From Pseudoxanthomonas koreensis (GTDB lineage Bacteria; Pseudomonadota; Gammaproteobacteria; Xanthomonadales; Xanthomonadaceae), in contig NZ_PDWM01000015.1 of assembly GCF_010093225.1 (NCBI RefSeq), positions 1-64,000 on the forward strand: a stretch of 64,000 nt of DNA, in the 5' to 3' direction. A program made the position numbers and the translations under genes. Of the stretch, positions 1-64,000 are shown one piece after another. Position 1 is the stretch's first letter. Each line of letters starts with the position of its first letter. Below the pieces are notes generated by a model that did not search any database, was not told where the DNA came from, and was given only the letters and a program-made list of their open reading frames with translations.

Positions 1-125
1 CGCCGTACCTTGGGTATATGGCCCAAGTGGCACATGGATGTGCCACGGCCCTTCGTAAAGACAGGATGTCGTCCCGAAGGGTGGGCCATATACCCAAGGT
101 GCGGCGGCCCCCGCCGGAGCCGACG
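1..125 (+). repeat. Structured palindromic repeat, copy A
   Basis: Positions 1-25 and 82-106 form a 25-bp stem with one G-T wobble. Inside it sit two further hairpins: 27-46 (8-bp stem, TGGA loop) and 49-81 (CCCTTCG pairing with CGAAGGG, with an inner GACA/TGTC hairpin at 60-70). The right flank 104-125 (CGGCGG...CCGGAGCCGACG) is shared with copies B (56241-56400) and C (56625-56790). The left flank, if present, lies outside the window. The outer stem sequence differs from the other copies but still pairs with itself. No coding potential is supported. The function is unknown; it could be a MITE/REPIN-like element or a structured RNA. Confidence 0.8.
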
Positions 126-193
126 CTCTTGCTCGATCGCTCGCGCGCCAGCCAGGCAGCCAGGCAGCCCCACGCTTCCCCCCGCGAGAAGGG

Positions 194-228
194 CAAAACA
201 AAACGGGGCGGCATCGCTGCCGCCCCGT
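194..228 (-). terminator. Rho-independent terminator of the HU-like gene
   Basis: The stem is 204-213 with 218-227 (CGGGGCGGCA/TGCCGCCCCG, TCGC loop). On the minus strand it is followed by a T-rich TTTTGTTTTG tract at 194-203. It lies about 28 bp after the stop codon of the 256-660 gene. Confidence 0.85.
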
Positions 229-255
229 CGGGAAACCCCTGGATTTCGCGCCTGA

Positions 256-660
256 TCAGGCCGCGGCGTCCTTGAGCTTCTTCAGCGGACGCACCTTGAC
301 CTTCACCGAAGCCGGCTTGGCGGCGAACCACTGCTCTTCCTTGGTGAACGGGTTGATGCCCTTGCGCTTCGGCTTGGCCGGAACCTTGACCGCAGTGACC
401 TTGAACAGGCCCGGCAGAGTGAAGCTGCCCGCGCCCTTCTTGCTGATCGCGCCGGAGACCGCGCCTTCGACCGCGGCGAGCACGGCCTTGACGTCCTTGG
501 CGGCCACGCCGCTGGTCTCGGCCAGATGCTTGACCAGGGCGGACTTGCCCAGCACTTCCTTCAGCGGCTTGACGGCAGCCGGAGCCGCCTTCTTCGGAGC
601 GGCCTTCGCCGCTTTCGGCGCGGCCTTCTTGGCGGCCGGCTTCTTGGTGGTCTTCGCCAT
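256..660 (-). CDS. HU-family DNA-binding protein with Lys/Ala-rich N-terminal tail
   Basis: This is a 134-aa nucleoid-associated protein. Residues 1 to about 38 are almost only Lys, Ala and Pro (repeated KKAAP/KAAP units), resembling a histone H1 tail. Residues from about 39 match the HU/IHF fold, including a GAGSFTLPGLFKV segment and a NPFTKEE-like arm region. Classical HU is about 90 aa, so the tail is an addition; similar tailed HU proteins are known in Xanthomonadaceae. The ATG at 660 is preceded by AGGAAAG. The gene is monocistronic, with its own terminator. The role, DNA compaction, is inferred from the family. Confidence 0.9.
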   Translation of the reverse strand: MAKTTKKPAAKKAAPKAAKAAPKKAAPAAVKPLKEVLGKSALVKHLAETSGVAAKDVKAVLAAVEGAVSGAISKKGAGSFTLPGLFKVTAVKVPAKPKRKGINPFTKEEQWFAAKPASVKVKVRPLKKLKDAAA

Positions 661-986
661 AACTTTCCTGTTCCGTTCGAAATTGGGTGGTTTGGTTCAC
701 CGACGGCGTCGGCAACGCGAATGTAGGACATGCGCGGCCCGCCGCCAAGGGGAAAGCCGGGAAATTTCGCAGCAAACGCGCCCTGGGCGACCTGCCGGCG
801 CGTGGCGGTGGCGGGTCGCGCCCCGGTGCCGCGTCCGCCGCGGCATCCCGCCGCGGTCGCCGCCCTTGCGCCGGACCAGCATTTTTCCAGGGGTTTTCGT
901 GAGCGCCGGCACGATTCCAGGGGCGGGCCGCGGGCCGGGGGTGCAGCTTCCGCGATCGGCCCGCGGCGATGCAGGCGCCGCCGGTT
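661..986. other. Intergenic region with HU promoter and stem-loops
   Basis: No gene is supported in these 326 bp. A perfect 11-bp stem pairs 927-937 with 957-967. A second, 8-bp stem at 977-998 has the stop codon of the 987-2597 gene in its loop. Neither is followed by a T-run on the minus strand, so they look like 3-prime mRNA structures rather than intrinsic terminators. Confidence 0.5.
720..748 (-). promoter_or_regulatory. Candidate promoter of the HU-like gene
   Basis: On the minus strand TTGGCG (748-743) and TACATT (725-720) are separated by 17 bp and lie about 60 bp upstream of the ATG. This is a sigma70-like match by eye only. Confidence 0.35.
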
Positions 987-2597
987 TCAGCCGGCGGCGT
1001 GCAGGAAACCCCAGGCCGGGAGCGCCACCTGCGCGCCCTCGATCGCGGGTACGGCGCCGCCGTTACCCTGCAGCGGCATCCAGGAGCCCGGCGGCAACCG
1101 CAGCGTCGCCGGCGCGGCGGACAGGTTGAACGCCGCCAGCAGGCGCTGCCCCCCGGCTTCGCGGACGAAGGCCAGCACCGGCTCGCCGGCATCGACGAAG
1201 GCGATCGAGCCATGCACCAGCGCCGGCTGTTCCCGGCGCCAGCGCATGAAGGCGCGGAACGCATTGAGCACCGAATCCGGATCGCCGTCCTGCGCGGCGA
1301 CCGACAGCGCCCGGTGCCCGGCCGGCACCGGCAGCCACGGCGCGCCGGTGCTGAAGCCGGCATCGTCGGCGCCGGTCCACGGCATCGGCGTGCGGCAGCC
1401 GTCGCGACCCTTGAAGTTCGGCCAGAAGGTGATGCCGTAGGGATCCTGCAGCGCCTCGAACGGCACGTCGGCCTCCGGCAACCCCAGTTCCTCGCCCTGG
1501 TAGATGCATACCGAACCGCGCAGCGAGCAGACCATCGCCACCAGCATCTTCGCCAGTTGCGGGGAAGGGTTTTCGCCGCCCCAGCGGGTCACCGCGCGGC
1601 GCACGTCGTGGTTGGACACCGCCCAGCACGGCCAGCCCTCGGCCATCGCCGCTTCCAGGCGCGAGACGGTGCCGCGGATGTAGCCGGCGCTGAAATCGTC
1701 GACCAGCAGCTCGAAGCTGTAGCCCATATGCAGGCGCTTGCCGGAGGTGTATTCGGCGGTGGTCGCCAGCGAGTCCTCCGAGGAGATCTCGCCCAGGCTG
1801 GTCGCGCCCGGGTAGCGGTCGAGCAGGGCGCGCACCTGTTCCAGGAACGGCAGGTTTTCCGGCTGCGTGTTGTTGTACCAGTGGTACTGGAAGGCGTAGG
1901 GGTTGTCCGCGCTGAAGCCGCGGCCGACGCGCTGCTCGGCAGGCTTGGGCGGGTTGTCGCGCAGCTGCGCGTCGTGGAAGCAGAAGTTGATCGAATCCAG
2001 GCGGAAGCCGTCCACGCCGCGGTCCAGCCAGAAACCGATGTAGTCCAGGGTGGCCTGCCGCACTTCGGGGTTGTGGAAGTTCAGCTGGGGCTGCGAGGAC
2101 AGGAAGTTGTGCAGGTAGTACTGGCAGCGCCGCGGCTCCCAGCGCCACGCCACGCCACCGAAGATCGACAGCCAGTTGTTGGGCGGGGTGCCGTCCTCGC
2201 GCGCGTCGGCCCACACGTACCAGTCGGCCCTGGGATTGGTGCGGTCCTGGCGGCTCTCGCGGAACCACGCGTGCTCGTCGGAGGTATGGCTGAAGACCTG
2301 GTCGATCATCACCTTCAGGCCCAGCGAATGCGCCTTCGCCAGCAGCCGGTCGAAGTCGTCCAGGGTGCCGAACAGCGGATCAACCGCGCGCTGGTCGGCG
2401 ATGTCGTAGCCGAAATCGGCCATCGGCGACTTGAAGAACGGCGAGATCCAGATCGCGTCCACGCCCAGCGAGGCCACGTAGTCGAGCCGGTCGACGATGC
2501 CGGGCAGGTCGCCCACGCCGTCGCCGTCGGTGTCCAGGAAGCTGCGCGGGTAGATCTGGTAGATGACGGCGCCGCGCCACCAGGGGGAGTGGTTCAT
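987..2597 (-). CDS. GH13 alpha-glucosidase / oligo-1,6-glucosidase
   Basis: The protein has 536 aa and no signal peptide, so it is probably cytoplasmic. The start WWRGAVIYQIYPRSF is typical of GH13 exo-acting glucosidases. The catalytic triad is visible: Asp201 in GFRLDSINF (nucleophile), Glu270 in TSLGEISSED (acid/base) and Asp331 in SNHDVRR. The family releases glucose from the non-reducing end of maltose or isomaltose-type oligosaccharides. The exact linkage (alpha-1,4 or alpha-1,6) cannot be read from the motifs. The ATG at 2597 lies 134 bp after the TonB-receptor stop and in the same direction, so both are likely cotranscribed. A much longer open frame continues upstream but is only an alternative frame of the receptor. 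Confidence 0.9.
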   Translation of the reverse strand: MNHSPWWRGAVIYQIYPRSFLDTDGDGVGDLPGIVDRLDYVASLGVDAIWISPFFKSPMADFGYDIADQRAVDPLFGTLDDFDRLLAKAHSLGLKVMIDQVFSHTSDEHAWFRESRQDRTNPRADWYVWADAREDGTPPNNWLSIFGGVAWRWEPRRCQYYLHNFLSSQPQLNFHNPEVRQATLDYIGFWLDRGVDGFRLDSINFCFHDAQLRDNPPKPAEQRVGRGFSADNPYAFQYHWYNNTQPENLPFLEQVRALLDRYPGATSLGEISSEDSLATTAEYTSGKRLHMGYSFELLVDDFSAGYIRGTVSRLEAAMAEGWPCWAVSNHDVRRAVTRWGGENPSPQLAKMLVAMVCSLRGSVCIYQGEELGLPEADVPFEALQDPYGITFWPNFKGRDGCRTPMPWTGADDAGFSTGAPWLPVPAGHRALSVAAQDGDPDSVLNAFRAFMRWRREQPALVHGSIAFVDAGEPVLAFVREAGGQRLLAAFNLSAAPATLRLPPGSWMPLQGNGGAVPAIEGAQVALPAWGFLHAAG

Positions 2598-2664
2598 TGG
2601 GTTCCGTTCCGGTGTGGCCTGGGGTCGCGCTGCAGGCGGCCTCCCACGAGGCGGAGAGGACCGT

Positions 2665-2688
2665 CGCGCCGGAGCAGGGTCCGGCGCG
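2665..2688 (-). other. Intercistronic stem-loop between receptor and glucosidase
   Basis: A 9-bp perfect stem (CGCGCCGGA/TCCGGCGCG) with a 6-nt loop lies between the two minus-strand genes, without a T-run. Such structures often protect upstream mRNA, which would favour receptor over enzyme expression. That role is inferred. Confidence 0.5.
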
Positions 2689-2731
2689 GCGGGGGGCCCC
2701 GCCGTGGGAGCGGCGGGGCGGAGGGTGTGGC

Positions 2732-5464
2732 TCAGAAGCGGTAGTTCACGCCGAGCAGGATCGTGCGGCCCCACTCGATGTTCTCGAGCGGGCGGTCCTT
2801 GGTGCCGGCGTAGGTCCGGTACGACTCGTTGGTCAGGTTCTGGCCCTGCAGGAGCAGGGTCATCCCGGCCAGGCTGCCGCTGCCGAAGGTGTAGCTCACC
2901 TGCGCGTCGGTGATGTTCTCGCCGACCACGTAGCGCAGGGTGCGGTTGCCGGCGAAGTTGCCGATCTCGCCGATGAAGTCCGAGCGGCGGCGCTGGTTGA
3001 CGCGGGCCTCGAAGCCGTTGCGCTCGTAGTACAGCGTCCAGTTGTACACCCGGTCGGACAGGCCCGGCAGGCTGATCGGGTCGCTGCCCACGCTGCTGGC
3101 GCTCTCCGGGTCGCGGATGGTGATGCTGCTGTCGAAGAAGCTGGCGCTGGCGACGACGCCGAAGCCGGTCAGCGCTTCGCTGAACAGGTCGAACGGCAGC
3201 GACGCGGTCAGTTCCAGGCCCTGCAGCGAGCCACCTTCGCCGTTCATCGGCTGGGTGAAGTCGCCGTACTGCTGCGGCGGCGGCGCGCTCGGGTTGCTCG
3301 GCACGTAGTCGGCCAGCAGGTCCGAGAAGTCGTAGTTGTTGTTGGTCTGGGTGTAGAGGTAGCTCTCCAGGTCCTTGTAGAAGTAGGCGGCGGCCACGTA
3401 GGCCTTGGTGCCGAAGTACTTCTCGTAGGACAGGTCGAAGGCGTTGGCGCGCCACGGCTCGAGCTCCGGATTGCCGCCGTTGGCCCAGGGCCGGCCGGTG
3501 GTGTCGCTGACGCCCCATTCCAGCGAGGTGCGCAGCTGGTCCACGCGCGGCCGCGCGACCTGCTTGCCCAGGCCCACGCGCAGCATCTGCTCGTGGTCGA
3601 AGGCGAAGGCCAGGTTCATGTTCGGCAGCACGTCGGTGTAGGTCTTGCCACCCTCGACCGGGCGCACTTCCTCGCCGGCCGGGCGCGTGCTGTCCCAGAT
3701 GTTGGCGTTCGAGCTCTGGTCCACGCGCTGGATCTGCACGCCGATGTTGCCGGTCACCGGCACGCCGCCCCATTCGGTGTCCAGGTTGGCGCGCACGAAG
3801 GCGGTGGTGATCTCCTCGTCGACCGTCCACGCCTTGGGAATCAGCCAGGGCTGGTCCTCGACCGGGTCGAAGGTCATGTAGCGGTCGACCGCCCCGGGCA
3901 CGTTCCAGGAAGGGATGTAGCCGACGCCGGCGAAGCCGAGGTTGACCCGGTCGTACTGCAGGTCGCTGGCGATCGCGGTCGGGCCCTGCGCGCCGAGGTT
4001 GATGTTGCCTTCCGGCTGGCGCTTGTCCTTCTGCCGGTCGGCGTAGTTCAGGCCGACGTCGAAGTCGGAGAACCAGCCGGCGCCGGGGAAGGTGGCCTGC
4101 AGCCGCACGGTGGTCAGCTCGTCTTCCACCCGCGGGGTCTTGCCGTAGCCGGAGCCGTAGATGGTGTTGTTGAGGTAGAGCTGGCTGGCGTCGGAGTAGT
4201 CGCGGCCCGGGACCAGTTGGGAGAAGCCGTTGCTGCGGAAGTCCAGGGCGATCGAGTCCAGCTGCGGCATCGGGTACAGCTGCAGGTTGTTCTCCAGGTT
4301 CAGCTCGTCGCGCTCGGCCCGGGAATAGCCGACGTCGAACAGCACGTCGACGCTGCCGGCGTTGAACTCGTTGGCCCAGCCGAACGCGTCGATCTTGTCC
4401 TCGCGCTTGTTGTACATGCCGCGGACCAGGGGGTAGACGTTGTTGGCCACGCCGCCGGTGAAGGTGTTGTTGTCGTTGATGACCGGGTCGGTGACCTCGA
4501 GCCGGCCGAAGCCGCCGTTGTAGTCGCCGATGTGCACTTCGAACTGGTTGGCGGTGTCTTCCTGCTCGGCCCGGGAATAGAACAGGTCCAGGGTGCTGGT
4601 CCAGGCGTTGGACGGGCGGAATTGCAGGGTAGCCATGACCGCGTTGCGATCGACTTCGCCGGTGCGGCGCAGCGCCTTGATGCCGTCGGAGTAGTAGGTG
4701 CCGGCGGGCACGCCGGGGCGCCAGTTGTCGCCGATCGCCTGCCACGGCTCGTACAGGCCGACCTGGTTTTCCTGGATGGCGCTGTTGGAGCTGGAGAAGC
4801 CGATCGCCACGCCGAAGGTGTCGTCGGCGAACTTGCCTATCCAGGTGGCGTTGATGCGGTGGCCGTCGGCGTCGGAGTTGGCCGCGTCGCCGAGCGAGTT
4901 GCGCTGGTAGCGCGCACCGAGCATGACCGCGTTGCCGTCATACGACAGCGGGCGGATGGTCTGCATGTCGATCGTGCCCGACAGGCCCTGGCCGACCAGC
5001 GCCGCGTCGGGGGTCTTGTACACGGTCACGCCATTGACCAGCTCGGACGGGTACTGGTCGAACTCGACGCTGCGGTTGTCGCCGGTGCTGACCATCTCGC
5101 GGCCGTTGAGCAGCGTGGTGGAGAAGTCGGGCGACAGGCCGCGGACGCTGATCACCTGGGCACGGCCGGCCACGCGCTGGGCGGCCAGGCCGGGCAGGCG
5201 AGCGATCGATTCGGCGATGCTGATGTCGGGCAGCTTGCCCAGGTCCTCGGCCGAGATCGCCTCGACGATCGAAGTGGAATCGCGCTTGGTCGAGATCGCG
5301 CCCTCGATGCCGGCGCGGATGCCGGTGACGACGATGGTGTCGAGTTCGGTGGTGGCCGGGTCTTCCTGGCCGGCCTCGGCGGTCTGGGCCTGCGCGGCGG
5401 TGGCGGTCAGCAGGATCGCCGACGCGAGCGCCGTACTCAGCAGGTTGCGCTGCATGTTCAACAT
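2732..5464 (-). CDS. TonB-dependent outer-membrane receptor, maltodextrin type
   Basis: The protein has 910 aa. Signal peptide residues 1-26 end in AQA, followed by a TonB-box-like DTIVVTG, a plug domain to about residue 185 (LGKLPDISIAESIARLPG, LNGREM) and a beta-barrel ending in the terminal Phe (NYRF) typical of outer-membrane proteins. The length and plug match the large Caulobacter/Xanthomonas carbohydrate receptors such as MalA. The start at 5464 is chosen for the GGGAGGGG site just upstream; a second ATG at 5455 is in frame. The substrate, probably maltodextrins, is inferred from the surrounding GH13 and GH97 genes and from the shared operator at 5602. Confidence 0.92.
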   Translation of the reverse strand: MLNMQRNLLSTALASAILLTATAAQAQTAEAGQEDPATTELDTIVVTGIRAGIEGAISTKRDSTSIVEAISAEDLGKLPDISIAESIARLPGLAAQRVAGRAQVISVRGLSPDFSTTLLNGREMVSTGDNRSVEFDQYPSELVNGVTVYKTPDAALVGQGLSGTIDMQTIRPLSYDGNAVMLGARYQRNSLGDAANSDADGHRINATWIGKFADDTFGVAIGFSSSNSAIQENQVGLYEPWQAIGDNWRPGVPAGTYYSDGIKALRRTGEVDRNAVMATLQFRPSNAWTSTLDLFYSRAEQEDTANQFEVHIGDYNGGFGRLEVTDPVINDNNTFTGGVANNVYPLVRGMYNKREDKIDAFGWANEFNAGSVDVLFDVGYSRAERDELNLENNLQLYPMPQLDSIALDFRSNGFSQLVPGRDYSDASQLYLNNTIYGSGYGKTPRVEDELTTVRLQATFPGAGWFSDFDVGLNYADRQKDKRQPEGNINLGAQGPTAIASDLQYDRVNLGFAGVGYIPSWNVPGAVDRYMTFDPVEDQPWLIPKAWTVDEEITTAFVRANLDTEWGGVPVTGNIGVQIQRVDQSSNANIWDSTRPAGEEVRPVEGGKTYTDVLPNMNLAFAFDHEQMLRVGLGKQVARPRVDQLRTSLEWGVSDTTGRPWANGGNPELEPWRANAFDLSYEKYFGTKAYVAAAYFYKDLESYLYTQTNNNYDFSDLLADYVPSNPSAPPPQQYGDFTQPMNGEGGSLQGLELTASLPFDLFSEALTGFGVVASASFFDSSITIRDPESASSVGSDPISLPGLSDRVYNWTLYYERNGFEARVNQRRRSDFIGEIGNFAGNRTLRYVVGENITDAQVSYTFGSGSLAGMTLLLQGQNLTNESYRTYAGTKDRPLENIEWGRTILLGVNYRF

Positions 5465-5601
5465 TTTCCCCTCCCAGGCAATGTCGGAAATTCTCGGGTT
5501 GTGGTGTGCTGCCGTGCCGTTTGTGGTTCGCGATGGCGCGCTTGCGGCGGCGTTACGGTGCGAAGCCATGGTAGATGCGCGCCGCGCGTCCGGAAGATTC
5601 C

Positions 5602-5616
5602 TGCATACGTATTCAT
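5602..5616. promoter_or_regulatory. Candidate LacI-type operator, site 1
   Basis: TGCATACGTATTCAT is the exact reverse complement of the sequence at 13376-13390. It is centred on TACGTA with the central CG usual for LacI-family operators. It lies between the divergent receptor (start 5464) and amylase (start 5714) genes, so it could control both. The LacI-family gene at 19074-20108 is the obvious candidate regulator; binding is inferred. Confidence 0.7.
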
Positions 5617-5713
5617 TGCGATTGCCGCCGTGCGCGCGACCGGGCGTGCAGGCGCGATGGAATACTCGTGCCGGGATCGCGGGCCCTGGCAGGGCGGCGG
5701 ATGGAGGGAACGG

Positions 5714-8332
5714 ATGCGCGGAACCGCACGGCGCGCACGCGTCGCATGTTGCATTGCAATGTGGTGTGTGGCCGTGGTGGCGCGGGCGGCGGCGCCGCCG
5801 GCGTGCGCCGATGCCGGCGCGAACGGTGCGGAACTGCCGGACTGGCGCGACCAGGTGGTCTACTTCGCGATGATCGACCGCTTCGACGACGGCGATCCGC
5901 GGAACAACGACCAGGGCACGGGCGAATACGACCCGGCCGACAACGCGCGCTGGAGCGGTGGCGACCTGCATGGGCTGCGGCGTCGCCTGGACTACATCCA
6001 CGGGCTGGGTGCCACCGCGCTGTGGATCACCCCGCCGGTGGCGCAGCAGTGGTGGAACCCGCGGGCGCGCTACGGCGGCTACCCCGGCTACTGGGCCGAG
6101 CATTTCTCCGCGGTGGACGCGCACTACGGCGACCTCGCCGACTACCGCGCCCTGGCCGACGCGCTGCACGCCTGCGGCATGGCCCTGGTCCAGGACGTGG
6201 TGGTGAACCACACCGGCGACTATTTCGGGTACGCGGACGGAGCATGGAGCGCGGACGACCCGGCGCGCGGCTTCGTGCGCCACCCGGATGGACGTGGGCG
6301 CCTGACACCCCGCCAGGCGCCGTTCGACCGCAACGACGCGCACGATGGCGGCGACCGCGCCGCGTCGATCTACCACTGGACGCCGGATATCGCCGATTTC
6401 GGCGACCGGCGCCAGGAAACCGATTTCCAGCTGTCCGGGCTGGACGACCTGGACACGGAGAACCCGCAGGTGCGCCGCGCCCTGCGCCGCGTGTACGGCG
6501 ACTGGATCGCGCGCGTCGGCGTGGACGCGTTCCGCATCGACACCGCGTTCTACGTGCCCGAGGAATATTTCCGTGACTTCCTCTACGCCGACGACGCCCA
6601 GGCGCCCGGGATCATGGAGGCGGCGAGGCGCGCGGGGCGGCCGCGCTTCCATGTGTTCGGCGAGGGCTTCGCCATCGATCGCGCCTACGACGACGCCGGT
6701 GCGCGCAAGGTCGAGCGCTACGCCACCGATGCGCAGGGGCGCCCGCTGCTGCCGGGAATGATCAACTTCCCGCTGTACGGCACGCTCGGCGACGTCTTCG
6801 CGCGCGGCCGGCCCACCGCCGAGCTGGCCTGGCGGATCGGCAACATGATGCAGGTGCACGCGCGCCCGCAGCTGATGCCGACCTTCGTCGACAACCACGA
6901 CGTGGACAGGTTCCTGGCCGGAGGTAGCGAGGCAGGGCTGAAGCAGGCGCTGCTGGCGATCATGACCCTGCCCGGCATCCCCACCGTCTACTACGGCACC
7001 GAGCAGGGCTTCACCGGGCAGCGCGAGGCGATGTTCGCCGGCGGCCACGGCAGCGGCGGACGCGACCGCTTCGACACCGGCGCGCCGCTGTACCGCTACC
7101 TGCAGCGGGCGATCGCGCTGCGTCGCGGCGACCTGCTGTTCTCGCGCGGCGCGCCGGTGGTCCTGGCCGAGACTCCCGCCGCACCCGGTGCGCTGGCCTG
7201 GCGCATGGACCACGAGGGGCGCAGCGCACTGGTCGCGTTCAATTCCGCCGACGGCCCCACGCTGCTCGCGGGACTGGAAACCGGCCTGCCTGCCGGTACG
7301 GTGCTCGAGCCGCTGTTCGCCATCGACGGGCAGGCGCCGCGGCTGGTGGTCGATGCACGCGGGCGCGTGGACGCCGTGCTGCCGCCGCGCGCCGGCTGGG
7401 TATGGAAGGCCGGCGGCCGTGAAGCCGTTGTCGCGGGCGGCGTGGAAAGTACGATCGATCCATTGCCGGCCACGGTCGAGGGCGACCTGCGCGTGGCCGG
7501 CCGTGCGCCCGGGCCCGGGCAGGTGCGGCTGGTGCTCGATGGCGATCTTGAAGCGGCGACCACGATCGTGGCCGGCAGCGACGGCCGCTGGCAGGCCACG
7601 CTGGATACGGCGGGCCTGGTCGACCCGCAGGCGGAGCATGTCCTGGTGGCCTGGTCGCCGGAGCAGGCGCTGGCCTCGCCGTCGCAGCGGTTCCGCGTGC
7701 AGCGGCATTGGCGCGAGCTGGCACGCGTGGAAGATCCGGCCGGCGACGACCATGGGCCCGGCGGCCGGTACGTTTATCCGGTCGACGCCAGCTGGCGCGG
7801 GCGGCATACGCTGGACCTGCTGGGCGCGACGGTCTCCGCTTCCGGCGGTTCGCTGAAGATCGACCTGCGCCTGCGCGACCTGGTCGCCGACTGGAACCCG
7901 CCCAACGGCTTCGACCACCTCGCCGTCACCGCCTACCTGCAGCTGCCCGGCCGCGCCGGTGGCGCCACGGTGATGCCGCTGCAGGACGCATCACTGCCCG
8001 GCGGCATGCGCTGGCACTACCGCCTGCGCGCCGGCGGCTGGAGCAACGCGCTGTTCTCCAGCGAGGGCGCCTCGGCGCAAGGGGAGGGCACGCCATCGCA
8101 GCTGGCGGCGCGGGTGGACGTGGATCGCGAACGTGGCACCCTGTCCTTCGTGCTGCCCGCCGCAGCGATCGGTCGTCCGGCATCGCTGTCCGGTGTCGTG
8201 CTGCATGTCACGACCTGGGACTACGACGGCGGCTACCGCGCGCTGGCGCCGCAGCCGGGCGGGCACATCTTCGGCGGCGGCGACGTGCGCGGCCCGAAGG
8301 TGATGGACGAGCTGCGCATCGTCCTGCCCTGA
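5714..8332 (+). CDS. Secreted GH13 alpha-amylase with C-terminal glucodextranase-type module
   Basis: The protein has 872 aa. The N-terminus MRGTARRARVACCIAMWC... is signal-peptide-like. The catalytic barrel begins near residue 45 (QVVYFAMIDRFDDGD). The triad is Asp276 (VDAFRIDT), Glu317 (FGEGF) and Asp396 (VDNHD). A Greek-key domain and an Ig-like stretch follow. The last 200 or so residues contain DPAGDDHGPG and resemble the C-terminal module of glucodextranase (Glucodextran_C). The expected role is endo-hydrolysis of starch or maltodextrin in the periplasm or outside. The ATG at 5714 has GAGGGAACGG upstream; earlier in-frame ATGs would spoil the signal peptide. It is divergent from the receptor gene and shares its operator. 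Confidence 0.88.
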   Translation: MRGTARRARVACCIAMWCVAVVARAAAPPACADAGANGAELPDWRDQVVYFAMIDRFDDGDPRNNDQGTGEYDPADNARWSGGDLHGLRRRLDYIHGLGATALWITPPVAQQWWNPRARYGGYPGYWAEHFSAVDAHYGDLADYRALADALHACGMALVQDVVVNHTGDYFGYADGAWSADDPARGFVRHPDGRGRLTPRQAPFDRNDAHDGGDRAASIYHWTPDIADFGDRRQETDFQLSGLDDLDTENPQVRRALRRVYGDWIARVGVDAFRIDTAFYVPEEYFRDFLYADDAQAPGIMEAARRAGRPRFHVFGEGFAIDRAYDDAGARKVERYATDAQGRPLLPGMINFPLYGTLGDVFARGRPTAELAWRIGNMMQVHARPQLMPTFVDNHDVDRFLAGGSEAGLKQALLAIMTLPGIPTVYYGTEQGFTGQREAMFAGGHGSGGRDRFDTGAPLYRYLQRAIALRRGDLLFSRGAPVVLAETPAAPGALAWRMDHEGRSALVAFNSADGPTLLAGLETGLPAGTVLEPLFAIDGQAPRLVVDARGRVDAVLPPRAGWVWKAGGREAVVAGGVESTIDPLPATVEGDLRVAGRAPGPGQVRLVLDGDLEAATTIVAGSDGRWQATLDTAGLVDPQAEHVLVAWSPEQALASPSQRFRVQRHWRELARVEDPAGDDHGPGGRYVYPVDASWRGRHTLDLLGATVSASGGSLKIDLRLRDLVADWNPPNGFDHLAVTAYLQLPGRAGGATVMPLQDASLPGGMRWHYRLRAGGWSNALFSSEGASAQGEGTPSQLAARVDVDRERGTLSFVLPAAAIGRPASLSGVVLHVTTWDYDGGYRALAPQPGGHIFGGGDVRGPKVMDELRIVLP

Positions 8333-8334
8333 CC

Positions 8335-8362
8335 GTAGAGCCGACCAGGGCTGGCTCCACGC
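8335..8362 (+). repeat. GTAG-type REP element, single
   Basis: GTAGAGCC...GGCTCCAC begins 2 bp after the amylase stop codon. The GAGCC/GGCTC arms and the leading GTAG fit the short palindromic repeats described in Stenotrophomonas and relatives. It sits in the gap between two convergent genes. Confidence 0.6.
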
Positions 8363-8384
8363 ACGCCGCCATTCCGGAGGTGCG

Positions 8385-10496
8385 TTACAGCGGCACGAAG
8401 CGGATCGCCTGGCCGCCGCCGGCCGCCAGGTGCAGGCGCAGGGTGTCGTCGCTGCGCACCTCGCGGGTCTCGCGGACGAAGTCGAACGGTGCGGTCTTCC
8501 AGTCGGCGCCGTCGCCGTCGCGGTAGATCTCGGCACGGTAGCGGCGGCCCGGGTCGAGGAACGACAGCGGCACCTGCAGCTCGCGCGCCTCTTCGTTGGT
8601 GACGCTGCCCAGGAACCATTCTCCGCCGCCGCGCGCCTTGCGGGCGAAGGTGACGTAGTCGCCGACCTCGCCGTCCAGCACGAGGCTTTCCTCCCAGTCC
8701 ACCGCCACGTCGCGGATGAACTGGAACGCATCCCGATGTTGCGCATAGTGCTCGGGCAGGTCGGCGACCATCTGGATCGGGCTGTAGATCACCACGTACA
8801 GCGCCAGCTGCTTGGCCAGGGTGCTCTCGATCCGTTGGCCGCCGCGGCCCTTGAGGCTGACGATGCCGGGGGTGAAATCCATCGGCCCGCCGAGCATGCG
8901 GGTGAACACCAGAGTGGCCTCGTGGCCCGGCGGGTTCGGCGGCTGGGCCCAGGCGTTGAACTCCATGCCACGCGCGCCTTCGCGCGAGACCCAGTTCGGG
9001 TAGGTGCGGCGCAGGCCGGTGTCCTTGATCGGCTCGTGCGCGTTGATCGCGATGCGGCGCTTCGCCGCTTCCTCGACCACGCGCAGGTGGTGGCGGCTCA
9101 TCCACTGGCCCTCGTGCCATTCGCGCACCACCGGGCCACCGGCATGGTCCTGGCGCTGGATGTCGCCGGCGTCGCAGACGTAGCCGGTCTTGACCACGTC
9201 CACGCCGTTGCGTGCGTACAGGTCCAGTGCGGCCGGCAGCTGGCGCTCGTAGTGGCTCACCGCGCAGGCGGTCTCGTGGTGGCCGATCAGGTGCACGCCT
9301 TTCGCCGCGCCGTAGGCGGCCAGGCCTTCCAGGTCGAAGTCGGCGGTGGGCCGGGTGAAGTCGAAGCCCCAGCCGTTGGCGAACCAGTCGCCGTCCCAGC
9401 CCGGGTTCCAGCCTTCCACAAGCACGCCGCGGAAGCCGTTCTCCGCGGCGAAGTCGATGTACTTCTTCGTGTTGGCGGTGGTGGCGCCGTGCTTCGGCCC
9501 GGTGCCCCAGGTCTCCAGCTCCAGGTGCAGCGACCACCACACGCCGACGTACTTGGCCGGCTTGAACCAGCTGACGTCGCCGATGCGGTTGGGTTCGTTG
9601 AGGTTGAGGATGAGGTTGGATCCGGCCAGGTCGCCGGCACGTTCGCCGACCTGGATCGTGCGCCAGGGCGTGGCGAACGGGACGGCGCGCACCACCGCGG
9701 TACCGCGGTCGTCGCCGGGGGTGAGCGCGGCGCGCAGCACGCCGCCGTCGCCCTTGGCCAGGTTCATGCCGGCGTAGTCGACCAGCGCGGCCTCGTGGAT
9801 GGCGATGTGCAGGCCACGGTCGGTGCGCAGCGTGATCGGGGTCTGCGCGGTACCCACTTCGGACAGCGGCGTGCGCGAGTACAGGTATTCCTCGCGGTTC
9901 CATTCGAACGCCGGGATCCACCAGGCCGTGGCCGGGCGCGCGACCGCGAATTCGGTCAGCTCCTGGCGGATCCGGACCTCGTCCATGGCCGGCTGGCGCG
10001 GGAACTCGTAGCGGAAGCCGACGCCGTCGTCGTAGACGCGGAACACCACGTCGAAGCGGCGGCCGTCCTTCCTGCCGCCGGTTGGCTTCTCGGCGAAGCT
10101 GGCGCGCAGCTCGTTGTAGTGGTTGCGGATGAAGCGGCGCTCGCCCCAGGGCTGCTCCCAGGTCTGGTCGAAGCTGCGGCTGGACTGGCCGGCCAGTTCC
10201 AGGTTGCGCTCCAGGCGGCCGTCGCCGAGCAGGAAGCCCAGGCGCGAGGCCGCGATCGTCGCCTCGCCGTTGCGTTCGACCCGGTAGGCCAGGCGGCCTT
10301 CGTGCTGCGATTCCAGGATCACCACGATCGAGCCGTCGGGCGAGGCGACGCGCGCCAGGTCCGCGGCGCGCGCGGGCAGCACCAGCGTGGCCAGCAACGC
10401 CAGCGCGGCGGCCGGCAGCCACGGATGCGGGCGCGGGCCCGGACGCAGGCACGAGCGCGGATGCGGAGCGGGCAGGGCGGTGGCGGACGGATTCAT
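8385..10496 (-). CDS. GH97 alpha-glucosidase, SusB-like inverting type
   Basis: The protein has 703 aa with a signal peptide (hydrophobic PAAALALLATLVLPARA near residues 28-44), so it is periplasmic or outer-membrane facing. GH97 motifs are clear: Glu408 in GHHETA, Glu488 in HEPIKDTGLRRTYPN and Glu512 in REGARGMEF. The 24-residue spacing of the last two equals that of the catalytic Glu508/Glu532 pair of Bacteroides SusB, which points to the inverting alpha-glucosidase class. The ATG follows the pullulanase-like stop by 10 bp with GAGAGGAA between, so the two are translated from one mRNA. It should release glucose from maltodextrins taken up by the receptor. Confidence 0.92.
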   Translation of the reverse strand: MNPSATALPAPHPRSCLRPGPRPHPWLPAAALALLATLVLPARAADLARVASPDGSIVVILESQHEGRLAYRVERNGEATIAASRLGFLLGDGRLERNLELAGQSSRSFDQTWEQPWGERRFIRNHYNELRASFAEKPTGGRKDGRRFDVVFRVYDDGVGFRYEFPRQPAMDEVRIRQELTEFAVARPATAWWIPAFEWNREEYLYSRTPLSEVGTAQTPITLRTDRGLHIAIHEAALVDYAGMNLAKGDGGVLRAALTPGDDRGTAVVRAVPFATPWRTIQVGERAGDLAGSNLILNLNEPNRIGDVSWFKPAKYVGVWWSLHLELETWGTGPKHGATTANTKKYIDFAAENGFRGVLVEGWNPGWDGDWFANGWGFDFTRPTADFDLEGLAAYGAAKGVHLIGHHETACAVSHYERQLPAALDLYARNGVDVVKTGYVCDAGDIQRQDHAGGPVVREWHEGQWMSRHHLRVVEEAAKRRIAINAHEPIKDTGLRRTYPNWVSREGARGMEFNAWAQPPNPPGHEATLVFTRMLGGPMDFTPGIVSLKGRGGQRIESTLAKQLALYVVIYSPIQMVADLPEHYAQHRDAFQFIRDVAVDWEESLVLDGEVGDYVTFARKARGGGEWFLGSVTNEEARELQVPLSFLDPGRRYRAEIYRDGDGADWKTAPFDFVRETREVRSDDTLRLHLAAGGGQAIRFVPL

Positions 10497-10506
10497 GGCG
10501 TTCCTC

Positions 10507-13296
10507 TCATTCCAGGACATAGACCAGGGCGGTGCGCGGCGGCACGGTGAAGCGGCCGCGGGTGGGATCGAAGCGGGCCTGCGTGCGCGGGCGCGGATCG
10601 GCCGCGCCGGCTTCCAGGTGCACCGGGTGCAGCACGTAGCGCTTGCCGCGCTCGCCGGGGAGCTCCAGCACCTGCGCCTGCGGCGAGGTGTTGAGCAGGT
10701 ACAGCACCGAGGCGAAGCGCGCGCCTTCCAGGCCGTCGCCGTCAAGGCGGCCGGCGATCACCAGCGGGTTCTGCGCTGGCCCGGTATTGGGGAAGTGCAG
10801 GCGTGCGCCGACCTCGTCCGCCGTGCGCAGGCGGAACAGCGGCGAGCTGGCGCGGATCCGCAGCAGGTCGCGCAACGCGTCGCGGGCGAAGGCGATGTCC
10901 TCCGGCGCCGGCCGGATCGAGGCATCGGCCAGCCGCGGCGCGATCCACGGCCAGTTGCCCTCGTTGCCGCTGGCCGGCGGCAGCCCGGTGCCGAAGAAGT
11001 TGTCGCGATAGCTCCAGTCCAGCCGGTTGAACCAGTCGCCGGAGTCGTAGCTGTTGCGGTCCATCGACTTGGAGCGCAGCGTGTCGATGCCGGCATGGAA
11101 GTAGGCCACGCCCTGGCTGAAGGCGGTGGCCGCCATGCCCAGCACCTGCACCCGCGCGCGGTCGTGCGCGGAAGTGCCACGCGGCAGGCGGAACGCGTTG
11201 AGGTCGAACAGGGTCTCGTTGTCGTGGTTCTCGACGTAGTTGACCACCTCGCCTGGCGCGCTCGCGTAGCCGGCGGGCTGGCCGTTGTAGTCGATCGCAT
11301 GCAGTGGCTGGTGGGTGCCGTCGGCGGTCTCAAGCACGTAGTCGCGCAGGGTGCCGGCCAGGCCGACCCTGGCCAGGTCGGCGGCGCGCAGCAGGTCCGC
11401 ACGACCCAGCGCCGGATCGGCCTCGTCGTTGGGCGCGAACACCAGTCCGTTGAGCCAGCCCTGGCGGGCAACCTTGTCCGCGCCGCTGTCGCCCGGCCCG
11501 CCGCCGCGCAGCGCGTCGCGCGCGCGGTCGCTGAAGGTGCCGATGCCGCTGCCGCCCAGTGCCAGCTGCGAGGCCTGGACGAAGCGCCGGCCGTCGGCGA
11601 CCTCGCCGAAGTTCCAGCCTTCGCCGATCAGCTGCACCGGGCGCCCGGCGACGGCGTCGACCCGGCGCTGCAGCGCTTCCATCGCCGCGCGCGGCTGGTG
11701 GCCCATCAGGTCGAAGCGGAACGAATCGATCCGGTAGTGGCGCACCCACAGCGCGGCCGAATCGAGCATCAGCCGCGCCATCATCAGGTGTTCGGTGGCG
11801 GTGTTCTCGCAGCAGGTACTGCGTTCGATCCGGCCGGCGGCATCGAGGCGGTGGTAGTAGCCGGGCACGATCCGGTCCAGCACCGAGCGCTCGTCCTGGC
11901 CGGCGGCGAAGGTGTGGTTGTAGACCACGTCCATGCCCACGCGCAGGCCCAGCCCATGCAGCGCCATCACCATCGCGCGGAACTCGCGGATCCGCGCGTC
12001 GCCGTCGGACGGGTCGCTGGCGTAGCTGCCTTCGGGCGCATTGAAATGGAACGGGTCGTAGCCCCAGTTGAAGCAGTCGCGGTCGGCCACGGCCATCACC
12101 GCGGCCTGCTGCGCGGGGCTGTCGGCGGCGGCATCGGGGACCTGCGGGGTGGCGCAGCCGGATTCGGGCACGCTGGCGAAGTCGTACACCGGCAGCAGGT
12201 GCAGGTCGGTGAGCCCGGCGCGGGCCAGCGCGCGCAGGTGGGCCATGCCGGCGCTGCCGCCATTGGTGAAGGCCAGGTACTTCCCCCGGTGCGCCGCGGC
12301 GACCGTGGCATCGCCGATCGAGAAATCGCGCACGTGCAGTTCGTAGATCGACATGTCCGCCTGCGCGCGCAGTGGTGCCGGGCGTGGCGCGGCGTCCCAG
12401 CCCGCGGGCTTGAGCGCAGGGTCGTCCAGGTCGGCGATGAAACTGCGCCGCGAGTCGGCGCCCAGCCCGACCGAGTACGGATCGGTGACCCGGTTGCGGA
12501 CCAGGCCGGTGCCCGGCGCGTGCACCTCGACCAGGTAGTCGTAGTAGCGCCCGCGCAGGTCGCCGGGAAGCGTCGCCGACCAGATGCCGGTGGCCGCATC
12601 GAAGCGAAGCGGCTCGCGCCGGAGCGCTGGCCGTGCATCGCCCGGATAGACGCATACAGACACCGTGCGCGCGGTCGGCGCCCATACGCCGAAACGGGTG
12701 CCCGACGGTGCCGGATGCGCACCCAGCTCCGGCGCATCGGCGGCGGACGCATACAGGTCGTCCAGCGCGCCCGGGTGCTGCAGCGCGGTGGCTTCGAGCA
12801 CGTGTCCGCCCGCGTCCTCGCGCACCAGCACCAGCGCCTGTGTGAACAGGTCGCGCAGGCGGGCATCGTCGAGGTCGTGCACCAGCGTCGCGCCCTGGCC
12901 CACGTGCGGGAAGCGCGCGGTGACCGCGGCCGCCAGCGGCGTGGAGTCCGGCTGCAGCGCGATGGCGCCATCGGCGCCGGTGACGTGTTCGCCGGCCACC
13001 GCGCGGATGCCGCCGCGTGCGGCGTGGTACAGCCGGTAGCGCGCACCCGCATCGGCGCCGGGCCAGCGGATCGTGCGCCGGTCCAGCCACAGGGCGCGCG
13101 CTTCGGCCGGCGCGCCGCGATCGGCGACCAGCACGGTTTCGAAACCCGCGTCGCAGGCTTCTGCAGGAAGCGGGGAGGCCTGCGCGGCGGCCATGGAAAA
13201 AACCGGCAGCAGGAGGAAACCCGGCCAGCAGTGCACCGCGCGCCGGGTGACGCCTGTACCGCGGCTGCTTTCGCCGCCGCGTGTCCTGTCCCGCAT
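10507..13296 (-). CDS. Pullulanase-type GH13 debranching enzyme
   Basis: The protein has 929 aa with a signal-peptide-like segment around residues 22-41 ([21 protein letters not shown]). An N-terminal carbohydrate-binding region and a CBM48-like domain ([19 protein letters not shown]) precede the barrel. The pullulanase signature [17 protein letters not shown] is present. The triad is Asp529 (SFRFDLMG), Glu559 (LIGEGWNFG) and Asp692 (VENHDNET). These features fit the alpha-1,6-glucosidase (Klebsiella pullulanase-like) GH13 subfamily, which removes branches from starch. The start at 13296 has GGGAGGG 4 nt upstream. It is the first gene of a two-gene unit with the GH97 enzyme. Confidence 0.9.
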
Positions 13297-13375
13297 CGCG
13301 CCCTCCCAGGCCTCGTCGATGTCGCGCTGCCCCACTATTCCATGCTGCCCACGCTGTCCGTCCCGGTATGGTCCG

Positions 13376-13390
13376 ATGAATACGTATGCA
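13376..13390. promoter_or_regulatory. Candidate LacI-type operator, site 2
   Basis: ATGAATACGTATGCA is identical in reverse complement to 5602-5616. It sits between the divergent pullulanase-like (start 13296) and MFS (start 13486) genes, 80 and 95 bp from the two starts. The recurrence in two divergent promoter regions of one pathway supports a shared regulator. Confidence 0.72.
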
Positions 13391-13485
13391 CCGGGCACCC
13401 GGTTCCTTCGCCGCGCCCCTACCATGGCCCGGTGCGCCGCCGCGCGCACGCCGCATCCACGATTCCCGGAGGGGGGAACCGCTTG

Positions 13486-14973
13486 ATGGAACGCAAACCG
13501 CGCCTGTCGTTCTGGCAGATCTGGAACATGTGCTTCGGCTTCCTCGGCATCCAGTTCGGATTCGCCCTGCAGAACGCCAACGTCAGCCGCATCTTCCAGA
13601 CCCTGGGCGCGGACATGGACCAGGTCCCGGGGCTGTGGATCGCCGCTCCGCTGACCGGACTGCTGGTGCAGCCGGTGGTGGGCTACCTGTCGGACCGCAC
13701 CTGGACCGGCCTGGGCCGGCGCCGGCCGTACTTCCTCGCCGGCGCGGTGCTGGCCACGCTGGCGCTGTTCGTGATGCCGAACTCGCCGACGCTGTGGGTC
13801 GCCGCCGGCACGCTGTGGATCCTGGACGCGTCGATCAACATCTCGATGGAACCGTTCCGCGCCTTCGTCGGTGACCAGTTGCCGCCGTCGCAGCGCGCCA
13901 GCGGCTATGCGATGCAGAGCTTCTTCATCGGCACCGGCGCGATCGTCGCCAGCCTGCTGCCGTGGCTGCTGGCCAAGGCCGGCGTGGCGAATACCGCCGC
14001 GCCCGGCGAAGTGCCCGACACGGTGCGTTACGCCTTCTATTTCGGTGGCGTGGTCTTGTTCGGCGCGATCGGCTGGACCGTGCTGCGCACCCGCGAATAC
14101 CCGCCCGAAGCGCTGGCCGCGTTCGAGGACGCGCAGCCGGCGCAACCGCTGCGGGCCGCCGCCGCCGCGGACGCTTCGCCGGTGGCCGCGCTGGGCTGGC
14201 TGGTCGCGGGCGCGGCCCTGGCCGCGCTGATCGCGGTGCGCGGCTGGGACCGGATGCTGTACGTGCTGGCCGGCATGCTCGCCGCCTTCGGCCTGCTGCT
14301 GCTGGTCGCGCGGGCGATGCGGCCCGACGGCATGCTGCCGACCATCGTCCGCGACCTGCGCGCGATGCCGCTGACCATGCGCCGGCTGGCGGTGGTCCAG
14401 TTCTTCTCCTGGTTCGCGCTGTTCGCGATGTGGATCTACACCACGGCCGCGGTGGCCGGCGTGCATTTCGGCAGCGACGACCCGACTTCGGCCGCCTACA
14501 ACGAGGGCGCCAACTGGGTCGGCGTGCTGTTCGCCGCCTACAACGGGTTTGCCGCCCTCGCCGCGATCGCGATCCCGTGGATGGCGCGCACGCTGGGCCT
14601 GCGCGCCACCCACCTGGTCAACCTGTGGCTGGGCGCGGCGGGGCTGCTCTCGTTCCTGGTCATCCGCGACCCGCAGTGGCTGCTGCTGTCGATGGCCGGC
14701 GTCGGTTTCGCCTGGGCCTCGATCCTGTCGCTGCCGTACGCGATGCTCTCCGACAGCGTGCCGGCGGCGAAGATGGGCATCTACATGGGCATCTTCAATT
14801 TCTTCATCGTGATCCCGCAGCTGGTGGCGGCCAGCCTGCTGGGCTTCCTGCTGAAGTCGCTGTTCGGCAACCTGCCGCTGTGGGCGCTGGCCATCGGCGG
14901 CGCCAGCCTGCTGCTGGCCGGCCTGTGCGTGCTGGCGGTGCCGCGGATCGCCGCGGCGGAGGCGAAGGCATGA
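13486..14973 (+). CDS. MFS sugar transporter, SLC45/maltose type
   Basis: The protein has 495 aa with about 12 hydrophobic segments. The loop after the second segment, GYLSDRTWTGLGRRRPY, is the conserved signature of the SLC45/GPH-like MFS sugar permeases, and MEPFRAFVGDQ lies in the next helix region. Members of this group import maltose, sucrose or maltodextrins by proton symport. It is the inner-membrane partner expected for the receptor at 2732-5464. The ATG at 13486 follows GGAGGGGGG; a TTG directly before it is a possible alternative. It overlaps the next amylase gene by 4 bp (ATGA). Confidence 0.88.
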   Translation: MERKPRLSFWQIWNMCFGFLGIQFGFALQNANVSRIFQTLGADMDQVPGLWIAAPLTGLLVQPVVGYLSDRTWTGLGRRRPYFLAGAVLATLALFVMPNSPTLWVAAGTLWILDASINISMEPFRAFVGDQLPPSQRASGYAMQSFFIGTGAIVASLLPWLLAKAGVANTAAPGEVPDTVRYAFYFGGVVLFGAIGWTVLRTREYPPEALAAFEDAQPAQPLRAAAAADASPVAALGWLVAGAALAALIAVRGWDRMLYVLAGMLAAFGLLLLVARAMRPDGMLPTIVRDLRAMPLTMRRLAVVQFFSWFALFAMWIYTTAAVAGVHFGSDDPTSAAYNEGANWVGVLFAAYNGFAALAAIAIPWMARTLGLRATHLVNLWLGAAGLLSFLVIRDPQWLLLSMAGVGFAWASILSLPYAMLSDSVPAAKMGIYMGIFNFFIVIPQLVAASLLGFLLKSLFGNLPLWALAIGGASLLLAGLCVLAVPRIAAAEAKA

Positions 14974-16703
14974 TCCGCCGCTCCGCGCTCGCATTCGCCG
15001 CCGCATGCGCGCTGGCCGGCCCTGCTGCGGCATCGGACTACTACGGCACGCTGGAGCCGTTCGCCGCCGAGTCGATCTATTTCGTGCTCACCGACCGCTT
15101 CGTCAACGGCGATCCGGGCAACGACCAGCGCGGGCAGGGCGGGGCGCATCCCACCTTCGACCTGCCGCTGGCGCCGTGCGACGGCGAGGTCGGCAACGTC
15201 GGCTACCTGGGCGGCGACTTCCGCGGCCTGCTCGACAACGCCGGCTACATCGCCGACCTGGGCTTCACCGCGGTCTGGCTAACGCCCATCGTCGACAACC
15301 CCGACCAGGCCTTCACCGGCGGCGACGAGATCACCTGCGACGGCTTCCTCACCGACCGCGGCAAGACCGGGTTCCACGGCTACTGGGGCGTCAATTTCTA
15401 CCGCCTCGACGAACACCTGCCGAGCCCGGGCCTGGACTTCGCCGGGCTGACCGCAGGCCTGCGCGGGCACGGCCTGAAGACGGTGCTGGACGTGGTCGGC
15501 AACCACGGCTCGCCGGCGTGGACGATGCCGGTGGCGCAGCCGCAGTTCGGCCAGATGTTCGACGCGTCCGGCACCCTGGTGGCCGACCACCAGAACCTGC
15601 CGCCGGAAAAGCTCGACCCGGCGCGCAACCCGCTGCACCGCTTCTACAACACGAAACCGGACCTGGCCCAGTTGTCGGACCTGGCTGCCGACAACCCGGC
15701 GGTGACGGACTATCTGGTCGGGGCCTACCTGCACTGGATCGGGCAGGGCGTGGACGCACTGCGGATCGACACCATCCGCCACCAGCCGCTGCCGTTCTGG
15801 AAGACGTTCTCCGACCGGATCCGCGCCCGTCACCCGGGCATGTACATGTTCGGCGAGGCCTTCGACACCGAAGCGGCCAACATCGCCCCGTTCACCCTTC
15901 CGGAAAACGGCGGCATCTCCGTGCTCGATTTCCCGATGAAGGACGCGATGGTCGCGGTGTTCGGCAGGGAGCAGGCCGGCTACGAACGGCTGGCCGCCAG
16001 CCTGTACCTGGAGGACGCGCCCTACGCCAACGTCTACGACCTCGCCACCTTCTACGACAACCACGACATGCGCCGGCTCGACGCTGGCGACGCCGGCTTC
16101 ATCGACGCGCACAACTGGCTGTTCACCGTGCGCGGCATCCCGGTGGTCTACTACGGCTCGGAGACCGGTTTCATGCGCGGCCAGGCCGAACACGGCGGCA
16201 ACCGCGCCTATTTCGGCCAGGAACGGATCGACGCGGCTCCGTCCAGCGCCATCCACCGCGAACTGAAGCGGATCGCGACCCTGCGCCGCGAGTCGCCGGC
16301 GCTGCAGCGCGGCCTGCAACTGAACCTGGAGCTGTCAGGCGACCAGGCCGCGTTCTACCGCGTCTACGAGCACGACGGCGTGGCCCAGACCGCGCTGGTG
16401 CTGCTCAACAAGGGCGATGCGCCGGCGCGGATGGCCGTATCCGGGTTCCTGCAGCCCGGCCGCTGGCGCGACGGCTTCAGCGGCACGACCCTGAAGGTGC
16501 GTGGCAGCCTGCGCGCGGAAGTGCCGGCGCATGGCGTGCGCGTGTTCTTCTTCGACTCGCCGCTGACCCGTACCGACCTGCGTGAGCGCCTGGCCGGGAT
16601 GATGCGCGACTCCTGGCCGGAGTCCGATCGGCGGGATGAGGCGGCTCAAGCCCTCGCCGCGCCCGCCACCGGATCGGCCCACACGCTGTTCGGATCTCCG
16701 TAG
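14970..16703 (+). CDS. Secreted GH13 alpha-amylase
   Basis: The protein has 577 aa. The signal peptide MIRRSALAFAAACALAGPAAAS is cut near residue 21. The barrel begins with ESIYFVLTDRFVNGDP. The triad is Asp267 (ALRIDTIRH), Glu296 (MFGEAF) and Asp366 (YDNHDMRR). The paired cysteines in PLAPCDGE and EITCDG may form a disulphide, consistent with export. The ATG overlaps the MFS stop (ATGA), indicating translational coupling. The last 20 codons overlap the convergent PepSY gene by 58 bp, and the C-terminal tail after FFFDSP looks poorly structured. It could equally be a maltogenic or cyclomaltodextrinase-like enzyme. Confidence 0.88.
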   Translation: MIRRSALAFAAACALAGPAAASDYYGTLEPFAAESIYFVLTDRFVNGDPGNDQRGQGGAHPTFDLPLAPCDGEVGNVGYLGGDFRGLLDNAGYIADLGFTAVWLTPIVDNPDQAFTGGDEITCDGFLTDRGKTGFHGYWGVNFYRLDEHLPSPGLDFAGLTAGLRGHGLKTVLDVVGNHGSPAWTMPVAQPQFGQMFDASGTLVADHQNLPPEKLDPARNPLHRFYNTKPDLAQLSDLAADNPAVTDYLVGAYLHWIGQGVDALRIDTIRHQPLPFWKTFSDRIRARHPGMYMFGEAFDTEAANIAPFTLPENGGISVLDFPMKDAMVAVFGREQAGYERLAASLYLEDAPYANVYDLATFYDNHDMRRLDAGDAGFIDAHNWLFTVRGIPVVYYGSETGFMRGQAEHGGNRAYFGQERIDAAPSSAIHRELKRIATLRRESPALQRGLQLNLELSGDQAAFYRVYEHDGVAQTALVLLNKGDAPARMAVSGFLQPGRWRDGFSGTTLKVRGSLRAEVPAHGVRVFFFDSPLTRTDLRERLAGMMRDSWPESDRRDEAAQALAAPATGSAHTLFGSP

Positions 16704-18229
16704 CGCGCGCGCTTTGCGCTTGCCTGTGCCAGCGCGGCGAAACCGGCGGCCATGAGCAGCGCGACGACGTCGACCCAGAACGGCGCCCAGTGCCCGTCGG
16801 CGATGCTGCGCCACGGCCAGCCGCCGTTGAACGCCCCGTGCGCGACCGGCCCCAGCGCGGTGGCGACCGCGGCCGCCGACAGCAGCTCACGCGCCGCGCG
16901 CGCCGGCGGCCGCAGCGCCGCCCACAGCGCGCACAGGCCCCACGTGGCGAAACAGGCGCGGCGGATCCCCGCATCGACCGCCTCCGGCGCGAACCGCTCC
17001 GCCGCCTGCGCCGCCACGAACGCCACCGACCCCGCCACGCACAGCCCGATGCAGCCCCCGACCGTGGCCCGTGCCATGTTCACCTGCGCCCGGCCCTGCG
17101 CCACCTGCCGCCGCTTGCGCCGCGACTCGATCCACAGCAGGTTGCCCGAGTAGAACAGGAACGCGCCGCTGGTCCCGAGCAGGAAGTACAGCCATGGCAC
17201 CAGCGCATTGCCGTACTCGCCGAAGTGCAGTGCATAGGCCGCCGCCAGGGTGGCGTGGTTGCCGTCGCGCTGGCCGGGCAGCTGGGTCGCCAGCACCTGG
17301 CCGGTGTTCGCGTCCAGCGCCACCGCGCCCAGCGGGCCGAGCGCCCGCGGCGAGGTGCCGGTGATCTCGATGGCGGCGTTGGCGTCACCGGCATGCGCCA
17401 GCTTGAGGAAGGATGGCTCGAACGATTCCAGTCCCTGCGCCAGTGCGGCTTCGACCGCGCGCGCATGCAGCGTGGGCAGCGGCAGCGGCGTGCCGGGTTG
17501 CCCGGCGGCGGCGCGCACCGGCGCGGGTTCCAGCGCCGCCGGCAGCGCCTCCAGCAGCCCGCCGCGGTAGACCAGCGGATTGAGCGCGGCCATCAGCACG
17601 AACACCAGGCACAGCAGCGCGCCGGTGATGGCGAACATGATGTGCATCGGCAGGCCCAGCACGCCGAGCACGTTGTGTGCGTCCTGCCACAGCCGCTTGA
17701 GGTTGCGGCCCGGCCGCAGCGCGAACAGGTCGCCGACCAGCTTCGGCAGGTGGATCACCACGCCCGACACCAGCGCCAGGCCATACAGCAGGCTGATGAT
17801 GCCCATCAGGTAGGAACCGGCCAGCGGCAGGCCGAGCGTGTAGTGCAGCTCGTTGACCAGCTCGGCCAGGCCGGCCTGCGGCGGTTTCGGGCTGCCTTCC
17901 AGGTGCTCGGCCGAGGCGAACAGCCAGGTGCCGTCGCTGTCCTGCCAGTAGGCCAGCGCCTGCGGGAACTCCTCGCCCGGGAACACCATGCCCAGCTGCG
18001 TGCGCGCGGCCGGGTGCCGTTCCAGCACGGCATCGAGCAGTTGCTGCGCATGGTCGAGCGTATCGGCCGGGCGCGCGGCGGCCTGCGGCGACTGCCAGCG
18101 CGGCAGGTCGTGGTGGAACACGGGGAGCGCACCGGCGTAGAACGCCACGAACAGGGCAAAGCCGGCGACCAGCCCGACCCAGGTGTGCACCGTGGTGAAA
18201 GTGCGCAGCGTTGCAGCCTTGAGTTTCAT
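16646..18229 (-). CDS. PepSY-associated TM protein
   Basis: The protein has 527 aa and starts with TFTTVHTWVGLVAGFALFVAFYAGALPVFHHDL, a hallmark of PepSY-associated transmembrane proteins. It has several later helices (LYGLALVSGVVIHLPK, IMFAITGALLCLVFVLM, FLLGTSGAFLFYSGNLLW) and C-terminal helices. Such proteins accompany ferric-siderophore uptake and some act as membrane reductases. No receptor lies beside it here, so the iron role is only inferred. The ATG at 18229 has GAGGA upstream. Two small membrane-protein genes precede it with 13-bp and 1-bp junctions, so the three form an operon. Its 3-prime end overlaps the convergent amylase gene. Confidence 0.85.
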   Translation of the reverse strand: MKLKAATLRTFTTVHTWVGLVAGFALFVAFYAGALPVFHHDLPRWQSPQAAARPADTLDHAQQLLDAVLERHPAARTQLGMVFPGEEFPQALAYWQDSDGTWLFASAEHLEGSPKPPQAGLAELVNELHYTLGLPLAGSYLMGIISLLYGLALVSGVVIHLPKLVGDLFALRPGRNLKRLWQDAHNVLGVLGLPMHIMFAITGALLCLVFVLMAALNPLVYRGGLLEALPAALEPAPVRAAAGQPGTPLPLPTLHARAVEAALAQGLESFEPSFLKLAHAGDANAAIEITGTSPRALGPLGAVALDANTGQVLATQLPGQRDGNHATLAAAYALHFGEYGNALVPWLYFLLGTSGAFLFYSGNLLWIESRRKRRQVAQGRAQVNMARATVGGCIGLCVAGSVAFVAAQAAERFAPEAVDAGIRRACFATWGLCALWAALRPPARAARELLSAAAVATALGPVAHGAFNGGWPWRSIADGHWAPFWVDVVALLMAAGFAALAQASAKRARYGDPNSVWADPVAGAARA

Positions 18230-18242
18230 GCCGTCGTCGTCC

Positions 18243-18506
18243 TCATTGCACCCAACCCAGCCACTGCAGCGCCCACAGCGCGCCCAGCGCGGCCACGGCC
18301 AGCCCGCCCAGCCAGGCCCAGGCGCGGCGGGCGCTGGAGAAGGCGAACGCGGCGGCGGCCACCCCGCTCCACAGCGGGATGAAGGCGATGATCCCTGGCA
18401 CGATCGTGGCCTGCCACGGCCCCGGCGGCAGCCAGCACAGCAGTCCGGTGAGCCCTGCGGCAAGGAAGAATCCCGGGAAGATCCCGGCCAAAGCGCGTCC
18501 CCACAT
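18243..18506 (-). CDS. Small membrane protein, possible iron-uptake accessory (DUF3649-like)
   Basis: The protein has 87 aa and is almost wholly hydrophobic, with three likely helices (GIFPGFFLAAGLTGLLCWL, IVPGIIAFIPLWSGVAAAAF, WLGGLAVAALGALWALQWLG). Its ATG shares one base with the stop of the upstream gene (TGATG), so the two are coupled. Tiny proteins of this kind accompany PepSY reductases in Xanthomonadaceae and Pseudomonas iron loci. The family name is from memory and uncertain. Confidence 0.6.
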   Translation of the reverse strand: MWGRALAGIFPGFFLAAGLTGLLCWLPPGPWQATIVPGIIAFIPLWSGVAAAAFAFSSARRAWAWLGGLAVAALGALWALQWLGWVQ

Positions 18507-18808
18507 CAGTGTCCGTCTCCCCCGTTGCCGGCCGCCGTGCCGGTCCGAGCGGCGAGGTACGGCAGGGCGATTGCGGCGGACATCCACGCCGCCAGCATCA
18601 CGCACAGCCCCGCACCGACACCGAGCGCGGCGATCCACAGCACCAGCGCCAGCACCGCCAGCAGCAGGCCAAGGGCGGTGCCGGCGGCTCGCTGGCGCCG
18701 CCACGAGATCCAGCGGCAGTGCGGAGAGCCGGCGTACAGCGCCGCGGCGGAAAGCAGGGAAGCCAGCGTTGCCAGGATCGCCGCCAATGGACCGGCAAGC
18801 AGGCTCAT
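18506..18808 (-). CDS. Small membrane protein, DUF3325-like
   Basis: The protein has 100 aa with helices at the N-terminus (LLAGPLAAILATLASLL), in the middle (GTALGLLLAVLALVLWIAAL) and at GLCVMLAAWMSAAIALPYL. A YAGSPHCRW loop between the first two resembles DUF3325 proteins. It is the first gene of the PepSY operon if the ATG at 18808 is right. In-frame ATGs at about 18836 and 18949 exist, but they would add an Arg-rich, non-membrane extension. No clear ribosome site is visible. Confidence 0.55.
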   Translation of the reverse strand: MSLLAGPLAAILATLASLLSAAALYAGSPHCRWISWRRQRAAGTALGLLLAVLALVLWIAALGVGAGLCVMLAAWMSAAIALPYLAARTGTAAGNGGDGH

Positions 18809-19073
18809 CGCGCGGCCATCCGGCATCGGCGATGCCGTCGCGGTGGCACGGCGCCGGCGCGCAGGCACGGGCGAAGAACGGAACGGGACGGGCAGGGCAT
18901 CGGCATCCTCATGCGCTGTGGCGTGGCGAGGGATGGCTGTCCTGCGCACGCGGCGCTAGCGGAACCGGCTACCCGCAGGCGCGGCAGCCCGCAGCGGCCG
19001 CGCCTGTTCGAAGCGCCGCATTCTGCCGCAACCGGTCCGCGCCGTCACGCCGCCGGCGCCCACGCGGGCCGGG

Positions 19074-20108
19074 TCAGGGCTGTTCGCCGCTGGAACCGCG
19101 AAGCACCAGTTTCACCGGCAGCGTCCGGCTTTCCACCGTCTCGCCCTGGATCAGCCGGATCAGGCTGTCCACCAGCACCTCGCCGGCCTGCTTGGTGTCC
19201 TGCTGCACCGTCGACAGGCCCGGCTGCACGAAGCTGGCCATGGCGATGTCGTCGAAGCCGGCCACCGCCACGTCCTCCGGCACGCGCAGGCCGTGTTCGC
19301 GCAGGGCCTTCATCGCGCCCAGCGCGATCAGGTCGCTGGCGGCGAACACCGCGTCGAAGCGTGCGCCGGACGCCAGCAGCGCCTCGGCGGCCGCACAGCC
19401 GGACTGCTCGGTGGTGATCGCATCGAGCTGCAGCGCCGGATCCGCGGCGAGCCCGGCCTCCTGCAGCGCGGCGGCATAGCCACGCCAGCGCTCGAAGAAT
19501 TCCGGATAGTGGTCCGAAGCGTGGCCGAGGAAGGCGATCCGCCGCCGCCCCCGCTGCAGCAGGTGGGCGGTGATGTCGTGCCCGCCCTGGAAGTTGTCGC
19601 AGCCGATCGACACCCCCGGCTCGCCCGGCAGGGCCGCGCCCCAGCGCACGAAATGGGTGCCCTGGGCGACCAGCCGCTGCAGCTTGGATTCGGCTTCCAG
19701 GTAGTCGCCGTAGCCGAGCAGGATGATGCCGTCGGCCTTGTGGCTGTCCTCGAAATCGGCGTGCCAGTTGTTCGACAGTTGCTGGAACGAGACCAGCAGG
19801 TCGTAGCCGCGCAGCGCGCAGGCGCGGGTGATCGAGCCCAGCATCGAATGGAAGAACGGGTTGATCAGCGAGTCGTCCGGGGTCGGGTCCTCGAAGAACA
19901 GCAGGGCCAGGGTGCCGGACTGCTGGGCACGCAGGTTCGAGGCGTTCTTGTCGACCTTGTAGTTCAGCTCGCGGGCGATGGCCAGGATCCGCTCGCGCGT
20001 CTCCGGGTTGACCGAGGGGCTGCCGCGCAGCGCACGCGACACCGTCGGCTGGGAAACCCCGGCCAGGTGGGCGATATCGAGCGAGGTGGCCTTGCCCTTG
20101 ATGGTCAT
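19074..20108 (-). CDS. LacI-family transcriptional regulator, probable maltodextrin-locus repressor
   Basis: The protein has 344 aa. The helix-turn-helix lies near residues 7-30 (SLDIAHLAGVSQPTVSRALRG), followed by the hinge region and a periplasmic-binding-protein-like sensor domain (IAFLGHASDHYPEF, AVFAASDLIALGAMKAL, VAGFDDIAMASF). This is the usual length and order of LacI/GalR proteins. The ATG at 20108 has GGAGGGG upstream; a longer in-frame start at 20162 would add an Arg-rich tail ahead of the HTH. It lies 2.4 kb from the starch locus and is the only LacI-type gene in the window, so it is the best candidate for binding the two 15-bp operators. The ligand is unknown. Confidence 0.85.
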   Translation of the reverse strand: MTIKGKATSLDIAHLAGVSQPTVSRALRGSPSVNPETRERILAIARELNYKVDKNASNLRAQQSGTLALLFFEDPTPDDSLINPFFHSMLGSITRACALRGYDLLVSFQQLSNNWHADFEDSHKADGIILLGYGDYLEAESKLQRLVAQGTHFVRWGAALPGEPGVSIGCDNFQGGHDITAHLLQRGRRRIAFLGHASDHYPEFFERWRGYAAALQEAGLAADPALQLDAITTEQSGCAAAEALLASGARFDAVFAASDLIALGAMKALREHGLRVPEDVAVAGFDDIAMASFVQPGLSTVQQDTKQAGEVLVDSLIRLIQGETVESRTLPVKLVLRGSSGEQP

Positions 20109-20203
20109 GCGGCCGGCCCCCCTCCGGGCCGGATGACGCGATGCGTGCCGGCATGATGCCATGGCGGTGCCGGGGGGTTTATGCCGGCGGCCCCGGCGTG
20201 GGC

Positions 20204-20209
20204 TAGAAT
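20204..20209 (+). promoter_or_regulatory. Candidate -10 element of the thrS leader transcript
   Basis: TAGAAT matches a sigma70 -10 box; no good -35 is visible. Transcription starting near 20216 would give a leader of about 250 nt before thrS. The leader would contain a hairpin at 20221-20239 (GCCGGCA/TGCCGGC), a short Thr-rich reading frame, a T-tract hairpin and a further hairpin at 20388-20405. Confidence 0.45.
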
Positions 20210-20287
20210 CCCCGCATCGCCGCCGGCATCGTGCCGGCGCGCCGGAACCACAGGGTGGCCCGCGGCAACGCCGGCCGAGCGTGCGAC

Positions 20288-20314
20288 ATGAGCACTACCA
20301 CCGCCCACCGCTGA
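20288..20314 (+). CDS. Candidate threonine leader peptide (MSTTTAHR)
   Basis: An 8-codon frame, ATG AGC ACT ACC ACC GCC CAC CGC TGA, has three consecutive Thr codons. It lies directly upstream of a T8-terminated hairpin and of the threonyl-tRNA synthetase gene. This is the arrangement of classical attenuation: ribosome stalling at Thr codons would prevent terminator formation. No strong ribosome binding site is visible, which is the main doubt. Confidence 0.5.
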   Translation: MSTTTAHR

Positions 20315-20318
20315 ACGC

Positions 20319-20365
20319 CGCCGAGGCCCCGCGACACAAGCAGGCGCCCTCGTGGCGTTTTTTTT
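20319..20365 (+). terminator. Attenuator-like terminator upstream of thrS
   Basis: CGCCGAGG (20319-20326) can pair with CCTC-GT-GGCG (20348-20357, a 2-nt bulge), followed directly by eight T residues (20358-20365). A shorter alternative stem, CGCC/GGCG (20345-20357), is also possible. It lies between the Thr-rich frame and thrS, so it would have to be read through to express the operon. Confidence 0.6.
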
Positions 20366-20387
20366 CGCCCGTCCTAGGGCGACGAGC

Positions 20388-20405
20388 CCGCACATCCATG
20401 TGCGG
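20388..20405 (+). other. Hairpin in the thrS leader sharing a 14-nt core with the palindromic repeats
   Basis: CCGCACA-TCCA-TGTGCGG is a perfect 7-bp hairpin 59 nt before the thrS start. Its core GCACATCCATGTGC (20390-20403) is identical, in reverse complement, to the first inner hairpin of repeat copies A and C. Confidence 0.65.
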
Positions 20406-20464
20406 ACTGTCCAATGCAAAGGCGTCGGCTTCGGCTGGTGCCCCTGATACCTGAAGCCGCACCC

Positions 20465-22369
20465 ATGATCACGATCACCCTCCCCGACGGCAGCCGCCGC
20501 GAGTACGAAGCCCCCGTTTCCGTCCTGCAGGTCGCGCAGTCGATCGGCGCCGGCCTGGCCAAAGCGACCGTCGCCGGCCAGGTCGACGGCCGCCTGGTCG
20601 ACGCCAGCGACGTCATCGACCACGACGCGACCCTGCGCATCATCACGCCCAAGGACGAGGAGGGCGTGGAGATCATCCGCCACTCCTGCGCCCACCTGGT
20701 CGGCCACGCGGTCAAGCAGCTGTACCCGGACGCGAAGATGGTGATCGGCCCGGTGATCGCCGAGGGCTTCTACTACGACATCCACAGCGAGCGCCCGTTC
20801 ACCCCCGACGACCTGGTCGCGATCGAGGCGCGCATGCGCGAGCTGGTCGCGCAGGACTACGACGTCATCAAGAAGATGACCCCGCGCGCCGAGGTGATCG
20901 AAGTCTTCAGCGCCCGCGACGAGGCCTACAAGCTGCGCCTGATCGACGACATGCCCGACGACGTCAAGGCGATGGGCCTGTACTACCACCAGGAATACGT
21001 GGACATGTGCCGCGGCCCGCACGTGCCCAACACGCGCTTCCTCAAGGCGTTCAAGCTGACCCGCATCTCCGGCGCCTACTGGCGCGGCGATGCCAAGAAC
21101 GAGCAGCTGCAGCGCATCTACGGCACCGCCTGGGCCGACGAGAAGCAGCTCAAGGCCTACATCCAGCGGATCGAGGAAGCCGAGAAGCGCGACCACCGCC
21201 GGATCGGCAAGCAGCAGAACCTGTTCCACCTGCAGGAAGAAGCGCCGGGCCTGGTGTTCTGGCACCCGAAGGGCTGGTCGGTGTGGCAGGTCGTGGAGCA
21301 GTACATGCGCCGCGTCTACCGCGATACCGGCTACGGCGAGGTGCGCTGCCCGCAGATCCTGGACGTGTCGCTGTGGCAGAAGTCCGGCCACTGGGACAAC
21401 TACAAGGACAACATGTTCTTCACCGAGTCGGAGAAGCGCACCTACGCGATCAAGCCGATGAACTGCCCGGGCCACGTCCAGGTGTTCAACCAGGGCCTGC
21501 ACAGCTACCGCGACCTGCCGATCCGCTACGGCGAGTTCGGCGCCTGCCACCGCAACGAGCCGTCCGGCGCGCTGCACGGCATCCTGCGCGTGCGTGGCTT
21601 CACCCAGGACGACGGCCACGTCTTCTGCACCGAGGACCAGGTCGAGGCCGAGGTCCGCGCCTTCCACGAGCAGGCACTGAAGGTCTACGCCGACTTCGGC
21701 TTTGAAGACATCCAGATCAAGATCGCCCTGCGCCCGGATTCGCGCCTGGGCGACGACGCCACCTGGGACAAGGCCGAGGCCGCCCTGCGCTCGGCCCTGC
21801 GCGCCTCGGGCGTGGAGTGGCAGGAGCTGCCGGGCGAGGGCGCCTTCTACGGCCCCAAGATCGAGTACCACCTCAAGGACGCCATCGGCCGGACCTGGCA
21901 GCTGGGCACGATGCAGGTCGATTTCATGATGCCCGGCCGGCTGGGCGCCGAGTACGTGGACGAGAACAGCCAGCGCCGGCACCCGGTGATGCTGCACCGG
22001 GCCATCGTCGGCTCGATGGAGCGCTTCATCGGGATCCTGATCGAGCACCACGCCGGCTCCTTCCCGGCCTGGCTGGCCCCGGTCCAGGCGGTGGTGGCCA
22101 ACATCACCGACGCCCAGGCTGAATACGTGGCCGAAGTGCAAAAAACCCTTTCGAATCAAGGGTTCAGGGTCGAAGCGGATTTGCGCAACGAAAAAATCGG
22201 CTTTAAGATCCGCGAGCACACGCTGCAGCGGGTGCCGTACCTTCTGGTGGTCGGGGACCGCGAGAAGGAGAACGGCGCCGTGGCCGTGCGTACGCGTTCG
22301 GGGGAAGATTTGGGCACAATGTCGGTGTCCGCCTTCGCCGAGGCGCTGCGTTCGCAGCAGTTGTCGTAA
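20465..22369 (+). CDS. thrS: Threonyl-tRNA synthetase
   Basis: The protein has 634 aa, close to the 642 of E. coli ThrRS. It has an N-terminal TGS domain ([17 protein letters not shown]), an editing domain with [17 protein letters not shown] and CRGPHVPNT, a class II catalytic core ([48 protein letters not shown]) and a C-terminal anticodon-binding domain. It charges tRNA-Thr and proofreads Ser. It is the first gene of thrS-infC-rpmI-rplT-pheS-pheT-ihfA. The upstream leader suggests Thr-responsive control. Confidence 0.98.
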
Positions 22370-22429
22370 CCAACAGGCGTGCCGGCCGCTGCCGGCGCGC
22401 CGCCCAGTCCACCCCCGGAGACTGCAACA

Positions 22430-22951
22430 ATCAGTACCCCCGAGAAACAAAACAGGAAGAACCAGGAGATCCGTGTGCCGCGCGTGCGCGTGATCGGATC
22501 CGACGGCGAGATGGTCGGCGTGCTGTCGCGCGATGAAGCGCTGCGCATGGCCGAGGAGGAGGAGCTCGACCTGGTCGAGATCCAGCCCAACGCCGATCCG
22601 CCGGTGTGCAAGATCATGGACTTCGGCAAGTTCAAGTTCGAACTGCAGAAGAAGGCCAACGAGGCCAAGAAGAAGACCAAGCAGGTCGAGATCAAGGAGC
22701 TCAAGTTCCGTCCGGTCACGGACGAGGGCGACTACCAGATCAAGCTGCGCAACATGCGCCGCTTCCTGGAAGAGGGCGACAAGGTCAAGGTCAACATCCG
22801 CTTCCGTGGCCGCGAGATGAGCCACCAGGAACTGGGCCGGCAGATGGCCGCCCGGATCGAGGCCGACCTGGGCGAGGACATCGTCATCGAATCGCGCCCG
22901 CGCCTGGAAGGCCGGCAGATGGTGATGATGATCGCGCCGAAGAAGAAGTAG
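22430..22951 (+). CDS. infC: Translation initiation factor IF-3 with AUC start codon
   Basis: From this start the protein has 173 aa. The N-domain begins near [14 protein letters not shown] and the C-domain carries [21 protein letters not shown] and ends in APKKK, as IF-3 does. No ATG or TTG is in frame ahead of the conserved NQEIR. An ATC at 22430 has GGAG (22417-22420) 9 nt upstream and gives [15 protein letters not shown], matching the family N-terminus. E. coli infC uses AUU, and the rare start is the basis of its autoregulation by IF-3. An in-frame GTG near 22475 would delete the conserved N-terminus. Confidence 0.93.
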
Positions 22952-22958
22952 CCGGCAT

Positions 22959-22982
22959 CGGCCCGGCCCGCGGGCCGGGCCG
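22959..22982 (+). other. G+C-rich stem-loop after infC
   Basis: A 10-bp perfect stem (CGGCCCGGCC/GGCCGGGCCG) with a CGCG loop starts 8 bp after the infC stop and is not followed by a T-run. It separates infC from the rpmI promoter region and may be a partial terminator or an mRNA 3-prime structure. Confidence 0.45.
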
Positions 22983-23044
22983 GTGGCCAGCAGGGGGCGC
23001 CTCCGGGCGCCTTCTGCGTTTCCGGATCCCGGGAACCCGCTGAT

Positions 23045-23073
23045 TTGCAACGGAAACCTGCGCCTGCCATAAT
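23045..23073 (+). promoter_or_regulatory. Internal promoter for rpmI-rplT-pheST-ihfA
   Basis: TTGCAA (23045-23050) and CATAAT (23068-23073) are separated by exactly 17 bp, a good sigma70 match. The transcript would have a leader of about 160 nt before rpmI, with a hairpin at GCTGCCGCAAGGCAGC (23095-23110). That length suits an L20-type autoregulatory leader, but I cannot identify a specific L20 site. Confidence 0.65.
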
Positions 23074-23240
23074 GCGCGGCTCCGGTTCGCCGGGGCTGCC
23101 GCAAGGCAGCAGGAACCCGCCTTGGTTTCCCCCGTGGAATCAAAGGCTTACCGACCGGTATGGGCAGGATGGAAAGCGTGGCCAGTGCCTCAGGCACCCC
23201 ACCGCCCGTACCAGTGACAGATCCCACAAGGACTCCAGCA

Positions 23241-23438
23241 ATGCCCAAGATCAAGACCAACCGGGCGGCGGCCAAGCGTTTCCGCAAGACCGCCTCCGGC
23301 AAGTACAAGGCCGGCCACGCCAACCGTAGCCACATCCTCACCAAGAAGGCGACCAAGCGGAAGCGCAACCTGCGGCAGACGAACCACGTTCGTGCCGAGG
23401 ATGCGGGCCGTCTGGACCGCATGCTGCCGTATCTCTGA
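23241..23438 (+). CDS. rpmI: 50S ribosomal protein L35
   Basis: The protein has 65 aa, Lys/Arg-rich, beginning [21 protein letters not shown] and ending LPYL, as L35 proteins do. It is followed 13 bp later by rplT with GAGGAGG between. It belongs to the conserved infC-rpmI-rplT block and is expected to be controlled with L20. Confidence 0.97.
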
Positions 23439-23451
23439 GGAGGATTAAGAC

Positions 23452-23811
23452 ATGGCACGAGTCAAGCGTGGCGTCCAGGCGCGCCGCCGTCACAAGAAGG
23501 TCCTCGACCTGGCCAAGGGCTACTACAACGCCCGCCGCAAGGTCTTCCGCGTCGCCAAGCAGGCGGTCATCAAGGCGCAGCAGTACGCCTACATCGGCCG
23601 CAAGCAGAAGAAGCGCAATTTCCGCTCGCTGTGGATCACCCGCATCAACGCGGCCGCCCGCAGCAATGGCATGAGCTACAGCCGTTTCATGAACGGCCTG
23701 CTCAAGGCCGGCATCACCCTGGACCGCAAGGTGCTGGCGGACATCGCCGTGCACGACGCGGCCGGGTTTACCGCGCTGACCGAGAAGGCGAAGGGCGCCC
23801 TGGCGGCATAA
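23452..23811 (+). CDS. rplT: 50S ribosomal protein L20
   Basis: The protein has 119 aa, starting [18 protein letters not shown] and containing [18 protein letters not shown], diagnostic of L20. It binds 23S rRNA early in 50S assembly and in gammaproteobacteria represses its own operon. It has a strong GAGGAGGATTAAGAC ribosome site. A terminator-like hairpin lies between it and pheS. Confidence 0.97.
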
Positions 23812-24975
<1,164 letters not shown>

Positions 24976-25038
24976 CGCCAGCGGCAACTTCCGTCATTCA
25001 CCGCGGGCTGCGGCCCGCGCCATGGACCACGAGCAACG

Positions 25039-27453
25039 ATGAAATTCTCCGAGAACTGGCTGCGCAGCCACGTGCCCACGTCCGTCAACCGCGATGCGCT
25101 GGCGGTCACGCTGACCGCCATCGGCCTGGAGGTCGAAGAGGTCACCGCGCTGGGCGACGGCCTGGCCGGGGTGGTGGTGGCGCGGATCGTCGAGGCGTCG
25201 AAGCACCCGGAGGCCGATCGCCTGCAGGTGTGCAAGGTCGATATCGGCGGCGGCGAGCCGCTGCAGATCGTCTGCGGCGCGCCGAACGCACGCGCCGGGC
25301 TGGTCGCGCCGCTGGCCACGGTCGGTTCGAGCGTGGGCGGCATCGCAATCCGGGCAGCCAAGCTGCGTGGCGTGGATTCCAACGGCATGCTCTGCTCGGC
25401 CAAGGAACTGGGCCTGGACGCCGACGCCTCCGGCCTGCTGGAACTGCCGGACGACGCGCCCATCGGCGCGGCACTGGCCGACTATCTGGGCCTGCCCGAC
25501 GCCAGCATCGAGATCAAGCTCACCCCCAACCGTGCCGACTGCTTCAGCGTGCGCGGCATCGCCTGGGACGTGGCCGCCGCGCTGGCCAGCGAAGTGGTCG
25601 CGCTGGACGTGGCGGCGACCGCGCCGGCCAGCACCCGCGAGCTTGCGGTGCAACTGCATGCCGGCGCCGATGCGCCGCGCTACTGCGGCCGCGTCATCGA
25701 AGGCGTGGATGCGTCCGCGCGCACGCCGGTGTGGATGGCCGAACGCCTGCGCCGCGCCGGCGTGCGCCCGGTGTCGCTGCTGGTCGACATCACCCAGTAC
25801 GTGATGCTGGAACTGGGCCAGCCGATGCACGCCTACGACCTGGGCACGCTGCAGGGCCCGGTCGGCGTGCGCCACGCGCGCAAGGGCGAGCGCCTGGCCC
25901 TGCTCGACGGCCGCGAGGTCGAACTGGACGACTATTTCCTGGCGATCACCGACGCCGACCGCCCGGTCGGCCTGGCCGGGGTGATGGGCGGCATGGACAC
26001 CCGTGTCACCGACGCCACCGCCAGCGTGTTCCTGGAAGCGGCGCACTTCGCCCCGGCCGCGATCATGGGCCGCGGCCGCCGCCTGGGCCTGCACACCGAC
26101 GCCGGCCACCGCTTCGAGCGCGGCGTGGATCCGGAGCTGCCGCGCACCGCGATCGAGCTGGCGACGAAGCTGGTGCTGGAACTGGCCGGCGGCACCCCGG
26201 GCCCGGTGACCGAGGCGGTGCTGCCACAGCACCTGCCGCAGCCGGCCGCCATCGCGCTGCGCCGCGCGCGCATCGCCCGCGGGCTCGGCATCGACATCGC
26301 CGACGCGGAAGTGGAGCGGATCCTGCGCGCGCTGGGCATGCAGGTCGCCGCCGCCGCGGACGGCTGGCAGGTCACCCCGCCCAGCCGCCGCTTCGACATC
26401 GCCATCGAGGAAGACCTGATCGAGGAACTGGCGCGCATCCACGGCTACGACCGCATCCCGACCACCGTCCCCGGCGGCCCGGCGCGCATCGCCGCGCCGA
26501 GCGAGACCCGGGTGCCGGAGACCGACCTGCGCCGGCAACTGGTCGCGCGCGACTACCTGGAGGCGGTCAGCTTCGCCTTCGTCGAGGCCGCGCTGCTGCA
26601 GCGCTGGGGTTGCGACGCCGGCACCGTGCCGCTGGCCAACCCGCTGTCGGCCGAGCTGGCGGTGATGCGGCCGCGGCTGCTGCCGGGCCTGGTCGCTGCG
26701 CTGGCGCACAACGCCTCGCGCCAGGCCGGGCGCGTGCGCCTGTTCGAACTGGGCCGGGTGTTCGCCGCCGCCGGCGAGGCGCAGCGCGCGCCGGGCGGGA
26801 CGCTGCCCGCGCCGCTGGAGACCCGCAGGATCGCCGCAGTGGCCTGCGGCGACGCCGCGGCCGAGCAGTGGGGCGTGGCCGCGCGCAGGGTCGACTTCCA
26901 CGACCTCAAGGGCGACCTCGAATCGCTGGCCGCCACCGCCGGCGCGCAGCTTGCCTTCCGCCCCTCGTCCGAGGCCTTCGGCCACCCGGGCCGCAGCGCG
27001 GACGTGTACCGCACCGACCTGGACGGCGGCGAGGTCCGGCTGGGCTGGATCGGCCAGCTGCATCCGCGCCTGGCGCGCGCGCTGGACCTGGACGTGGACG
27101 TGGCCGGCTTCGAACTGGACCTGGACCTGCTGGAGCAGCGCGCCCTGCCGCGCGCCGCCGAGTTGTCGCGCTATCCGGCCGTGCGCCGCGACCTGGCTTT
27201 CTTGGTCGCCGAAGACGTCGCCTGGGCGGCGCTGGCCGACAGCGTCCGTGCCGCCGCCGGCCCGGTCCTGCGCGACCTGCAGCTGTTCGACCGCTACCAG
27301 GGCGCGGGCGTGGAATCGGGATGCAAGAGTCTGGCTATGGGCTTGATTTTGCAGGACAACACGCGCACTCTCACGGACCAGGACGCGGATGCGGTCGTGC
27401 AGCGGGTGGTGGCCGGACTGGGCCGCGACCACGGCGCCCGGATCCGCGGCTGA
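25039..27453 (+). CDS. pheT: Phenylalanyl-tRNA synthetase beta subunit
   Basis: The protein has 804 aa. It begins [21 protein letters not shown], then an N-terminal tRNA-binding domain with [26 protein letters not shown]3/B4 editing ([17 protein letters not shown]) and B5 domains follow, and a C-terminal ferredoxin-like anticodon-binding domain ([15 protein letters not shown]). This is the full order of bacterial PheT. The next gene, ihfA, begins 16 bp downstream. Confidence 0.98.
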
Positions 27454-27469
27454 CACAGGGGAGCAGGGA

Positions 27470-27775
27470 ATGGCACTGACCAAGGCCGAGATGGCCGAAC
27501 GTCTGTTCGACGAGGTGGGCCTGAACAAGCGCGAGGCGAAGGAATTCGTCGACGCGTTCTTCGAGGTGCTGCGCGGGGCGCTGCAGGGCGGGCGCCAGGT
27601 GAAGCTGTCGGGCTTCGGCAACTTCGACCTGCGGCGCAAGAACCAGCGCCCGGGGCGCAACCCGAAGACCGGCGAGGAGATCCCGATCTCCGCCCGCACC
27701 GTGGTCACCTTCCGCCCCGGCCAGAAGCTCAAGGAGCGCGTGGAAGCCTACGCGGGGGCGGCGCCGGATGCTTGA
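27470..27775 (+). CDS. ihfA: Integration host factor alpha subunit
   Basis: The protein has 101 aa, [20 protein letters not shown]..., with the DNA-bending arm [20 protein letters not shown], as in IHF-alpha. It works as a heterodimer with IhfB, which is not in this window. AGCAGGGA precedes the ATG. The gene order pheT-ihfA-merR is conserved in gammaproteobacteria. Its last 8 bp overlap the start of the MerR gene. Confidence 0.96.
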
Positions 27776-28124
27776 CCCCGGCAGCAACCGCGAACTGCCG
27801 CCGATCCCGGCCAAGCGCTACTTCACCATCGGCGAGGTCAGCGAGCTGTGCGACGTGAAGCCGCACGTGCTGCGCTACTGGGAGACCGAGTTCCCCAGCC
27901 TGAGCCCGGTCAAGCGCCGCGGCAACCGCCGCTACTACCAGCGCCACGACGTGCTGATGGTCCGCCAGATCCGCGGCCTGCTGTACGAGCAGGGCTACAC
28001 CATCGGCGGCGCCCGCCTGCGCCTGGAAGGCGAGGGCGCGAAGCAGGAATCGGCGCTGAGCAGCCAGATCGTGCGCCAGGTGCGCATGGAGCTGGAGGAA
28101 GTGCTGCACCTGCTGCGGCGCTGA
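27768..28124 (+). CDS. MerR-family transcriptional regulator
   Basis: The protein has 118 aa. The winged helix-turn-helix is at about 18-85 ([44 protein letters not shown]), followed by a short coiled-coil tail. It lacks the metal-binding cysteines of classic MerR sensors. This small regulator follows ihfA in many gammaproteobacteria; its target and signal are unknown. The start overlaps ihfA by 8 bp, so it is translated from the same message. Confidence 0.9.
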
Positions 28125-28163
28125 GCGCGCGCGCCGGCCTCGCGCCGGCGGCGTCCGAACCGG

Positions 28164-28169
28164 TATAAT
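28164..28169 (+). promoter_or_regulatory. -10 box of the tRNA-Pro gene
   Basis: A consensus TATAAT lies 31 bp before the tRNA 5-prime end. The -35 region is not recognisable. Confidence 0.5.
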
Positions 28170-28200
28170 CGCCAGCCCGCCTCAGGCGGGAAAGCTGCTT

Positions 28201-28277
28201 CGGGGTATAGCGCAGCCTGGTAGCGCACTTGTCTGGGGGACAAGTGGTCGTCGGTTCGAATCCGGCTACCCCGACCA
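28201..28277 (+). tRNA. tRNA-Pro (anticodon GGG)
   Basis: A 77-nt cloverleaf with encoded CCA. The acceptor is CGGGGTA/TACCCCG, the anticodon stem is CTTGT/ACAAG with a CTGGGGG loop giving anticodon GGG, and the T-arm is GTCGGTTCGAATCCGGC. It decodes CCC. It is followed by an intrinsic terminator. Confidence 0.96.
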
Positions 28278-28293
28278 ATTCGTGTCACGAGAG

Positions 28294-28317
28294 AGCCCGC
28301 CATCGCGCGGGCTTTTT
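28294..28317 (+). terminator. Terminator of tRNA-Pro
   Basis: The stem AGCCCGC (28294-28300)/GCGGGCT (28307-28313) with a CATCGC loop is followed by TTTTT. Confidence 0.85.
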
Positions 28318-28447
28318 CGTGGGCCGACACTTGCTCCGCGGCGCCGTGAAGGCTGAACGGAACGCCGCCGGGGCGCGCCGGAGCACGTCGCAGCCGGCGA
28401 CCCGCTGCGTATGCTCCGGCGATCCACAGATGCTCGCGGGGACAGGC

Positions 28448-29614
28448 ATGTCGGCAAGGATGGTGGCGTTGCTGGTGTTCGTATTGGCGCTGGGGGCTGT
28501 GCTGTCGCCCGCAGCCGAGGGTGCGGTCGCGCAGGCGCAGCCGCCGGCCGCGTCCGTGCCGGCCACCGGTGCGTTGGGGGAAGAGGGGCCGGCCGTCGTC
28601 GACATGGATGCGGTCGTGGTCAGCGGCGTGCAGCCCGGTCCGGGCCTGTGGCGGGTGCGCAAGGACGACCATGTGCTGTACATCCTCGGCACGCAGTCGC
28701 CGCTGCCGCGCGACATGACCTGGGATGCGCGCGAGGTGCGCGAGGTGCTGGCCGAGGCCGGCGCGGTGCTCGGCCCGCCGGGCGTGTCGATCGGCGCGGA
28801 CGTGGGCTTCTTCCGCGGGCTCACGCTGGCGCCCTCGGCGCTCAAGGCGATGAAGAATCCGGGTGGCGAAACCCTGGACGAGCTGCTGCCGCCCGGCCTG
28901 TACGCACGCTGGAGCGGACTCAAGCAGCGCTACATGGGCCGCGATCGCGGGGTGGAGAAGAAGCGGCCGCTGATCGCCGTCTACGAGCTCTACAAGGAAG
29001 CGCTGGACGACAGCCGCCTGCGCCAGGGCGGCATCGTCGGGCCGGTGATCACCCGGTCGCTGAAGGAGCGTGGCATGAAGGGCACGAGCACTGCGCTGGA
29101 GCTCAAGATCGAGGACCCGCGCGAAGCGCTGGCGGATTTCCGCAAGGAAGGACTGAAACCGCAGGACCTGGAGTGCTTCGGCGACACCCTGGACGTGATC
29201 GAGTCCGACCTGCCGCGGATCGCCGCGCGCGCCAATGCCTGGGCGGTGGGCGACCTCGACGCGCTGCGGGCGATCCCGCAGAACCGGAGCCAGGTGGAGG
29301 CCTGCCTGTCGGCCTGGACCGAGACCGAGACGGCGCGCAAGCGCGGCCTGGTCGACATCGATGCGCGGGTCCGCGACAGCTGGCTGCAAGCGGTGGACAA
29401 GGCGCTGTCCGAGCATCCGATGTCGTTCGCCACGATGCCCATCGACAACCTGCTGTACGACCGCGACGGCTATGTCGCCGGGCTGACCGCGCGCGGTTAC
29501 CGGATCCAGGCGCCGGACGAGTACGGGGAAGAAGCGGTGGATGCAGCCGCTGGCGATGCACTGCCGCCAGGCGACATTGCACCCGCACCCGCGGCTACGA
29601 CTCCGCTCCCGTAG
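28448..29614 (+). CDS. TraB/GumN-family protein
   Basis: The protein has 388 aa. An N-terminal hydrophobic signal (MVALLVFVLALGAVLSPAAEG) is followed by GLWRVRKDDHVLYILGTQSPLP, the opening signature of TraB/GumN proteins. The fold also occurs in TIKI proteases, but the activity of bacterial GumN-like proteins is not established. It probably acts in the periplasm. The start at 28448 (GGGGACAGGC upstream) is preferred; an ATG at 28430 is in frame. The stop codon TAG is part of a GTAG REP element. The C-terminus is Ala/Pro-rich and low complexity. Confidence 0.82.
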   Translation: MSARMVALLVFVLALGAVLSPAAEGAVAQAQPPAASVPATGALGEEGPAVVDMDAVVVSGVQPGPGLWRVRKDDHVLYILGTQSPLPRDMTWDAREVREVLAEAGAVLGPPGVSIGADVGFFRGLTLAPSALKAMKNPGGETLDELLPPGLYARWSGLKQRYMGRDRGVEKKRPLIAVYELYKEALDDSRLRQGGIVGPVITRSLKERGMKGTSTALELKIEDPREALADFRKEGLKPQDLECFGDTLDVIESDLPRIAARANAWAVGDLDALRAIPQNRSQVEACLSAWTETETARKRGLVDIDARVRDSWLQAVDKALSEHPMSFATMPIDNLLYDRDGYVAGLTARGYRIQAPDEYGEEAVDAAAGDALPPGDIAPAPAATTPLP

Positions 29615-29700
29615 AGCGGGGCTTGCCCCGCTGCTCCGTCCCGTAACGGGCGTCGTCGTTTGCGGCTGACCCGGGTAGCCGCGCAGGCCCGGCTCTACGG
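29610..29700. repeat. Inverted pair of GTAG REP elements
   Basis: GTAGAGC begins at 29611 and its inverse GCTCTAC ends at 29698. Each copy has its own hairpin (AGCGGGG/CCCCGCT at 29615-29632; GCCG...CGGC in the inverse copy). The pair fills the gap between the convergent GumN-like and dxs genes and supplies the TAG stop of the former. REPIN-like organisation is the usual interpretation. Confidence 0.75.
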
Positions 29701-29764
29701 AAGCGTCAGGCGTGTGCGGGGGATCAGGTGTTCGCCACTGGCGGCATTGGCCGCCGTCGGCGCG

Positions 29765-31699
29765 TCAGGCGCCCGCGGCCAGCGACAGCCCGCCCTCGGC
29801 GTTGGCCAGTGCCGGCCAGCGCGCGAGCACCGCGGCGCGGATGCCGGCGGCGTCGATGCCCGCTTCGGCCAGCAGGTCCTCGCGGCTGGCGTGGTGCTGG
29901 AACGCATCGGGCAGGCCCAGCTGCAGCAACGGCATCGGCACGCCTTCGGCATTGAGCAGTTCGGCCACGCCGGAGCCGGCGCCGCCGGCGACCACGTTGT
30001 CCTCGATGGTGACGAAGCCGTCGTGGGTCTTCGCCAGTTCCAGCAGCAGGGTGCGGTCCAGCGGCTTGACGAAGCGCATGTTGACCACGGTCAGGCCGAG
30101 TTCGGCGCCGGCCTGTTCGGCCGCCGGCACGGTCGCGCCGAAGGCGAGCAGGGCGATGCGCGAACCGTGGCGGCGCAGCTGCGCCTTGCCGATCGGCAGC
30201 GTGTCGAGCGTGGCCTCCACCGCCACGCCGGGGCCGCTGCCGCGCGGGTAGCGCACCGCGGCCGGGCCTTCGTAGTGCAGGCCGGTGCTGAGCATCTGCC
30301 GGCATTCGTTCTCGTCGGCCGGCGCCATCAGCACCATGTTCGGCACGCAGCGCAGGTAGCTCAGGTCGAGGTTGCCGGCGTGGGTCGCGCCATCCGGGCC
30401 GACCACGCCGCCGCGGTCGATCGCGAACAGCACGTCGAGCTTCTGCGTGGCCACGTCGTGCACCAGCTGGTCGTAGCCGCGCTGCAGGAAGGTCGAATAG
30501 ATCGCCACCACGGGCTTGGCGCCCTGGGTGGCCATGCCCGCGGCCAGGGTCACCGCGTGCTGCTCGGCGATGGCCACGTCGAAATAGCGCTGCGGATACT
30601 CCTTCGAGAAGCGCACCAGGCCCGAGCCCTCGCGCATCGCCGGGGTGATCGCCAGCAGCCGCGGCTCGGCCGCGGCCGCGTCGCACAGCCAGTCGCCGAA
30701 CACGTCGGTGTAGGTCGGCTTCTTCGCGCCGGCCTTGGCGACCAGGCCCTTGGCCGGATCGAACGGGCCGACCGCGTGGTAGCCGATCTGGTCGCCCTCG
30801 GCCAGTTCGTAGCCCTTGCCCTTGGTGGTGATCACGTGCAGCAGCTGCGGACCCTTGAGGGTCTTGAGCGTCTTCAGCGCACCGAGCACGGCCGGCAGGT
30901 CGTGACCGTCGATCGGGCCGGTGTAGTGGAAACCCATTTCCTCGAACAGGGTGGACGGCACGAACATGCCCTTCCAGTGTTCTTCCCAGCGGCGCACGAA
31001 GCGCGCCGGCGGCCGGTTCTTGTCGCCGAGCAGCTTCTTGCCGCCTTCGCGCAGCTTGTTGAGGGTGGCGCTGCCGGTCATCCGGCCGAGCATCCGGGTG
31101 ACCCCGCCGACCGCCTCGGAGATCGACATGCGGTTGTCGTTGAGGATCACCAGCAGGTCCGGTTCCTCGTCCATGCCACCGGCATGGTTGAGTGCTTCGT
31201 AGGCCATGCCGGCGGTCATCGCGCCGTCGCCGATCACGGCGACGACCTTGGGAACGTCCGCCCTGCGCGGGTCGCCGGCCTGCTGCTGAAGGGCGACAGC
31301 CATGCCCAGCGCCGCGGAGATCGAAGTCGAGGAGTGGCCGACGCCGAAGGTGTCGTACTCGCTTTCCTCGCGCTTGGGGAACGGCGCCACGCCGTCCTTC
31401 TGCTTGACCGTGTGGATGCGGTCGCGGCGGCCGGTAAGGATCTTGTGCGGGTAGGCCTGGTGGCCCACGTCCCAGACCAGCTGGTCGACCGGGGTCTGGT
31501 ACAGCCAGTGCAGGGCCACGGTCAGTTCGACCACGCCAAGGCCGGCGCCGAAGTGGCCGCCGCTGCGGCCGACCGACTCGATCAGATAGGCCCGCAGCTC
31601 GTCGGCCACGGCCGGCAGCTCGGCTTCGTCGAAGCCGCGCAGGTCGGCGGGCGAATCGATCCGCGACAGGCGCGGGGAGCGGGAGGCGTCGATACTCAT
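29765..31699 (-). CDS. dxs: 1-deoxy-D-xylulose-5-phosphate synthase
   Basis: The protein has 644 aa (E. coli 620). It joins pyruvate and glyceraldehyde-3-phosphate using thiamine diphosphate, the first step of the MEP isoprenoid pathway. Visible are [19 protein letters not shown], the TPP-binding [28 protein letters not shown], the Glu-containing [13 protein letters not shown] and the [15 protein letters not shown] segment. The N-terminal 15 residues are extra. An HNH gene lies 75 bp upstream on the same strand. Confidence 0.97.
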
Positions 31700-31774
31700 T
31701 CAGTCAGGCACCATACGGCCGCCTATTTTCCTCCCCCGGGACGTGACGGGGCAAGCAAGGCCGTTCAGGGGCGA

Positions 31775-32422
31775 TCAGGCCACCAGTTTCGAGCGCTTCG
31801 GCAGCTGGGCCTTCAGGAAGGCCATCTGGTCGGCCAGGATGTTGCGGTTGGACAGGATCAGGTGCTCGATCCAGCTGGGCCGGTAGGGCACGGCCAGCAG
31901 CGGCATGTGCGCCTGCTGCGGGGTGCGGTTGCCCTTGCGCGAATTGCAGTGGAAGCAGGCGCTGACCACGTTCTCCCAGACGTCGCGGCCGCCCCGGGAC
32001 AGCGGCATCACGTGGTCGCGGGTCAGGTGCGGGCGGGCGAACTGCTGGCCGCAATACAGGCACAGGTGCGCGTCGCGGGCGAACAGGGCGGTGTTGGACA
32101 GGCACGGGGTCGGGTCCAGCGCCCGCGCGTGGGCGTGGCCGCGGGTGGCGACGATCGGATGCAGTTCGATCAGGCTGCGGGTGCCGGTCATCCGGCAGAT
32201 GCCGCCGCGCACGCTCAGGCAGGGATCGCCGAGGGTCCAGGCGATCGCGTCGCGGGCGTAGAGGCAGGTGGCGTCCTGCCAGCCGATCCAGTCCATCGCC
32301 CGGCCATGGGCATCGAGCGAAAGAACCCTGACCGCCGGCGCGTGTTCGCGCGGGGGCGGGGAGGCGACCGGGGCCTGGGCACCGGTACAGACCAGACCTG
32401 ATGTTGCTGTGTCCGTCTCCAT
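31775..32422 (-). CDS. HNH endonuclease family protein
   Basis: The protein has 215 aa. The C-terminal half holds the HNH core: zinc cysteines in CLYCGQQF and CFHCNSRKGNRTP bracket LTRDHVMPLSRGGRDVWENVV, with the catalytic His in RDHV and the Asn in WENV. The N-terminal half is not recognised. Stand-alone HNH proteins of this type are common in Xanthomonadaceae chromosomes and their biological role is not known. No mobile-element hallmarks are next to it. No clear ribosome site precedes the ATG at 32422; an in-frame ATG (MDWIGWQD) further in is an alternative. Confidence 0.85.
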   Translation of the reverse strand: METDTATSGLVCTGAQAPVASPPPREHAPAVRVLSLDAHGRAMDWIGWQDATCLYARDAIAWTLGDPCLSVRGGICRMTGTRSLIELHPIVATRGHAHARALDPTPCLSNTALFARDAHLCLYCGQQFARPHLTRDHVMPLSRGGRDVWENVVSACFHCNSRKGNRTPQQAHMPLLAVPYRPSWIEHLILSNRNILADQMAFLKAQLPKRSKLVA

Positions 32423-32491
32423 CGGGAAAACAGCTTATACCCGAATGGTGACGCTTTGTGTACGCGGCCGGGCCCCGGTGCGTCGGTGGCC

Positions 32492-32514
32492 TGGCGCGGC
32501 GCGGCGCGGCGCGG
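32492..32514. repeat. Short GGCGC tandem repeat
   Basis: About 4.5 units of GGCGC lie between the HNH and LEA-like genes, next to the stop of the latter. Confidence 0.6.
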
Positions 32515-32515
32515 A

Positions 32516-32989
32516 TCAGCGCAGCACGCCGTCCAGCCCGGGCGCGGGGTTGAGCGAACTGCGGTCGTCGACGTTGAACTCGCGCGACTTGGTGGTCTGG
32601 TCGGGCGTGGCGTTGACCGTGCCCTGCAGCCGGTAGGACAGCGAGCGGCGGCCGGCGAGCGCATCGGCCACCGCGATCCGGGCCATGCCGTCGGGCTTGA
32701 GCGCGACCTGGACCACGTCGGCCGAGGTCGGGCCGATCATGATCGCCGGTGTGGCCTGCAGCGTGCCGGCGACGTGCTCGTCCACGCTCAGTTCCAGCCG
32801 CACCGTTTCGAAGCGCATCGACACGCTGCTGTAGTTGTGCAGGCGCAGGTCCACCTTCCAGTCGCCGTTGGCCTGTACGGTCAACTGCTGGATCGCGGCG
32901 GCAGGCGGTGACACGCGCGGCGAGGTGCCGCAGGAAACGAGCAGGGCCAGCGCAAGCACGGCGAGGGACAGCTTGTGGACGGGCTTCAT
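32516..32989 (-). CDS. LEA type 2-like lipoprotein
   Basis: The protein has 157 aa. The lipobox LLVSC puts the lipidated Cys near residue 20. The rest is a beta-rich domain (DWKVDLRLHNYSSVSMRFETVRLELSV read in parts) like bacterial LEA14/water-stress-type proteins, whose function is unsettled. GGAG lies 5 nt before the ATG at 32989. The lipocalin gene lies 50 bp upstream on the same strand, so the two envelope lipid-related genes may be cotranscribed. Confidence 0.75.
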   Translation of the reverse strand: MKPVHKLSLAVLALALLVSCGTSPRVSPPAAAIQQLTVQANGDWKVDLRLHNYSSVSMRFETVRLELSVDEHVAGTLQATPAIMIGPTSADVVQVALKPDGMARIAVADALAGRRSLSYRLQGTVNATPDQTTKSREFNVDDRSSLNPAPGLDGVLR

Positions 32990-33039
32990 GCGGGCTCCGG
33001 GAAACTTGATTGCAGGCGATGGTACGCCGGCGGCCGCGC

Positions 33040-33591
33040 TCAGCGCAGCGGCGCGGCAACCACCAGTGGCGCCAGGTCGTAGCCCATCTCCCCGGCGCGG
33101 GCCTTGAGGCGTTCGAACAGTTCCGCGTCCATGGAAGGTTCGCGCGAGAGGATCCACAGGTACTCGCGGTCGGGATCGCCGATCATCGCCCACTGGTAGT
33201 CCGGGTCCAGCGCGATCACCCAGTAGTCGGCCCACACCAGCGGCACCCACGACAGCCAGCGCGGCACGAAGCTCACCTGCAGGCGACCCGGGTGTCCCTC
33301 CACCGTGCGCGCCACGCCATCGGCCTCGGCGCGCCGGCCATCGCGGGTGCGGCACGCGTTGCGCACCTCGATGCTGCCGTCGGCGCGCAGCGCATAGGAA
33401 GCGGTGATGTCGCCGGCGCACTGGCGCTGGAAGGACATCGGCAGGTGCGCGATCTCGTACCACTGGCCGGCGTAGCGCGACAGTTCCAGTTCGGGCACGG
33501 AAGATACCGGCGTGGCGGCGGATGCGGGCCGGGCGGTCAACAGCAACAGCGTGGCCCAGCAGGCCAGGAGCAGCGTCGGAAGGGCGCGCAT
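33040..33591 (-). CDS. Lipocalin family protein (Blc-like)
   Basis: The protein has 183 aa. A signal peptide (LPTLLLACWATLLLLTARPASA) ends near residue 25. The lipocalin GxW motif is in YAGQWYEIAHLP, followed by the conserved Cys in SFQRQCAGD, and the later WVIALDPDYQWAMIGDPDREYLW region is typical of bacterial Blc. No lipobox is present, so it appears soluble in the periplasm, unlike E. coli Blc. It probably binds fatty acids or lysophospholipids. GGAGG lies 4 nt before the ATG at 33591. Confidence 0.9.
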   Translation of the reverse strand: MRALPTLLLACWATLLLLTARPASAATPVSSVPELELSRYAGQWYEIAHLPMSFQRQCAGDITASYALRADGSIEVRNACRTRDGRRAEADGVARTVEGHPGRLQVSFVPRWLSWVPLVWADYWVIALDPDYQWAMIGDPDREYLWILSREPSMDAELFERLKARAGEMGYDLAPLVVAAPLR

Positions 33592-33686
33592 GGAGCCTCC
33601 AGGGAACGGCGTGCCGATCCTAGCACCTGCCATTTGCCCCATGGATGGCGGATCCGCCGGGCCCTGCTATGCTGGCGCCGGCCATG

Positions 33687-33709
33687 AAAAAAGGGCCTTG
33701 TGGGCCCTT
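33687..33709 (-). terminator. Terminator of tRNA-Phe
   Basis: The stem AAGGGCCC/GGGCCTT with a short loop is followed on the minus strand by a T6 tract (33687-33692), 23 bp after the tRNA 3-prime end. Confidence 0.8.
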
Positions 33710-33731
33710 CTCGCGTAACCACCTGATGTAT

Positions 33732-33807
33732 TGGTGGCCGGGGAGGGAATCGAACCCCCGACACGGGGATTTTCAATCCCCTGCTCTACCAACTGAGCTA
33801 CCCGGCC
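33732..33807 (-). tRNA. tRNA-Phe (anticodon GAA)
   Basis: 76 nt with encoded CCA. The acceptor is GGCCGGG/CCCGGCC, the anticodon stem is GGGGA/TCCCC with a TTGAAAA loop (anticodon GAA), and the D-arm is GCTCAGTTGGTAGAGC. It is monocistronic. Confidence 0.97.
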
Positions 33808-33968
33808 ATGCGCGGCATGACCGCGGCAAGGGGCGGAATCATACCGGGACGTTCCGGATCCGACAAGCCGGATGCGCCCTGGCTGGCGTTGTTGGCGGCC
33901 GGCCGGCGGCTGGCGCATCATCGGGCCGGCCAGCCATGCACGTTTCGACCTGCCAGGGAGGAATACCC

Positions 33969-34451
33969 ATGAAGAAGCTGATTTCCGCAATGCTGCTGTC
34001 GATGGCACTCACCCTCGTGCTCGGTGCCTGCAGCAGCACGCCGAGGATGACCGATGCCGAACGGCTGGCGTTCTACGAGGCGCATGCCGGCGAGCCGGTG
34101 CGCAGTTTCCGCCTGTTCGGCCGGATCAACAGCTGGACGCGGGTGAACAACAGCACGCTGGTGGTGTGGACGCGGCCCAGCGAGGCCTGGCTGCTCGACC
34201 TGAACACATGCCCGGACCTGCAGTTCGCCACCTCGATCTCGATCTCGCACTTCTCCAACACGGTGACCGCGCGGTTCGACACCGTCACCCCGCGTGGACC
34301 GGGCACCGGTCGCACCGGGCAGATGCCGTGCCGGATCATGCAGATCCGTCCGCTCGACACCACCGCGTCGAACCAGACCAGTGACGAGCGCTACGAAGGC
34401 GAGGCGGAGGAGCGCAGCGATGCGCCGCCGGCCGAGCCGACGGCCAACTGA
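33969..34451 (+). CDS. DUF6491-type lipoprotein
   Basis: The protein has 160 aa. The signal MKKLISAMLLSMALTLVLGAC has a lipobox LGAC (Cys21). The conserved core is FRLFGRINSWTRVNNSTLVVWTR with two further cysteines (NTCPDL, QMPCRI) that could form a disulphide. This small lipoprotein family is common in Xanthomonadales and is of unknown function. GGGAGGAA precedes the ATG. It is divergent from tRNA-Phe. Confidence 0.8.
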   Translation: MKKLISAMLLSMALTLVLGACSSTPRMTDAERLAFYEAHAGEPVRSFRLFGRINSWTRVNNSTLVVWTRPSEAWLLDLNTCPDLQFATSISISHFSNTVTARFDTVTPRGPGTGRTGQMPCRIMQIRPLDTTASNQTSDERYEGEAEERSDAPPAEPTAN

Positions 34452-34472
34452 GGCAGCCAGGTTCCTGCAGCG

Positions 34473-34496
34473 CCGGCACGGTCCCGACCGTGCCGG
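34473..34496. other. Stem-loop between convergent genes
   Basis: A perfect 10-bp stem (CCGGCACGGT/ACCGTGCCGG) with a CCCG loop lies between the lipoprotein (+) and yggX (-) stops. It has no T-run and may act as a bidirectional 3-prime end. Confidence 0.45.
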
Positions 34497-34517
34497 CCCC
34501 GGGATGGTCGCCGGGAC

Positions 34518-34790
34518 TCAGGCGTCCGGAGGGATATAGCCCGCCGGCTTTTCCGCGCCGCCGCCGAACAGGAACTTCTCCAGCTCGGCGGCGAGGAAGG
34601 CGCGGTGCTTCGGGTCGCGCGGCGACAGCCGGTTCTCGTTGATCAGCATGGTCTGGTGCGCCAGCCAGGCGGCCCAGGCGGGCTTGCCGATGCCGGCGAG
34701 GATGCGCTGGCCCAGTTCGCCCGGCCACGGGGCGAAATCCAGGCCTTCGGCCTCGCGTTGTTCGTACTGGCAGAAGACGGTGCGGGACAT
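34518..34790 (-). CDS. yggX: Fe(2+)-trafficking / oxidative damage protection protein
   Basis: The protein has 90 aa, [19 protein letters not shown]..., with Cys7 and the [17 protein letters not shown] segment typical of YggX. The family protects FeS clusters from oxidation. It lies 13 bp downstream of mutY on the same strand, the usual order, linking repair of oxidised DNA to FeS protection. Confidence 0.95.
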
Positions 34791-34803
34791 GGCGGGCGCC
34801 GGT

Positions 34804-35859
34804 TCAGAGGGAGTCGAGCAGCCGCCGGATCGGCGCCGGCAGGCCCAGCGAAGCCAGCCCGGCGCGCGCGACCCAGCGCAGGTCGGCATTGTCGCGCACC
34901 CCCGGCCGCGGCGCGACCTTGCGCAGCCGCAGCGGCTGCAGGTGCAGGCGGTAGTGGCTGAAGGTATGGACGATCAGCGGCAGCGGTTCGGCGGCGTCGT
35001 AGTCGCCGTGCACTTCGCCGGCGAACCATTCGCGCAGCTGCGCTTCGGTTTCCGCCTGCGGCAGGGTCCACAGCGAGGCCCAGATTCCCGTCGGCGGGCG
35101 GCGCTGCAGCAGCAGTTCGCCGCTGGCGTTTTCCAGCAGCAGCGCCAGTGCCTCGCGTTCGGGCAGGACCTTGCCCGGGCGTGGCGTCGGCAGCGCGTCG
35201 ACCAGGCCCTCGCGCAGCGCCACGCAGCCATCCTGCACCGGGCATGCGAGGCAGGCCGGCGACGAGCGCGAACACAGGGTCGCGCCGAAATCCATCTGCG
35301 CCTGGGTGTAGTCGGCCAGGCGCGCCGATTGAACCTGCGCCACGTGCGTTTCGGCCAGCGCCCACAGCCGCTTCTCCACCGCCGGCGTGCCTGGCCAGCC
35401 ATGGATGCCGTGCCAGCGCGCGAGCACGCGCCTGACGTTGCCGTCCAGGATCGGGAAGCGGTCGCCCCAGGCCTGCGCCAGGATCGCGCCGGCGGTGCTG
35501 CGGCCGATCCCGGGCAGCGCGAGCAGCGCATCGAAGTCGCGCGGCAGTTCGCCGCCGGGCAGCTCCACGCAGCGTTTCGCCGCCGCGTGCAGGTTGCGGG
35601 CGCGGGCGTAGTAGCCCAGGCCGGCCCAGTGCGCCATGACGTCGTCGGTGGCGGCGGCTGCAAGGTCGGGCAGGGTGGGGAAGCGGTCGACGAACCGCTG
35701 GAAGTAGGGAATGACGGTGGCGACCTGGGTCTGCTGCAGCATCACTTCCGACAGCCACACCCGGTACGGCGTGCGCGGATGCTGCCAGGGCAGGTCGTGG
35801 CGACCGTGGCGGTCGAACCAGGCGAGCAGGCGGGTGGCGAAGGTGTCGGGCTGGCTCAT
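34804..35859 (-). CDS. mutY: A/G-specific adenine glycosylase
   Basis: The protein has 351 aa. An HhH region ([13 protein letters not shown]) precedes [11 protein letters not shown] with the catalytic Asp, then the 4Fe-4S loop C-X6-C-X2-C-X5-C ([17 protein letters not shown]). A C-terminal NUDIX-like 8-oxoG recognition domain follows. It removes A opposite 8-oxoguanine. It forms an operon with yggX. Confidence 0.97.
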
Positions 35860-35896
35860 GCTGGCGCTTGCCCCTCTCCCGGGGAGGAGAAGGCAG

Positions 35897-37153
35897 TCAG
35901 GCGCCGAGGGCTTCGGGCAGCAGCGCGTCGACGAAGGCTTCGGCGTCGAACACGCGCAGGTCCTCCGGCTGTTCGCCGATGCCGGCGAAGCGGATCGGGA
36001 TGCCGAACTCGCGCGCCAGCGCGAACACCACGCCGCCCTTGGCGGTACCGTCCAGCTTGGTCACCACCAGGCCGGTGACGCCGACCGCGGCATGGAACTG
36101 GCGCAGCTGGCTCAGAGCGTTCTGCCCGGTGGTGCCGTCGATCACCATCAGCACTTCGTGCGGCGCGGCTGGGTCGAGTTTCTGCAGCACGCGCTTGATC
36201 TTGCCCAGTTCGTTCATCAGCCCGACCTGGGTGTGCAGGCGGCCGGCGGTGTCGGCGATCAGCACTTCGATGCCGCGCGCCTTCGCCGCCTGCAGCGCGT
36301 CGAACGCGACCGACGCGGCGTCGGCGTTCTGGCCCTGGGCGATCACGGTCACGCCGTTGCGCTCGCCCCAGGCCTGCAGCTGCGCCACCGCGGCGGCGCG
36401 GAAGGTGTCGCCGGCGGCGAGCACCAGGCTGCGGCCTTCGTCCCTGAAGCGGCGGGCCAGCTTGCCGATGGTGGTGGTCTTGCCGACGCCGTTGACGCCC
36501 ACGGTCAGCAGCAAGAAGGGCCTGGCGTCGCGGTCGATCACCAGCGGCTTCGCTACCGGCGCCAGTATCGCCACCAGTTCGGCGCGCAGCGCGGCCAGCA
36601 GCGCGCGGGCGTCGGCGAATTCGCGCGCCTTCATCCGCTTGCGCAGGGATTCGACCAGCGCGGTGGTGGCGGCCACGCCGACGTCGGCGGTGAGCAGGGC
36701 GGTCTCGATCCCGTCGAGCAGGTCGTCGTCGAGCTTGGGATTGCGCGAGAACAGGCCGCCGACGCTGCGGGCGAAGCCGCTGTTGCGCAGGCGCTCGCGC
36801 CAGCCGGGCTTGCCGGGCGCGGCGGCGGGGACGATCGCCGCGCCGGCATCGGCGACGCTGCCGGCATCGGGTGCGACCACTTCCGCGGCGCCATCGCTGC
36901 CCTGTGCCTGTCCGGCGATTGCCTGTCCGGCCACGGCCTGGTCGATCACGGCCGGCTCGATGACGGCTGGTTCGACCAGGATCGCGCCTGCGGCCGGATC
37001 GACCGCCGCGGTGGCGGTCGCGTCTTCCGTCTCCATGCCCGCACCGGAGGGAGCCTGCGGGAACGCGGCGGCCAGTTCCTCGGCGCTGAAACGGCTGCTG
37101 GCCGGGGCGGACGCGGTGTCCTGCGGCTTCTTGCGGCGGAAGAAACTGACCAT
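35897..37153 (-). CDS. ftsY: Signal recognition particle receptor FtsY
   Basis: The protein has 418 aa. An acidic, Ala/Val-rich N-terminal A domain (about 1-120) includes short repeated units ([19 protein letters not shown]). The NG domain follows with [15 protein letters not shown] (P-loop), [18 protein letters not shown] and [14 protein letters not shown]. It guides ribosome-SRP complexes to SecYEG at the inner membrane. It is divergent from rsmD, 57 bp away, as in many gammaproteobacteria. Confidence 0.97.
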
Positions 37154-37210
37154 TGCCTGCGGATGTCGGAGAATGCGGGCAATGCTAGCACCGCCCCCCC
37201 TGCGTACCCG

Positions 37211-37861
37211 ATGAACGGACGGCCTCCTCGGCGGCGCCCGGCGCCCGCGCCCGCCCGCGCGGTGGCCGGCAGCGTGCGCATCGTCGGTGGCCGCTGGCGC
37301 GGCACGAAACTGCCGGTGCCGGACCTGGACGGCCTGCGCCCGACCTCCGACCGGGTCCGCGAAACCCTGTTCAACTGGCTGCAGCCGGCGCTGCCCGGCG
37401 CGGTGGTGCTGGACCTGTTCGCCGGCAGCGGCGCGCTGGGGCTGGAGGCGGTCTCGCGCGGCGCGGCGCGCGCGGTGCTGGTGGAACGCGATCCGGTGCA
37501 GGCGGCGAACCTGCGCGCGGCAGTGCAGCGGCTGGATGCGGCCGGACAGGTCCAGGTGGTGGAGGACGACGCCCTGCGCTGGCTGGCCGGTCCGGGCGCG
37601 GCGGCCGGGCCGTTCGACATCGCCTTCCTCGATCCGCCTTTCGCCGCCGGCCTGTGGCAACCGGCGCTGCAGGCTCTGCTGCCGCGGCTGGCGGCCGATG
37701 CCTGGCTCTACCTGGAATCGCCGCCGCAGCAGCTGCCCGCGCCGCCGCCGGAGTGGGTCCTGCACCGCGAACTGCGCACCGCGCAGGCGCGCGCGGCCCT
37801 GCATCGTGGCCCCGGGCGAGGGCGCGCTGATACACTGGCCCCCGCCAATCCGGCGCCTTGA
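37211..37861 (+). CDS. rsmD: 16S rRNA (guanine966-N2)-methyltransferase
   Basis: The protein has 216 aa. VRIVGGRWRGTKLPV and LRPTSDRVRETLFNWL start the domain. The SAM-binding site is VLDLFAGSGALGLEA and the catalytic motif is FLDPPFAAGL (DPPF). The first 20 residues are Arg/Pro-rich. coaD begins 12 bp downstream, a conserved pair. A TACACT box at about 37829 near the 3-prime end could be an internal coaD promoter. Confidence 0.95.
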   Translation: MNGRPPRRRPAPAPARAVAGSVRIVGGRWRGTKLPVPDLDGLRPTSDRVRETLFNWLQPALPGAVVLDLFAGSGALGLEAVSRGAARAVLVERDPVQAANLRAAVQRLDAAGQVQVVEDDALRWLAGPGAAAGPFDIAFLDPPFAAGLWQPALQALLPRLAADAWLYLESPPQQLPAPPPEWVLHRELRTAQARAALHRGPGRGRADTLAPANPAP

Positions 37862-38374
<513 letters not shown>

Positions 38375-38435
38375 CGGCATCCGCACTGGCGGTATCCAGA
38401 CCAAGCGACAATCCAAGAACGACGGGAGGTTCCTG

Positions 38436-38936
38436 ATGAACAAGACGATGCGCGCCCTGCTGCTGGCCCTGCTGGTGGCTCCGCTGGCGCTGGCCGGCTG
38501 CAAGAAGGAGGCGCCGGTGTCCAACGAGGCGGCCGCGGCCAAGGTGCTGACCGCGCCGGCCAAGGACGACGACGCAGGCTGGAAGGCGTACCTGCCGGCC
38601 GTGGTGCAGGAGAACATGGGCACGGTCACCAACAACCCGTTCCTGTACTACCTGCCGCCGGAAACGGACCCGGAATTCGCCGCCAAGTACGAGCGCCAGG
38701 TCGAATCGGCCACCACCGCGATGGCCCGTGGCGTGCAGAAGGGCAACCTGCTGGCCTTCGGTTCGCCGGCCTCGGCGAAGATGGCCGACCTGATCGAAGT
38801 GGCGTTCAAGGACGTGCCGGCGGACACGATGAAGGGCGTGCGCATCCTGTTCATCGGCGACGCGGCCGACAACCCGCGGGTCAAGGTCGCGCTGGAGCCG
38901 ACCGGTGCCGAGTACGTCTTCGTCGAAGCGAAGTGA
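38436..38936 (+). CDS. Putative lipoprotein of unknown function
   Basis: The protein has 166 aa. Signal MNKTMRALLLALLVAPLALAGC has lipobox LAGC (Cys22). The mature part has a repeat-poor alpha/beta look, with NNPFLYYLPPETDPEFAAKY and a C-terminal GVRILFIGDAADNPRVKVAL strand-turn-strand. I do not recognise the family. GGGAGG lies just before the ATG. It lies between coaD and a ferredoxin gene, with a long hairpin downstream, so it is probably monocistronic. Confidence 0.7.
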   Translation: MNKTMRALLLALLVAPLALAGCKKEAPVSNEAAAAKVLTAPAKDDDAGWKAYLPAVVQENMGTVTNNPFLYYLPPETDPEFAAKYERQVESATTAMARGVQKGNLLAFGSPASAKMADLIEVAFKDVPADTMKGVRILFIGDAADNPRVKVALEPTGAEYVFVEAK

Positions 38937-38946
38937 CCTTCGCGAG

Positions 38947-38971
38947 CACGGCCGCCCGACGGGCGGCCGTG
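38947..38971 (+). other. Long stem-loop after the lipoprotein gene
   Basis: An 11-bp perfect stem (CACGGCCGCCC/GGGCGGCCGTG, loop GAC) starts 11 bp after the stop. It lacks a proper T-run, so termination is possible but not certain. Confidence 0.5.
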
Positions 38972-39015
38972 CCTTCGCGCGAGCGACGGCGGGCGCCGTC
39001 GCCTGAGTCGTAGCG

Positions 39016-39294
39016 ATGTCCCTCAAGATCAACGAACTCTGCGTCAACTGCGACGTCTGCGAGCCGGCCTGCCCGAACCAGGCCATCGCCATGGGCGAGA
39101 CGATCTACGTGATCGACCCGGCGCGCTGCACCGAATGCGTCGGCCATTTCGACGAGCCGCAGTGCGTGGTCGTCTGCCCGGTCGAGTGCATCGACCCGGA
39201 CCCCGAATTCCCCGAAAGCCACGAGGCGCTGCTGGCCAAGCTGCGCCGGCTCGCGCGCGAACCCCCCGAAATCTTCCTGCCGGAGGCCCGATGA
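39016..39294 (+). CDS. YfhL-family 2[4Fe-4S] ferredoxin
   Basis: The protein has 92 aa. The two cluster motifs are CVNCDVCEPACPNQAI and CTECVGHFDEPQCVVVCPVECI; the second has the insertion typical of the Alvin/YfhL-type ferredoxins. It is a cytoplasmic electron carrier. Its stop overlaps the start of the ggt-like gene (ATGA), a coupled pair with no obvious functional link. Confidence 0.93.
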   Translation: MSLKINELCVNCDVCEPACPNQAIAMGETIYVIDPARCTECVGHFDEPQCVVVCPVECIDPDPEFPESHEALLAKLRRLAREPPEIFLPEAR

Positions 39295-41072
39295 CCCGCC
39301 TGCTGCCCCGGTCCGCGTTCGCGCGGCTGTTGCTGCCGCTCCTGCTGCTGCCGGCCTTCGCGATGCCGGCCTTTGCCGTGCCCGCCGCCGATGGCGGCAC
39401 CGGCAGGGAAGCGCCGGCGCAGCGCCCGGGGCAGGCCGCCATCGCCCGCGCCCACCGCCTGGCCACCGACGCCGGCTTCGAGGTGCTGGAACGCGGCGGC
39501 AATGCCTTCGATGCGGCGGTCGCGGTATCCGCCGCGCTGTCGGTGGTCGAGCCGATCAGTTCGGGGCTGGGCGGCGGCGGTTTCTTCCTGCTGCACCAGC
39601 AGGACAGCGGCCGCGACGTGTTCGTCGACGCGCGCGAGACCGCGCCTGCGGCGGCCAATGCCGACCGCTACCGCACCGCCGACGGCAAGCTCGACTCGGC
39701 GCTGGCCGAGGATGGCCCGTGGGCGGCGGCGATCCCGGGCCTGCCCGCGGCGCTGGTCCACGTGGCGGAGAACTACGGCCGCCTGCCGCTGGCCGAGAGC
39801 CTGGCGCCGGCGATCCGCCTGGCCCGCGACGGCTTCCCGGTGTACGCGCGGCTGGAACGCGGCTATGCCGCGCGCCGCGAAGTGATGGAACGCTTCCCCG
39901 GCACGCGCGCGGTGTTCCTTGCCGGTGGCCAGCCGCCGAAGCAGGGGCAGCTGTTCCGCCAGCCGGACCTGGCCCGCACCCTGGAACTGCTGGCGAAGGA
40001 CGGCTTCGACGGTTTCTACCGCGGCCCGCTGGCGAAGAAGCTCATCGCCGGCGTGCGCGCCGAAGGCGGCCGCTGGACCACCGACGACCTGGCCGGCTAC
40101 CGCGTGCGCGAACGCGAGCCGCTGCGCTTCGACTACCGCGGCTGGGAAGTGGTCACCGCGCCGCCGCCGTCCTCCGGTGGCGTGGCCCTGGCGCAGATGC
40201 TGCAGATCCTCGCCGGCTGGGACCTTGCGAAGCTCGACCCGGCGCTGCGCACGCACCTGACCATCGAATCGATGCGCCGCGCCTTCCGCGACCGCACCTT
40301 CTACCTCGGCGACCCGGATTTCGTGCACGTGCCGGTCGAGGTGCTGACCAGCCCGTACTACGCCGCCGGCCTGCGCGCCACGATCAACCCGGAGAAGGCG
40401 ACGCCCAGCGACATGCTGCCCGGCCTGCCGACGCCGCTGGAGGACGAGGAGACCACCCATTTCTCGATCATCGACGCCGACGGCAACCGCGCCGCGGTCA
40501 CCCAGACGGTGAACCTGCTGTTCGGTTCGGGCCTGGTGCCGCCGGGCACCGGGGTGCTGCTCAACAACGAGATGGACGACTTCGCGCTGCAGCCGGGCCA
40601 GCCCAACGCGTTCGGGGTGATGGGCTTCGAGGCCAATGCGCCGGAGCCGGGCAAGCGCCCGCTCAGTTCGATGACCCCGACCTTCATGGTTTCGCCGGAC
40701 CGGATTGCGGTGCTGGGCACGCCGGGCGGCAGCCGCATCATCACCATGGTCCTGCTCGGTGCGCTGGGCGTGGCCGATGGCCTGGACGCGCAGGCGGTGG
40801 CCGCGCTGCCGCGTTACCACCAGCAGTGGATGCCGGACGTGGTCTCGGCCGAAAGCGGCGCCTTCGACGCGGACCTGGCGGCGAAGCTGCGGGCCAAGGG
40901 CCACACGTTGCGGCTGCCCGAAGACAGCGTCAGCGGGCGCGCCTCCAGCCACACCTGGGGCAACATGCAGACGGTGGTGTGGGATCGCCGCGGCAACGTG
41001 CTCGAGGGCGGGACCGACCCGCGCAACGACGTGGGCAGCGCGCAGGTGCGCGCGGCGGCGACCGCGCCCTGA
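39291..41072 (+). CDS. ggt: Gamma-glutamyltransferase
   Basis: The protein has 593 aa. The signal peptide (RLLLPLLLLPAFAMPAFAV) indicates periplasmic location. The large subunit has GNAFDAAVAVSAALSVVEP and SSGLGGGGFFLL. The autoprocessing site precedes Thr388 in EETTHFSIIDADGN, where the new N-terminal Thr becomes the catalytic nucleophile. The substrate-binding PLSSMTPTF and PGGSRI segments follow. It hydrolyses glutathione and other gamma-glutamyl compounds. The ATG overlaps the ferredoxin stop by 4 bp. Confidence 0.95.
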   Translation: MTRLLPRSAFARLLLPLLLLPAFAMPAFAVPAADGGTGREAPAQRPGQAAIARAHRLATDAGFEVLERGGNAFDAAVAVSAALSVVEPISSGLGGGGFFLLHQQDSGRDVFVDARETAPAAANADRYRTADGKLDSALAEDGPWAAAIPGLPAALVHVAENYGRLPLAESLAPAIRLARDGFPVYARLERGYAARREVMERFPGTRAVFLAGGQPPKQGQLFRQPDLARTLELLAKDGFDGFYRGPLAKKLIAGVRAEGGRWTTDDLAGYRVREREPLRFDYRGWEVVTAPPPSSGGVALAQMLQILAGWDLAKLDPALRTHLTIESMRRAFRDRTFYLGDPDFVHVPVEVLTSPYYAAGLRATINPEKATPSDMLPGLPTPLEDEETTHFSIIDADGNRAAVTQTVNLLFGSGLVPPGTGVLLNNEMDDFALQPGQPNAFGVMGFEANAPEPGKRPLSSMTPTFMVSPDRIAVLGTPGGSRIITMVLLGALGVADGLDAQAVAALPRYHQQWMPDVVSAESGAFDADLAAKLRAKGHTLRLPEDSVSGRASSHTWGNMQTVVWDRRGNVLEGGTDPRNDVGSAQVRAAATAP

Positions 41073-41115
41073 ACGGGTTCCGGATTCTTAACCGGGCGCT
41101 GGCTAGCATTCACGC

Positions 41116-42006
41116 ATGAAACTCTGGTCCATCCGCGGCAACACACAGAAGCTCGACGGCGGCTCCATGTTCGGCAACGCGCCGAAGGCGATGTGGGAGA
41201 AGTGGGCGCCGCCCGACGCGCAGAACCGCATCGACCTGGCCTGCCGCGCGCTGCTGGCCAGTCCGCTCAACGGCCGCACGGTGCTGTTCGAGACCGGCAT
41301 CGGCGCGTTCTTCGAGCCGAAGCTGCGCGAGCGCTACGGCGTGCAGGAAGACCGCCACGTGCTGGTCGATTCGCTGCGCGCGGCCGGCTTCGAGCACGAG
41401 GACATCGACGTGGTGGTGCTCAGCCACCTGCACTTCGACCATGCCGGCGGCCTGCTGGCGCCGTGGGCCGAAGGGCGCGCGCCGGAGCTGCTGTTCCCCA
41501 ATGCCACCTACGTGGTCGGCGCCGCGCACTGGGAGCGGGCCAGGCATCCGCATCCGCGCGACCGCGCCAGTTTCATCCCGGAACTGCCGGGCCTGCTCGA
41601 GGCCAGCGGCCGGCTGGAGATCGTCGAGGGCGCGCATTCGCGCGCGCTTGGCGAGTCGGTGCGGTTCTCCTTCAGCGACGGGCATACGCCGGGGCTGATG
41701 CTGGCCGAGATCGCCGGCCCGGAAACGGTGGACGGGCAGCGGCACGGTGGGGTGGTGTTCTGCGCCGACCTGATCCCGGGCCGCTCCTGGGTGCACCTGC
41801 CGATCACCATGGGTTACGACCGCAACGCCGAGCTGCTGATCGACGAGAAGCGCGCCTTCCTCGAGGACAAGCTGGCGCGCAACGTGCACCTGTTCTTCAC
41901 CCACGACCCGGGCTGCGCCCTGGCGCAGGTGGTGCGCGACGACAGGGGCCGCTTCGGCACCACGCACGAGGTGGCCGAACTGAGGGCGCGCCCGCTGGCC
42001 GCCTGA
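41116..42006 (+). CDS. Metallo-beta-lactamase fold hydrolase
   Basis: The protein has 296 aa without a signal peptide. The metal site HLHFDHAGG (HxHxDH) is clear, with further ligands in the DGHTPG, CADL and THDPG regions. The family covers thioesterases, lactonases and phosphodiesterases; the substrate cannot be assigned. The ATG lies 43 bp after ggt on the same strand. Confidence 0.88.
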
Positions 42007-42064
42007 GGCTGGCACAGTTGCCACACTGGCCTCCCTTGCGGGGCATCCCTTCCAGGAGCTGCAC

Positions 42065-42472
42065 ATGGCGCCGATGCCGCGCATCACCCTGCTGGTCGCT
42101 TCGCTGCACGTGCTGTTCTACCTGTTGCTGTCGGTGCGGGTGGCCCTGCACCGCAAGGCGCACCGGATCGGCGTGGGCACCGGCGGCGACGAGGCCATGA
42201 CCCGCAAGGTGCGGGTCCACGCCAACTTCGCCGAGTACGTGCCGCTGGCGCTGCTGATGCTGGCGTTGCTGGAACTGTCCGGGGCCGGCGCAGGCGTGCT
42301 GTGGACCTGCGGCCTGCTGCTGCTGGCGGCGCGGCTGGCGCATGCGCTCGGGCTGGGACGGTCGGCGGGGTACTCGGTGGGCCGTTTCGGCGGGGCGATG
42401 CTGACCTTCGCGGTGCTGCTGGCGATGGCGCTGCTCGGCCTGTGGCGCTTCCTGGCCCAGGCCCCCTTGTAG
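42065..42472 (+). CDS. MAPEG family membrane protein
   Basis: The protein has 135 aa and four hydrophobic segments. The conserved VRVHANFAEYVPLALLMLALLE and RLAHALGLGRS segments match bacterial MAPEG (glutathione S-transferase-like, eicosanoid/glutathione metabolism) proteins. It follows ggt and an MBL protein, so a loose glutathione theme is possible but inferred. The TAG stop at 42470-42472 lies inside the TGTAGGAG of a REP arm. Confidence 0.88.
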   Translation: MAPMPRITLLVASLHVLFYLLLSVRVALHRKAHRIGVGTGGDEAMTRKVRVHANFAEYVPLALLMLALLELSGAGAGVLWTCGLLLLAARLAHALGLGRSAGYSVGRFGGAMLTFAVLLAMALLGLWRFLAQAPL

Positions 42473-42607
42473 GAGCCCACTTCAGGGGGCGACCCGATTC
42501 CGCCGGAAGGCGCCGCGTCCAACGCGCAATGTCCGGATCGGCCGCCTTGAACGCGGCTGCGTCCAGCCGCCTCGGGTCGCCCCCTGAAGTGGGCTCCTAC
42601 AAGGGGG
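42462..42607. repeat. Perfect 35-bp inverted REP pair
   Basis: 42462-42496 is the exact reverse complement of 42573-42607, with a 76-nt spacer. Each arm contains TGTAGGAGCCCACTTCAGGG. The left arm contains the stop codon of the MAPEG gene. The inner part (AACGCG...CGCGTT-like segments) may fold further. The same arm type recurs at 47849-47879 and 56443-56578. Confidence 0.88.
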
Positions 42608-42631
42608 GCGACGCGGCAGTGTTCGGCGCGG

Positions 42632-43261
42632 TTACAGGCGCGTGCCGAAGATGCGGTCGCCGGCGTCGCCCAGGCCGGGCAGGATGTAGCCCTTTTCGTT
42701 GAGGCGCTGGTCGATCGCCGCGGTATAGACCTCCACGTCCGGGTGCGCGGCCTCCAGGTTCGCCAGGCCTTCCGGCGCGGCGACCAGGAAGATGCCCTTG
42801 ATCCGCCGCGCGCCGGCGCGCTTGAGCATGTCGATGGTGGCGATGAGGGTGCCGCCGGTGGCCAGCATCGGGTCCAGGATCAGCGCGTCGCGCTCGTCCA
42901 GGCGGCCGGTGAGGCGTTCGAAGTAGGGCACTGGCTGCAGTGTCTCCTCGTCGCGCTGCAGGCCCACCACGCTGACCTTGGCGGCCGGGATCAGCGCCAG
43001 CACGCCGGGCAGCATGCCCAGCCCCGCGCGCAGGATCGGCACCACCGTGACCTTGGCCCCGGCGATGCGCCGTACCTGCACCTCGCCGGCCCAGCCGGGC
43101 ATGGTCGCCACCTCGGTCTCCAGGTCGGCGGTGGCCTCGTAGGCGAGCAGGGTGCCCAGCTCGGTGACCAGTTCGCGGAAGCCCTTGGTGCTCAGCCCGG
43201 CGTCGCGCAGCAGGCCGATCTTGTGCTGGACCAGCGGGTGGCGGACTTCGACGGTTTTCAT
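42632..43261 (-). CDS. upp: Uracil phosphoribosyltransferase
   Basis: The protein has 209 aa. [13 protein letters not shown] opens it, and the PRPP-binding loop is [24 protein letters not shown] and the C-terminal [12 protein letters not shown] are diagnostic. It salvages uracil to UMP. AAAGGAG lies 6 nt before the ATG at 43261. It is divergent from the phosphate-type receptor gene. Confidence 0.97.
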
Positions 43262-43366
43262 CGGGGGGCTCCTTTGCTGCGGCGATGGAAGTCTGCCCGA
43301 GTGGCCGCCGGCAGGCGAGTGTGTGACCGGCGTGCGACGGCCGGCACGCGCCGTCATCGTCGCGCA

Positions 43367-43400
43367 GCCGTCCTGTCACCGTCATGCAAGAGAGCTGCAA
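43367..43400 (+). promoter_or_regulatory. Candidate Pho box and -10 of the phosphate locus
   Basis: CCGTCCT (43367-43373) and CCGTCAT (43378-43384) are direct repeats with an 11-bp period and a 4-bp spacer, the geometry of PhoB boxes (consensus CTGTCAT; 5/7 and 6/7 matches). TGCAAT (43395-43400) lies 10 bp downstream in the -10 position. The genes downstream are phosphate-release enzymes, which raises the prior. The second half-site match is better than the first. Confidence 0.45.
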
Positions 43401-43439
43401 TAGCTTTTGCTCCCGTCCTTCATCCAGACGGAAATCCCC

Positions 43440-46007
43440 GTGCCCTCGCAACGCCCCCTTGTCGCCGCCATCGGCCTGGCGCTCCTCGCCGTGGCCACCA
43501 GCCCGGCGCTGCGCGCCCAGTCCGCCACCGCCGCCACGCCCGCCACCGCCGCCGTCGTCGCCGATGCGGTCACCCTGGACACGCTGGAAGTGCGCGCCCA
43601 GTTCGAAGCGCAGGTCCGCGCGATCGACCTCAAGCGCGCCTCCGATGCGATCCAGGACGGCATCTCCTCGGACTCCATGGGCCAGTACCCGGACAAGAAC
43701 GTCGGCGAATCGCTGTCGCGCCTGCCGGGCATCAGCGTTACCCGCGACCAGGGCGAGGGCCGCTACGTCGTCGTCCGCGGCCTGGACGCGGCGCTCAACA
43801 GCGTCACCGTGGACGGCATCGCCCTGGGCACGCCCGAGGATTCCAGCCGCGCCGCGCCGCTCGACGTGATTCCGACCGATGCGACCGAGCGCCTGACCGT
43901 GGTCAAGGCGCCGACCCCGGACATGCCGGGCGACTCGATCGGCGGCGCCATCCAGGTCGAATCGGCGTCCGGTTTCGACCGCGACGGCCGCAGCCTGCGG
44001 ATCAAGGGCGAGCTGGGGCGGCAGAGCCTGAGCGGCGAGGTCAGCCCGAAGGCTTCGCTCAATTTCAGCGACATCTACAACGACACCTTCGCCGTCGGCT
44101 TCGGCGCCAGTTACCAGCAGCGCAGCTTCGAGTCGGACAACATCGAGGCCGAGTACGACTACTACGACGACGATTCCACCGACCTGATGGCGGTGGAGGT
44201 GCAGCAGCGCAAGTACTCCATCAATCGTGAGCGCACGGGCCTGAACCTCAACCTGGACTGGCGCCCGGACGGCGACAACCGCTACTACCTGCGTACCCTG
44301 TACACCGACTTCACCGACGCGGAGACCCGCCAGAACAGCATCATCCCGCTGGGCGAGGGCGACATCGCCTCGGTGGACGGCAGGGTGTTCCAGATCGAAG
44401 GCATCGACCCGGGTGACTTCAGCCGGCGCCTGCGCTGGCGCACCAAGCAGGAAGACACCTTCACCGCCAGCGCCGGCGGCGAGAACCGCTTCGGCCATGC
44501 GGTGCTGGATTACAGGGTGGGCCACACCCGCACCCGCGAGGACGTGGCCGACGAGGTCGAGGCGCGCTTCAGCTACGAGGGCGACGACGACGTTTCCATC
44601 CTGCTCGACCAGAGCGGATCGATCCCGCGCTACACGATCAGCGATTCCCCGGCCGGCGGCTGGCTGCGCAACTCGAACTACGACTTCAACCGCTTCGTGC
44701 TCGGGCCGAAGTGGGTCGAGGACGAGGAAAACAGCGCGGCGATGAACCTCCGCTTCGAAGGCGGCACCTGGAGCGTCAAGGCCGGCGCCCTGGGCCGCTG
44801 GCGCGAGCGCGCGGTGGACGTGGACGAGAAGGAACTGCGCCGCGGCCCGGGGATCAACCTGGGCGAGTGGACCCTGGACCCGCCGCGCTACACCCATGGC
44901 GACATGGGCGACGGCATCAGCTCCTGGGCGATGCGCCGCTACCTGGCCGGGAACCTGGGCCTGTACAGCGAGCGCCCACAGGACGTGGCCGGCAACCTGG
45001 AGACCTCGCTGGTCGAGGACTACACCGCCAGCGAGGACGTGCTGGCCGGCTACCTGATGGGTACGGTCGACTTCGGCGCGCTGCGGGTGATCGGCGGCGT
45101 GCGTCTGGAGAGCACCGATTTCGACGCCACCGGCAACCTGGTCGACATCGACGAAGACGGCAACCTCAGCTGGGCGCCGCGCAGCGTTTCGGAGAGCTAC
45201 AGCGACGTGCTGCCGGGTCTGCACCTGCGCTACGACCTGGGCCAGGACTGGGTCCTGCGCGGCGCCTGGACCGAGACCCTGGCGCGGCCTTCGTTCGGCG
45301 ACATCTCGCCCCGGATCCGCATCAACCGCGAGGACGAGGAGGTCGACATGGGCAACCCGGAACTCGACCCGTACCGTTCGCGCAACCTGGACCTGTCGGT
45401 CGAGCGCTACTTCGGCGACAGCTGCCTGCTTTCGCTGGCCGTGTTCGACAAGCGCATCGACGGCTACATCGCCCAGGTGTGGACGCAGGACCATCCGGAC
45501 TGGCCGGACTTCGACGTGTCGATGCCGGTGAACGGCGACGAGGCGCGGGTCACCGGCGTCGAGCTGAACTGGCAGCAGCACTTCGCCAGCGGCCTGCTGC
45601 TGGGCCTGAGCGCTACCTGGCTGGACACCGAGTTCCGCCTGCCGGCCGACGCGCTGATCGAGGACCGCGCCGGCGAGGTCTTCCCGCTGCCGCGCTCGTC
45701 CGAGAACCTGTACAGCGCCCACGTCGGCTACGAGAAGGGCCGGCTGAGCACGCGCCTGGCGGCGGTGTACCGCAGCGAGTACCTGGACGAGATCGGCGAC
45801 ACGCCCGACTTCGACATCTGGGTCGCCGAGAATACCCAGCTCGACTTCAGCCTGGACTACAAGGTGGCCGACCACTGGGGCTTCTACCTGGAGGCGTCGA
45901 ACCTGCTGGACGAGCCGCTGGAGCTGTACCAGGGCTCGCCGGCCAATACCCTGCAGAACGAGCTCTACGGCCGCACCTTTGCGGTCGGGGTGAAGCTCAA
46001 CTTCTGA
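43440..46007 (+). CDS. TonB-dependent receptor of the phosphate-scavenging locus
   Basis: With the GTG at 43440 the protein has 855 aa. The signal peptide (LVAAIGLALLAVATSPALRAQ) precedes a plug domain (MGQYPDKNVGESLSRLPGIS, YVVVRGLDAALNSVTVDG) and a barrel ending VKLNF. A TTG at 43407 would extend it by 11 residues, but it would coincide with the predicted transcription start. An acidic stretch (YDYYDDDSTD) in an early barrel loop is notable. The substrate is inferred from the phytase-like, pyrophosphatase and acid-phosphatase genes that follow; it is likely a phosphorylated compound such as phytate. Confidence 0.88.
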   Translation: MPSQRPLVAAIGLALLAVATSPALRAQSATAATPATAAVVADAVTLDTLEVRAQFEAQVRAIDLKRASDAIQDGISSDSMGQYPDKNVGESLSRLPGISVTRDQGEGRYVVVRGLDAALNSVTVDGIALGTPEDSSRAAPLDVIPTDATERLTVVKAPTPDMPGDSIGGAIQVESASGFDRDGRSLRIKGELGRQSLSGEVSPKASLNFSDIYNDTFAVGFGASYQQRSFESDNIEAEYDYYDDDSTDLMAVEVQQRKYSINRERTGLNLNLDWRPDGDNRYYLRTLYTDFTDAETRQNSIIPLGEGDIASVDGRVFQIEGIDPGDFSRRLRWRTKQEDTFTASAGGENRFGHAVLDYRVGHTRTREDVADEVEARFSYEGDDDVSILLDQSGSIPRYTISDSPAGGWLRNSNYDFNRFVLGPKWVEDEENSAAMNLRFEGGTWSVKAGALGRWRERAVDVDEKELRRGPGINLGEWTLDPPRYTHGDMGDGISSWAMRRYLAGNLGLYSERPQDVAGNLETSLVEDYTASEDVLAGYLMGTVDFGALRVIGGVRLESTDFDATGNLVDIDEDGNLSWAPRSVSESYSDVLPGLHLRYDLGQDWVLRGAWTETLARPSFGDISPRIRINREDEEVDMGNPELDPYRSRNLDLSVERYFGDSCLLSLAVFDKRIDGYIAQVWTQDHPDWPDFDVSMPVNGDEARVTGVELNWQQHFASGLLLGLSATWLDTEFRLPADALIEDRAGEVFPLPRSSENLYSAHVGYEKGRLSTRLAAVYRSEYLDEIGDTPDFDIWVAENTQLDFSLDYKVADHWGFYLEASNLLDEPLELYQGSPANTLQNELYGRTFAVGVKLNF

Positions 46008-46032
46008 TCCGCCACGCCACCTTCATGCACGC

Positions 46033-46055
46033 GGGCGCCGCCGGGGGCGGCGCCC
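46033..46055 (+). other. Intercistronic stem-loop between receptor and phytase-like gene
   Basis: A perfect 10-bp stem (GGGCGCCGCC/GGCGGCGCCC, loop GGG) lies 26 bp after the receptor stop, without a T-run. It probably protects or separates the receptor message, like the one at 2665-2688 in the starch locus. Confidence 0.5.
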
Positions 46056-46069
46056 CGCCCGGAGCACCC

Positions 46070-47209
46070 ATGTCGCACATCCATCGATCCCATGTCCTCG
46101 TCCTCGCGCTCGGCCTGGCGCTCGCCGGCTGCCGCGGCACCGATGCGCCTGCTGCCGCCGATGCGTCGCCGCCGGCGGCCACCGGCGCCGATGCGCCCGC
46201 CGCCGACGCGCGCGCGCTGCCGGTGGTGGAAGAGGCTTTCATCACTGCGATGACTCCGGAAGACAACATCGATTCCCCGGCCGCCTGGACCGCGCCCGAC
46301 GGCAGCACCTGGCTGATCGCCACCGCCAAGGCGACCGACAAGCTGGTCGTGTACGACGGCGCAACCGGGGAAACGCTGCGCACGTTCGGCACCCTGGGCA
46401 CCGGTCCGGGGCAGTTCGACCGCCCCAACGGCATCGCCGTCATCGACGACCTGCTGTTCGTGGTCGAGCGCGACAACCGCCGCGTGCAGGTGCTGCGCCT
46501 GCCGGACTTCGGCCACGTGGTGACCTTCGCCGGCGAGGACCTGGTGAAGCCTTATGGCCTGTGGGTGAAGCGGGCCGGCGAGGGCTACGAGCTGTACGTG
46601 ACCGATTCCTACGACAAGGGCGAGGACGCGCAGGGCAACGACATCCTGCCGCCGCTCGCCGAGCTGGACCGCCGCATCCACCGCTATGCGCTGGAGCAGC
46701 GCGACGGAACATGGCAGGCGCGGCCGCTGGGACCGTTCGGCGACACCACGCCCGAGGGTGCGCTGCGCGTGGTGGAGTCGCTGTGGGGCGATGCGGCCAA
46801 CGACCGCCTGCTGGTCGCCGAAGAGGACGAGACCTACGCCAACGAACTCAAGGTCTACGACCTGGCCGGACGCTTCACCGGCACCACCGTCGGCCGCGAC
46901 GTGTTCCAGGCCCAGGCCGAGGGCATCATGCTCAAGGCCTGCGCCGACGGCAGCGGCTGGTGGATCACCACCGAGCAGGGCAAGGGCCGCACCGTGTTCC
47001 ACCTGTTCGACCGCCGCAGCCTGGCGCACGTGGGTGCCGTGGCCGGCGCGAAGGTGGCCAACACCGACGGCATCTGGATGCACGACGTGGCTTCGGCGCG
47101 CTTCCCCGAGGGCGTGCTGTACGCGGTGCACGACGACCAGGGCGTGGTCGCGCTGGACTGGAGCGCTGTTGCCGGGGCCTTGGAGCTGCCCGCGTGCCCG
47201 CGTTCCTGA
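46070..47209 (+). CDS. Phytase-like beta-propeller lipoprotein
   Basis: The protein has 379 aa. Signal VLVLALGLALAGC has a lipobox with Cys near 21, then an Ala/Pro/Asp-rich linker. The propeller starts with EDNIDSPAAWTAPDGSTWLIA (read as the D-PA-W...S-IATAK signature of BPP phytases) and later has RLLVAEEDET, AEGIMLKA and GVLYAVHDDQG. BPP phytases release phosphate from phytate using Ca2+. Without structure the enzyme could be another phosphoesterase or an NHL-like binding protein. GGAG precedes the ATG. The next gene starts within its last 16 bp. Confidence 0.75.
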   Translation: MSHIHRSHVLVLALGLALAGCRGTDAPAAADASPPAATGADAPAADARALPVVEEAFITAMTPEDNIDSPAAWTAPDGSTWLIATAKATDKLVVYDGATGETLRTFGTLGTGPGQFDRPNGIAVIDDLLFVVERDNRRVQVLRLPDFGHVVTFAGEDLVKPYGLWVKRAGEGYELYVTDSYDKGEDAQGNDILPPLAELDRRIHRYALEQRDGTWQARPLGPFGDTTPEGALRVVESLWGDAANDRLLVAEEDETYANELKVYDLAGRFTGTTVGRDVFQAQAEGIMLKACADGSGWWITTEQGKGRTVFHLFDRRSLAHVGAVAGAKVANTDGIWMHDVASARFPEGVLYAVHDDQGVVALDWSAVAGALELPACPRS

Positions 47210-47853
47210 GCCGGGCTGGGCGGGCAGGGCAGGCGGTGGGCGTGCGCTTCCCGTGCGTGGCCTTGCTGGCGTGCCTTGCCTGGGCAGGCGCCGCGACAGC
47301 GGCCACGCCGGGCGTGGTCCATCCGCTCCATGCCGGGCAGCCGAAGGACGCGCCGGAGGAGGTGCTGCTGGCGGTGGAGATCCCCGCCGGCAGCTTCACC
47401 AAGTACGAGATCAACGAGGAAGGGCTGGTCTACGTCGACCGCTTCCAGTCGATGCCGGTGGTGTATCCGGCCAATTACGGCTCGCTGCCGCGCACCCTGG
47501 CCGGGGACGGCGACCCGCTGGACGCGCTGGTGCTGACCCGCGAACCGCTGCACCCAGGCGTGCTGCTCCGCTTCCGCCCGATCGGCGTGCTGCGCATGAC
47601 CGACAAGGGCGAGCGCGACGAGAAGATCATCGGCGTGCCCACCGACAAGGTCGATCCGACCTATGCCGCGATCCGCGACCTGGCCGACCTGCCGCCGATC
47701 GAGTGCGAGCGGATCGAGGCGTTCTTCCGCGTCTACAAGGACCTGCCCGCCGGCCGCAACCCGGTCGAACTGTCCGGCTGGGGCGACGCCACCGAAGCGA
47801 AAACGCTGGTGCGGCAGTCGTTGGCCCGCTTCCGCGACGCCCCCTCCCTGTAG
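47194..47853 (+). CDS. Exported inorganic pyrophosphatase
   Basis: The protein has 219 aa from the GTG at 47194, which has GGAG 8 nt upstream and overlaps the phytase-like gene by 16 bp. The N-terminus (about 1-37) is a signal peptide (FPCVALLACLAWAGAATA). The mature enzyme shows the family I PPase core: KYEINEEGLVYVDR, YPANYGSLP, the DGDPLDALV metal motif and KDLPAGRNPVELSGW. Most family I PPases are cytoplasmic; an exported form in a locus for organic phosphate makes sense for using pyrophosphate outside the inner membrane. The TAG stop is part of a REP arm. Confidence 0.88.
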   Translation: MPAFLSRAGRAGQAVGVRFPCVALLACLAWAGAATAATPGVVHPLHAGQPKDAPEEVLLAVEIPAGSFTKYEINEEGLVYVDRFQSMPVVYPANYGSLPRTLAGDGDPLDALVLTREPLHPGVLLRFRPIGVLRMTDKGERDEKIIGVPTDKVDPTYAAIRDLADLPPIECERIEAFFRVYKDLPAGRNPVELSGWGDATEAKTLVRQSLARFRDAPSL

Positions 47854-47879
47854 GAGGCCCCTCCAGGGGCGACCCCTCG
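47849..47879 (+). repeat. Solitary REP arm
   Basis: TGTAGGAGGCCCCTCCAGGG... resembles the arms of the inverted REP pairs at 42462 and 56443, but I see no matching inverted copy nearby. Its TAG ends the pyrophosphatase gene. Confidence 0.65.
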
Positions 47880-47987
47880 AACCCCGCAGCCGCCGCGCAC
47901 CCGTCCCGTTTCGTGCGCGCGACTCCGCGCCAGCCACGCTCCACGGCCCGCATCACCAACGCCATCCGCACCACCAGGACTACCCGC

Positions 47988-49400
47988 ATGCGATTCCATT
48001 CCCGCCACATGCACGCACCGGCCGCAGCCGCGACGCCCGCGCGTGCGCTGCTGGCGATCCTGCTCTCGTTCGCCTGCCTGTCCGCGTCGGCGCGCGAAGA
48101 AGGCCCGCGACCGGAGCCGAACACCCGCGTGCCCGCCGGCGTCGTCCGCTATGCGCCAACCGTGTTCCCCGACCGCATCGTCGCCTCGCCGGCGCAGGAT
48201 GCGGCCACCGGCTTCTCGGTGGCCTGGCGCACGGCTGCGGGCATCGCCGCACCGGTGCTGGAAGTCGTGCCCGCCGGCGATTCGCCCGACATGGGCACGC
48301 CGAAGCGGATCGAGGCGGTCTCCCGCGAACTACGCACGGAGAATGGCCTGGCCCTCCACCACCGCGCCGACATCGACGGGCTGCAGCCCGACACCCTGTA
48401 CGCCTGGCGCGTGCAGGGCGGCGGCACCTGGAGCGCCTGGCACCACACCCGCACCGCGGCGGCGGCGGGTACACCTTTGACCCTGCTGTATTTCGGCGAC
48501 ACCCAGAACAAGAACGTCAGCCTGGGCACCCGGGTGCTGCGCGAGGCGATGCGGCACGCGCCCGATGCGCGGCTGGCGCTGTTCGCCGGCGACCTGGTCA
48601 GCGGTGGCGACGGCGAGGACGACACCGAGTGGGGCGAGTGGTTCGAGGCCAACGGACCGCTGCCGACCTCGATGGTGGTGGCGCCGGCGGCGGGCAACCA
48701 CGAGTACTTCGAGGAGTTCGAGGACACCCCGCAGGAACGGCGCGTGCTGGGCGCGCACTGGTCGCTGCAGTTCGCGCTGCCGGGCAATGGCATCGCCGCG
48801 GCGCCGGCCACCAGCTACTGGTTCGACTACCAGGACCTGCGCGTGGCGGTGCTCGACGGCACCTCGGCGCTGGACCTGGGCACGGCCCGGGCGCAGGCGC
48901 GCTGGCTGGACGGCGTGCTCGCCGCCAGCCAGGCGCGCTGGAACATCGTGCTGGTCCACCAGCCGTTCCATTCGCCGCGCGAAGGGCGCGACAACACGCT
49001 GCTGCGCAGACACCTGCTGCCGGTGATCGGCAGGCACCGGGTCGACCTCGTGCTGCAGGGGCACGACCACGTCTACGGCCGGCGCCAGGCGGACGGGGCG
49101 GCGACGCCGGTGTTCGTGGTTTCCGTCGCCGGCGCCAAGCAGTACCGGTTCTCGGACGCGGCCCGCGTGACCATGCGCCCGGTGGCGGAGGACACCCAGC
49201 TGTTCCAGGTGCTGCGCATCGATGGGCCGGTGCTGCGCTACGAGGCGCGCACCGCGACCGGCCGGCTGTACGACGCCTTCGAACTCGTCCGCGAGGGCGA
49301 TGCGACGCGGCTGGTCGAGCTCGCCGAAGGACGCATCGAGGAGCGCAACTGCGGCCGCGAGCGGACCCTCAAGGGCCGTGCCGACCGTTGCTGGGAATAG
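47988..49400 (+). CDS. Purple acid phosphatase-like metallophosphoesterase
   Basis: The protein has 470 aa with a signal peptide (ARALLAILLSFACLSASA). An N-terminal FN3-like PAP domain (PDRIVASPAQDAATGFSVAWRT) precedes the calcineurin-like core: YFGDTQ, FAGDLVSGGD, AAGNHEYF, VHQPFHSP and GHDHVYGRR carry the usual metal ligands. It should release phosphate from monoesters in the periplasm. It completes a run of phosphorus-acquisition enzymes. The gap after the pyrophosphatase is 134 bp. Confidence 0.9.
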   Translation: MRFHSRHMHAPAAAATPARALLAILLSFACLSASAREEGPRPEPNTRVPAGVVRYAPTVFPDRIVASPAQDAATGFSVAWRTAAGIAAPVLEVVPAGDSPDMGTPKRIEAVSRELRTENGLALHHRADIDGLQPDTLYAWRVQGGGTWSAWHHTRTAAAAGTPLTLLYFGDTQNKNVSLGTRVLREAMRHAPDARLALFAGDLVSGGDGEDDTEWGEWFEANGPLPTSMVVAPAAGNHEYFEEFEDTPQERRVLGAHWSLQFALPGNGIAAAPATSYWFDYQDLRVAVLDGTSALDLGTARAQARWLDGVLAASQARWNIVLVHQPFHSPREGRDNTLLRRHLLPVIGRHRVDLVLQGHDHVYGRRQADGAATPVFVVSVAGAKQYRFSDAARVTMRPVAEDTQLFQVLRIDGPVLRYEARTATGRLYDAFELVREGDATRLVELAEGRIEERNCGRERTLKGRADRCWE

Positions 49401-49524
49401 GCGTGGTGGCAGCATGGCCGCCGCCGATCGCCCAGGGGGCACGACGAGAGCATCGTCGGCATGTCCACTGGAAGGGCCGATGCGCGGAGGCGAGGGCGCT
49501 GGCCGGTGAATCGCCGCGCCGCTT

Positions 49525-49553
49525 CGGGGCGCCCCTGGGCGCCCCGCGGTTTT
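49525..49553 (+). terminator. Terminator-like hairpin after the acid phosphatase
   Basis: CGGGGCGCCC/GGGCGCCCCG (49525-49546) is followed by CGG and TTTT. It lies in the convergent gap with the S9 peptidase gene. The stem is strong but the T-run is short. Confidence 0.5.
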
Positions 49554-51541
49554 CATGAGCCGGTGTGGGCGCCCAGGAACGCGTCGATGCGTTCGAGCAT
49601 CCGGGTCCGTGCTTCGGAGTCGGCGAGCGAGTGCTCCAGACCCTCGAACACGACCAGCTCGCTGGACTTGCCGGCCGCGCGCAGTTCCCTGTCCATCCTG
49701 TGGGAATGCTGCACGCTGACGTTGAGGTCGCGGGTGCCGTGGAACAGCAGCACCGGTGCCTCGATCCGGCCCGCATTGCGCAACGGCGATCCCTCGACGA
49801 CGTGCGCACCGCTGCCGACCATGCTGGCGACCAGTTGCTGGCTGGTATAGCCGGACGCGTCGCGCTTGAGCAGCGCCAGGTCGGTCACAGGCGCGATCGC
49901 CACGATCGCCTTGAACAGGCCAGGCTCGATGCTGCCGGACTGCAGCGCGGCATAGCCGCCGTACGACCAGCCCAGGATCGCCAGGCGATCGGGTGCAACG
50001 CCCTGGTCCCGCAGCCAGCGCCCGCCATCGTTGATGTCGCCCACCGAAGTGCGCCAGCCGCGGAAGCCGTTCTCCTGCTGCCAATCGTCGCCGAAGCCGG
50101 CCGAGCCGCGGTAGTTCGGCTGCAGCACGGCATAGCCCCGGTGCGCGAGGAACTGGGCGAGCCAGTCGAAGCCCCATTCGTCGCGCGCCGACGGCCCGCC
50201 GTGCGGCAGGACGATGCCTGGCAGTCCGCGTGCGTCTTGCTTGCCCGGCGGCAGGGTCAGGTATCCGGGCACCCTGGTGCCGTCCCGTGCCGGATAGGCG
50301 ACCGGGCGCACCGCGGCCAGCGGCGCGTGTTCCAGCGCCGGCCGCGCCAGCAGGATCTCGTCGAGCTTGCGCCGGTTGCGGTCGAAGACGTAGTAACGCC
50401 CCGGGTCCGCATCGCTGCCGGCATGGATCAGCAGCTTCCCCGCGTCCGCGTCCGCGGCCACGAAATCGATCATCGGCAGGTCCGGGAGGGCCTGGCCCAG
50501 GCTGGTGGCCAGCGCCTGGTAGCTGGAATCGAAATACGCCACGTGGCGCTTCTCTTCGGCGTAGGTCACGCCGATGACGCCGGAGCCGTGGCCCGCGCGC
50601 ACGACGCCGTCGACGTCCACTCTCGGGTTGCTGTAGACCAGTTCGGTGGCGAGGGTGTTGTCCAGCTTCACCCGGTAGAGTGCAAGGCGGCCGTCGAGTT
50701 TCCTGAGCACGTAAGCCGAGTTGCTGGCCGTGTCCACGTCCAGCGGCCACATGCCTTCGCTTTCGCGGTTCCATATCGAGAAAGGCCGCCACTCGCGCGA
50801 GCCGGGCATGCGGAAATGATGGATCCAACGGCCGGTGAGCTGGCCGTTGTCGCTGGTCTGGTAGCCCTTGATCCGCACTTCGCCACGCCCGTCGGTGATG
50901 AAGAAGTCGGCGCGGGCGTCCGCCTGCTCGATCCGCTTCGTGCGCAGCGTGTGCAGGTCGATGCGGTCGATGCCGAGGCCGTCGGCGTTGCGGACGATGT
51001 TGGTCCCGATATTGCCGGCCTCGGGAACGTAGTTGCGCGCCATCAGCACCATCCCGTCTTCGCCGGGCAGCCAGTCGAGGATGGCGCCGTCGAACTGGCG
51101 CAGGCGGGCGTCGTACGTACTCTGCTTCTGCCCCAGGCTGGCCGGCGCGCTGCCATCGATGCCGAGGGTGAGCAGGCGGGTGAACGGGATCAGCAGCCCG
51201 TCCTGTTCGGTGACCCAGCCGATCTTGCAGACCAGTCGGGTATTGCCGGCGAAGCGGCACCATGAAATGCGTTCCGGGTCGCCGCTGGAGTGCAGCACGG
51301 TACGCGGGGCTGCATTAGAGCCCAGCTCGGCCACCATGGCGTAGCTGTTGCGCCCCTTGCCGGGGGTGACGTAGACGACATGCTTGCCGTCCGGCGACAG
51401 GTCCACCTGCTCGACCGTCTCGCGGACCCCGAACATTCCCGGCGACGCAGCGGTGGCCGCGGTGGCATGCGCCACGATGGCCTGCATGGCCAGAAACGCG
51501 GCAGCCAGCATGGCTCCACGCCGCACGAACTTCTTCCCCAT
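49553..51541 (-). CDS. S9 family (prolyl oligopeptidase-like) peptidase
   Basis: The protein has 662 aa with a signal peptide (AMLAAAFLAMQAIVAHATA). A beta-propeller domain (DLSPDGKHVVYVT and later blades) is followed by an alpha/beta hydrolase domain: oxyanion region LPHGGPSARDEWGFDW, catalytic Ser in GWSYGGY, Asp in HGTRDLNV and His in EGLEHS. It is probably a periplasmic dipeptidyl- or acylaminoacyl-peptidase. The ATG at 51541 is supported by the signal peptide; an in-frame start further upstream would add a non-hydrophobic tail. Confidence 0.92.
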   Translation of the reverse strand: MGKKFVRRGAMLAAAFLAMQAIVAHATAATAASPGMFGVRETVEQVDLSPDGKHVVYVTPGKGRNSYAMVAELGSNAAPRTVLHSSGDPERISWCRFAGNTRLVCKIGWVTEQDGLLIPFTRLLTLGIDGSAPASLGQKQSTYDARLRQFDGAILDWLPGEDGMVLMARNYVPEAGNIGTNIVRNADGLGIDRIDLHTLRTKRIEQADARADFFITDGRGEVRIKGYQTSDNGQLTGRWIHHFRMPGSREWRPFSIWNRESEGMWPLDVDTASNSAYVLRKLDGRLALYRVKLDNTLATELVYSNPRVDVDGVVRAGHGSGVIGVTYAEEKRHVAYFDSSYQALATSLGQALPDLPMIDFVAADADAGKLLIHAGSDADPGRYYVFDRNRRKLDEILLARPALEHAPLAAVRPVAYPARDGTRVPGYLTLPPGKQDARGLPGIVLPHGGPSARDEWGFDWLAQFLAHRGYAVLQPNYRGSAGFGDDWQQENGFRGWRTSVGDINDGGRWLRDQGVAPDRLAILGWSYGGYAALQSGSIEPGLFKAIVAIAPVTDLALLKRDASGYTSQQLVASMVGSGAHVVEGSPLRNAGRIEAPVLLFHGTRDLNVSVQHSHRMDRELRAAGKSSELVVFEGLEHSLADSEARTRMLERIDAFLGAHTGS

Positions 51542-51826
51542 GGTGGTTTCCCGTCGCTCCCCTGTGCGACAGGGCCCCTCGCCCCGCGCTGTGGCCGATC
51601 CTATAACGACGTCGTCGCGATGGGCCGGGTCGTTGCCGGAGTCGATGCGCCGGGCGTGACGTCCGTCACGGTGGCCTTGCATCGCGCCGGCTCGGATCGT
51701 GCCGTGGTCGCCACGAGGAAGCTGCGCCGAGACCATCCCATGCCGTTCTCCGTGCGATCGATCGATGCGAAGGTGCCGCTGACAGGCAGGCGCGTTGCGT
51801 CGTCCCGGCTTGCCGATCCTGTCGGA

Positions 51827-53323
51827 TCAGGCCGCCGAGGCCTGCTCCCGCCGCGGCCCTTCGCGCAGCGCGCGCCCGACCATGGCCACCAGCAGGTCCA
51901 GTTCGGCCTCGTCCATCAGGAAGTGCGGGGTGAAGCGCAGCGAGTTCTCGCCGCCGTGGATCACGTTGACCCCGTGCATGCGCAGCCACTCCTCGGTGGA
52001 ACCGGAGCCATAGCACTTGAACTGCGGCGCCAGCTCGCACGAGAACAGCAGGCCGGTGCCCTGTACCTTGGTGATCAGCCCGCCGAGCGAAACCCGGAGC
52101 TGCTCGAACTTGCGCATCGCCTGTTCGCCGCGCTCGCGGATGTTGGCGCGGACCTGCGGGGTGAGCAGGCCGAGCGTGGCGCAGGCCACGTCCAGCGCGC
52201 GCGGGTTGGTGGTCATGGTGTTGCCGTACACGCCCTTGCGGTACAGGCCTGCCGCGTGCGCGGTGACGGCCAGCACCGACAGCGGGAACTGCGCGGCGTT
52301 GAGCGCCTTGGAATAGGTTTCCATGTCCGGCGGCTCCACGCCCTGGAAGCCGGGATAGTCGACCAGCGAGAGCACGCCGTGCGCGCGCAGGCCGGCCTGG
52401 ATCGAATCGACCAGCAGCAGGCTGCCATGCGCGCGGGTCAGTTCGCGCGCGGCGGCGTAGAACTCCACCGGCAGGGCGCGACCCGGGTCGCCTTCGCCCA
52501 TCACCGGCTCAAGGAACACCGCTTCGATGAACCTGTTGTTCGCCTCGGCTTCGGCGAACACCGCGCGCAGCGCGGCGACGTCGTACGGCGCGATCGCCAC
52601 CACCGAGTCCTCGCCGCGGTAGCTGGCCAGGTGCTGCATGTAGGTGCGGCGGCTGGAGTCCGAATACAGGCCGGGCCGGTCGGTGCGGCCGTGGAAGCTG
52701 CCCTTGACCACCACGCGCTTGATCGTGGCGCCGGCGTGGCGCGCGCCCGGGTCGGTCTGCAGCTTGGCGTTGACGTCGACGATGCGCGTCGCCAGTCCGA
52801 CCGCTTCGGAGCCGGAGTTGAGGCACATGAAGCGCGCGAACGGGCAGCCGCCGCGGGTGTGGCCGATCTCCGCGCGCAGGGCCTCGGTGAAAACGCGCTG
52901 GGACAGGTTCGGGGTCATCACGTTGGCCATCACCTGCGGCCGCGCCAGTGCCTCGAGCACCGCCGCCGGGGCGTGGCCGAAGCCGAGCATGCCGTAGCCG
53001 CCGGCGTCGTACAGCACCGCGCCCTTGAGCGTGACCACCCAGGGGCCGCGCGCGGCGAGGGCGACGTAGGGGGTCACCGCGTCGTCTGCGTAGAAGTTGA
53101 CGTAGCCGGCCTGCAGCGTGGCGATCTGCGCGGCTTCGTCCAGGTCGAGCAGGTCGGCGGCGCCGGCCTGCACGCGCCGGTACTCGGCGGCGGCCGCGTC
53201 GATGGCCTGCACCAGTTCCGGGTGCGAGGCGGCCAGGCCGGGGACGCTGGCGTCGTCCAGGCCGGTGGTCAGGCGCTGCCCGGCATGGGCGCGCAGGGGG
53301 GCGAGGGGGGTGAGGACGGACAT
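51827..53323 (-). CDS. Class III PLP-dependent aminotransferase
   Basis: The protein has 498 aa. GYGMLGFGHAP, MCLNSGSEAVGLATRI, KGSFHGRT and the PLP lysine in YSKALNAAQFPLS mark a class III aminotransferase. The region usually reading DE[VI]QxG is VDSIQAG here: the Asp that contacts the PLP nitrogen is kept but the Glu is replaced by Ser. The first 60 residues are not seen in acetylornithine or GABA transaminases. The substrate is unknown; lysine or another diamine is conceivable. It is divergent from an Lrp-type regulator 132 bp away, which probably controls it in response to an amino acid. Confidence 0.85.
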   Translation of the reverse strand: MSVLTPLAPLRAHAGQRLTTGLDDASVPGLAASHPELVQAIDAAAAEYRRVQAGAADLLDLDEAAQIATLQAGYVNFYADDAVTPYVALAARGPWVVTLKGAVLYDAGGYGMLGFGHAPAAVLEALARPQVMANVMTPNLSQRVFTEALRAEIGHTRGGCPFARFMCLNSGSEAVGLATRIVDVNAKLQTDPGARHAGATIKRVVVKGSFHGRTDRPGLYSDSSRRTYMQHLASYRGEDSVVAIAPYDVAALRAVFAEAEANNRFIEAVFLEPVMGEGDPGRALPVEFYAAARELTRAHGSLLLVDSIQAGLRAHGVLSLVDYPGFQGVEPPDMETYSKALNAAQFPLSVLAVTAHAAGLYRKGVYGNTMTTNPRALDVACATLGLLTPQVRANIRERGEQAMRKFEQLRVSLGGLITKVQGTGLLFSCELAPQFKCYGSGSTEEWLRMHGVNVIHGGENSLRFTPHFLMDEAELDLLVAMVGRALREGPRREQASAA

Positions 53324-53455
53324 GACGGTTCTCCCGGTCGGCGGGTGCCCGGAGGGCGCTTTGTCCTATTATCGGGATGGGATCGTCGATTGGCAGCTGT
53401 GATCCGGGCGGGAATCGGGGGATTTTCGTCAAATCGACGAAAGCGGATGGGCGGA

Positions 53456-53887
53456 ATGAAGATCACCGAGGCCGACGAGCAGCTCCTCTCCCTGCTGCGC
53501 GAGGACGCGCGCGCCTCCACCGCCCAGATCGCGCGCCGGCTGGACCTGTCGCGGACCACGGTGCAGAGCCGGATCGACCGGCTCGAACGCGCCGGGGTGA
53601 TCCGCGGCTACACGGTGCGGGTGGACGAGGCGGTCGAGCAGGCGCGGATCCGCGCCCACATCATGATCACCGTGTTCCCGAAGAAGATGGCCGCGGTGGT
53701 GAAGGAACTGCATGCCATCCCCGAGGTGCGCAGCCTGCATTCGGTGAGCGGGCCGTACGACCTGGTCGCGCTGGGCGTGGTCGCCGACGTGCGGCGGATG
53801 GACGAACTGACCGACCGCATCGGTGCGGTCGACGGCGTCGAACGTACCTCCTCGGCGATCGTGCTGTCGACCAAGTTCGAGCGCTGA
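53456..53887 (+). CDS. Lrp/AsnC-family transcriptional regulator
   Basis: The protein has 143 aa. The winged HTH is at about 5-55 (LLSLLREDARASTAQIARRLDLSRTTVQSRIDRLE in parts), followed by the RAM ligand-binding domain (IPEVRSLHSVSGPYDLVALGV). It is shorter than E. coli Lrp (164), as AsnC-type proteins are. An in-frame ATG at 53447 (MGGMKI) is an alternative start. It is divergent from the class III aminotransferase, its likely target. Confidence 0.92.
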   Translation: MKITEADEQLLSLLREDARASTAQIARRLDLSRTTVQSRIDRLERAGVIRGYTVRVDEAVEQARIRAHIMITVFPKKMAAVVKELHAIPEVRSLHSVSGPYDLVALGVVADVRRMDELTDRIGAVDGVERTSSAIVLSTKFER

Positions 53888-53941
53888 GCCGGGCGGCGGC
53901 GGGCCGGTACAATGGCCGGCTCCCGCGCGCCGGCCCGGCCC

Positions 53942-54991
53942 TTGAAGAAGTCCGACTTCCATTACGAACTGCCCGAGGAACTGATCGCGCAGGCGCCGCT
54001 GGCCGAGCGCTCGGCCAGCCGGCTGCTGGTCGTGCCGCCGGGCGCGGGCGCGTTCTCCGATCTGCAGGTGCGCGACCTGCCCGGGCTGTTGCAGCCCGGC
54101 GACCTGCTGGTGTTCAACGACACCCGGGTGATCCCGGCGCGGCTGTTCGGGCAGAAGGACAGCGGCGGGCGCGTGGAGATCCTGATCGAGCGGCTGCTGC
54201 CGCAGGAGCAGGCGCGGGCGCAGGTGCGGGCCAGCAAGTCGCCGAAGCCGGGGAGCCGGATCGCGCTCGACGGCGGTGGCCAGGCCGAGGTGCTGGGCCG
54301 CGAAGGCGAGTTCTTCCTGCTGCGCTTCGAGGTGGAAGGCGGCCTGGAGCACTGGCTGCTGAAGGTCGGCCGGCTGCCGTTGCCGCCCTACATCCGCCGC
54401 GAGCCGGGCCAGGACGACGCCGAGCGCTACCAGACGGTATTCGCGAAGCAGGTCGGTGCGGTCGCCGCGCCGACCGCGGGCCTGCATTTCGACGAGCCGC
54501 TGCTGGCGGCGCTGCGCGAGCGCGGCGTGGGCTTCGGCCACGTCACCCTGCACGTGGGCGCGGGCACGTTCCAGCCGGTGCGGGTGGAGGACGTGCGCGA
54601 GCACACCATGCACAGCGAGTGGCTCAACGTCGGCGCCGAACTGGTGGCGCAGGTGCGGCGCACGCGTCAGGCCGGGGGCCGGGTGGTGGCGGTGGGCACC
54701 ACGGTCGTGCGCGCGCTGGAGAGTGCCTGGCGTAAAAGCGAGGCCATGCCCGACGGCGAACTGCAGCCGTTCGCGGGCGAGACCCGGATCTTCATCTTTC
54801 CCGGCTACCGGATCCGCAGCGTCGATGCGCTGCTGACCAACTTCCACCTGCCGGAAAGCACGCTGCTGATGCTGGTGTCGGCGTTCGCCGGCAGGGAGCG
54901 GGGGTTCGAGGCCTACCGGCATGCGGTGGAGCAGCGATACCGCTTCTTCTCCTACGGTGATGCAATGCTGCTGTGGGGGCAGTCGCCGTAA
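53942..54991 (+). CDS. queA: S-adenosylmethionine:tRNA ribosyltransferase-isomerase
   Basis: From the TTG at 53942 the protein has 349 aa and begins [19 protein letters not shown], the usual QueA N-terminus. [42 protein letters not shown] and [19 protein letters not shown] follow. It makes epoxyqueuosine from preQ1 in tRNA. An in-frame ATG at 53912 overlaps a TACAAT -10-like box (53908-53913), so it would lie upstream of the transcript; the TTG is favoured. tgt follows, the next enzyme context of queuosine synthesis. Confidence 0.95.
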
Positions 54992-56173
<1,182 letters not shown>

Positions 56174-56192
56174 TCGGGGCTGGCGGGCGGAC

Positions 56193-56230
56193 CGCAACCG
56201 CAACCGCAACCGCAGGGCAAGGGCAAGGGC
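56193..56230 (+). repeat. Short hexamer tandem repeats
   Basis: Three to four CGCAAC/CCGCAA units are followed by three GGGCAA-type units, just after the tgt stop. Confidence 0.6.
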
Positions 56231-56240
56231 TGTGGGTTTC

Positions 56241-56400
56241 GTCGGCTCCGGACGGAGTCCGCCGTCGCATGGGGGCATGGCCCACCCCTCGGGACGACAT
56301 CCTGTCTTTACTCAGGGCCGTGGCACATCCATGTGCCACTTGGTCCATGCCCCCATGCGCCGACGGCCTTCGGGCACGTTGGGGTTCGCGCCTGCGGCTC
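56241..56400 (-). repeat. Structured palindromic repeat, copy B
   Basis: This is the same element as 1-125 and 56625-56790 but in reverse orientation. The outer stem pairs 56266-56284 with 56341-56359 (about 19 bp, one C-T mismatch), built on CGCATGGGGGCATGG, which differs from the other copies. The inner GTGGCACA hairpin is identical. The second inner arm has CCCTGAG in place of CCCTTCG and pairs less well. Both flanks are also homologous to copy C: GGACTCCGTCCGGAGCCGAC on one side and GACGGCCTTCGGG on the other (both in element or complement sense). Confidence 0.8.
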
Positions 56401-56442
56401 TGGGACCATCCAGGTCGCCTTTCCGACAGGGGCCTGCTCTTC

Positions 56443-56578
56443 TGTAGGAGCTCCCTTCAGGGGCGACCCGAGGACGCCGGAACGCAGCTGCGTTCAACGC
56501 ACCCGCTCCGGAGACCATGCTTGGTATGAAACTGCGCCTTCCAACGTCCTCGGGTCGCCCCTGAAGGGAGCTCCTACA
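56443..56578. repeat. Perfect 34-bp inverted REP pair
   Basis: 56443-56476 is the exact reverse complement of 56545-56578, with a 68-nt spacer. The arms begin TGTAGGAGCTCCCTTCAGGG. The arm sequence is related to, but not the same as, the pair at 42462-42607, again with both arms matched. It sits between palindromic repeat copies B and C. Confidence 0.88.
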
Positions 56579-56624
56579 AAAAACAAACGCCGGATGGGAC
56601 GATTGTTCGGTTTGCTCTCCATTT

Positions 56625-56790
56625 GAACCGCACGGCGCAGACCCAAAAGCTCCCGAAGGCCGTCGTTGCAGCGGGGTATGGCCCAAGTGGCACATGGATG
56701 TGCCACGGCCCTTCGTAAAGACAGGATGTCGTCCCGAAGGGTGGGCCATACCCCGCTGCAACGGCGGACTCGGTCCGAAGCCGGCGCTTT
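56625..56790 (+). repeat. Structured palindromic repeat, copy C
   Basis: The core 56685-56742 is nearly identical to copy A. The outer stem pairs 56660-56685 with 56742-56767 (26 bp, one G-T wobble near the outer end), based on TTGCAGCGGGGTATGG, not the TTGGGTATATGG of copy A. The left flank (GCGCAGACCC...CCCGAAGGCCGTC) matches copy B in reverse complement, and the right flank CGGCGGACTCGGTCCGAAGCCGGCG matches A and B in pattern. It ends about 200 bp before yajC. No coding function is supported. Confidence 0.8.
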
Positions 56791-56952
56791 TGACCTTGTG
56801 ACGCCCGAAGCCAGAGAGTGGCCAAGTCCACCCGGAGTCAGCCCCAACCCGCCGGAAGCCAGAATTGGCGTCCCTCGGCTCCTCCCGGGAACCGCCGCCC
56901 CCGGAAATCGGTCACAGTCCGGGCTTGCAATGGGCCGGGGCCGCCCCTATGG

Positions 56953-56958
56953 CATAAT
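56953..56958 (+). promoter_or_regulatory. Candidate -10 of the yajC-secDF promoter
   Basis: CATAAT lies 33 bp before the yajC ATG. A TTGCAA at 56925-56930 is 22 bp upstream, too far for a normal -35, so only the -10 is proposed. Confidence 0.4.
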
Positions 56959-56991
56959 CCCCGGCTATTTTCAGCTGAACCAGGAAGACCC

Positions 56992-57324
56992 ATGAGCCTT
57001 GTCGCCACCGCCGTCCCGGCCGTCATCGCTGCCGCTCCCGCCCCGCAGGGCGGCTTCGGCATGCTGCTGTTCCCGATCATCCTGATCGCGATCATGTACT
57101 TCCTGATGATCCGCCCGCAGATGAAGCGGCAGAAGGAGCACAAGGCGATGCTGGACAAGCTCTCCCGCGGCGACGAAGTCATCACTTCCGGCGGCGTGGC
57201 CGGCACCGTCACCGACATCGGCGACAACTTCGTCACCGTCGAAGTGGCCGACAACGTGCGCATCCGCGTGCAGAAGGGCTCCATCGGCAACGTCCTGCCC
57301 AAGGGCACCCTGAAGTCCGCCTGA
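56992..57324 (+). CDS. yajC: Preprotein translocase subunit YajC
   Basis: The protein has 110 aa. A single membrane helix (FGMLLFPIILIAIMYFLMI) is followed by RPQMKRQKEHKAMLDKLSRGD, the YajC signature, and a small beta-domain. It joins SecD and SecF in the accessory translocon complex. AGGAAG lies upstream of the ATG. A longer in-frame start upstream lies within repeat-flanking DNA and is rejected. Confidence 0.96.
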   Translation: MSLVATAVPAVIAAAPAPQGGFGMLLFPIILIAIMYFLMIRPQMKRQKEHKAMLDKLSRGDEVITSGGVAGTVTDIGDNFVTVEVADNVRIRVQKGSIGNVLPKGTLKSA

Positions 57325-57382
57325 TCCTCCCGTCCCACCGTTGAGCGTGGTCCCGCGCGGCGGGACCGCGCGGGGTCCCGCA

Positions 57383-59227
57383 ATGCTCGAATTTCCCCGC
57401 TGGAAATACTTCGTCATCCTGCTGGTGCTGGCGCTCAGCGTGCTTTATGCGCTGCCCAACGTGTACCAGAGCGACTACGCCGTGCAGGTCACCGGCAACC
57501 GCGGCGCGGCGCTGGACGACGCGCTGAAGACCCGCGTCTCCGGCTACCTGCAGCAGGCCGGCGTGCAGCCGAAGTCGGTGGCGGTGGAGAACGACAGCCT
57601 GCTGGTGCGCGTGGTCGACGCCGACGCCCAGACCCTGGCCGCCGACACCCTGCGCGAGAACCTGGGCGAGAACTACACCGCCGCGCTGAACCTGGCCTCC
57701 AACGTGCCGGTGTGGCTGCAGCGCTTCGGCGCCCAGCCGATGGTGCTGGGCCTGGACCTGCAGGGTGGCGTGCACTTCGTCCTGCAGATCGACCAGAAGG
57801 CCGCGCTGGAGAAGCGCGTGGACGCGTACGTGGAGGACGTCCGCGTCACCCTGCGCGACAACCGCATCCGCTACACCGCCGTGGACCGCCGCGCCGACCA
57901 CAGTATCGCCGTCACCCTGGCCTCCGATGCCGACCCGGCCAAGGCCCGCGAGCAGCTCGCCCGGACCATGCCGTCGCTGTCTCTGGAAGGCGAGGGCAAT
58001 CGCCTGGTGGTGCGCATCCCCGAGGCCGAGCTGACCCGGATCGCCGGCTCGGCGATCGAGCAGAACATCGCCACCCTGCGCAACCGCGTCAACGAGCTCG
58101 GCGTCGCCGAGCCGATCATCCAGCGCCAGGGCGACGACCGCATCGTCGTGCAGCTGCCCGGCGTGCAGGACACCGCCGCGGCCAAGCGCATGATCGGCGC
58201 CACCGCGACCCTGGAGTACCGCGCGGTGATCGACGGCAACGCCGCCGACGCCCTCGCCACCGGCCGGGTGCCGCCGGAGGCCAAGGTCTTCCAGCGCCGC
58301 GGTACCGGCGAGCCGGTCCTGCTGAGCAAGCGCGTGATCGTCACCGGCGACCAGATGGTCGCGGCCACCAGCATGATCGACCAGAACGGCCAGCCGGGGG
58401 TCAGCGTGACCCTGAACAACGTCGGCGGCGATCGCATGTTCGAGTTCACCAGCGGCAACGTCGGCAAGCCGATGGCGGTGGTGTTCACCGAACGCATCCC
58501 GCAGGTGACCATGGTCAACGGCGAGGAAGTGCGCAGCTTCCGGGTCAAGGAAGAGGTGATCTCGGTCGCCACCATCAACGGCGTGTTCGGCAAGAACTTC
58601 CAGACCACCGGCCTGGAGAAGGCCGAGGCCGAAGAACTGGCCAAGCTGCTGCGCGCCGGCTCGCTGGCCGCGCCGATGGATTTCGTCGAGGAGCGCATCG
58701 TCGGCCCCAGCCTGGGCAAGGAGAACGTGGAGCGCGGCGTGACCGCGGTGCTGTACGCATTCCTGTTCACCCTGGTGTTCTTCGGCGTGTACTACCGCAT
58801 GTTCGGCCTGATCACCGGCATCGCGCTGCTGTTCAACCTGCTGATCGTGGTCGCGGTGATGTCGCTGTTCACCGCCACCATGACCCTGCCGGGCTTCGCC
58901 GGCCTGGCCCTGTCGATCGGCCTGTCGGTGGACGCCAACGTGCTGATCAACGAGCGCATCCGCGAGGAGCTGCGCGCCGGCGTGCCGCCGAAGGCCTCGA
59001 TCGTCACCGGCTACGAGAAGGCCAGCGGCACCATCCTCGACGCCAACCTCACCGCGATCATCGCCGGCATCGCCCTGTACGCCTTCGGCACCGGTCCGCT
59101 CAAGGGCTTCGCCGTCACCCTGGTGATCGGCATCCTGGCGTCGATGTTTACCGCCATCACCGTCTCGCGCGCGATCGTCACCCTGGTGTACGCCCGCCGC
59201 AAGAAGCTCAAGTCCCTGGCCATCTGA
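57383..59227 (+). CDS. secD: Protein translocase subunit SecD
   Basis: The protein has 614 aa (E. coli 615). The first helix is WKYFVILLVLALSVLYALP. A large periplasmic P1 domain contains LGLDLQGGVHFVLQID. The C-terminal helices include FLFTLVFFGVYYRM, LSIGLSVDANVLINERIREEL and ANLTAIIAGIALYAFGTGP. It uses the proton gradient to pull proteins across the inner membrane. The ATG at 57383 suits the family N-terminus; an in-frame TTG at 57341 is rejected. Confidence 0.97.
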   Translation: MLEFPRWKYFVILLVLALSVLYALPNVYQSDYAVQVTGNRGAALDDALKTRVSGYLQQAGVQPKSVAVENDSLLVRVVDADAQTLAADTLRENLGENYTAALNLASNVPVWLQRFGAQPMVLGLDLQGGVHFVLQIDQKAALEKRVDAYVEDVRVTLRDNRIRYTAVDRRADHSIAVTLASDADPAKAREQLARTMPSLSLEGEGNRLVVRIPEAELTRIAGSAIEQNIATLRNRVNELGVAEPIIQRQGDDRIVVQLPGVQDTAAAKRMIGATATLEYRAVIDGNAADALATGRVPPEAKVFQRRGTGEPVLLSKRVIVTGDQMVAATSMIDQNGQPGVSVTLNNVGGDRMFEFTSGNVGKPMAVVFTERIPQVTMVNGEEVRSFRVKEEVISVATINGVFGKNFQTTGLEKAEAEELAKLLRAGSLAAPMDFVEERIVGPSLGKENVERGVTAVLYAFLFTLVFFGVYYRMFGLITGIALLFNLLIVVAVMSLFTATMTLPGFAGLALSIGLSVDANVLINERIREELRAGVPPKASIVTGYEKASGTILDANLTAIIAGIALYAFGTGPLKGFAVTLVIGILASMFTAITVSRAIVTLVYARRKKLKSLAI

Positions 59228-59243
59228 CGGGAAGGACACGCAC

Positions 59244-60209
59244 ATGAAGATCTTCCCGCTGACGCTTATCCCGAACGATACCCGCATCGATTTCATGAAG
59301 ATGCGGTGGGTCGCCCTGGCCATCGCCGCGCTGCTGTTCGTCGCCTCGGTGGGCACCATCGCGACCAAGGGCCTGAACTACGCCCTGGACTTCACCGGTG
59401 GCACCGTGGTGGAGGTGCGCTTCGACCACGCGGTGAACGTGGAAGGGGTGCGCGAGCGCCTCGACGCGGCCGGCTTCGAGAGCGCCCAGGTGCAGAGCTT
59501 CGGCTCCGGCAGCGACGTGCTGGTGCGCCTGCAGCCGCGCGACGGCCAGACCACCACCGACGCCAACAACCGTACCGCGCAGGAGGTCATGGCCGCCATC
59601 TCCACTGCGGACAACGCCGCGCACCTGCTACGCACCGAGTTCGTCGGCCCGCAGGTGGGCGCCGAACTCGCCCGCAACGGCGTGTACGCGGCGCTATTCG
59701 TGGTCGTTGGCTTCCTGATCTACATCGGCGCCCGCTTCGAGTGGAAGTTCGCGGTGGTGGCCACCGTGACCACGATGTTCGACGTGCTGGTGACGACGGC
59801 GTTCTTCGCCTGGACCGGGCGCGAGTTCGACCTGACCGTGCTGGCCGGCCTGCTGGCGGTGATGGGCTTCTCGATCAACGACACCATCGTGGTGTTCGAC
59901 CGCGTCCGCGAGAACTTCCGCGCCCTGCGCGTGGAGCCGCTGGAGATCATGAACCGCTCGATCAACCAGACCCTGTCGCGCACCATCATCACCTCGGTGG
60001 TGTTCTTCCTGTCGGTGCTGGCCCTGTACCTGTACGGCGGCGGCTCGCTGGAAGGCCTGGCCCTGAGCCAGATGATCGGCGCGGTCATCGGCACGCTGTC
60101 CTCGATCTTCATCGCCTGCCCGATGCTGACCTTCGGTCCGCTCAAGGTCACCAAGCAGGACCTGCTGCCCAAGGCCAAGGACGAAGCTGCGCTGGCCCGC
60201 CGCCCGTAA
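59244..60209 (+). CDS. secF: Protein translocase subunit SecF
   Basis: The protein has 321 aa. The first helix follows IDFMKMRWVAL; ALDFTGGTVVEV is the conserved D1 motif, and GFSINDTIVVFDRVRENFR lies in the D4 region. It partners SecD, encoded 16 bp upstream. An intrinsic terminator follows. Confidence 0.97.
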   Translation: MKIFPLTLIPNDTRIDFMKMRWVALAIAALLFVASVGTIATKGLNYALDFTGGTVVEVRFDHAVNVEGVRERLDAAGFESAQVQSFGSGSDVLVRLQPRDGQTTTDANNRTAQEVMAAISTADNAAHLLRTEFVGPQVGAELARNGVYAALFVVVGFLIYIGARFEWKFAVVATVTTMFDVLVTTAFFAWTGREFDLTVLAGLLAVMGFSINDTIVVFDRVRENFRALRVEPLEIMNRSINQTLSRTIITSVVFFLSVLALYLYGGGSLEGLALSQMIGAVIGTLSSIFIACPMLTFGPLKVTKQDLLPKAKDEAALARRP

Positions 60210-60234
60210 GCGGCCGGCCACGTGCAGTGTTGGA

Positions 60235-60262
60235 AGAAGCCGCCGCAAGGCGGCTTCTTTTT
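60235..60262 (+). terminator. Terminator of yajC-secD-secF
   Basis: AGAAGCCGCC/GGCGGCTTCT with a GCAA tetraloop is followed by TTTT. It lies between the convergent secF and suhB genes. Confidence 0.9.
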
Positions 60263-60266
60263 GGCC

Positions 60267-61091
60267 TCAGTTGAACGCCGCGGCGTACCCGGTGTTGACG
60301 ATCAGCTTCTGCAGTTCGTCGGCGACCTTGACGTTGGCGGCGATGATCGGCCGCGCCTCCGGGCCGCGTTCGTCCATGCGCGGCGTCGCCGCACCACGGA
60401 AATCGCAGACCCGCCCGCCGGCCTCGCGCACCAGCAGCACGCCGGCGGCGATGTCCCAGGCTTTCACCCCGGCCTCGAAGTAGGCATCCAGCCGCCCGCA
60501 GGCGACGTAGGCCAGGTCCAGCGCCGCCGAACCGGTGCGGCGCACGTCCTCGGCCTGGACCAGCAGCGAGTCCACGCACTTGAGCTGAGCGCTGGCGCGG
60601 GCGCGTTCGCGCGGCGGGAAGCCGGTGCAGACCACCGCGCCGCCCAGGTCCTTGCGGTCGGCCACGCGGATGCGCTTGTCGTTGAGTACCGCGCCGCCGC
60701 CGCGGCTGGCAGTGAACAGTTCGTTGCGCAGGGGATCGAAGATCACCGCGTCGATCGGTTCGCCGTTGTCGACCAGGGCGATGGACACGCAGTAGTGCGG
60801 GAAGCCGCGCAGGTAGTTGCTGGTGCCGTCGAGCGGGTCGATCACCCACTGGAAGCGGCCGTTGCGGCCGGGCTGGTGGCCGCTTTCCTCGCCGAGCACG
60901 CCGTATTCGGGGTAGGCGCGGCGCAGCTCCTTGACGATCACCTTCTCCGCGTCGGCGTCCACTTCGCTGGCGTAGTCCATGCGCTGCTTCTGGACCACGT
61001 TGAGCGCGTCCAGCCGGTTGATGTTGCGCAGCAGGACGTTGCCGCCGAGACGGGCGGCCTTGACCATGACGTTGACGGCTGGGGATTGCAT
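60267..61091 (-). CDS. suhB: Inositol-1-monophosphatase family protein
   Basis: The protein has 274 aa. LGEESG, the metal-binding [22 protein letters not shown] and the C-terminal [17 protein letters not shown] are all present. SuhB is an inositol monophosphatase and in E. coli also a Nus-associated factor in rRNA transcription. It is divergent from trmJ (95 bp gap), the same neighbourhood as in many gammaproteobacteria. Confidence 0.95.
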
Positions 61092-61186
61092 GGCGAAGGC
61101 TCCCGGGAGGGCAAGAGGGCGGAACGGGCGAAGGAAAAGAGCGGCCCGGCGCTCGGGGCCGGGCCGCGCAGTTTAACATCGGCGCC

Positions 61187-61981
61187 ATGGCCGATCCCCT
61201 GAACGAATCCCCTGCCGCGACCGCGGCCGCCGCCAGCATCCGCTTCGTCCTGGTCGGGACCCAGCACCCGGGCAACATCGGCGCGGCCGCGCGCGCGATC
61301 AAGGCCATGGGCCTGGCGCGCCTGGTCCTGGTCGCCCCGGAGAAACCGCTGGACGACGTCGCCTACCGCCGCTCGGCCGGCGCCGAGGACCTGCTCGGCG
61401 CGGCCCCGGTGTTCGCCACCCTGGCCGAGGCCGTGGCCGACTGCCGCCTGGTGCTGGGCTGCACCGCGCGCAGCCGCCGGGTCCAGCTGGAGCAGCTGGA
61501 GCCGGACGCCGGCGCCGCGCGGCTGCTGGATTCGGCCGCCCAGAGCCCGGTGGCGCTGGTGTTCGGACGCGAGCGCACCGGGCTGACCAACGAGGAACTG
61601 CAACTGTGCCACGCCTCGGTCCACATCCCCTCCGACCCGGCGTTCAGCTCGCTCAACCTGGCCGCCGCGGTGCAAGTGCTGGCCTACGAAGTGCGGCGCG
61701 CGGTGCTGGCCGCCACGCCGCGTGAAGAAGCACCGGCCCGGTCGGACAATCTGCCGGCCACGCACGAGCAGGTCGAGGGCTTCTTCACCCAGCTGGCCGA
61801 GACCCTGGACGCGATCGACTTCCACAAGGGCCGTGCCCCGGAGTCGGCGATGCGCAAGCTGCGCCGGTTGTTCCTGCGCACCGGGCTGACCGTGAACGAG
61901 GTGCGCCTGCTGCGCGGGGTGCTGGCCGACGCGCAGCGCATGGCGCGGCTGGCCGGCGAGGGCGGCCGGCTGTCGCCCTGA
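61187..61981 (+). CDS. trmJ: tRNA (cytidine/uridine-2'-O-)-methyltransferase TrmJ
   Basis: The protein has 264 aa. A SPOUT fold shows RFVLVGTQHPGNIGAAARAIKAMG at the start (read in parts), ALVFGRERTGLTNEELQLCH in the knot region and SLNLAAAVQVLAYE at its end. A C-terminal helical extension of about 80 residues fits TrmJ. It methylates nucleotide 32 of tRNA. Confidence 0.95.
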   Translation: MADPLNESPAATAAAASIRFVLVGTQHPGNIGAAARAIKAMGLARLVLVAPEKPLDDVAYRRSAGAEDLLGAAPVFATLAEAVADCRLVLGCTARSRRVQLEQLEPDAGAARLLDSAAQSPVALVFGRERTGLTNEELQLCHASVHIPSDPAFSSLNLAAAVQVLAYEVRRAVLAATPREEAPARSDNLPATHEQVEGFFTQLAETLDAIDFHKGRAPESAMRKLRRLFLRTGLTVNEVRLLRGVLADAQRMARLAGEGGRLSP

Positions 61982-62027
61982 GCCGTTTCCGGCTAGGCTC
62001 TGCAGCACGGGAAACAGGGGGCGCACG

Positions 62028-62951
62028 TTGTCCAGAGCGTGGAAATGGATCCAGGCCGCCGCATGCGGCGTGCTCCTGGCCATGGGCTTGCCGGTGCACG
62101 CCTCCGAGGACGCCCACGTCCTGGTGCTGGGCCGGATCAGCGACGACCCCAATGCCCACTACGCCCAGCTCAAGCCGCTGCTGGACTACGTCGTCCCGCG
62201 CATGGCCGACGTCGGCATCACCGAAGGGCGCGTGCTGATGGCGCGTGACGCGCAGCAGATGGCCAGCTACCTGCGCCGTGACCGGGTCGACTGGGTCACC
62301 GAGACCTCCAGCACCGCCGTGCAACTGCAGCAGCGCGCCGCGGCCAGGCCGATCCTGCTGACCGAACGCAACGGCGTCAGCCACTACCACACCGTGTTCT
62401 TCGTCCGGAACGACAGCCCGATCCAGTCGCTGCACGAGCTGCCCGGCCACACCCTGGCCCTGCAGAGCACCGCCTCGACCAGTGCCTACATGGTGCCGAT
62501 GACCGAACTGCTGGACGCGCGGCTGTCGCCGGAGATCCTGCTGTCGCCGTCGGATATGCCCTCCGAGGGCCGGGTCGGCTACGTGTTCGCGCGCTCGGAG
62601 CTCAACATCGCGTCCTGGGTGCACAAGCGGATGGTCGACGCGGGGGCGGTGAGCAACCTGGACTGGAACGATCTGGAGCGCTTCCCCGAGGCGTTCAGGC
62701 AGGACTTCCGCGTCATCCACGAAACCAAGCCCTACCCGCGCGCACTCGAGCTGGTGCGCCCGGGCATGGCGCCGGAAGTGGAAGCGCGGCTGCGCCAGGT
62801 GTTGCTGGACGCCGCCGCCGACCCGTCCGCGGCCGCCGCGCTCAGGCTGTTCTTCAACACTTCGCGGTTCCTGCCGCTCGATGAAGGCTCCGAACAGTCG
62901 CTGGAGGCGCTGCGCAAGGGCGTCCAGCGCGTGCGCGCGGAGGTCGAATGA
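62028..62951 (+). CDS. PhnD-like periplasmic binding protein
   Basis: The protein has 307 aa from a TTG start with AGGGGG 7 nt upstream. Signal peptide WIQAAACGVLLAMGLPVHAS. The mature protein resembles the phosphate/phosphite/phosphonate-binding PhnD family (HVLVLGRISDDPNAHYAQLKPLLDYV; ALQSTASTSAYMVPM). No ABC permease or ATPase gene is nearby in the window. Its stop overlaps the start of a membrane GGDEF gene (ATGA), so it probably acts as the sensor partner of that enzyme. The ligand is unknown. Confidence 0.82.
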   Translation: MSRAWKWIQAAACGVLLAMGLPVHASEDAHVLVLGRISDDPNAHYAQLKPLLDYVVPRMADVGITEGRVLMARDAQQMASYLRRDRVDWVTETSSTAVQLQQRAAARPILLTERNGVSHYHTVFFVRNDSPIQSLHELPGHTLALQSTASTSAYMVPMTELLDARLSPEILLSPSDMPSEGRVGYVFARSELNIASWVHKRMVDAGAVSNLDWNDLERFPEAFRQDFRVIHETKPYPRALELVRPGMAPEVEARLRQVLLDAAADPSAAAALRLFFNTSRFLPLDEGSEQSLEALRKGVQRVRAEVE

Positions 62952-64000
62952 AGCTGCGGTTCGGCCTGCAGGCGCGTTTCCTGGTGGCCATGGCGCTGGT
63001 CCTGGGCGTGGTCCTGCTGGTGCTGTTCGTGCTGCTGCAGCGCCAGCAGCAGATGCGCGAGGAGACCGAGGCGCTCAGCCGCGAGGCCGTGCACCGGCTG
63101 ATCGACAGCTACCTGCGCGACCACGCCCAGTCGACGGCGCGGCAGCTGGCGCAGAACCTGGCCAACCCGATGTATTACCGCGACCTCGACGAGATCGGTG
63201 CGGTGCTGCGCGACAACTCGCGCAGCAACCTGGTCCGCTACATCTGGGTCTACGACCTGGAAGGCCGCCTGGTCCACGACGGTTCGCTGGAGATCGCCGG
63301 CTACGGCCAGCGCATGGACGATCCGCTGGCGCCGGCGGCGCTCGGCGCCGACGGCCCGCAGGTGCAGGCCTCGCCGGAACTGCTCGATGCCTCGATGCCG
63401 ATCATGGTCGGCAGCGAGCGGATCGGCGGCGTGCGCGTGGGCCTGGACCTGAAGGTGGCCGAACGCTTCGAGGACCGCAACCTGGAAGTGCTGGGCAAGC
63501 GCATGGACGAACTGGCGCGCCGCCACATCGGCTGGCTGGCGCTGCCGCTGGCGCTGCTGGTCCTGGTCTGCTTCCTCGCCGCCTGGTACGTGCAGCGCAC
63601 CCTGGTCAAGCCGATCCGCTGGCTGGGGACTTCGGCGCGCCGGATCGAGGCGGGCGACTACACGGTCGAGCGCCTGCACAGCCGGCGCAGCGACGAGATG
63701 GGCGACCTGGTCCGTACCTTCGGCCGGATGAGCGAGTCGGTGGCGCGCCACGACCGCGAGGTGCGGCGCATGGCCTACACCGACGCGCTGACCGGACTGA
63801 CCAACCGCCTGGCGTTCCGCGAGAGCCTGGACCACCGGCTGATGCTGCTGCGTGGCGCCGGCCGCGAGCTGGCCCTGCTGTTCGCCGACATCGACGACTT
63901 CAAGCGGGTCAACGACACCCTCGGCCACGAGGCCGGCGACGAGGCGCTGCTGCAATTCTCCAACCGGATCCGCGAGGCGGTGGAGAAGTACGGCGGCGAC
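62948..64000 (+). CDS. Membrane-anchored GGDEF protein, partial
   Basis: 351 codons are in the window; the 3-prime end is missing. An N-terminal helix (FLVAMALVLGVVLLVLFVLLQ), a periplasmic domain of about 150 residues (QLAQNLANPMYYRDLDEIG, IWVYDLEG), a second helix (WLALPLALLVLVCFLAAWY), a HAMP domain (VKPIRWLGTSARRIEAGDY) and the start of a GGDEF domain (YTDALTGLTNRLAF, FADIDDFKRVNDTLGHEAGDE) are visible. The catalytic GGDEF signature should lie just past the window edge, so activity cannot be judged. It is coupled to the PhnD-like gene by a 4-bp overlap. Confidence 0.88.
   Translation, partial: MKLRFGLQARFLVAMALVLGVVLLVLFVLLQRQQQMREETEALSREAVHRLIDSYLRDHAQSTARQLAQNLANPMYYRDLDEIGAVLRDNSRSNLVRYIWVYDLEGRLVHDGSLEIAGYGQRMDDPLAPAALGADGPQVQASPELLDASMPIMVGSERIGGVRVGLDLKVAERFEDRNLEVLGKRMDELARRHIGWLALPLALLVLVCFLAAWYVQRTLVKPIRWLGTSARRIEAGDYTVERLHSRRSDEMGDLVRTFGRMSESVARHDREVRRMAYTDALTGLTNRLAFRESLDHRLMLLRGAGRELALLFADIDDFKRVNDTLGHEAGDEALLQFSNRIREAVEKYGGD

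Follow-up and report, generated by a model that had tools for sequence, protein, structure and literature searches.

REP-like repeats have been known for decades, with no agreed function, and the RsmA antagonists of the Xanthomonadaceae are poorly known. In the part of PMC7652899 drawn on here, CsrB is described as carrying CAGGA(U/A/C)G repeats in its loops, and CsrA SELEX as yielding RUACARGGAUGU, with ACA and GGA invariant and with four pairs or fewer in most hairpins; RsmE binds an ANGGAN hexaloop, and a single CsrA dimer can span two sites separated by 10-63 nt. The portion of PMC7694677 used here describes RsmU, an RsmA-binding sRNA that is cut from a 3′-UTR in Xanthomonas and whose RsmA binding and overexpression phenotype persisted when all four of its GGA motifs had been changed. 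In Pseudomonas putida KT2440, according to the available text of PMC7937890, intergenic sequences scattered beside copies of ISPpu8 were recovered with each of the three Rsm proteins, and one of these bound sequences was termed a long palindromic region.

We analyzed a window of 64,000 nucleotides at the start of a contig (C6) of Pseudoxanthomonas koreensis, whose genome is a 3.05-Mb draft in 93 contigs. The three copies of a dispersed palindromic element reported there by the first-pass annotation are all present, and each is made, by sequence and predicted fold, of a long outer stem and two inner hairpins. Copy A (1-127, plus strand; covariance model R1 match at 1-110) has its outer stem at 1-24 paired with 83-106, hairpin 1 at 27-46 (GGA at 36-38), hairpin 2 at 48-82 (GGA at 64-66) and its 3′ flank at 107-127. 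It has no 5′ flank because window and contig begin at the same base, and several other contigs likewise start or stop inside the twin-hairpin repeat. Copy B (56240-56400, minus strand; R1 match at 56254-56368, E 1.5e-20) shows its GGA loops as TCC on the plus strand at 56328-56330 (hairpin 1) and 56300-56302 (hairpin 2), and copy C (56625-56788, plus strand; R1 match at 56658-56772, E 1.2e-22) has GGA at 56696-56698 and 56724-56726. The fold z-scores against shuffled sequences were -11.1 (1-112), -5.4 (56240-56380, minus strand) and -9.2 (56640-56786), and for each of the three copies none of 200 shuffles was equally stable. As the annotation had noted, the inner part is near-invariant, the outer stems differ between copies yet pair, and copies A and C visibly carry a T-G wobble close to their outer end. 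Its statement that no named family fits agrees with an Rfam search of the whole window, which at the gathering score returned two tRNAs only; at E<=5, the stretch 56200-56820 gave RsmV for copy C at 12.9 bits (E 0.26), the gathering score being 100.

Copies B and C form the left and right ends of a head-to-head composite (56240-56788, ~550 bp), with two GTAG-type REPs in inverted orientation at its middle (56440-56485 and 56536-56581; I4, 91% complementary). Six composites in the genome contain such an inner pair (contigs C6, C11, C18, C22, C45 and C55), and in the remaining copy pairs the spacer is a short palindrome or another REP. The unit itself is ~160 nt long. Its outer stem of ~26 pairs encloses two hairpins, whose loops read CANGGAYG (hairpin 1) and CA(N)GGAYG (hairpin 2); the stem is flanked on the 5′ side by a stretch carrying (C)GAAGCC and on the 3′ side by ..CCGGAGCCGACGC, and the two ends of the unit show (C)G(A/G)AGCC as an imperfect direct repeat. 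The outer side of the copies often bears hexamer runs, for example (GCAACC)n. A promoter in the conserved 5′ flank was considered and rejected, no -35/-10 pair being visible in its ~27-nt consensus, (C)GAAGCC...CCC.AAG..CGCGA, taken over 73 named and 37 own copies.

Model R1, a covariance model built from an alignment of 48 genus copies (A1), gave 82 rows in the P. koreensis genome at E<=0.01, of which 49 were kept as copies; this number is an upper bound, since a copy at a contig end may count twice. Of the 33 rows left out (E>=5.5e-7), 32 run antisense to a kept copy and the last is one half of a copy that an insertion sequence interrupts. Seventeen pairs, all minus-plus and with starts 179-426 bases apart, account for 34 of the 49 copies, and six of the 15 single copies lie at contig ends. 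A stricter, loop-based detector, for which the sites were drawn from own, named-genus and G013/G014 loci, found 42 multi-copy sites (38 minus-plus, 2 minus-plus-plus, 1 plus-plus and 1 minus-minus-minus) and 39 more with a single copy. Paired copies are head-to-head, yet many sites have one copy only. One copy is interrupted inside hairpin 2 by an insertion sequence (L034:1588-2895; G000 contig C11, ~114687-115994) with a 107-aa HTH_Tnp_1 frame and a 298-aa rve/HTH_21 frame, which we take to be IS3-like; an apparent 4-bp duplication is seen at the GGA loop.

The first-pass annotation had proposed a covariance-model search of the family. Such a search, with strict filters, matched 86 of 297 genomes in 18 of 54 genera at E<=1e-4; at most 12 candidates were scored per genome, so that per-genome counts are lower bounds, and the weakest rows, which only just pass the threshold, may have arisen by chance. 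A pass over the order matched 20 of 299 genomes at E<=1e-6, all of the same family as P. koreensis, and in a pass over the class 4 of 369 genomes matched; two of these belong to other gammaproteobacterial families and match weakly (E 5e-7 and 7e-7). A core-pattern search of named genomes returned 59 stretches, all from Pseudoxanthomonas, with own-genome records possibly excluded. When more candidates were scored, there were 4 matches in genome G756, 2 in G784 and 9 in G188, a member of the same family that the strict pass had missed, and none at E<=1e-4 in G007, G016 and G307. The predicted folds of the G756 and G784 copies show the same twin-GGA three-way junction (for locus L258 the stretch considered was not the match), and the minus-plus order again prevails among pairs at the G188, G756 and G784 loci. 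Carriage by plasmids or phages was ruled against by empty blastn searches: copy A found nothing in plasmids or phages (E<=0.01 for each), and a G188 copy nothing in plasmids (E<=0.001).

Larger samples bear out the annotation's claim, made from three copies, that the element conserves its structure and not its sequence. In A1, a MAFFT alignment blind to structure (the structure was taken from the first row), both partners changed in 33 of 46 pairs (0 of 500 shuffles), and covariation was 0.476 as opposed to 0.048-0.112 with the partners slid. The corresponding values were 40 of 46 pairs and 0.754 (0.076-0.125 slid) for 18 matches in other genera fitted by R1 (A2), on which RNAalifold predicted 37 pairs, 32 of them changed on both sides, and 42 of 46 pairs and 0.687 (0.068-0.110 slid) for a model-fitted, cross-genus alignment of 55 distinct copies (A5). 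The mean pairwise identity in A5 was 0.505 for the outer stem, 0.677 for the hairpin-1 stem outside CA/TG, 0.599 for helix 3 and 0.621 for helix 4, and it rose to 0.965 for CA..TG and 0.915 for NGGA. Template switching perfects quasi-palindromes, and many same-genome copies are recent, so compensation in a near-perfect palindrome might occur with no selection at all, the loops being constant through recent ancestry. However, the loops persist while the stems drop to ~50% identity across genera, the hairpin helices covary as well, and symmetric correction would not give the excess of G-U over A-C that is described below. We regard this explanation as already disfavoured and very improbable.

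The constant loops match CsrA/RsmA sites, a likeness absent from the first-pass annotation. Among the 55 copies of A5, the hairpin-1 columns C A. G G A. G hold the stated base in 54, 55, -, 54, 55, 55, - and 55 copies, and the hairpin-2 columns C, G, G, A and G in 55, 54, 55, 55 and 55. Hairpin 1 reads CANGGAYG in every row of A2 (18) and of A3 (92), although it was fixed by the search pattern in up to 63 of the A3 rows, and ACANGGAYGU within the genus; hairpin 2, which equals the CsrB repeat, has GGA in 17 of 18 and 92 of 92 rows. The N and Y positions of the loops are where CsrA sites vary. Median GGA-to-GGA distances in four alignments were 28, 28, 27 and 23, and the GGA starts, 20-32 nt apart, fall inside the 10-63 nt bridging range.

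The own-genome alignment A4 entered the loop count with its opposite-strand rows. Because the GGA letters are part of the models, and each match of the pattern used to fetch named loci has one hairpin-1 loop predetermined, the loops were counted again without regard to their sequence. A first scan of this kind (18-bp arms, two mismatches and G-T allowed) gave 292 non-redundant palindromes, 97 with twin GGA, 50 with one and 145 with none, and was replaced since chance palindromes of G+C-rich coding DNA swamped the result. The final scan required 16-bp arms with at most one mismatch and no G-T, and two folded inner hairpins. It found 176 palindromes: in 136 of them both loops of the same strand contained GGA, in 13 a single loop did and in 27 neither; the loci had been fetched for holding the element, so these counts inform on the loops and not on frequency. 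By origin, the twin/one/none counts were 15/1/5 in own loci (n=21), 37/6/5 in genus loci found via BLAST or model (n=48), 57/0/11 in pattern-fetched loci (n=68) and 43/4/5 in model-fetched loci of other genera and families (n=52). The 40 non-twin cases include some unrelated palindromes or copies folded otherwise on the scored strand, and genuine copies with a decayed loop occur at L136, L144, L191 and L197 (e.g. CAGCGATG, CAGTGATG, CAGAGATG and CAAGGCTG). In both the alignments and the loop-blind scan, the apical GGA loops fit the published ANGGAN / CAGGA(U/A/C)G context.

The genome has one gene of the csrA/rsmA family, the product of which starts MLIL.. and carries L4 and R44 (R44 by hand count). 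Taken together, the CsrA-consensus loops, their spacing, this single rsmA and the precedents of RsmU and P. putida suggest that the element is probably a dispersed structured RNA that presents two RsmA/CsrA-binding hairpins, as a decoy or a 3′-UTR tag. Hairpin 1, with its 8 contiguous pairs, weighs against this reading, as most SELEX hairpins have four or fewer; so do the copies with a decayed loop and the persistence of RsmU binding and phenotype after the change of its GGA motifs. Furthermore, the junction columns A33 (53 of 55), G34 (54), C53 (55), G54 (54) and T63 (52) are almost as constant as the loops, so selection may exceed RsmA binding.

The two strands of the element are not equivalent. 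In the 20-bp outer arms of 93 non-redundant elements, the mismatches read on the GGA strand were 72 G-T, 11 A-C and 66 other; were G-T and A-C equally frequent, the binomial p would be 2e-12, with the proviso that the cells are not independent. The G-T:A-C ratio was 7:0 in own, 41:9 in genus and 22:2 in other genera and families. As G-U keeps an RNA stem and A-C breaks it, the GGA strand is under selection, most likely as RNA, although one-strand ssDNA or strand-biased mutation could contribute to the G-T excess. Together with the constant GGA loops, this asymmetry strengthens the functional-RNA side of what the annotation had proposed.

As for the annotation's other proposal, an element mobilised through its fold, dispersal is confirmed, and no transposase partner was found at the Y1 loci examined. 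One alternative reading makes the element a DNA-level mobile palindrome of REP or TIR type, moved as an ssDNA hairpin by a Y1 (HUH) or another transposase, with loops and junction constant since the enzyme reads them. The dispersed, head-to-head, extragenic placement is the behaviour of REPs and TIR repeats, as far as the consulted part of PMC3733652 describes them, and the imperfect direct repeats at the unit ends, the GTAG REPs inside the composites and the presence or absence of the pair at tgt-yajC point the same way. On the other hand, at 13 Y1 loci (12 of the 24 same-genus matches and the own one), no convincing element was found beside the gene, one match of 26.5 bits overlapping a GTAG REP. 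A Y1/RAYT partner was rejected on two further grounds: the only Y1 match of the P. koreensis genome (L067) is trailed by GTAG REPs, of the same type as those inside the composite, and not by the twin-hairpin element, and copy number and Y1 number are uncoupled in the genus (the 11 elements of G001 are accompanied by no Y1 match, and G007, with two Y1 matches, lacks the element). A cruciform, in addition, predicts equal numbers of G-T and A-C, against the 72:11 found, though one-strand ssDNA also favours G-T, and the loop consensus belongs to an RNA-binding protein. On balance, we consider the DNA-level explanation unlikely.

The composite of the window lies between tgt, which ends at 56173, and yajC, which starts at 56992. 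Sixteen genomes of the genus gave a yajC match; the pair is absent from the interval in 13 of them and present in three (own, G004 and G014), where the gap is 818-1203 nt. In 12 of the 13 the predicted gap is 120-280 nt and holds no element match, although one of these 12, G003, apparently retains the 3′ flank alone, as judged by eye. Among the three species with the pair, both the stems and the REPs differ. With regard to a MITE of a DDE transposon, this presence and absence came without a clean empty-site duplication, and the partner search covered Y1 transposases. Runs of (GCAACC)n stand beside the left copy in all three (L242:~285-450, window 56190-56215 and L240:~515-545), the run in G004 being very long, and in G014 the right copy has its 3′ flank module in ~4 tandem repeats (L240:~1075-1300).

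With respect to the surrounding genes, as called by a simple codon-bias script, the copies are mostly behind gene ends. The 23 internal sites of the P. koreensis genome were classified by eye as 12 convergent, 10 co-directional and 1 divergent, and the 19 scripted sites as 8, 10 and 1 against background gaps of 14, 26 and 15; the convergent excess in this genome is not significant (8/19 vs 14/55, p 0.24). In the named genus, the 55 sites (23 convergent, 27 co-directional, 5 divergent), compared with 180 background gaps (18, 105 and 57), differ in the convergent excess (p 4.6e-7) and in the divergent class (p 7e-4). The median distance from stop codon to element is 112 nt in the own genome, 140 nt in the named genus and 212 in G013/G014 (8 values). 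Of the 34 own gene ends that point towards an element, nine are separated from it by a terminator-like hairpin and 25 are not. These distances in the own genome and the named genus, the convergent excess, the 25 ends lacking a terminator-like hairpin and the constant letters of the three-way junction would all suit a generic 3′-end RNA structure, a stabiliser of mRNA or a bidirectional transcript boundary as proposed for REPs, whose GGA loops serve RNA tertiary structure or another protein. A stabiliser, however, requires a stem and not twin CsrA-consensus loops, and these loops vary at N and Y exactly as CsrA sites do, which makes this alternative, in our judgment, improbable.

If the element does act through RsmA, its copies would be transcribed by read-through from flanking genes or from promoters of their own, the long outer stem would shield the processed RNA, and one RsmA dimer would bridge both GGA loops. 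Tens of copies might then jointly titrate RsmA, or mark and stabilise the 3′ ends that bear them, or both, while a mobilising activity would spread the element and account for its loss between species. In a head-to-head pair, a transcript from either side has one GGA-sense copy. Single copies in co-directional gaps, however, are 9 sense and 9 antisense, which counts against simple read-through from the upstream gene. The convergent excess of the named genus favours the RsmA reading, and its lack of significance in the own genome and the nine gene ends with a terminator-like hairpin speak against it. Were the loops to bind RsmA, there would be a concrete reason for keeping an extragenic repeat and a new layer of the Csr/Rsm system, and this is a directly testable claim. 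More tentatively, the element could be a mobile repeat with a CsrA/RsmA-loop pair as conserved cargo, a distributed regulator sponge tying the expression of flanking genes to free CsrA/RsmA, a possibility we consider less likely than not. Gain and loss of the repeat would in that case rewire post-transcriptional regulation, and the system would span tens of 3′ ends in many Xanthomonadaceae and in other gammaproteobacterial families.

Literature searches, in the parts of the sources that they covered, did not find a published description of the twin-hairpin element. Like REPs, BIMEs and REPINs, as portrayed in the available part of PMC3733652, it is extragenic, stands behind gene ends, forms inverted dimers and has G-T pairs in its stem. 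REPs, however, are 20-40 bp long and have a GTAG tag and a Y1 partner, whereas the element is a ~160-nt three-way junction; no GTAG tag was found at its foot, where the flanks show (C)GAAGCC... The nearest described DNA family is that of the S. maltophilia TIR repeats and TIRtrons, compared by description only, which according to the same portion of PMC3733652 are long, self-complementary in one family and include many dimers, but differ in an association with Y1 genes that was not found for the element. Two other repeats were seen in passing: a further GGA-hairpin element, ..CATGGATGG.. followed by a second hairpin, lies near twin-GGA elements in other genera (L204:1925-2031, L219:2093-2199, L215:1770-1876), and a separate family of ~89-bp near-perfect palindromes with an inner GCGTCTGCGTGAAACCGG occurs at P. 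jiangsuensis loci (L076:4983-5071, L085:7779-7867, L109:4167-4255 and others).

Among RNAs, RsmU resembles the element in its bacterial family, its GGA motifs and its 3′-UTR origin, and differs in being a single locus behind comEA, according to the section of PMC7694677 used here. RsmU was rejected as a member of the element family, as eight ComEA-like loci gave no match to model R2 at E<=1. GGA hairpins were nevertheless observed behind several of these eight loci, with three behind each ComEA-like (HHH_3) stretch of the own genome and of G004 (L286:1189-1300, minus strand; L287:1835-2010, plus strand), and in the g7 genomes GGA motifs and then a strong terminator follow comEA; these hairpins are possible relatives of RsmU outside Xanthomonas. 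The ISPpu8-adjacent palindromes of P. putida, likened by description only and from the part of PMC7937890 at hand, are dispersed and intergenic like the element, and were recovered with Rsm proteins. Finally, CsrB/CsrC, RsmX/Y/Z and RsmV share with it GGA in loops in the CAGGA(U/A/C)G or ANGGAN context and more than one site per RNA at bridging distance; they are single sRNA genes, whereas the element occurs in up to 49 dispersed copies and its two hairpins ride a long variable stem.
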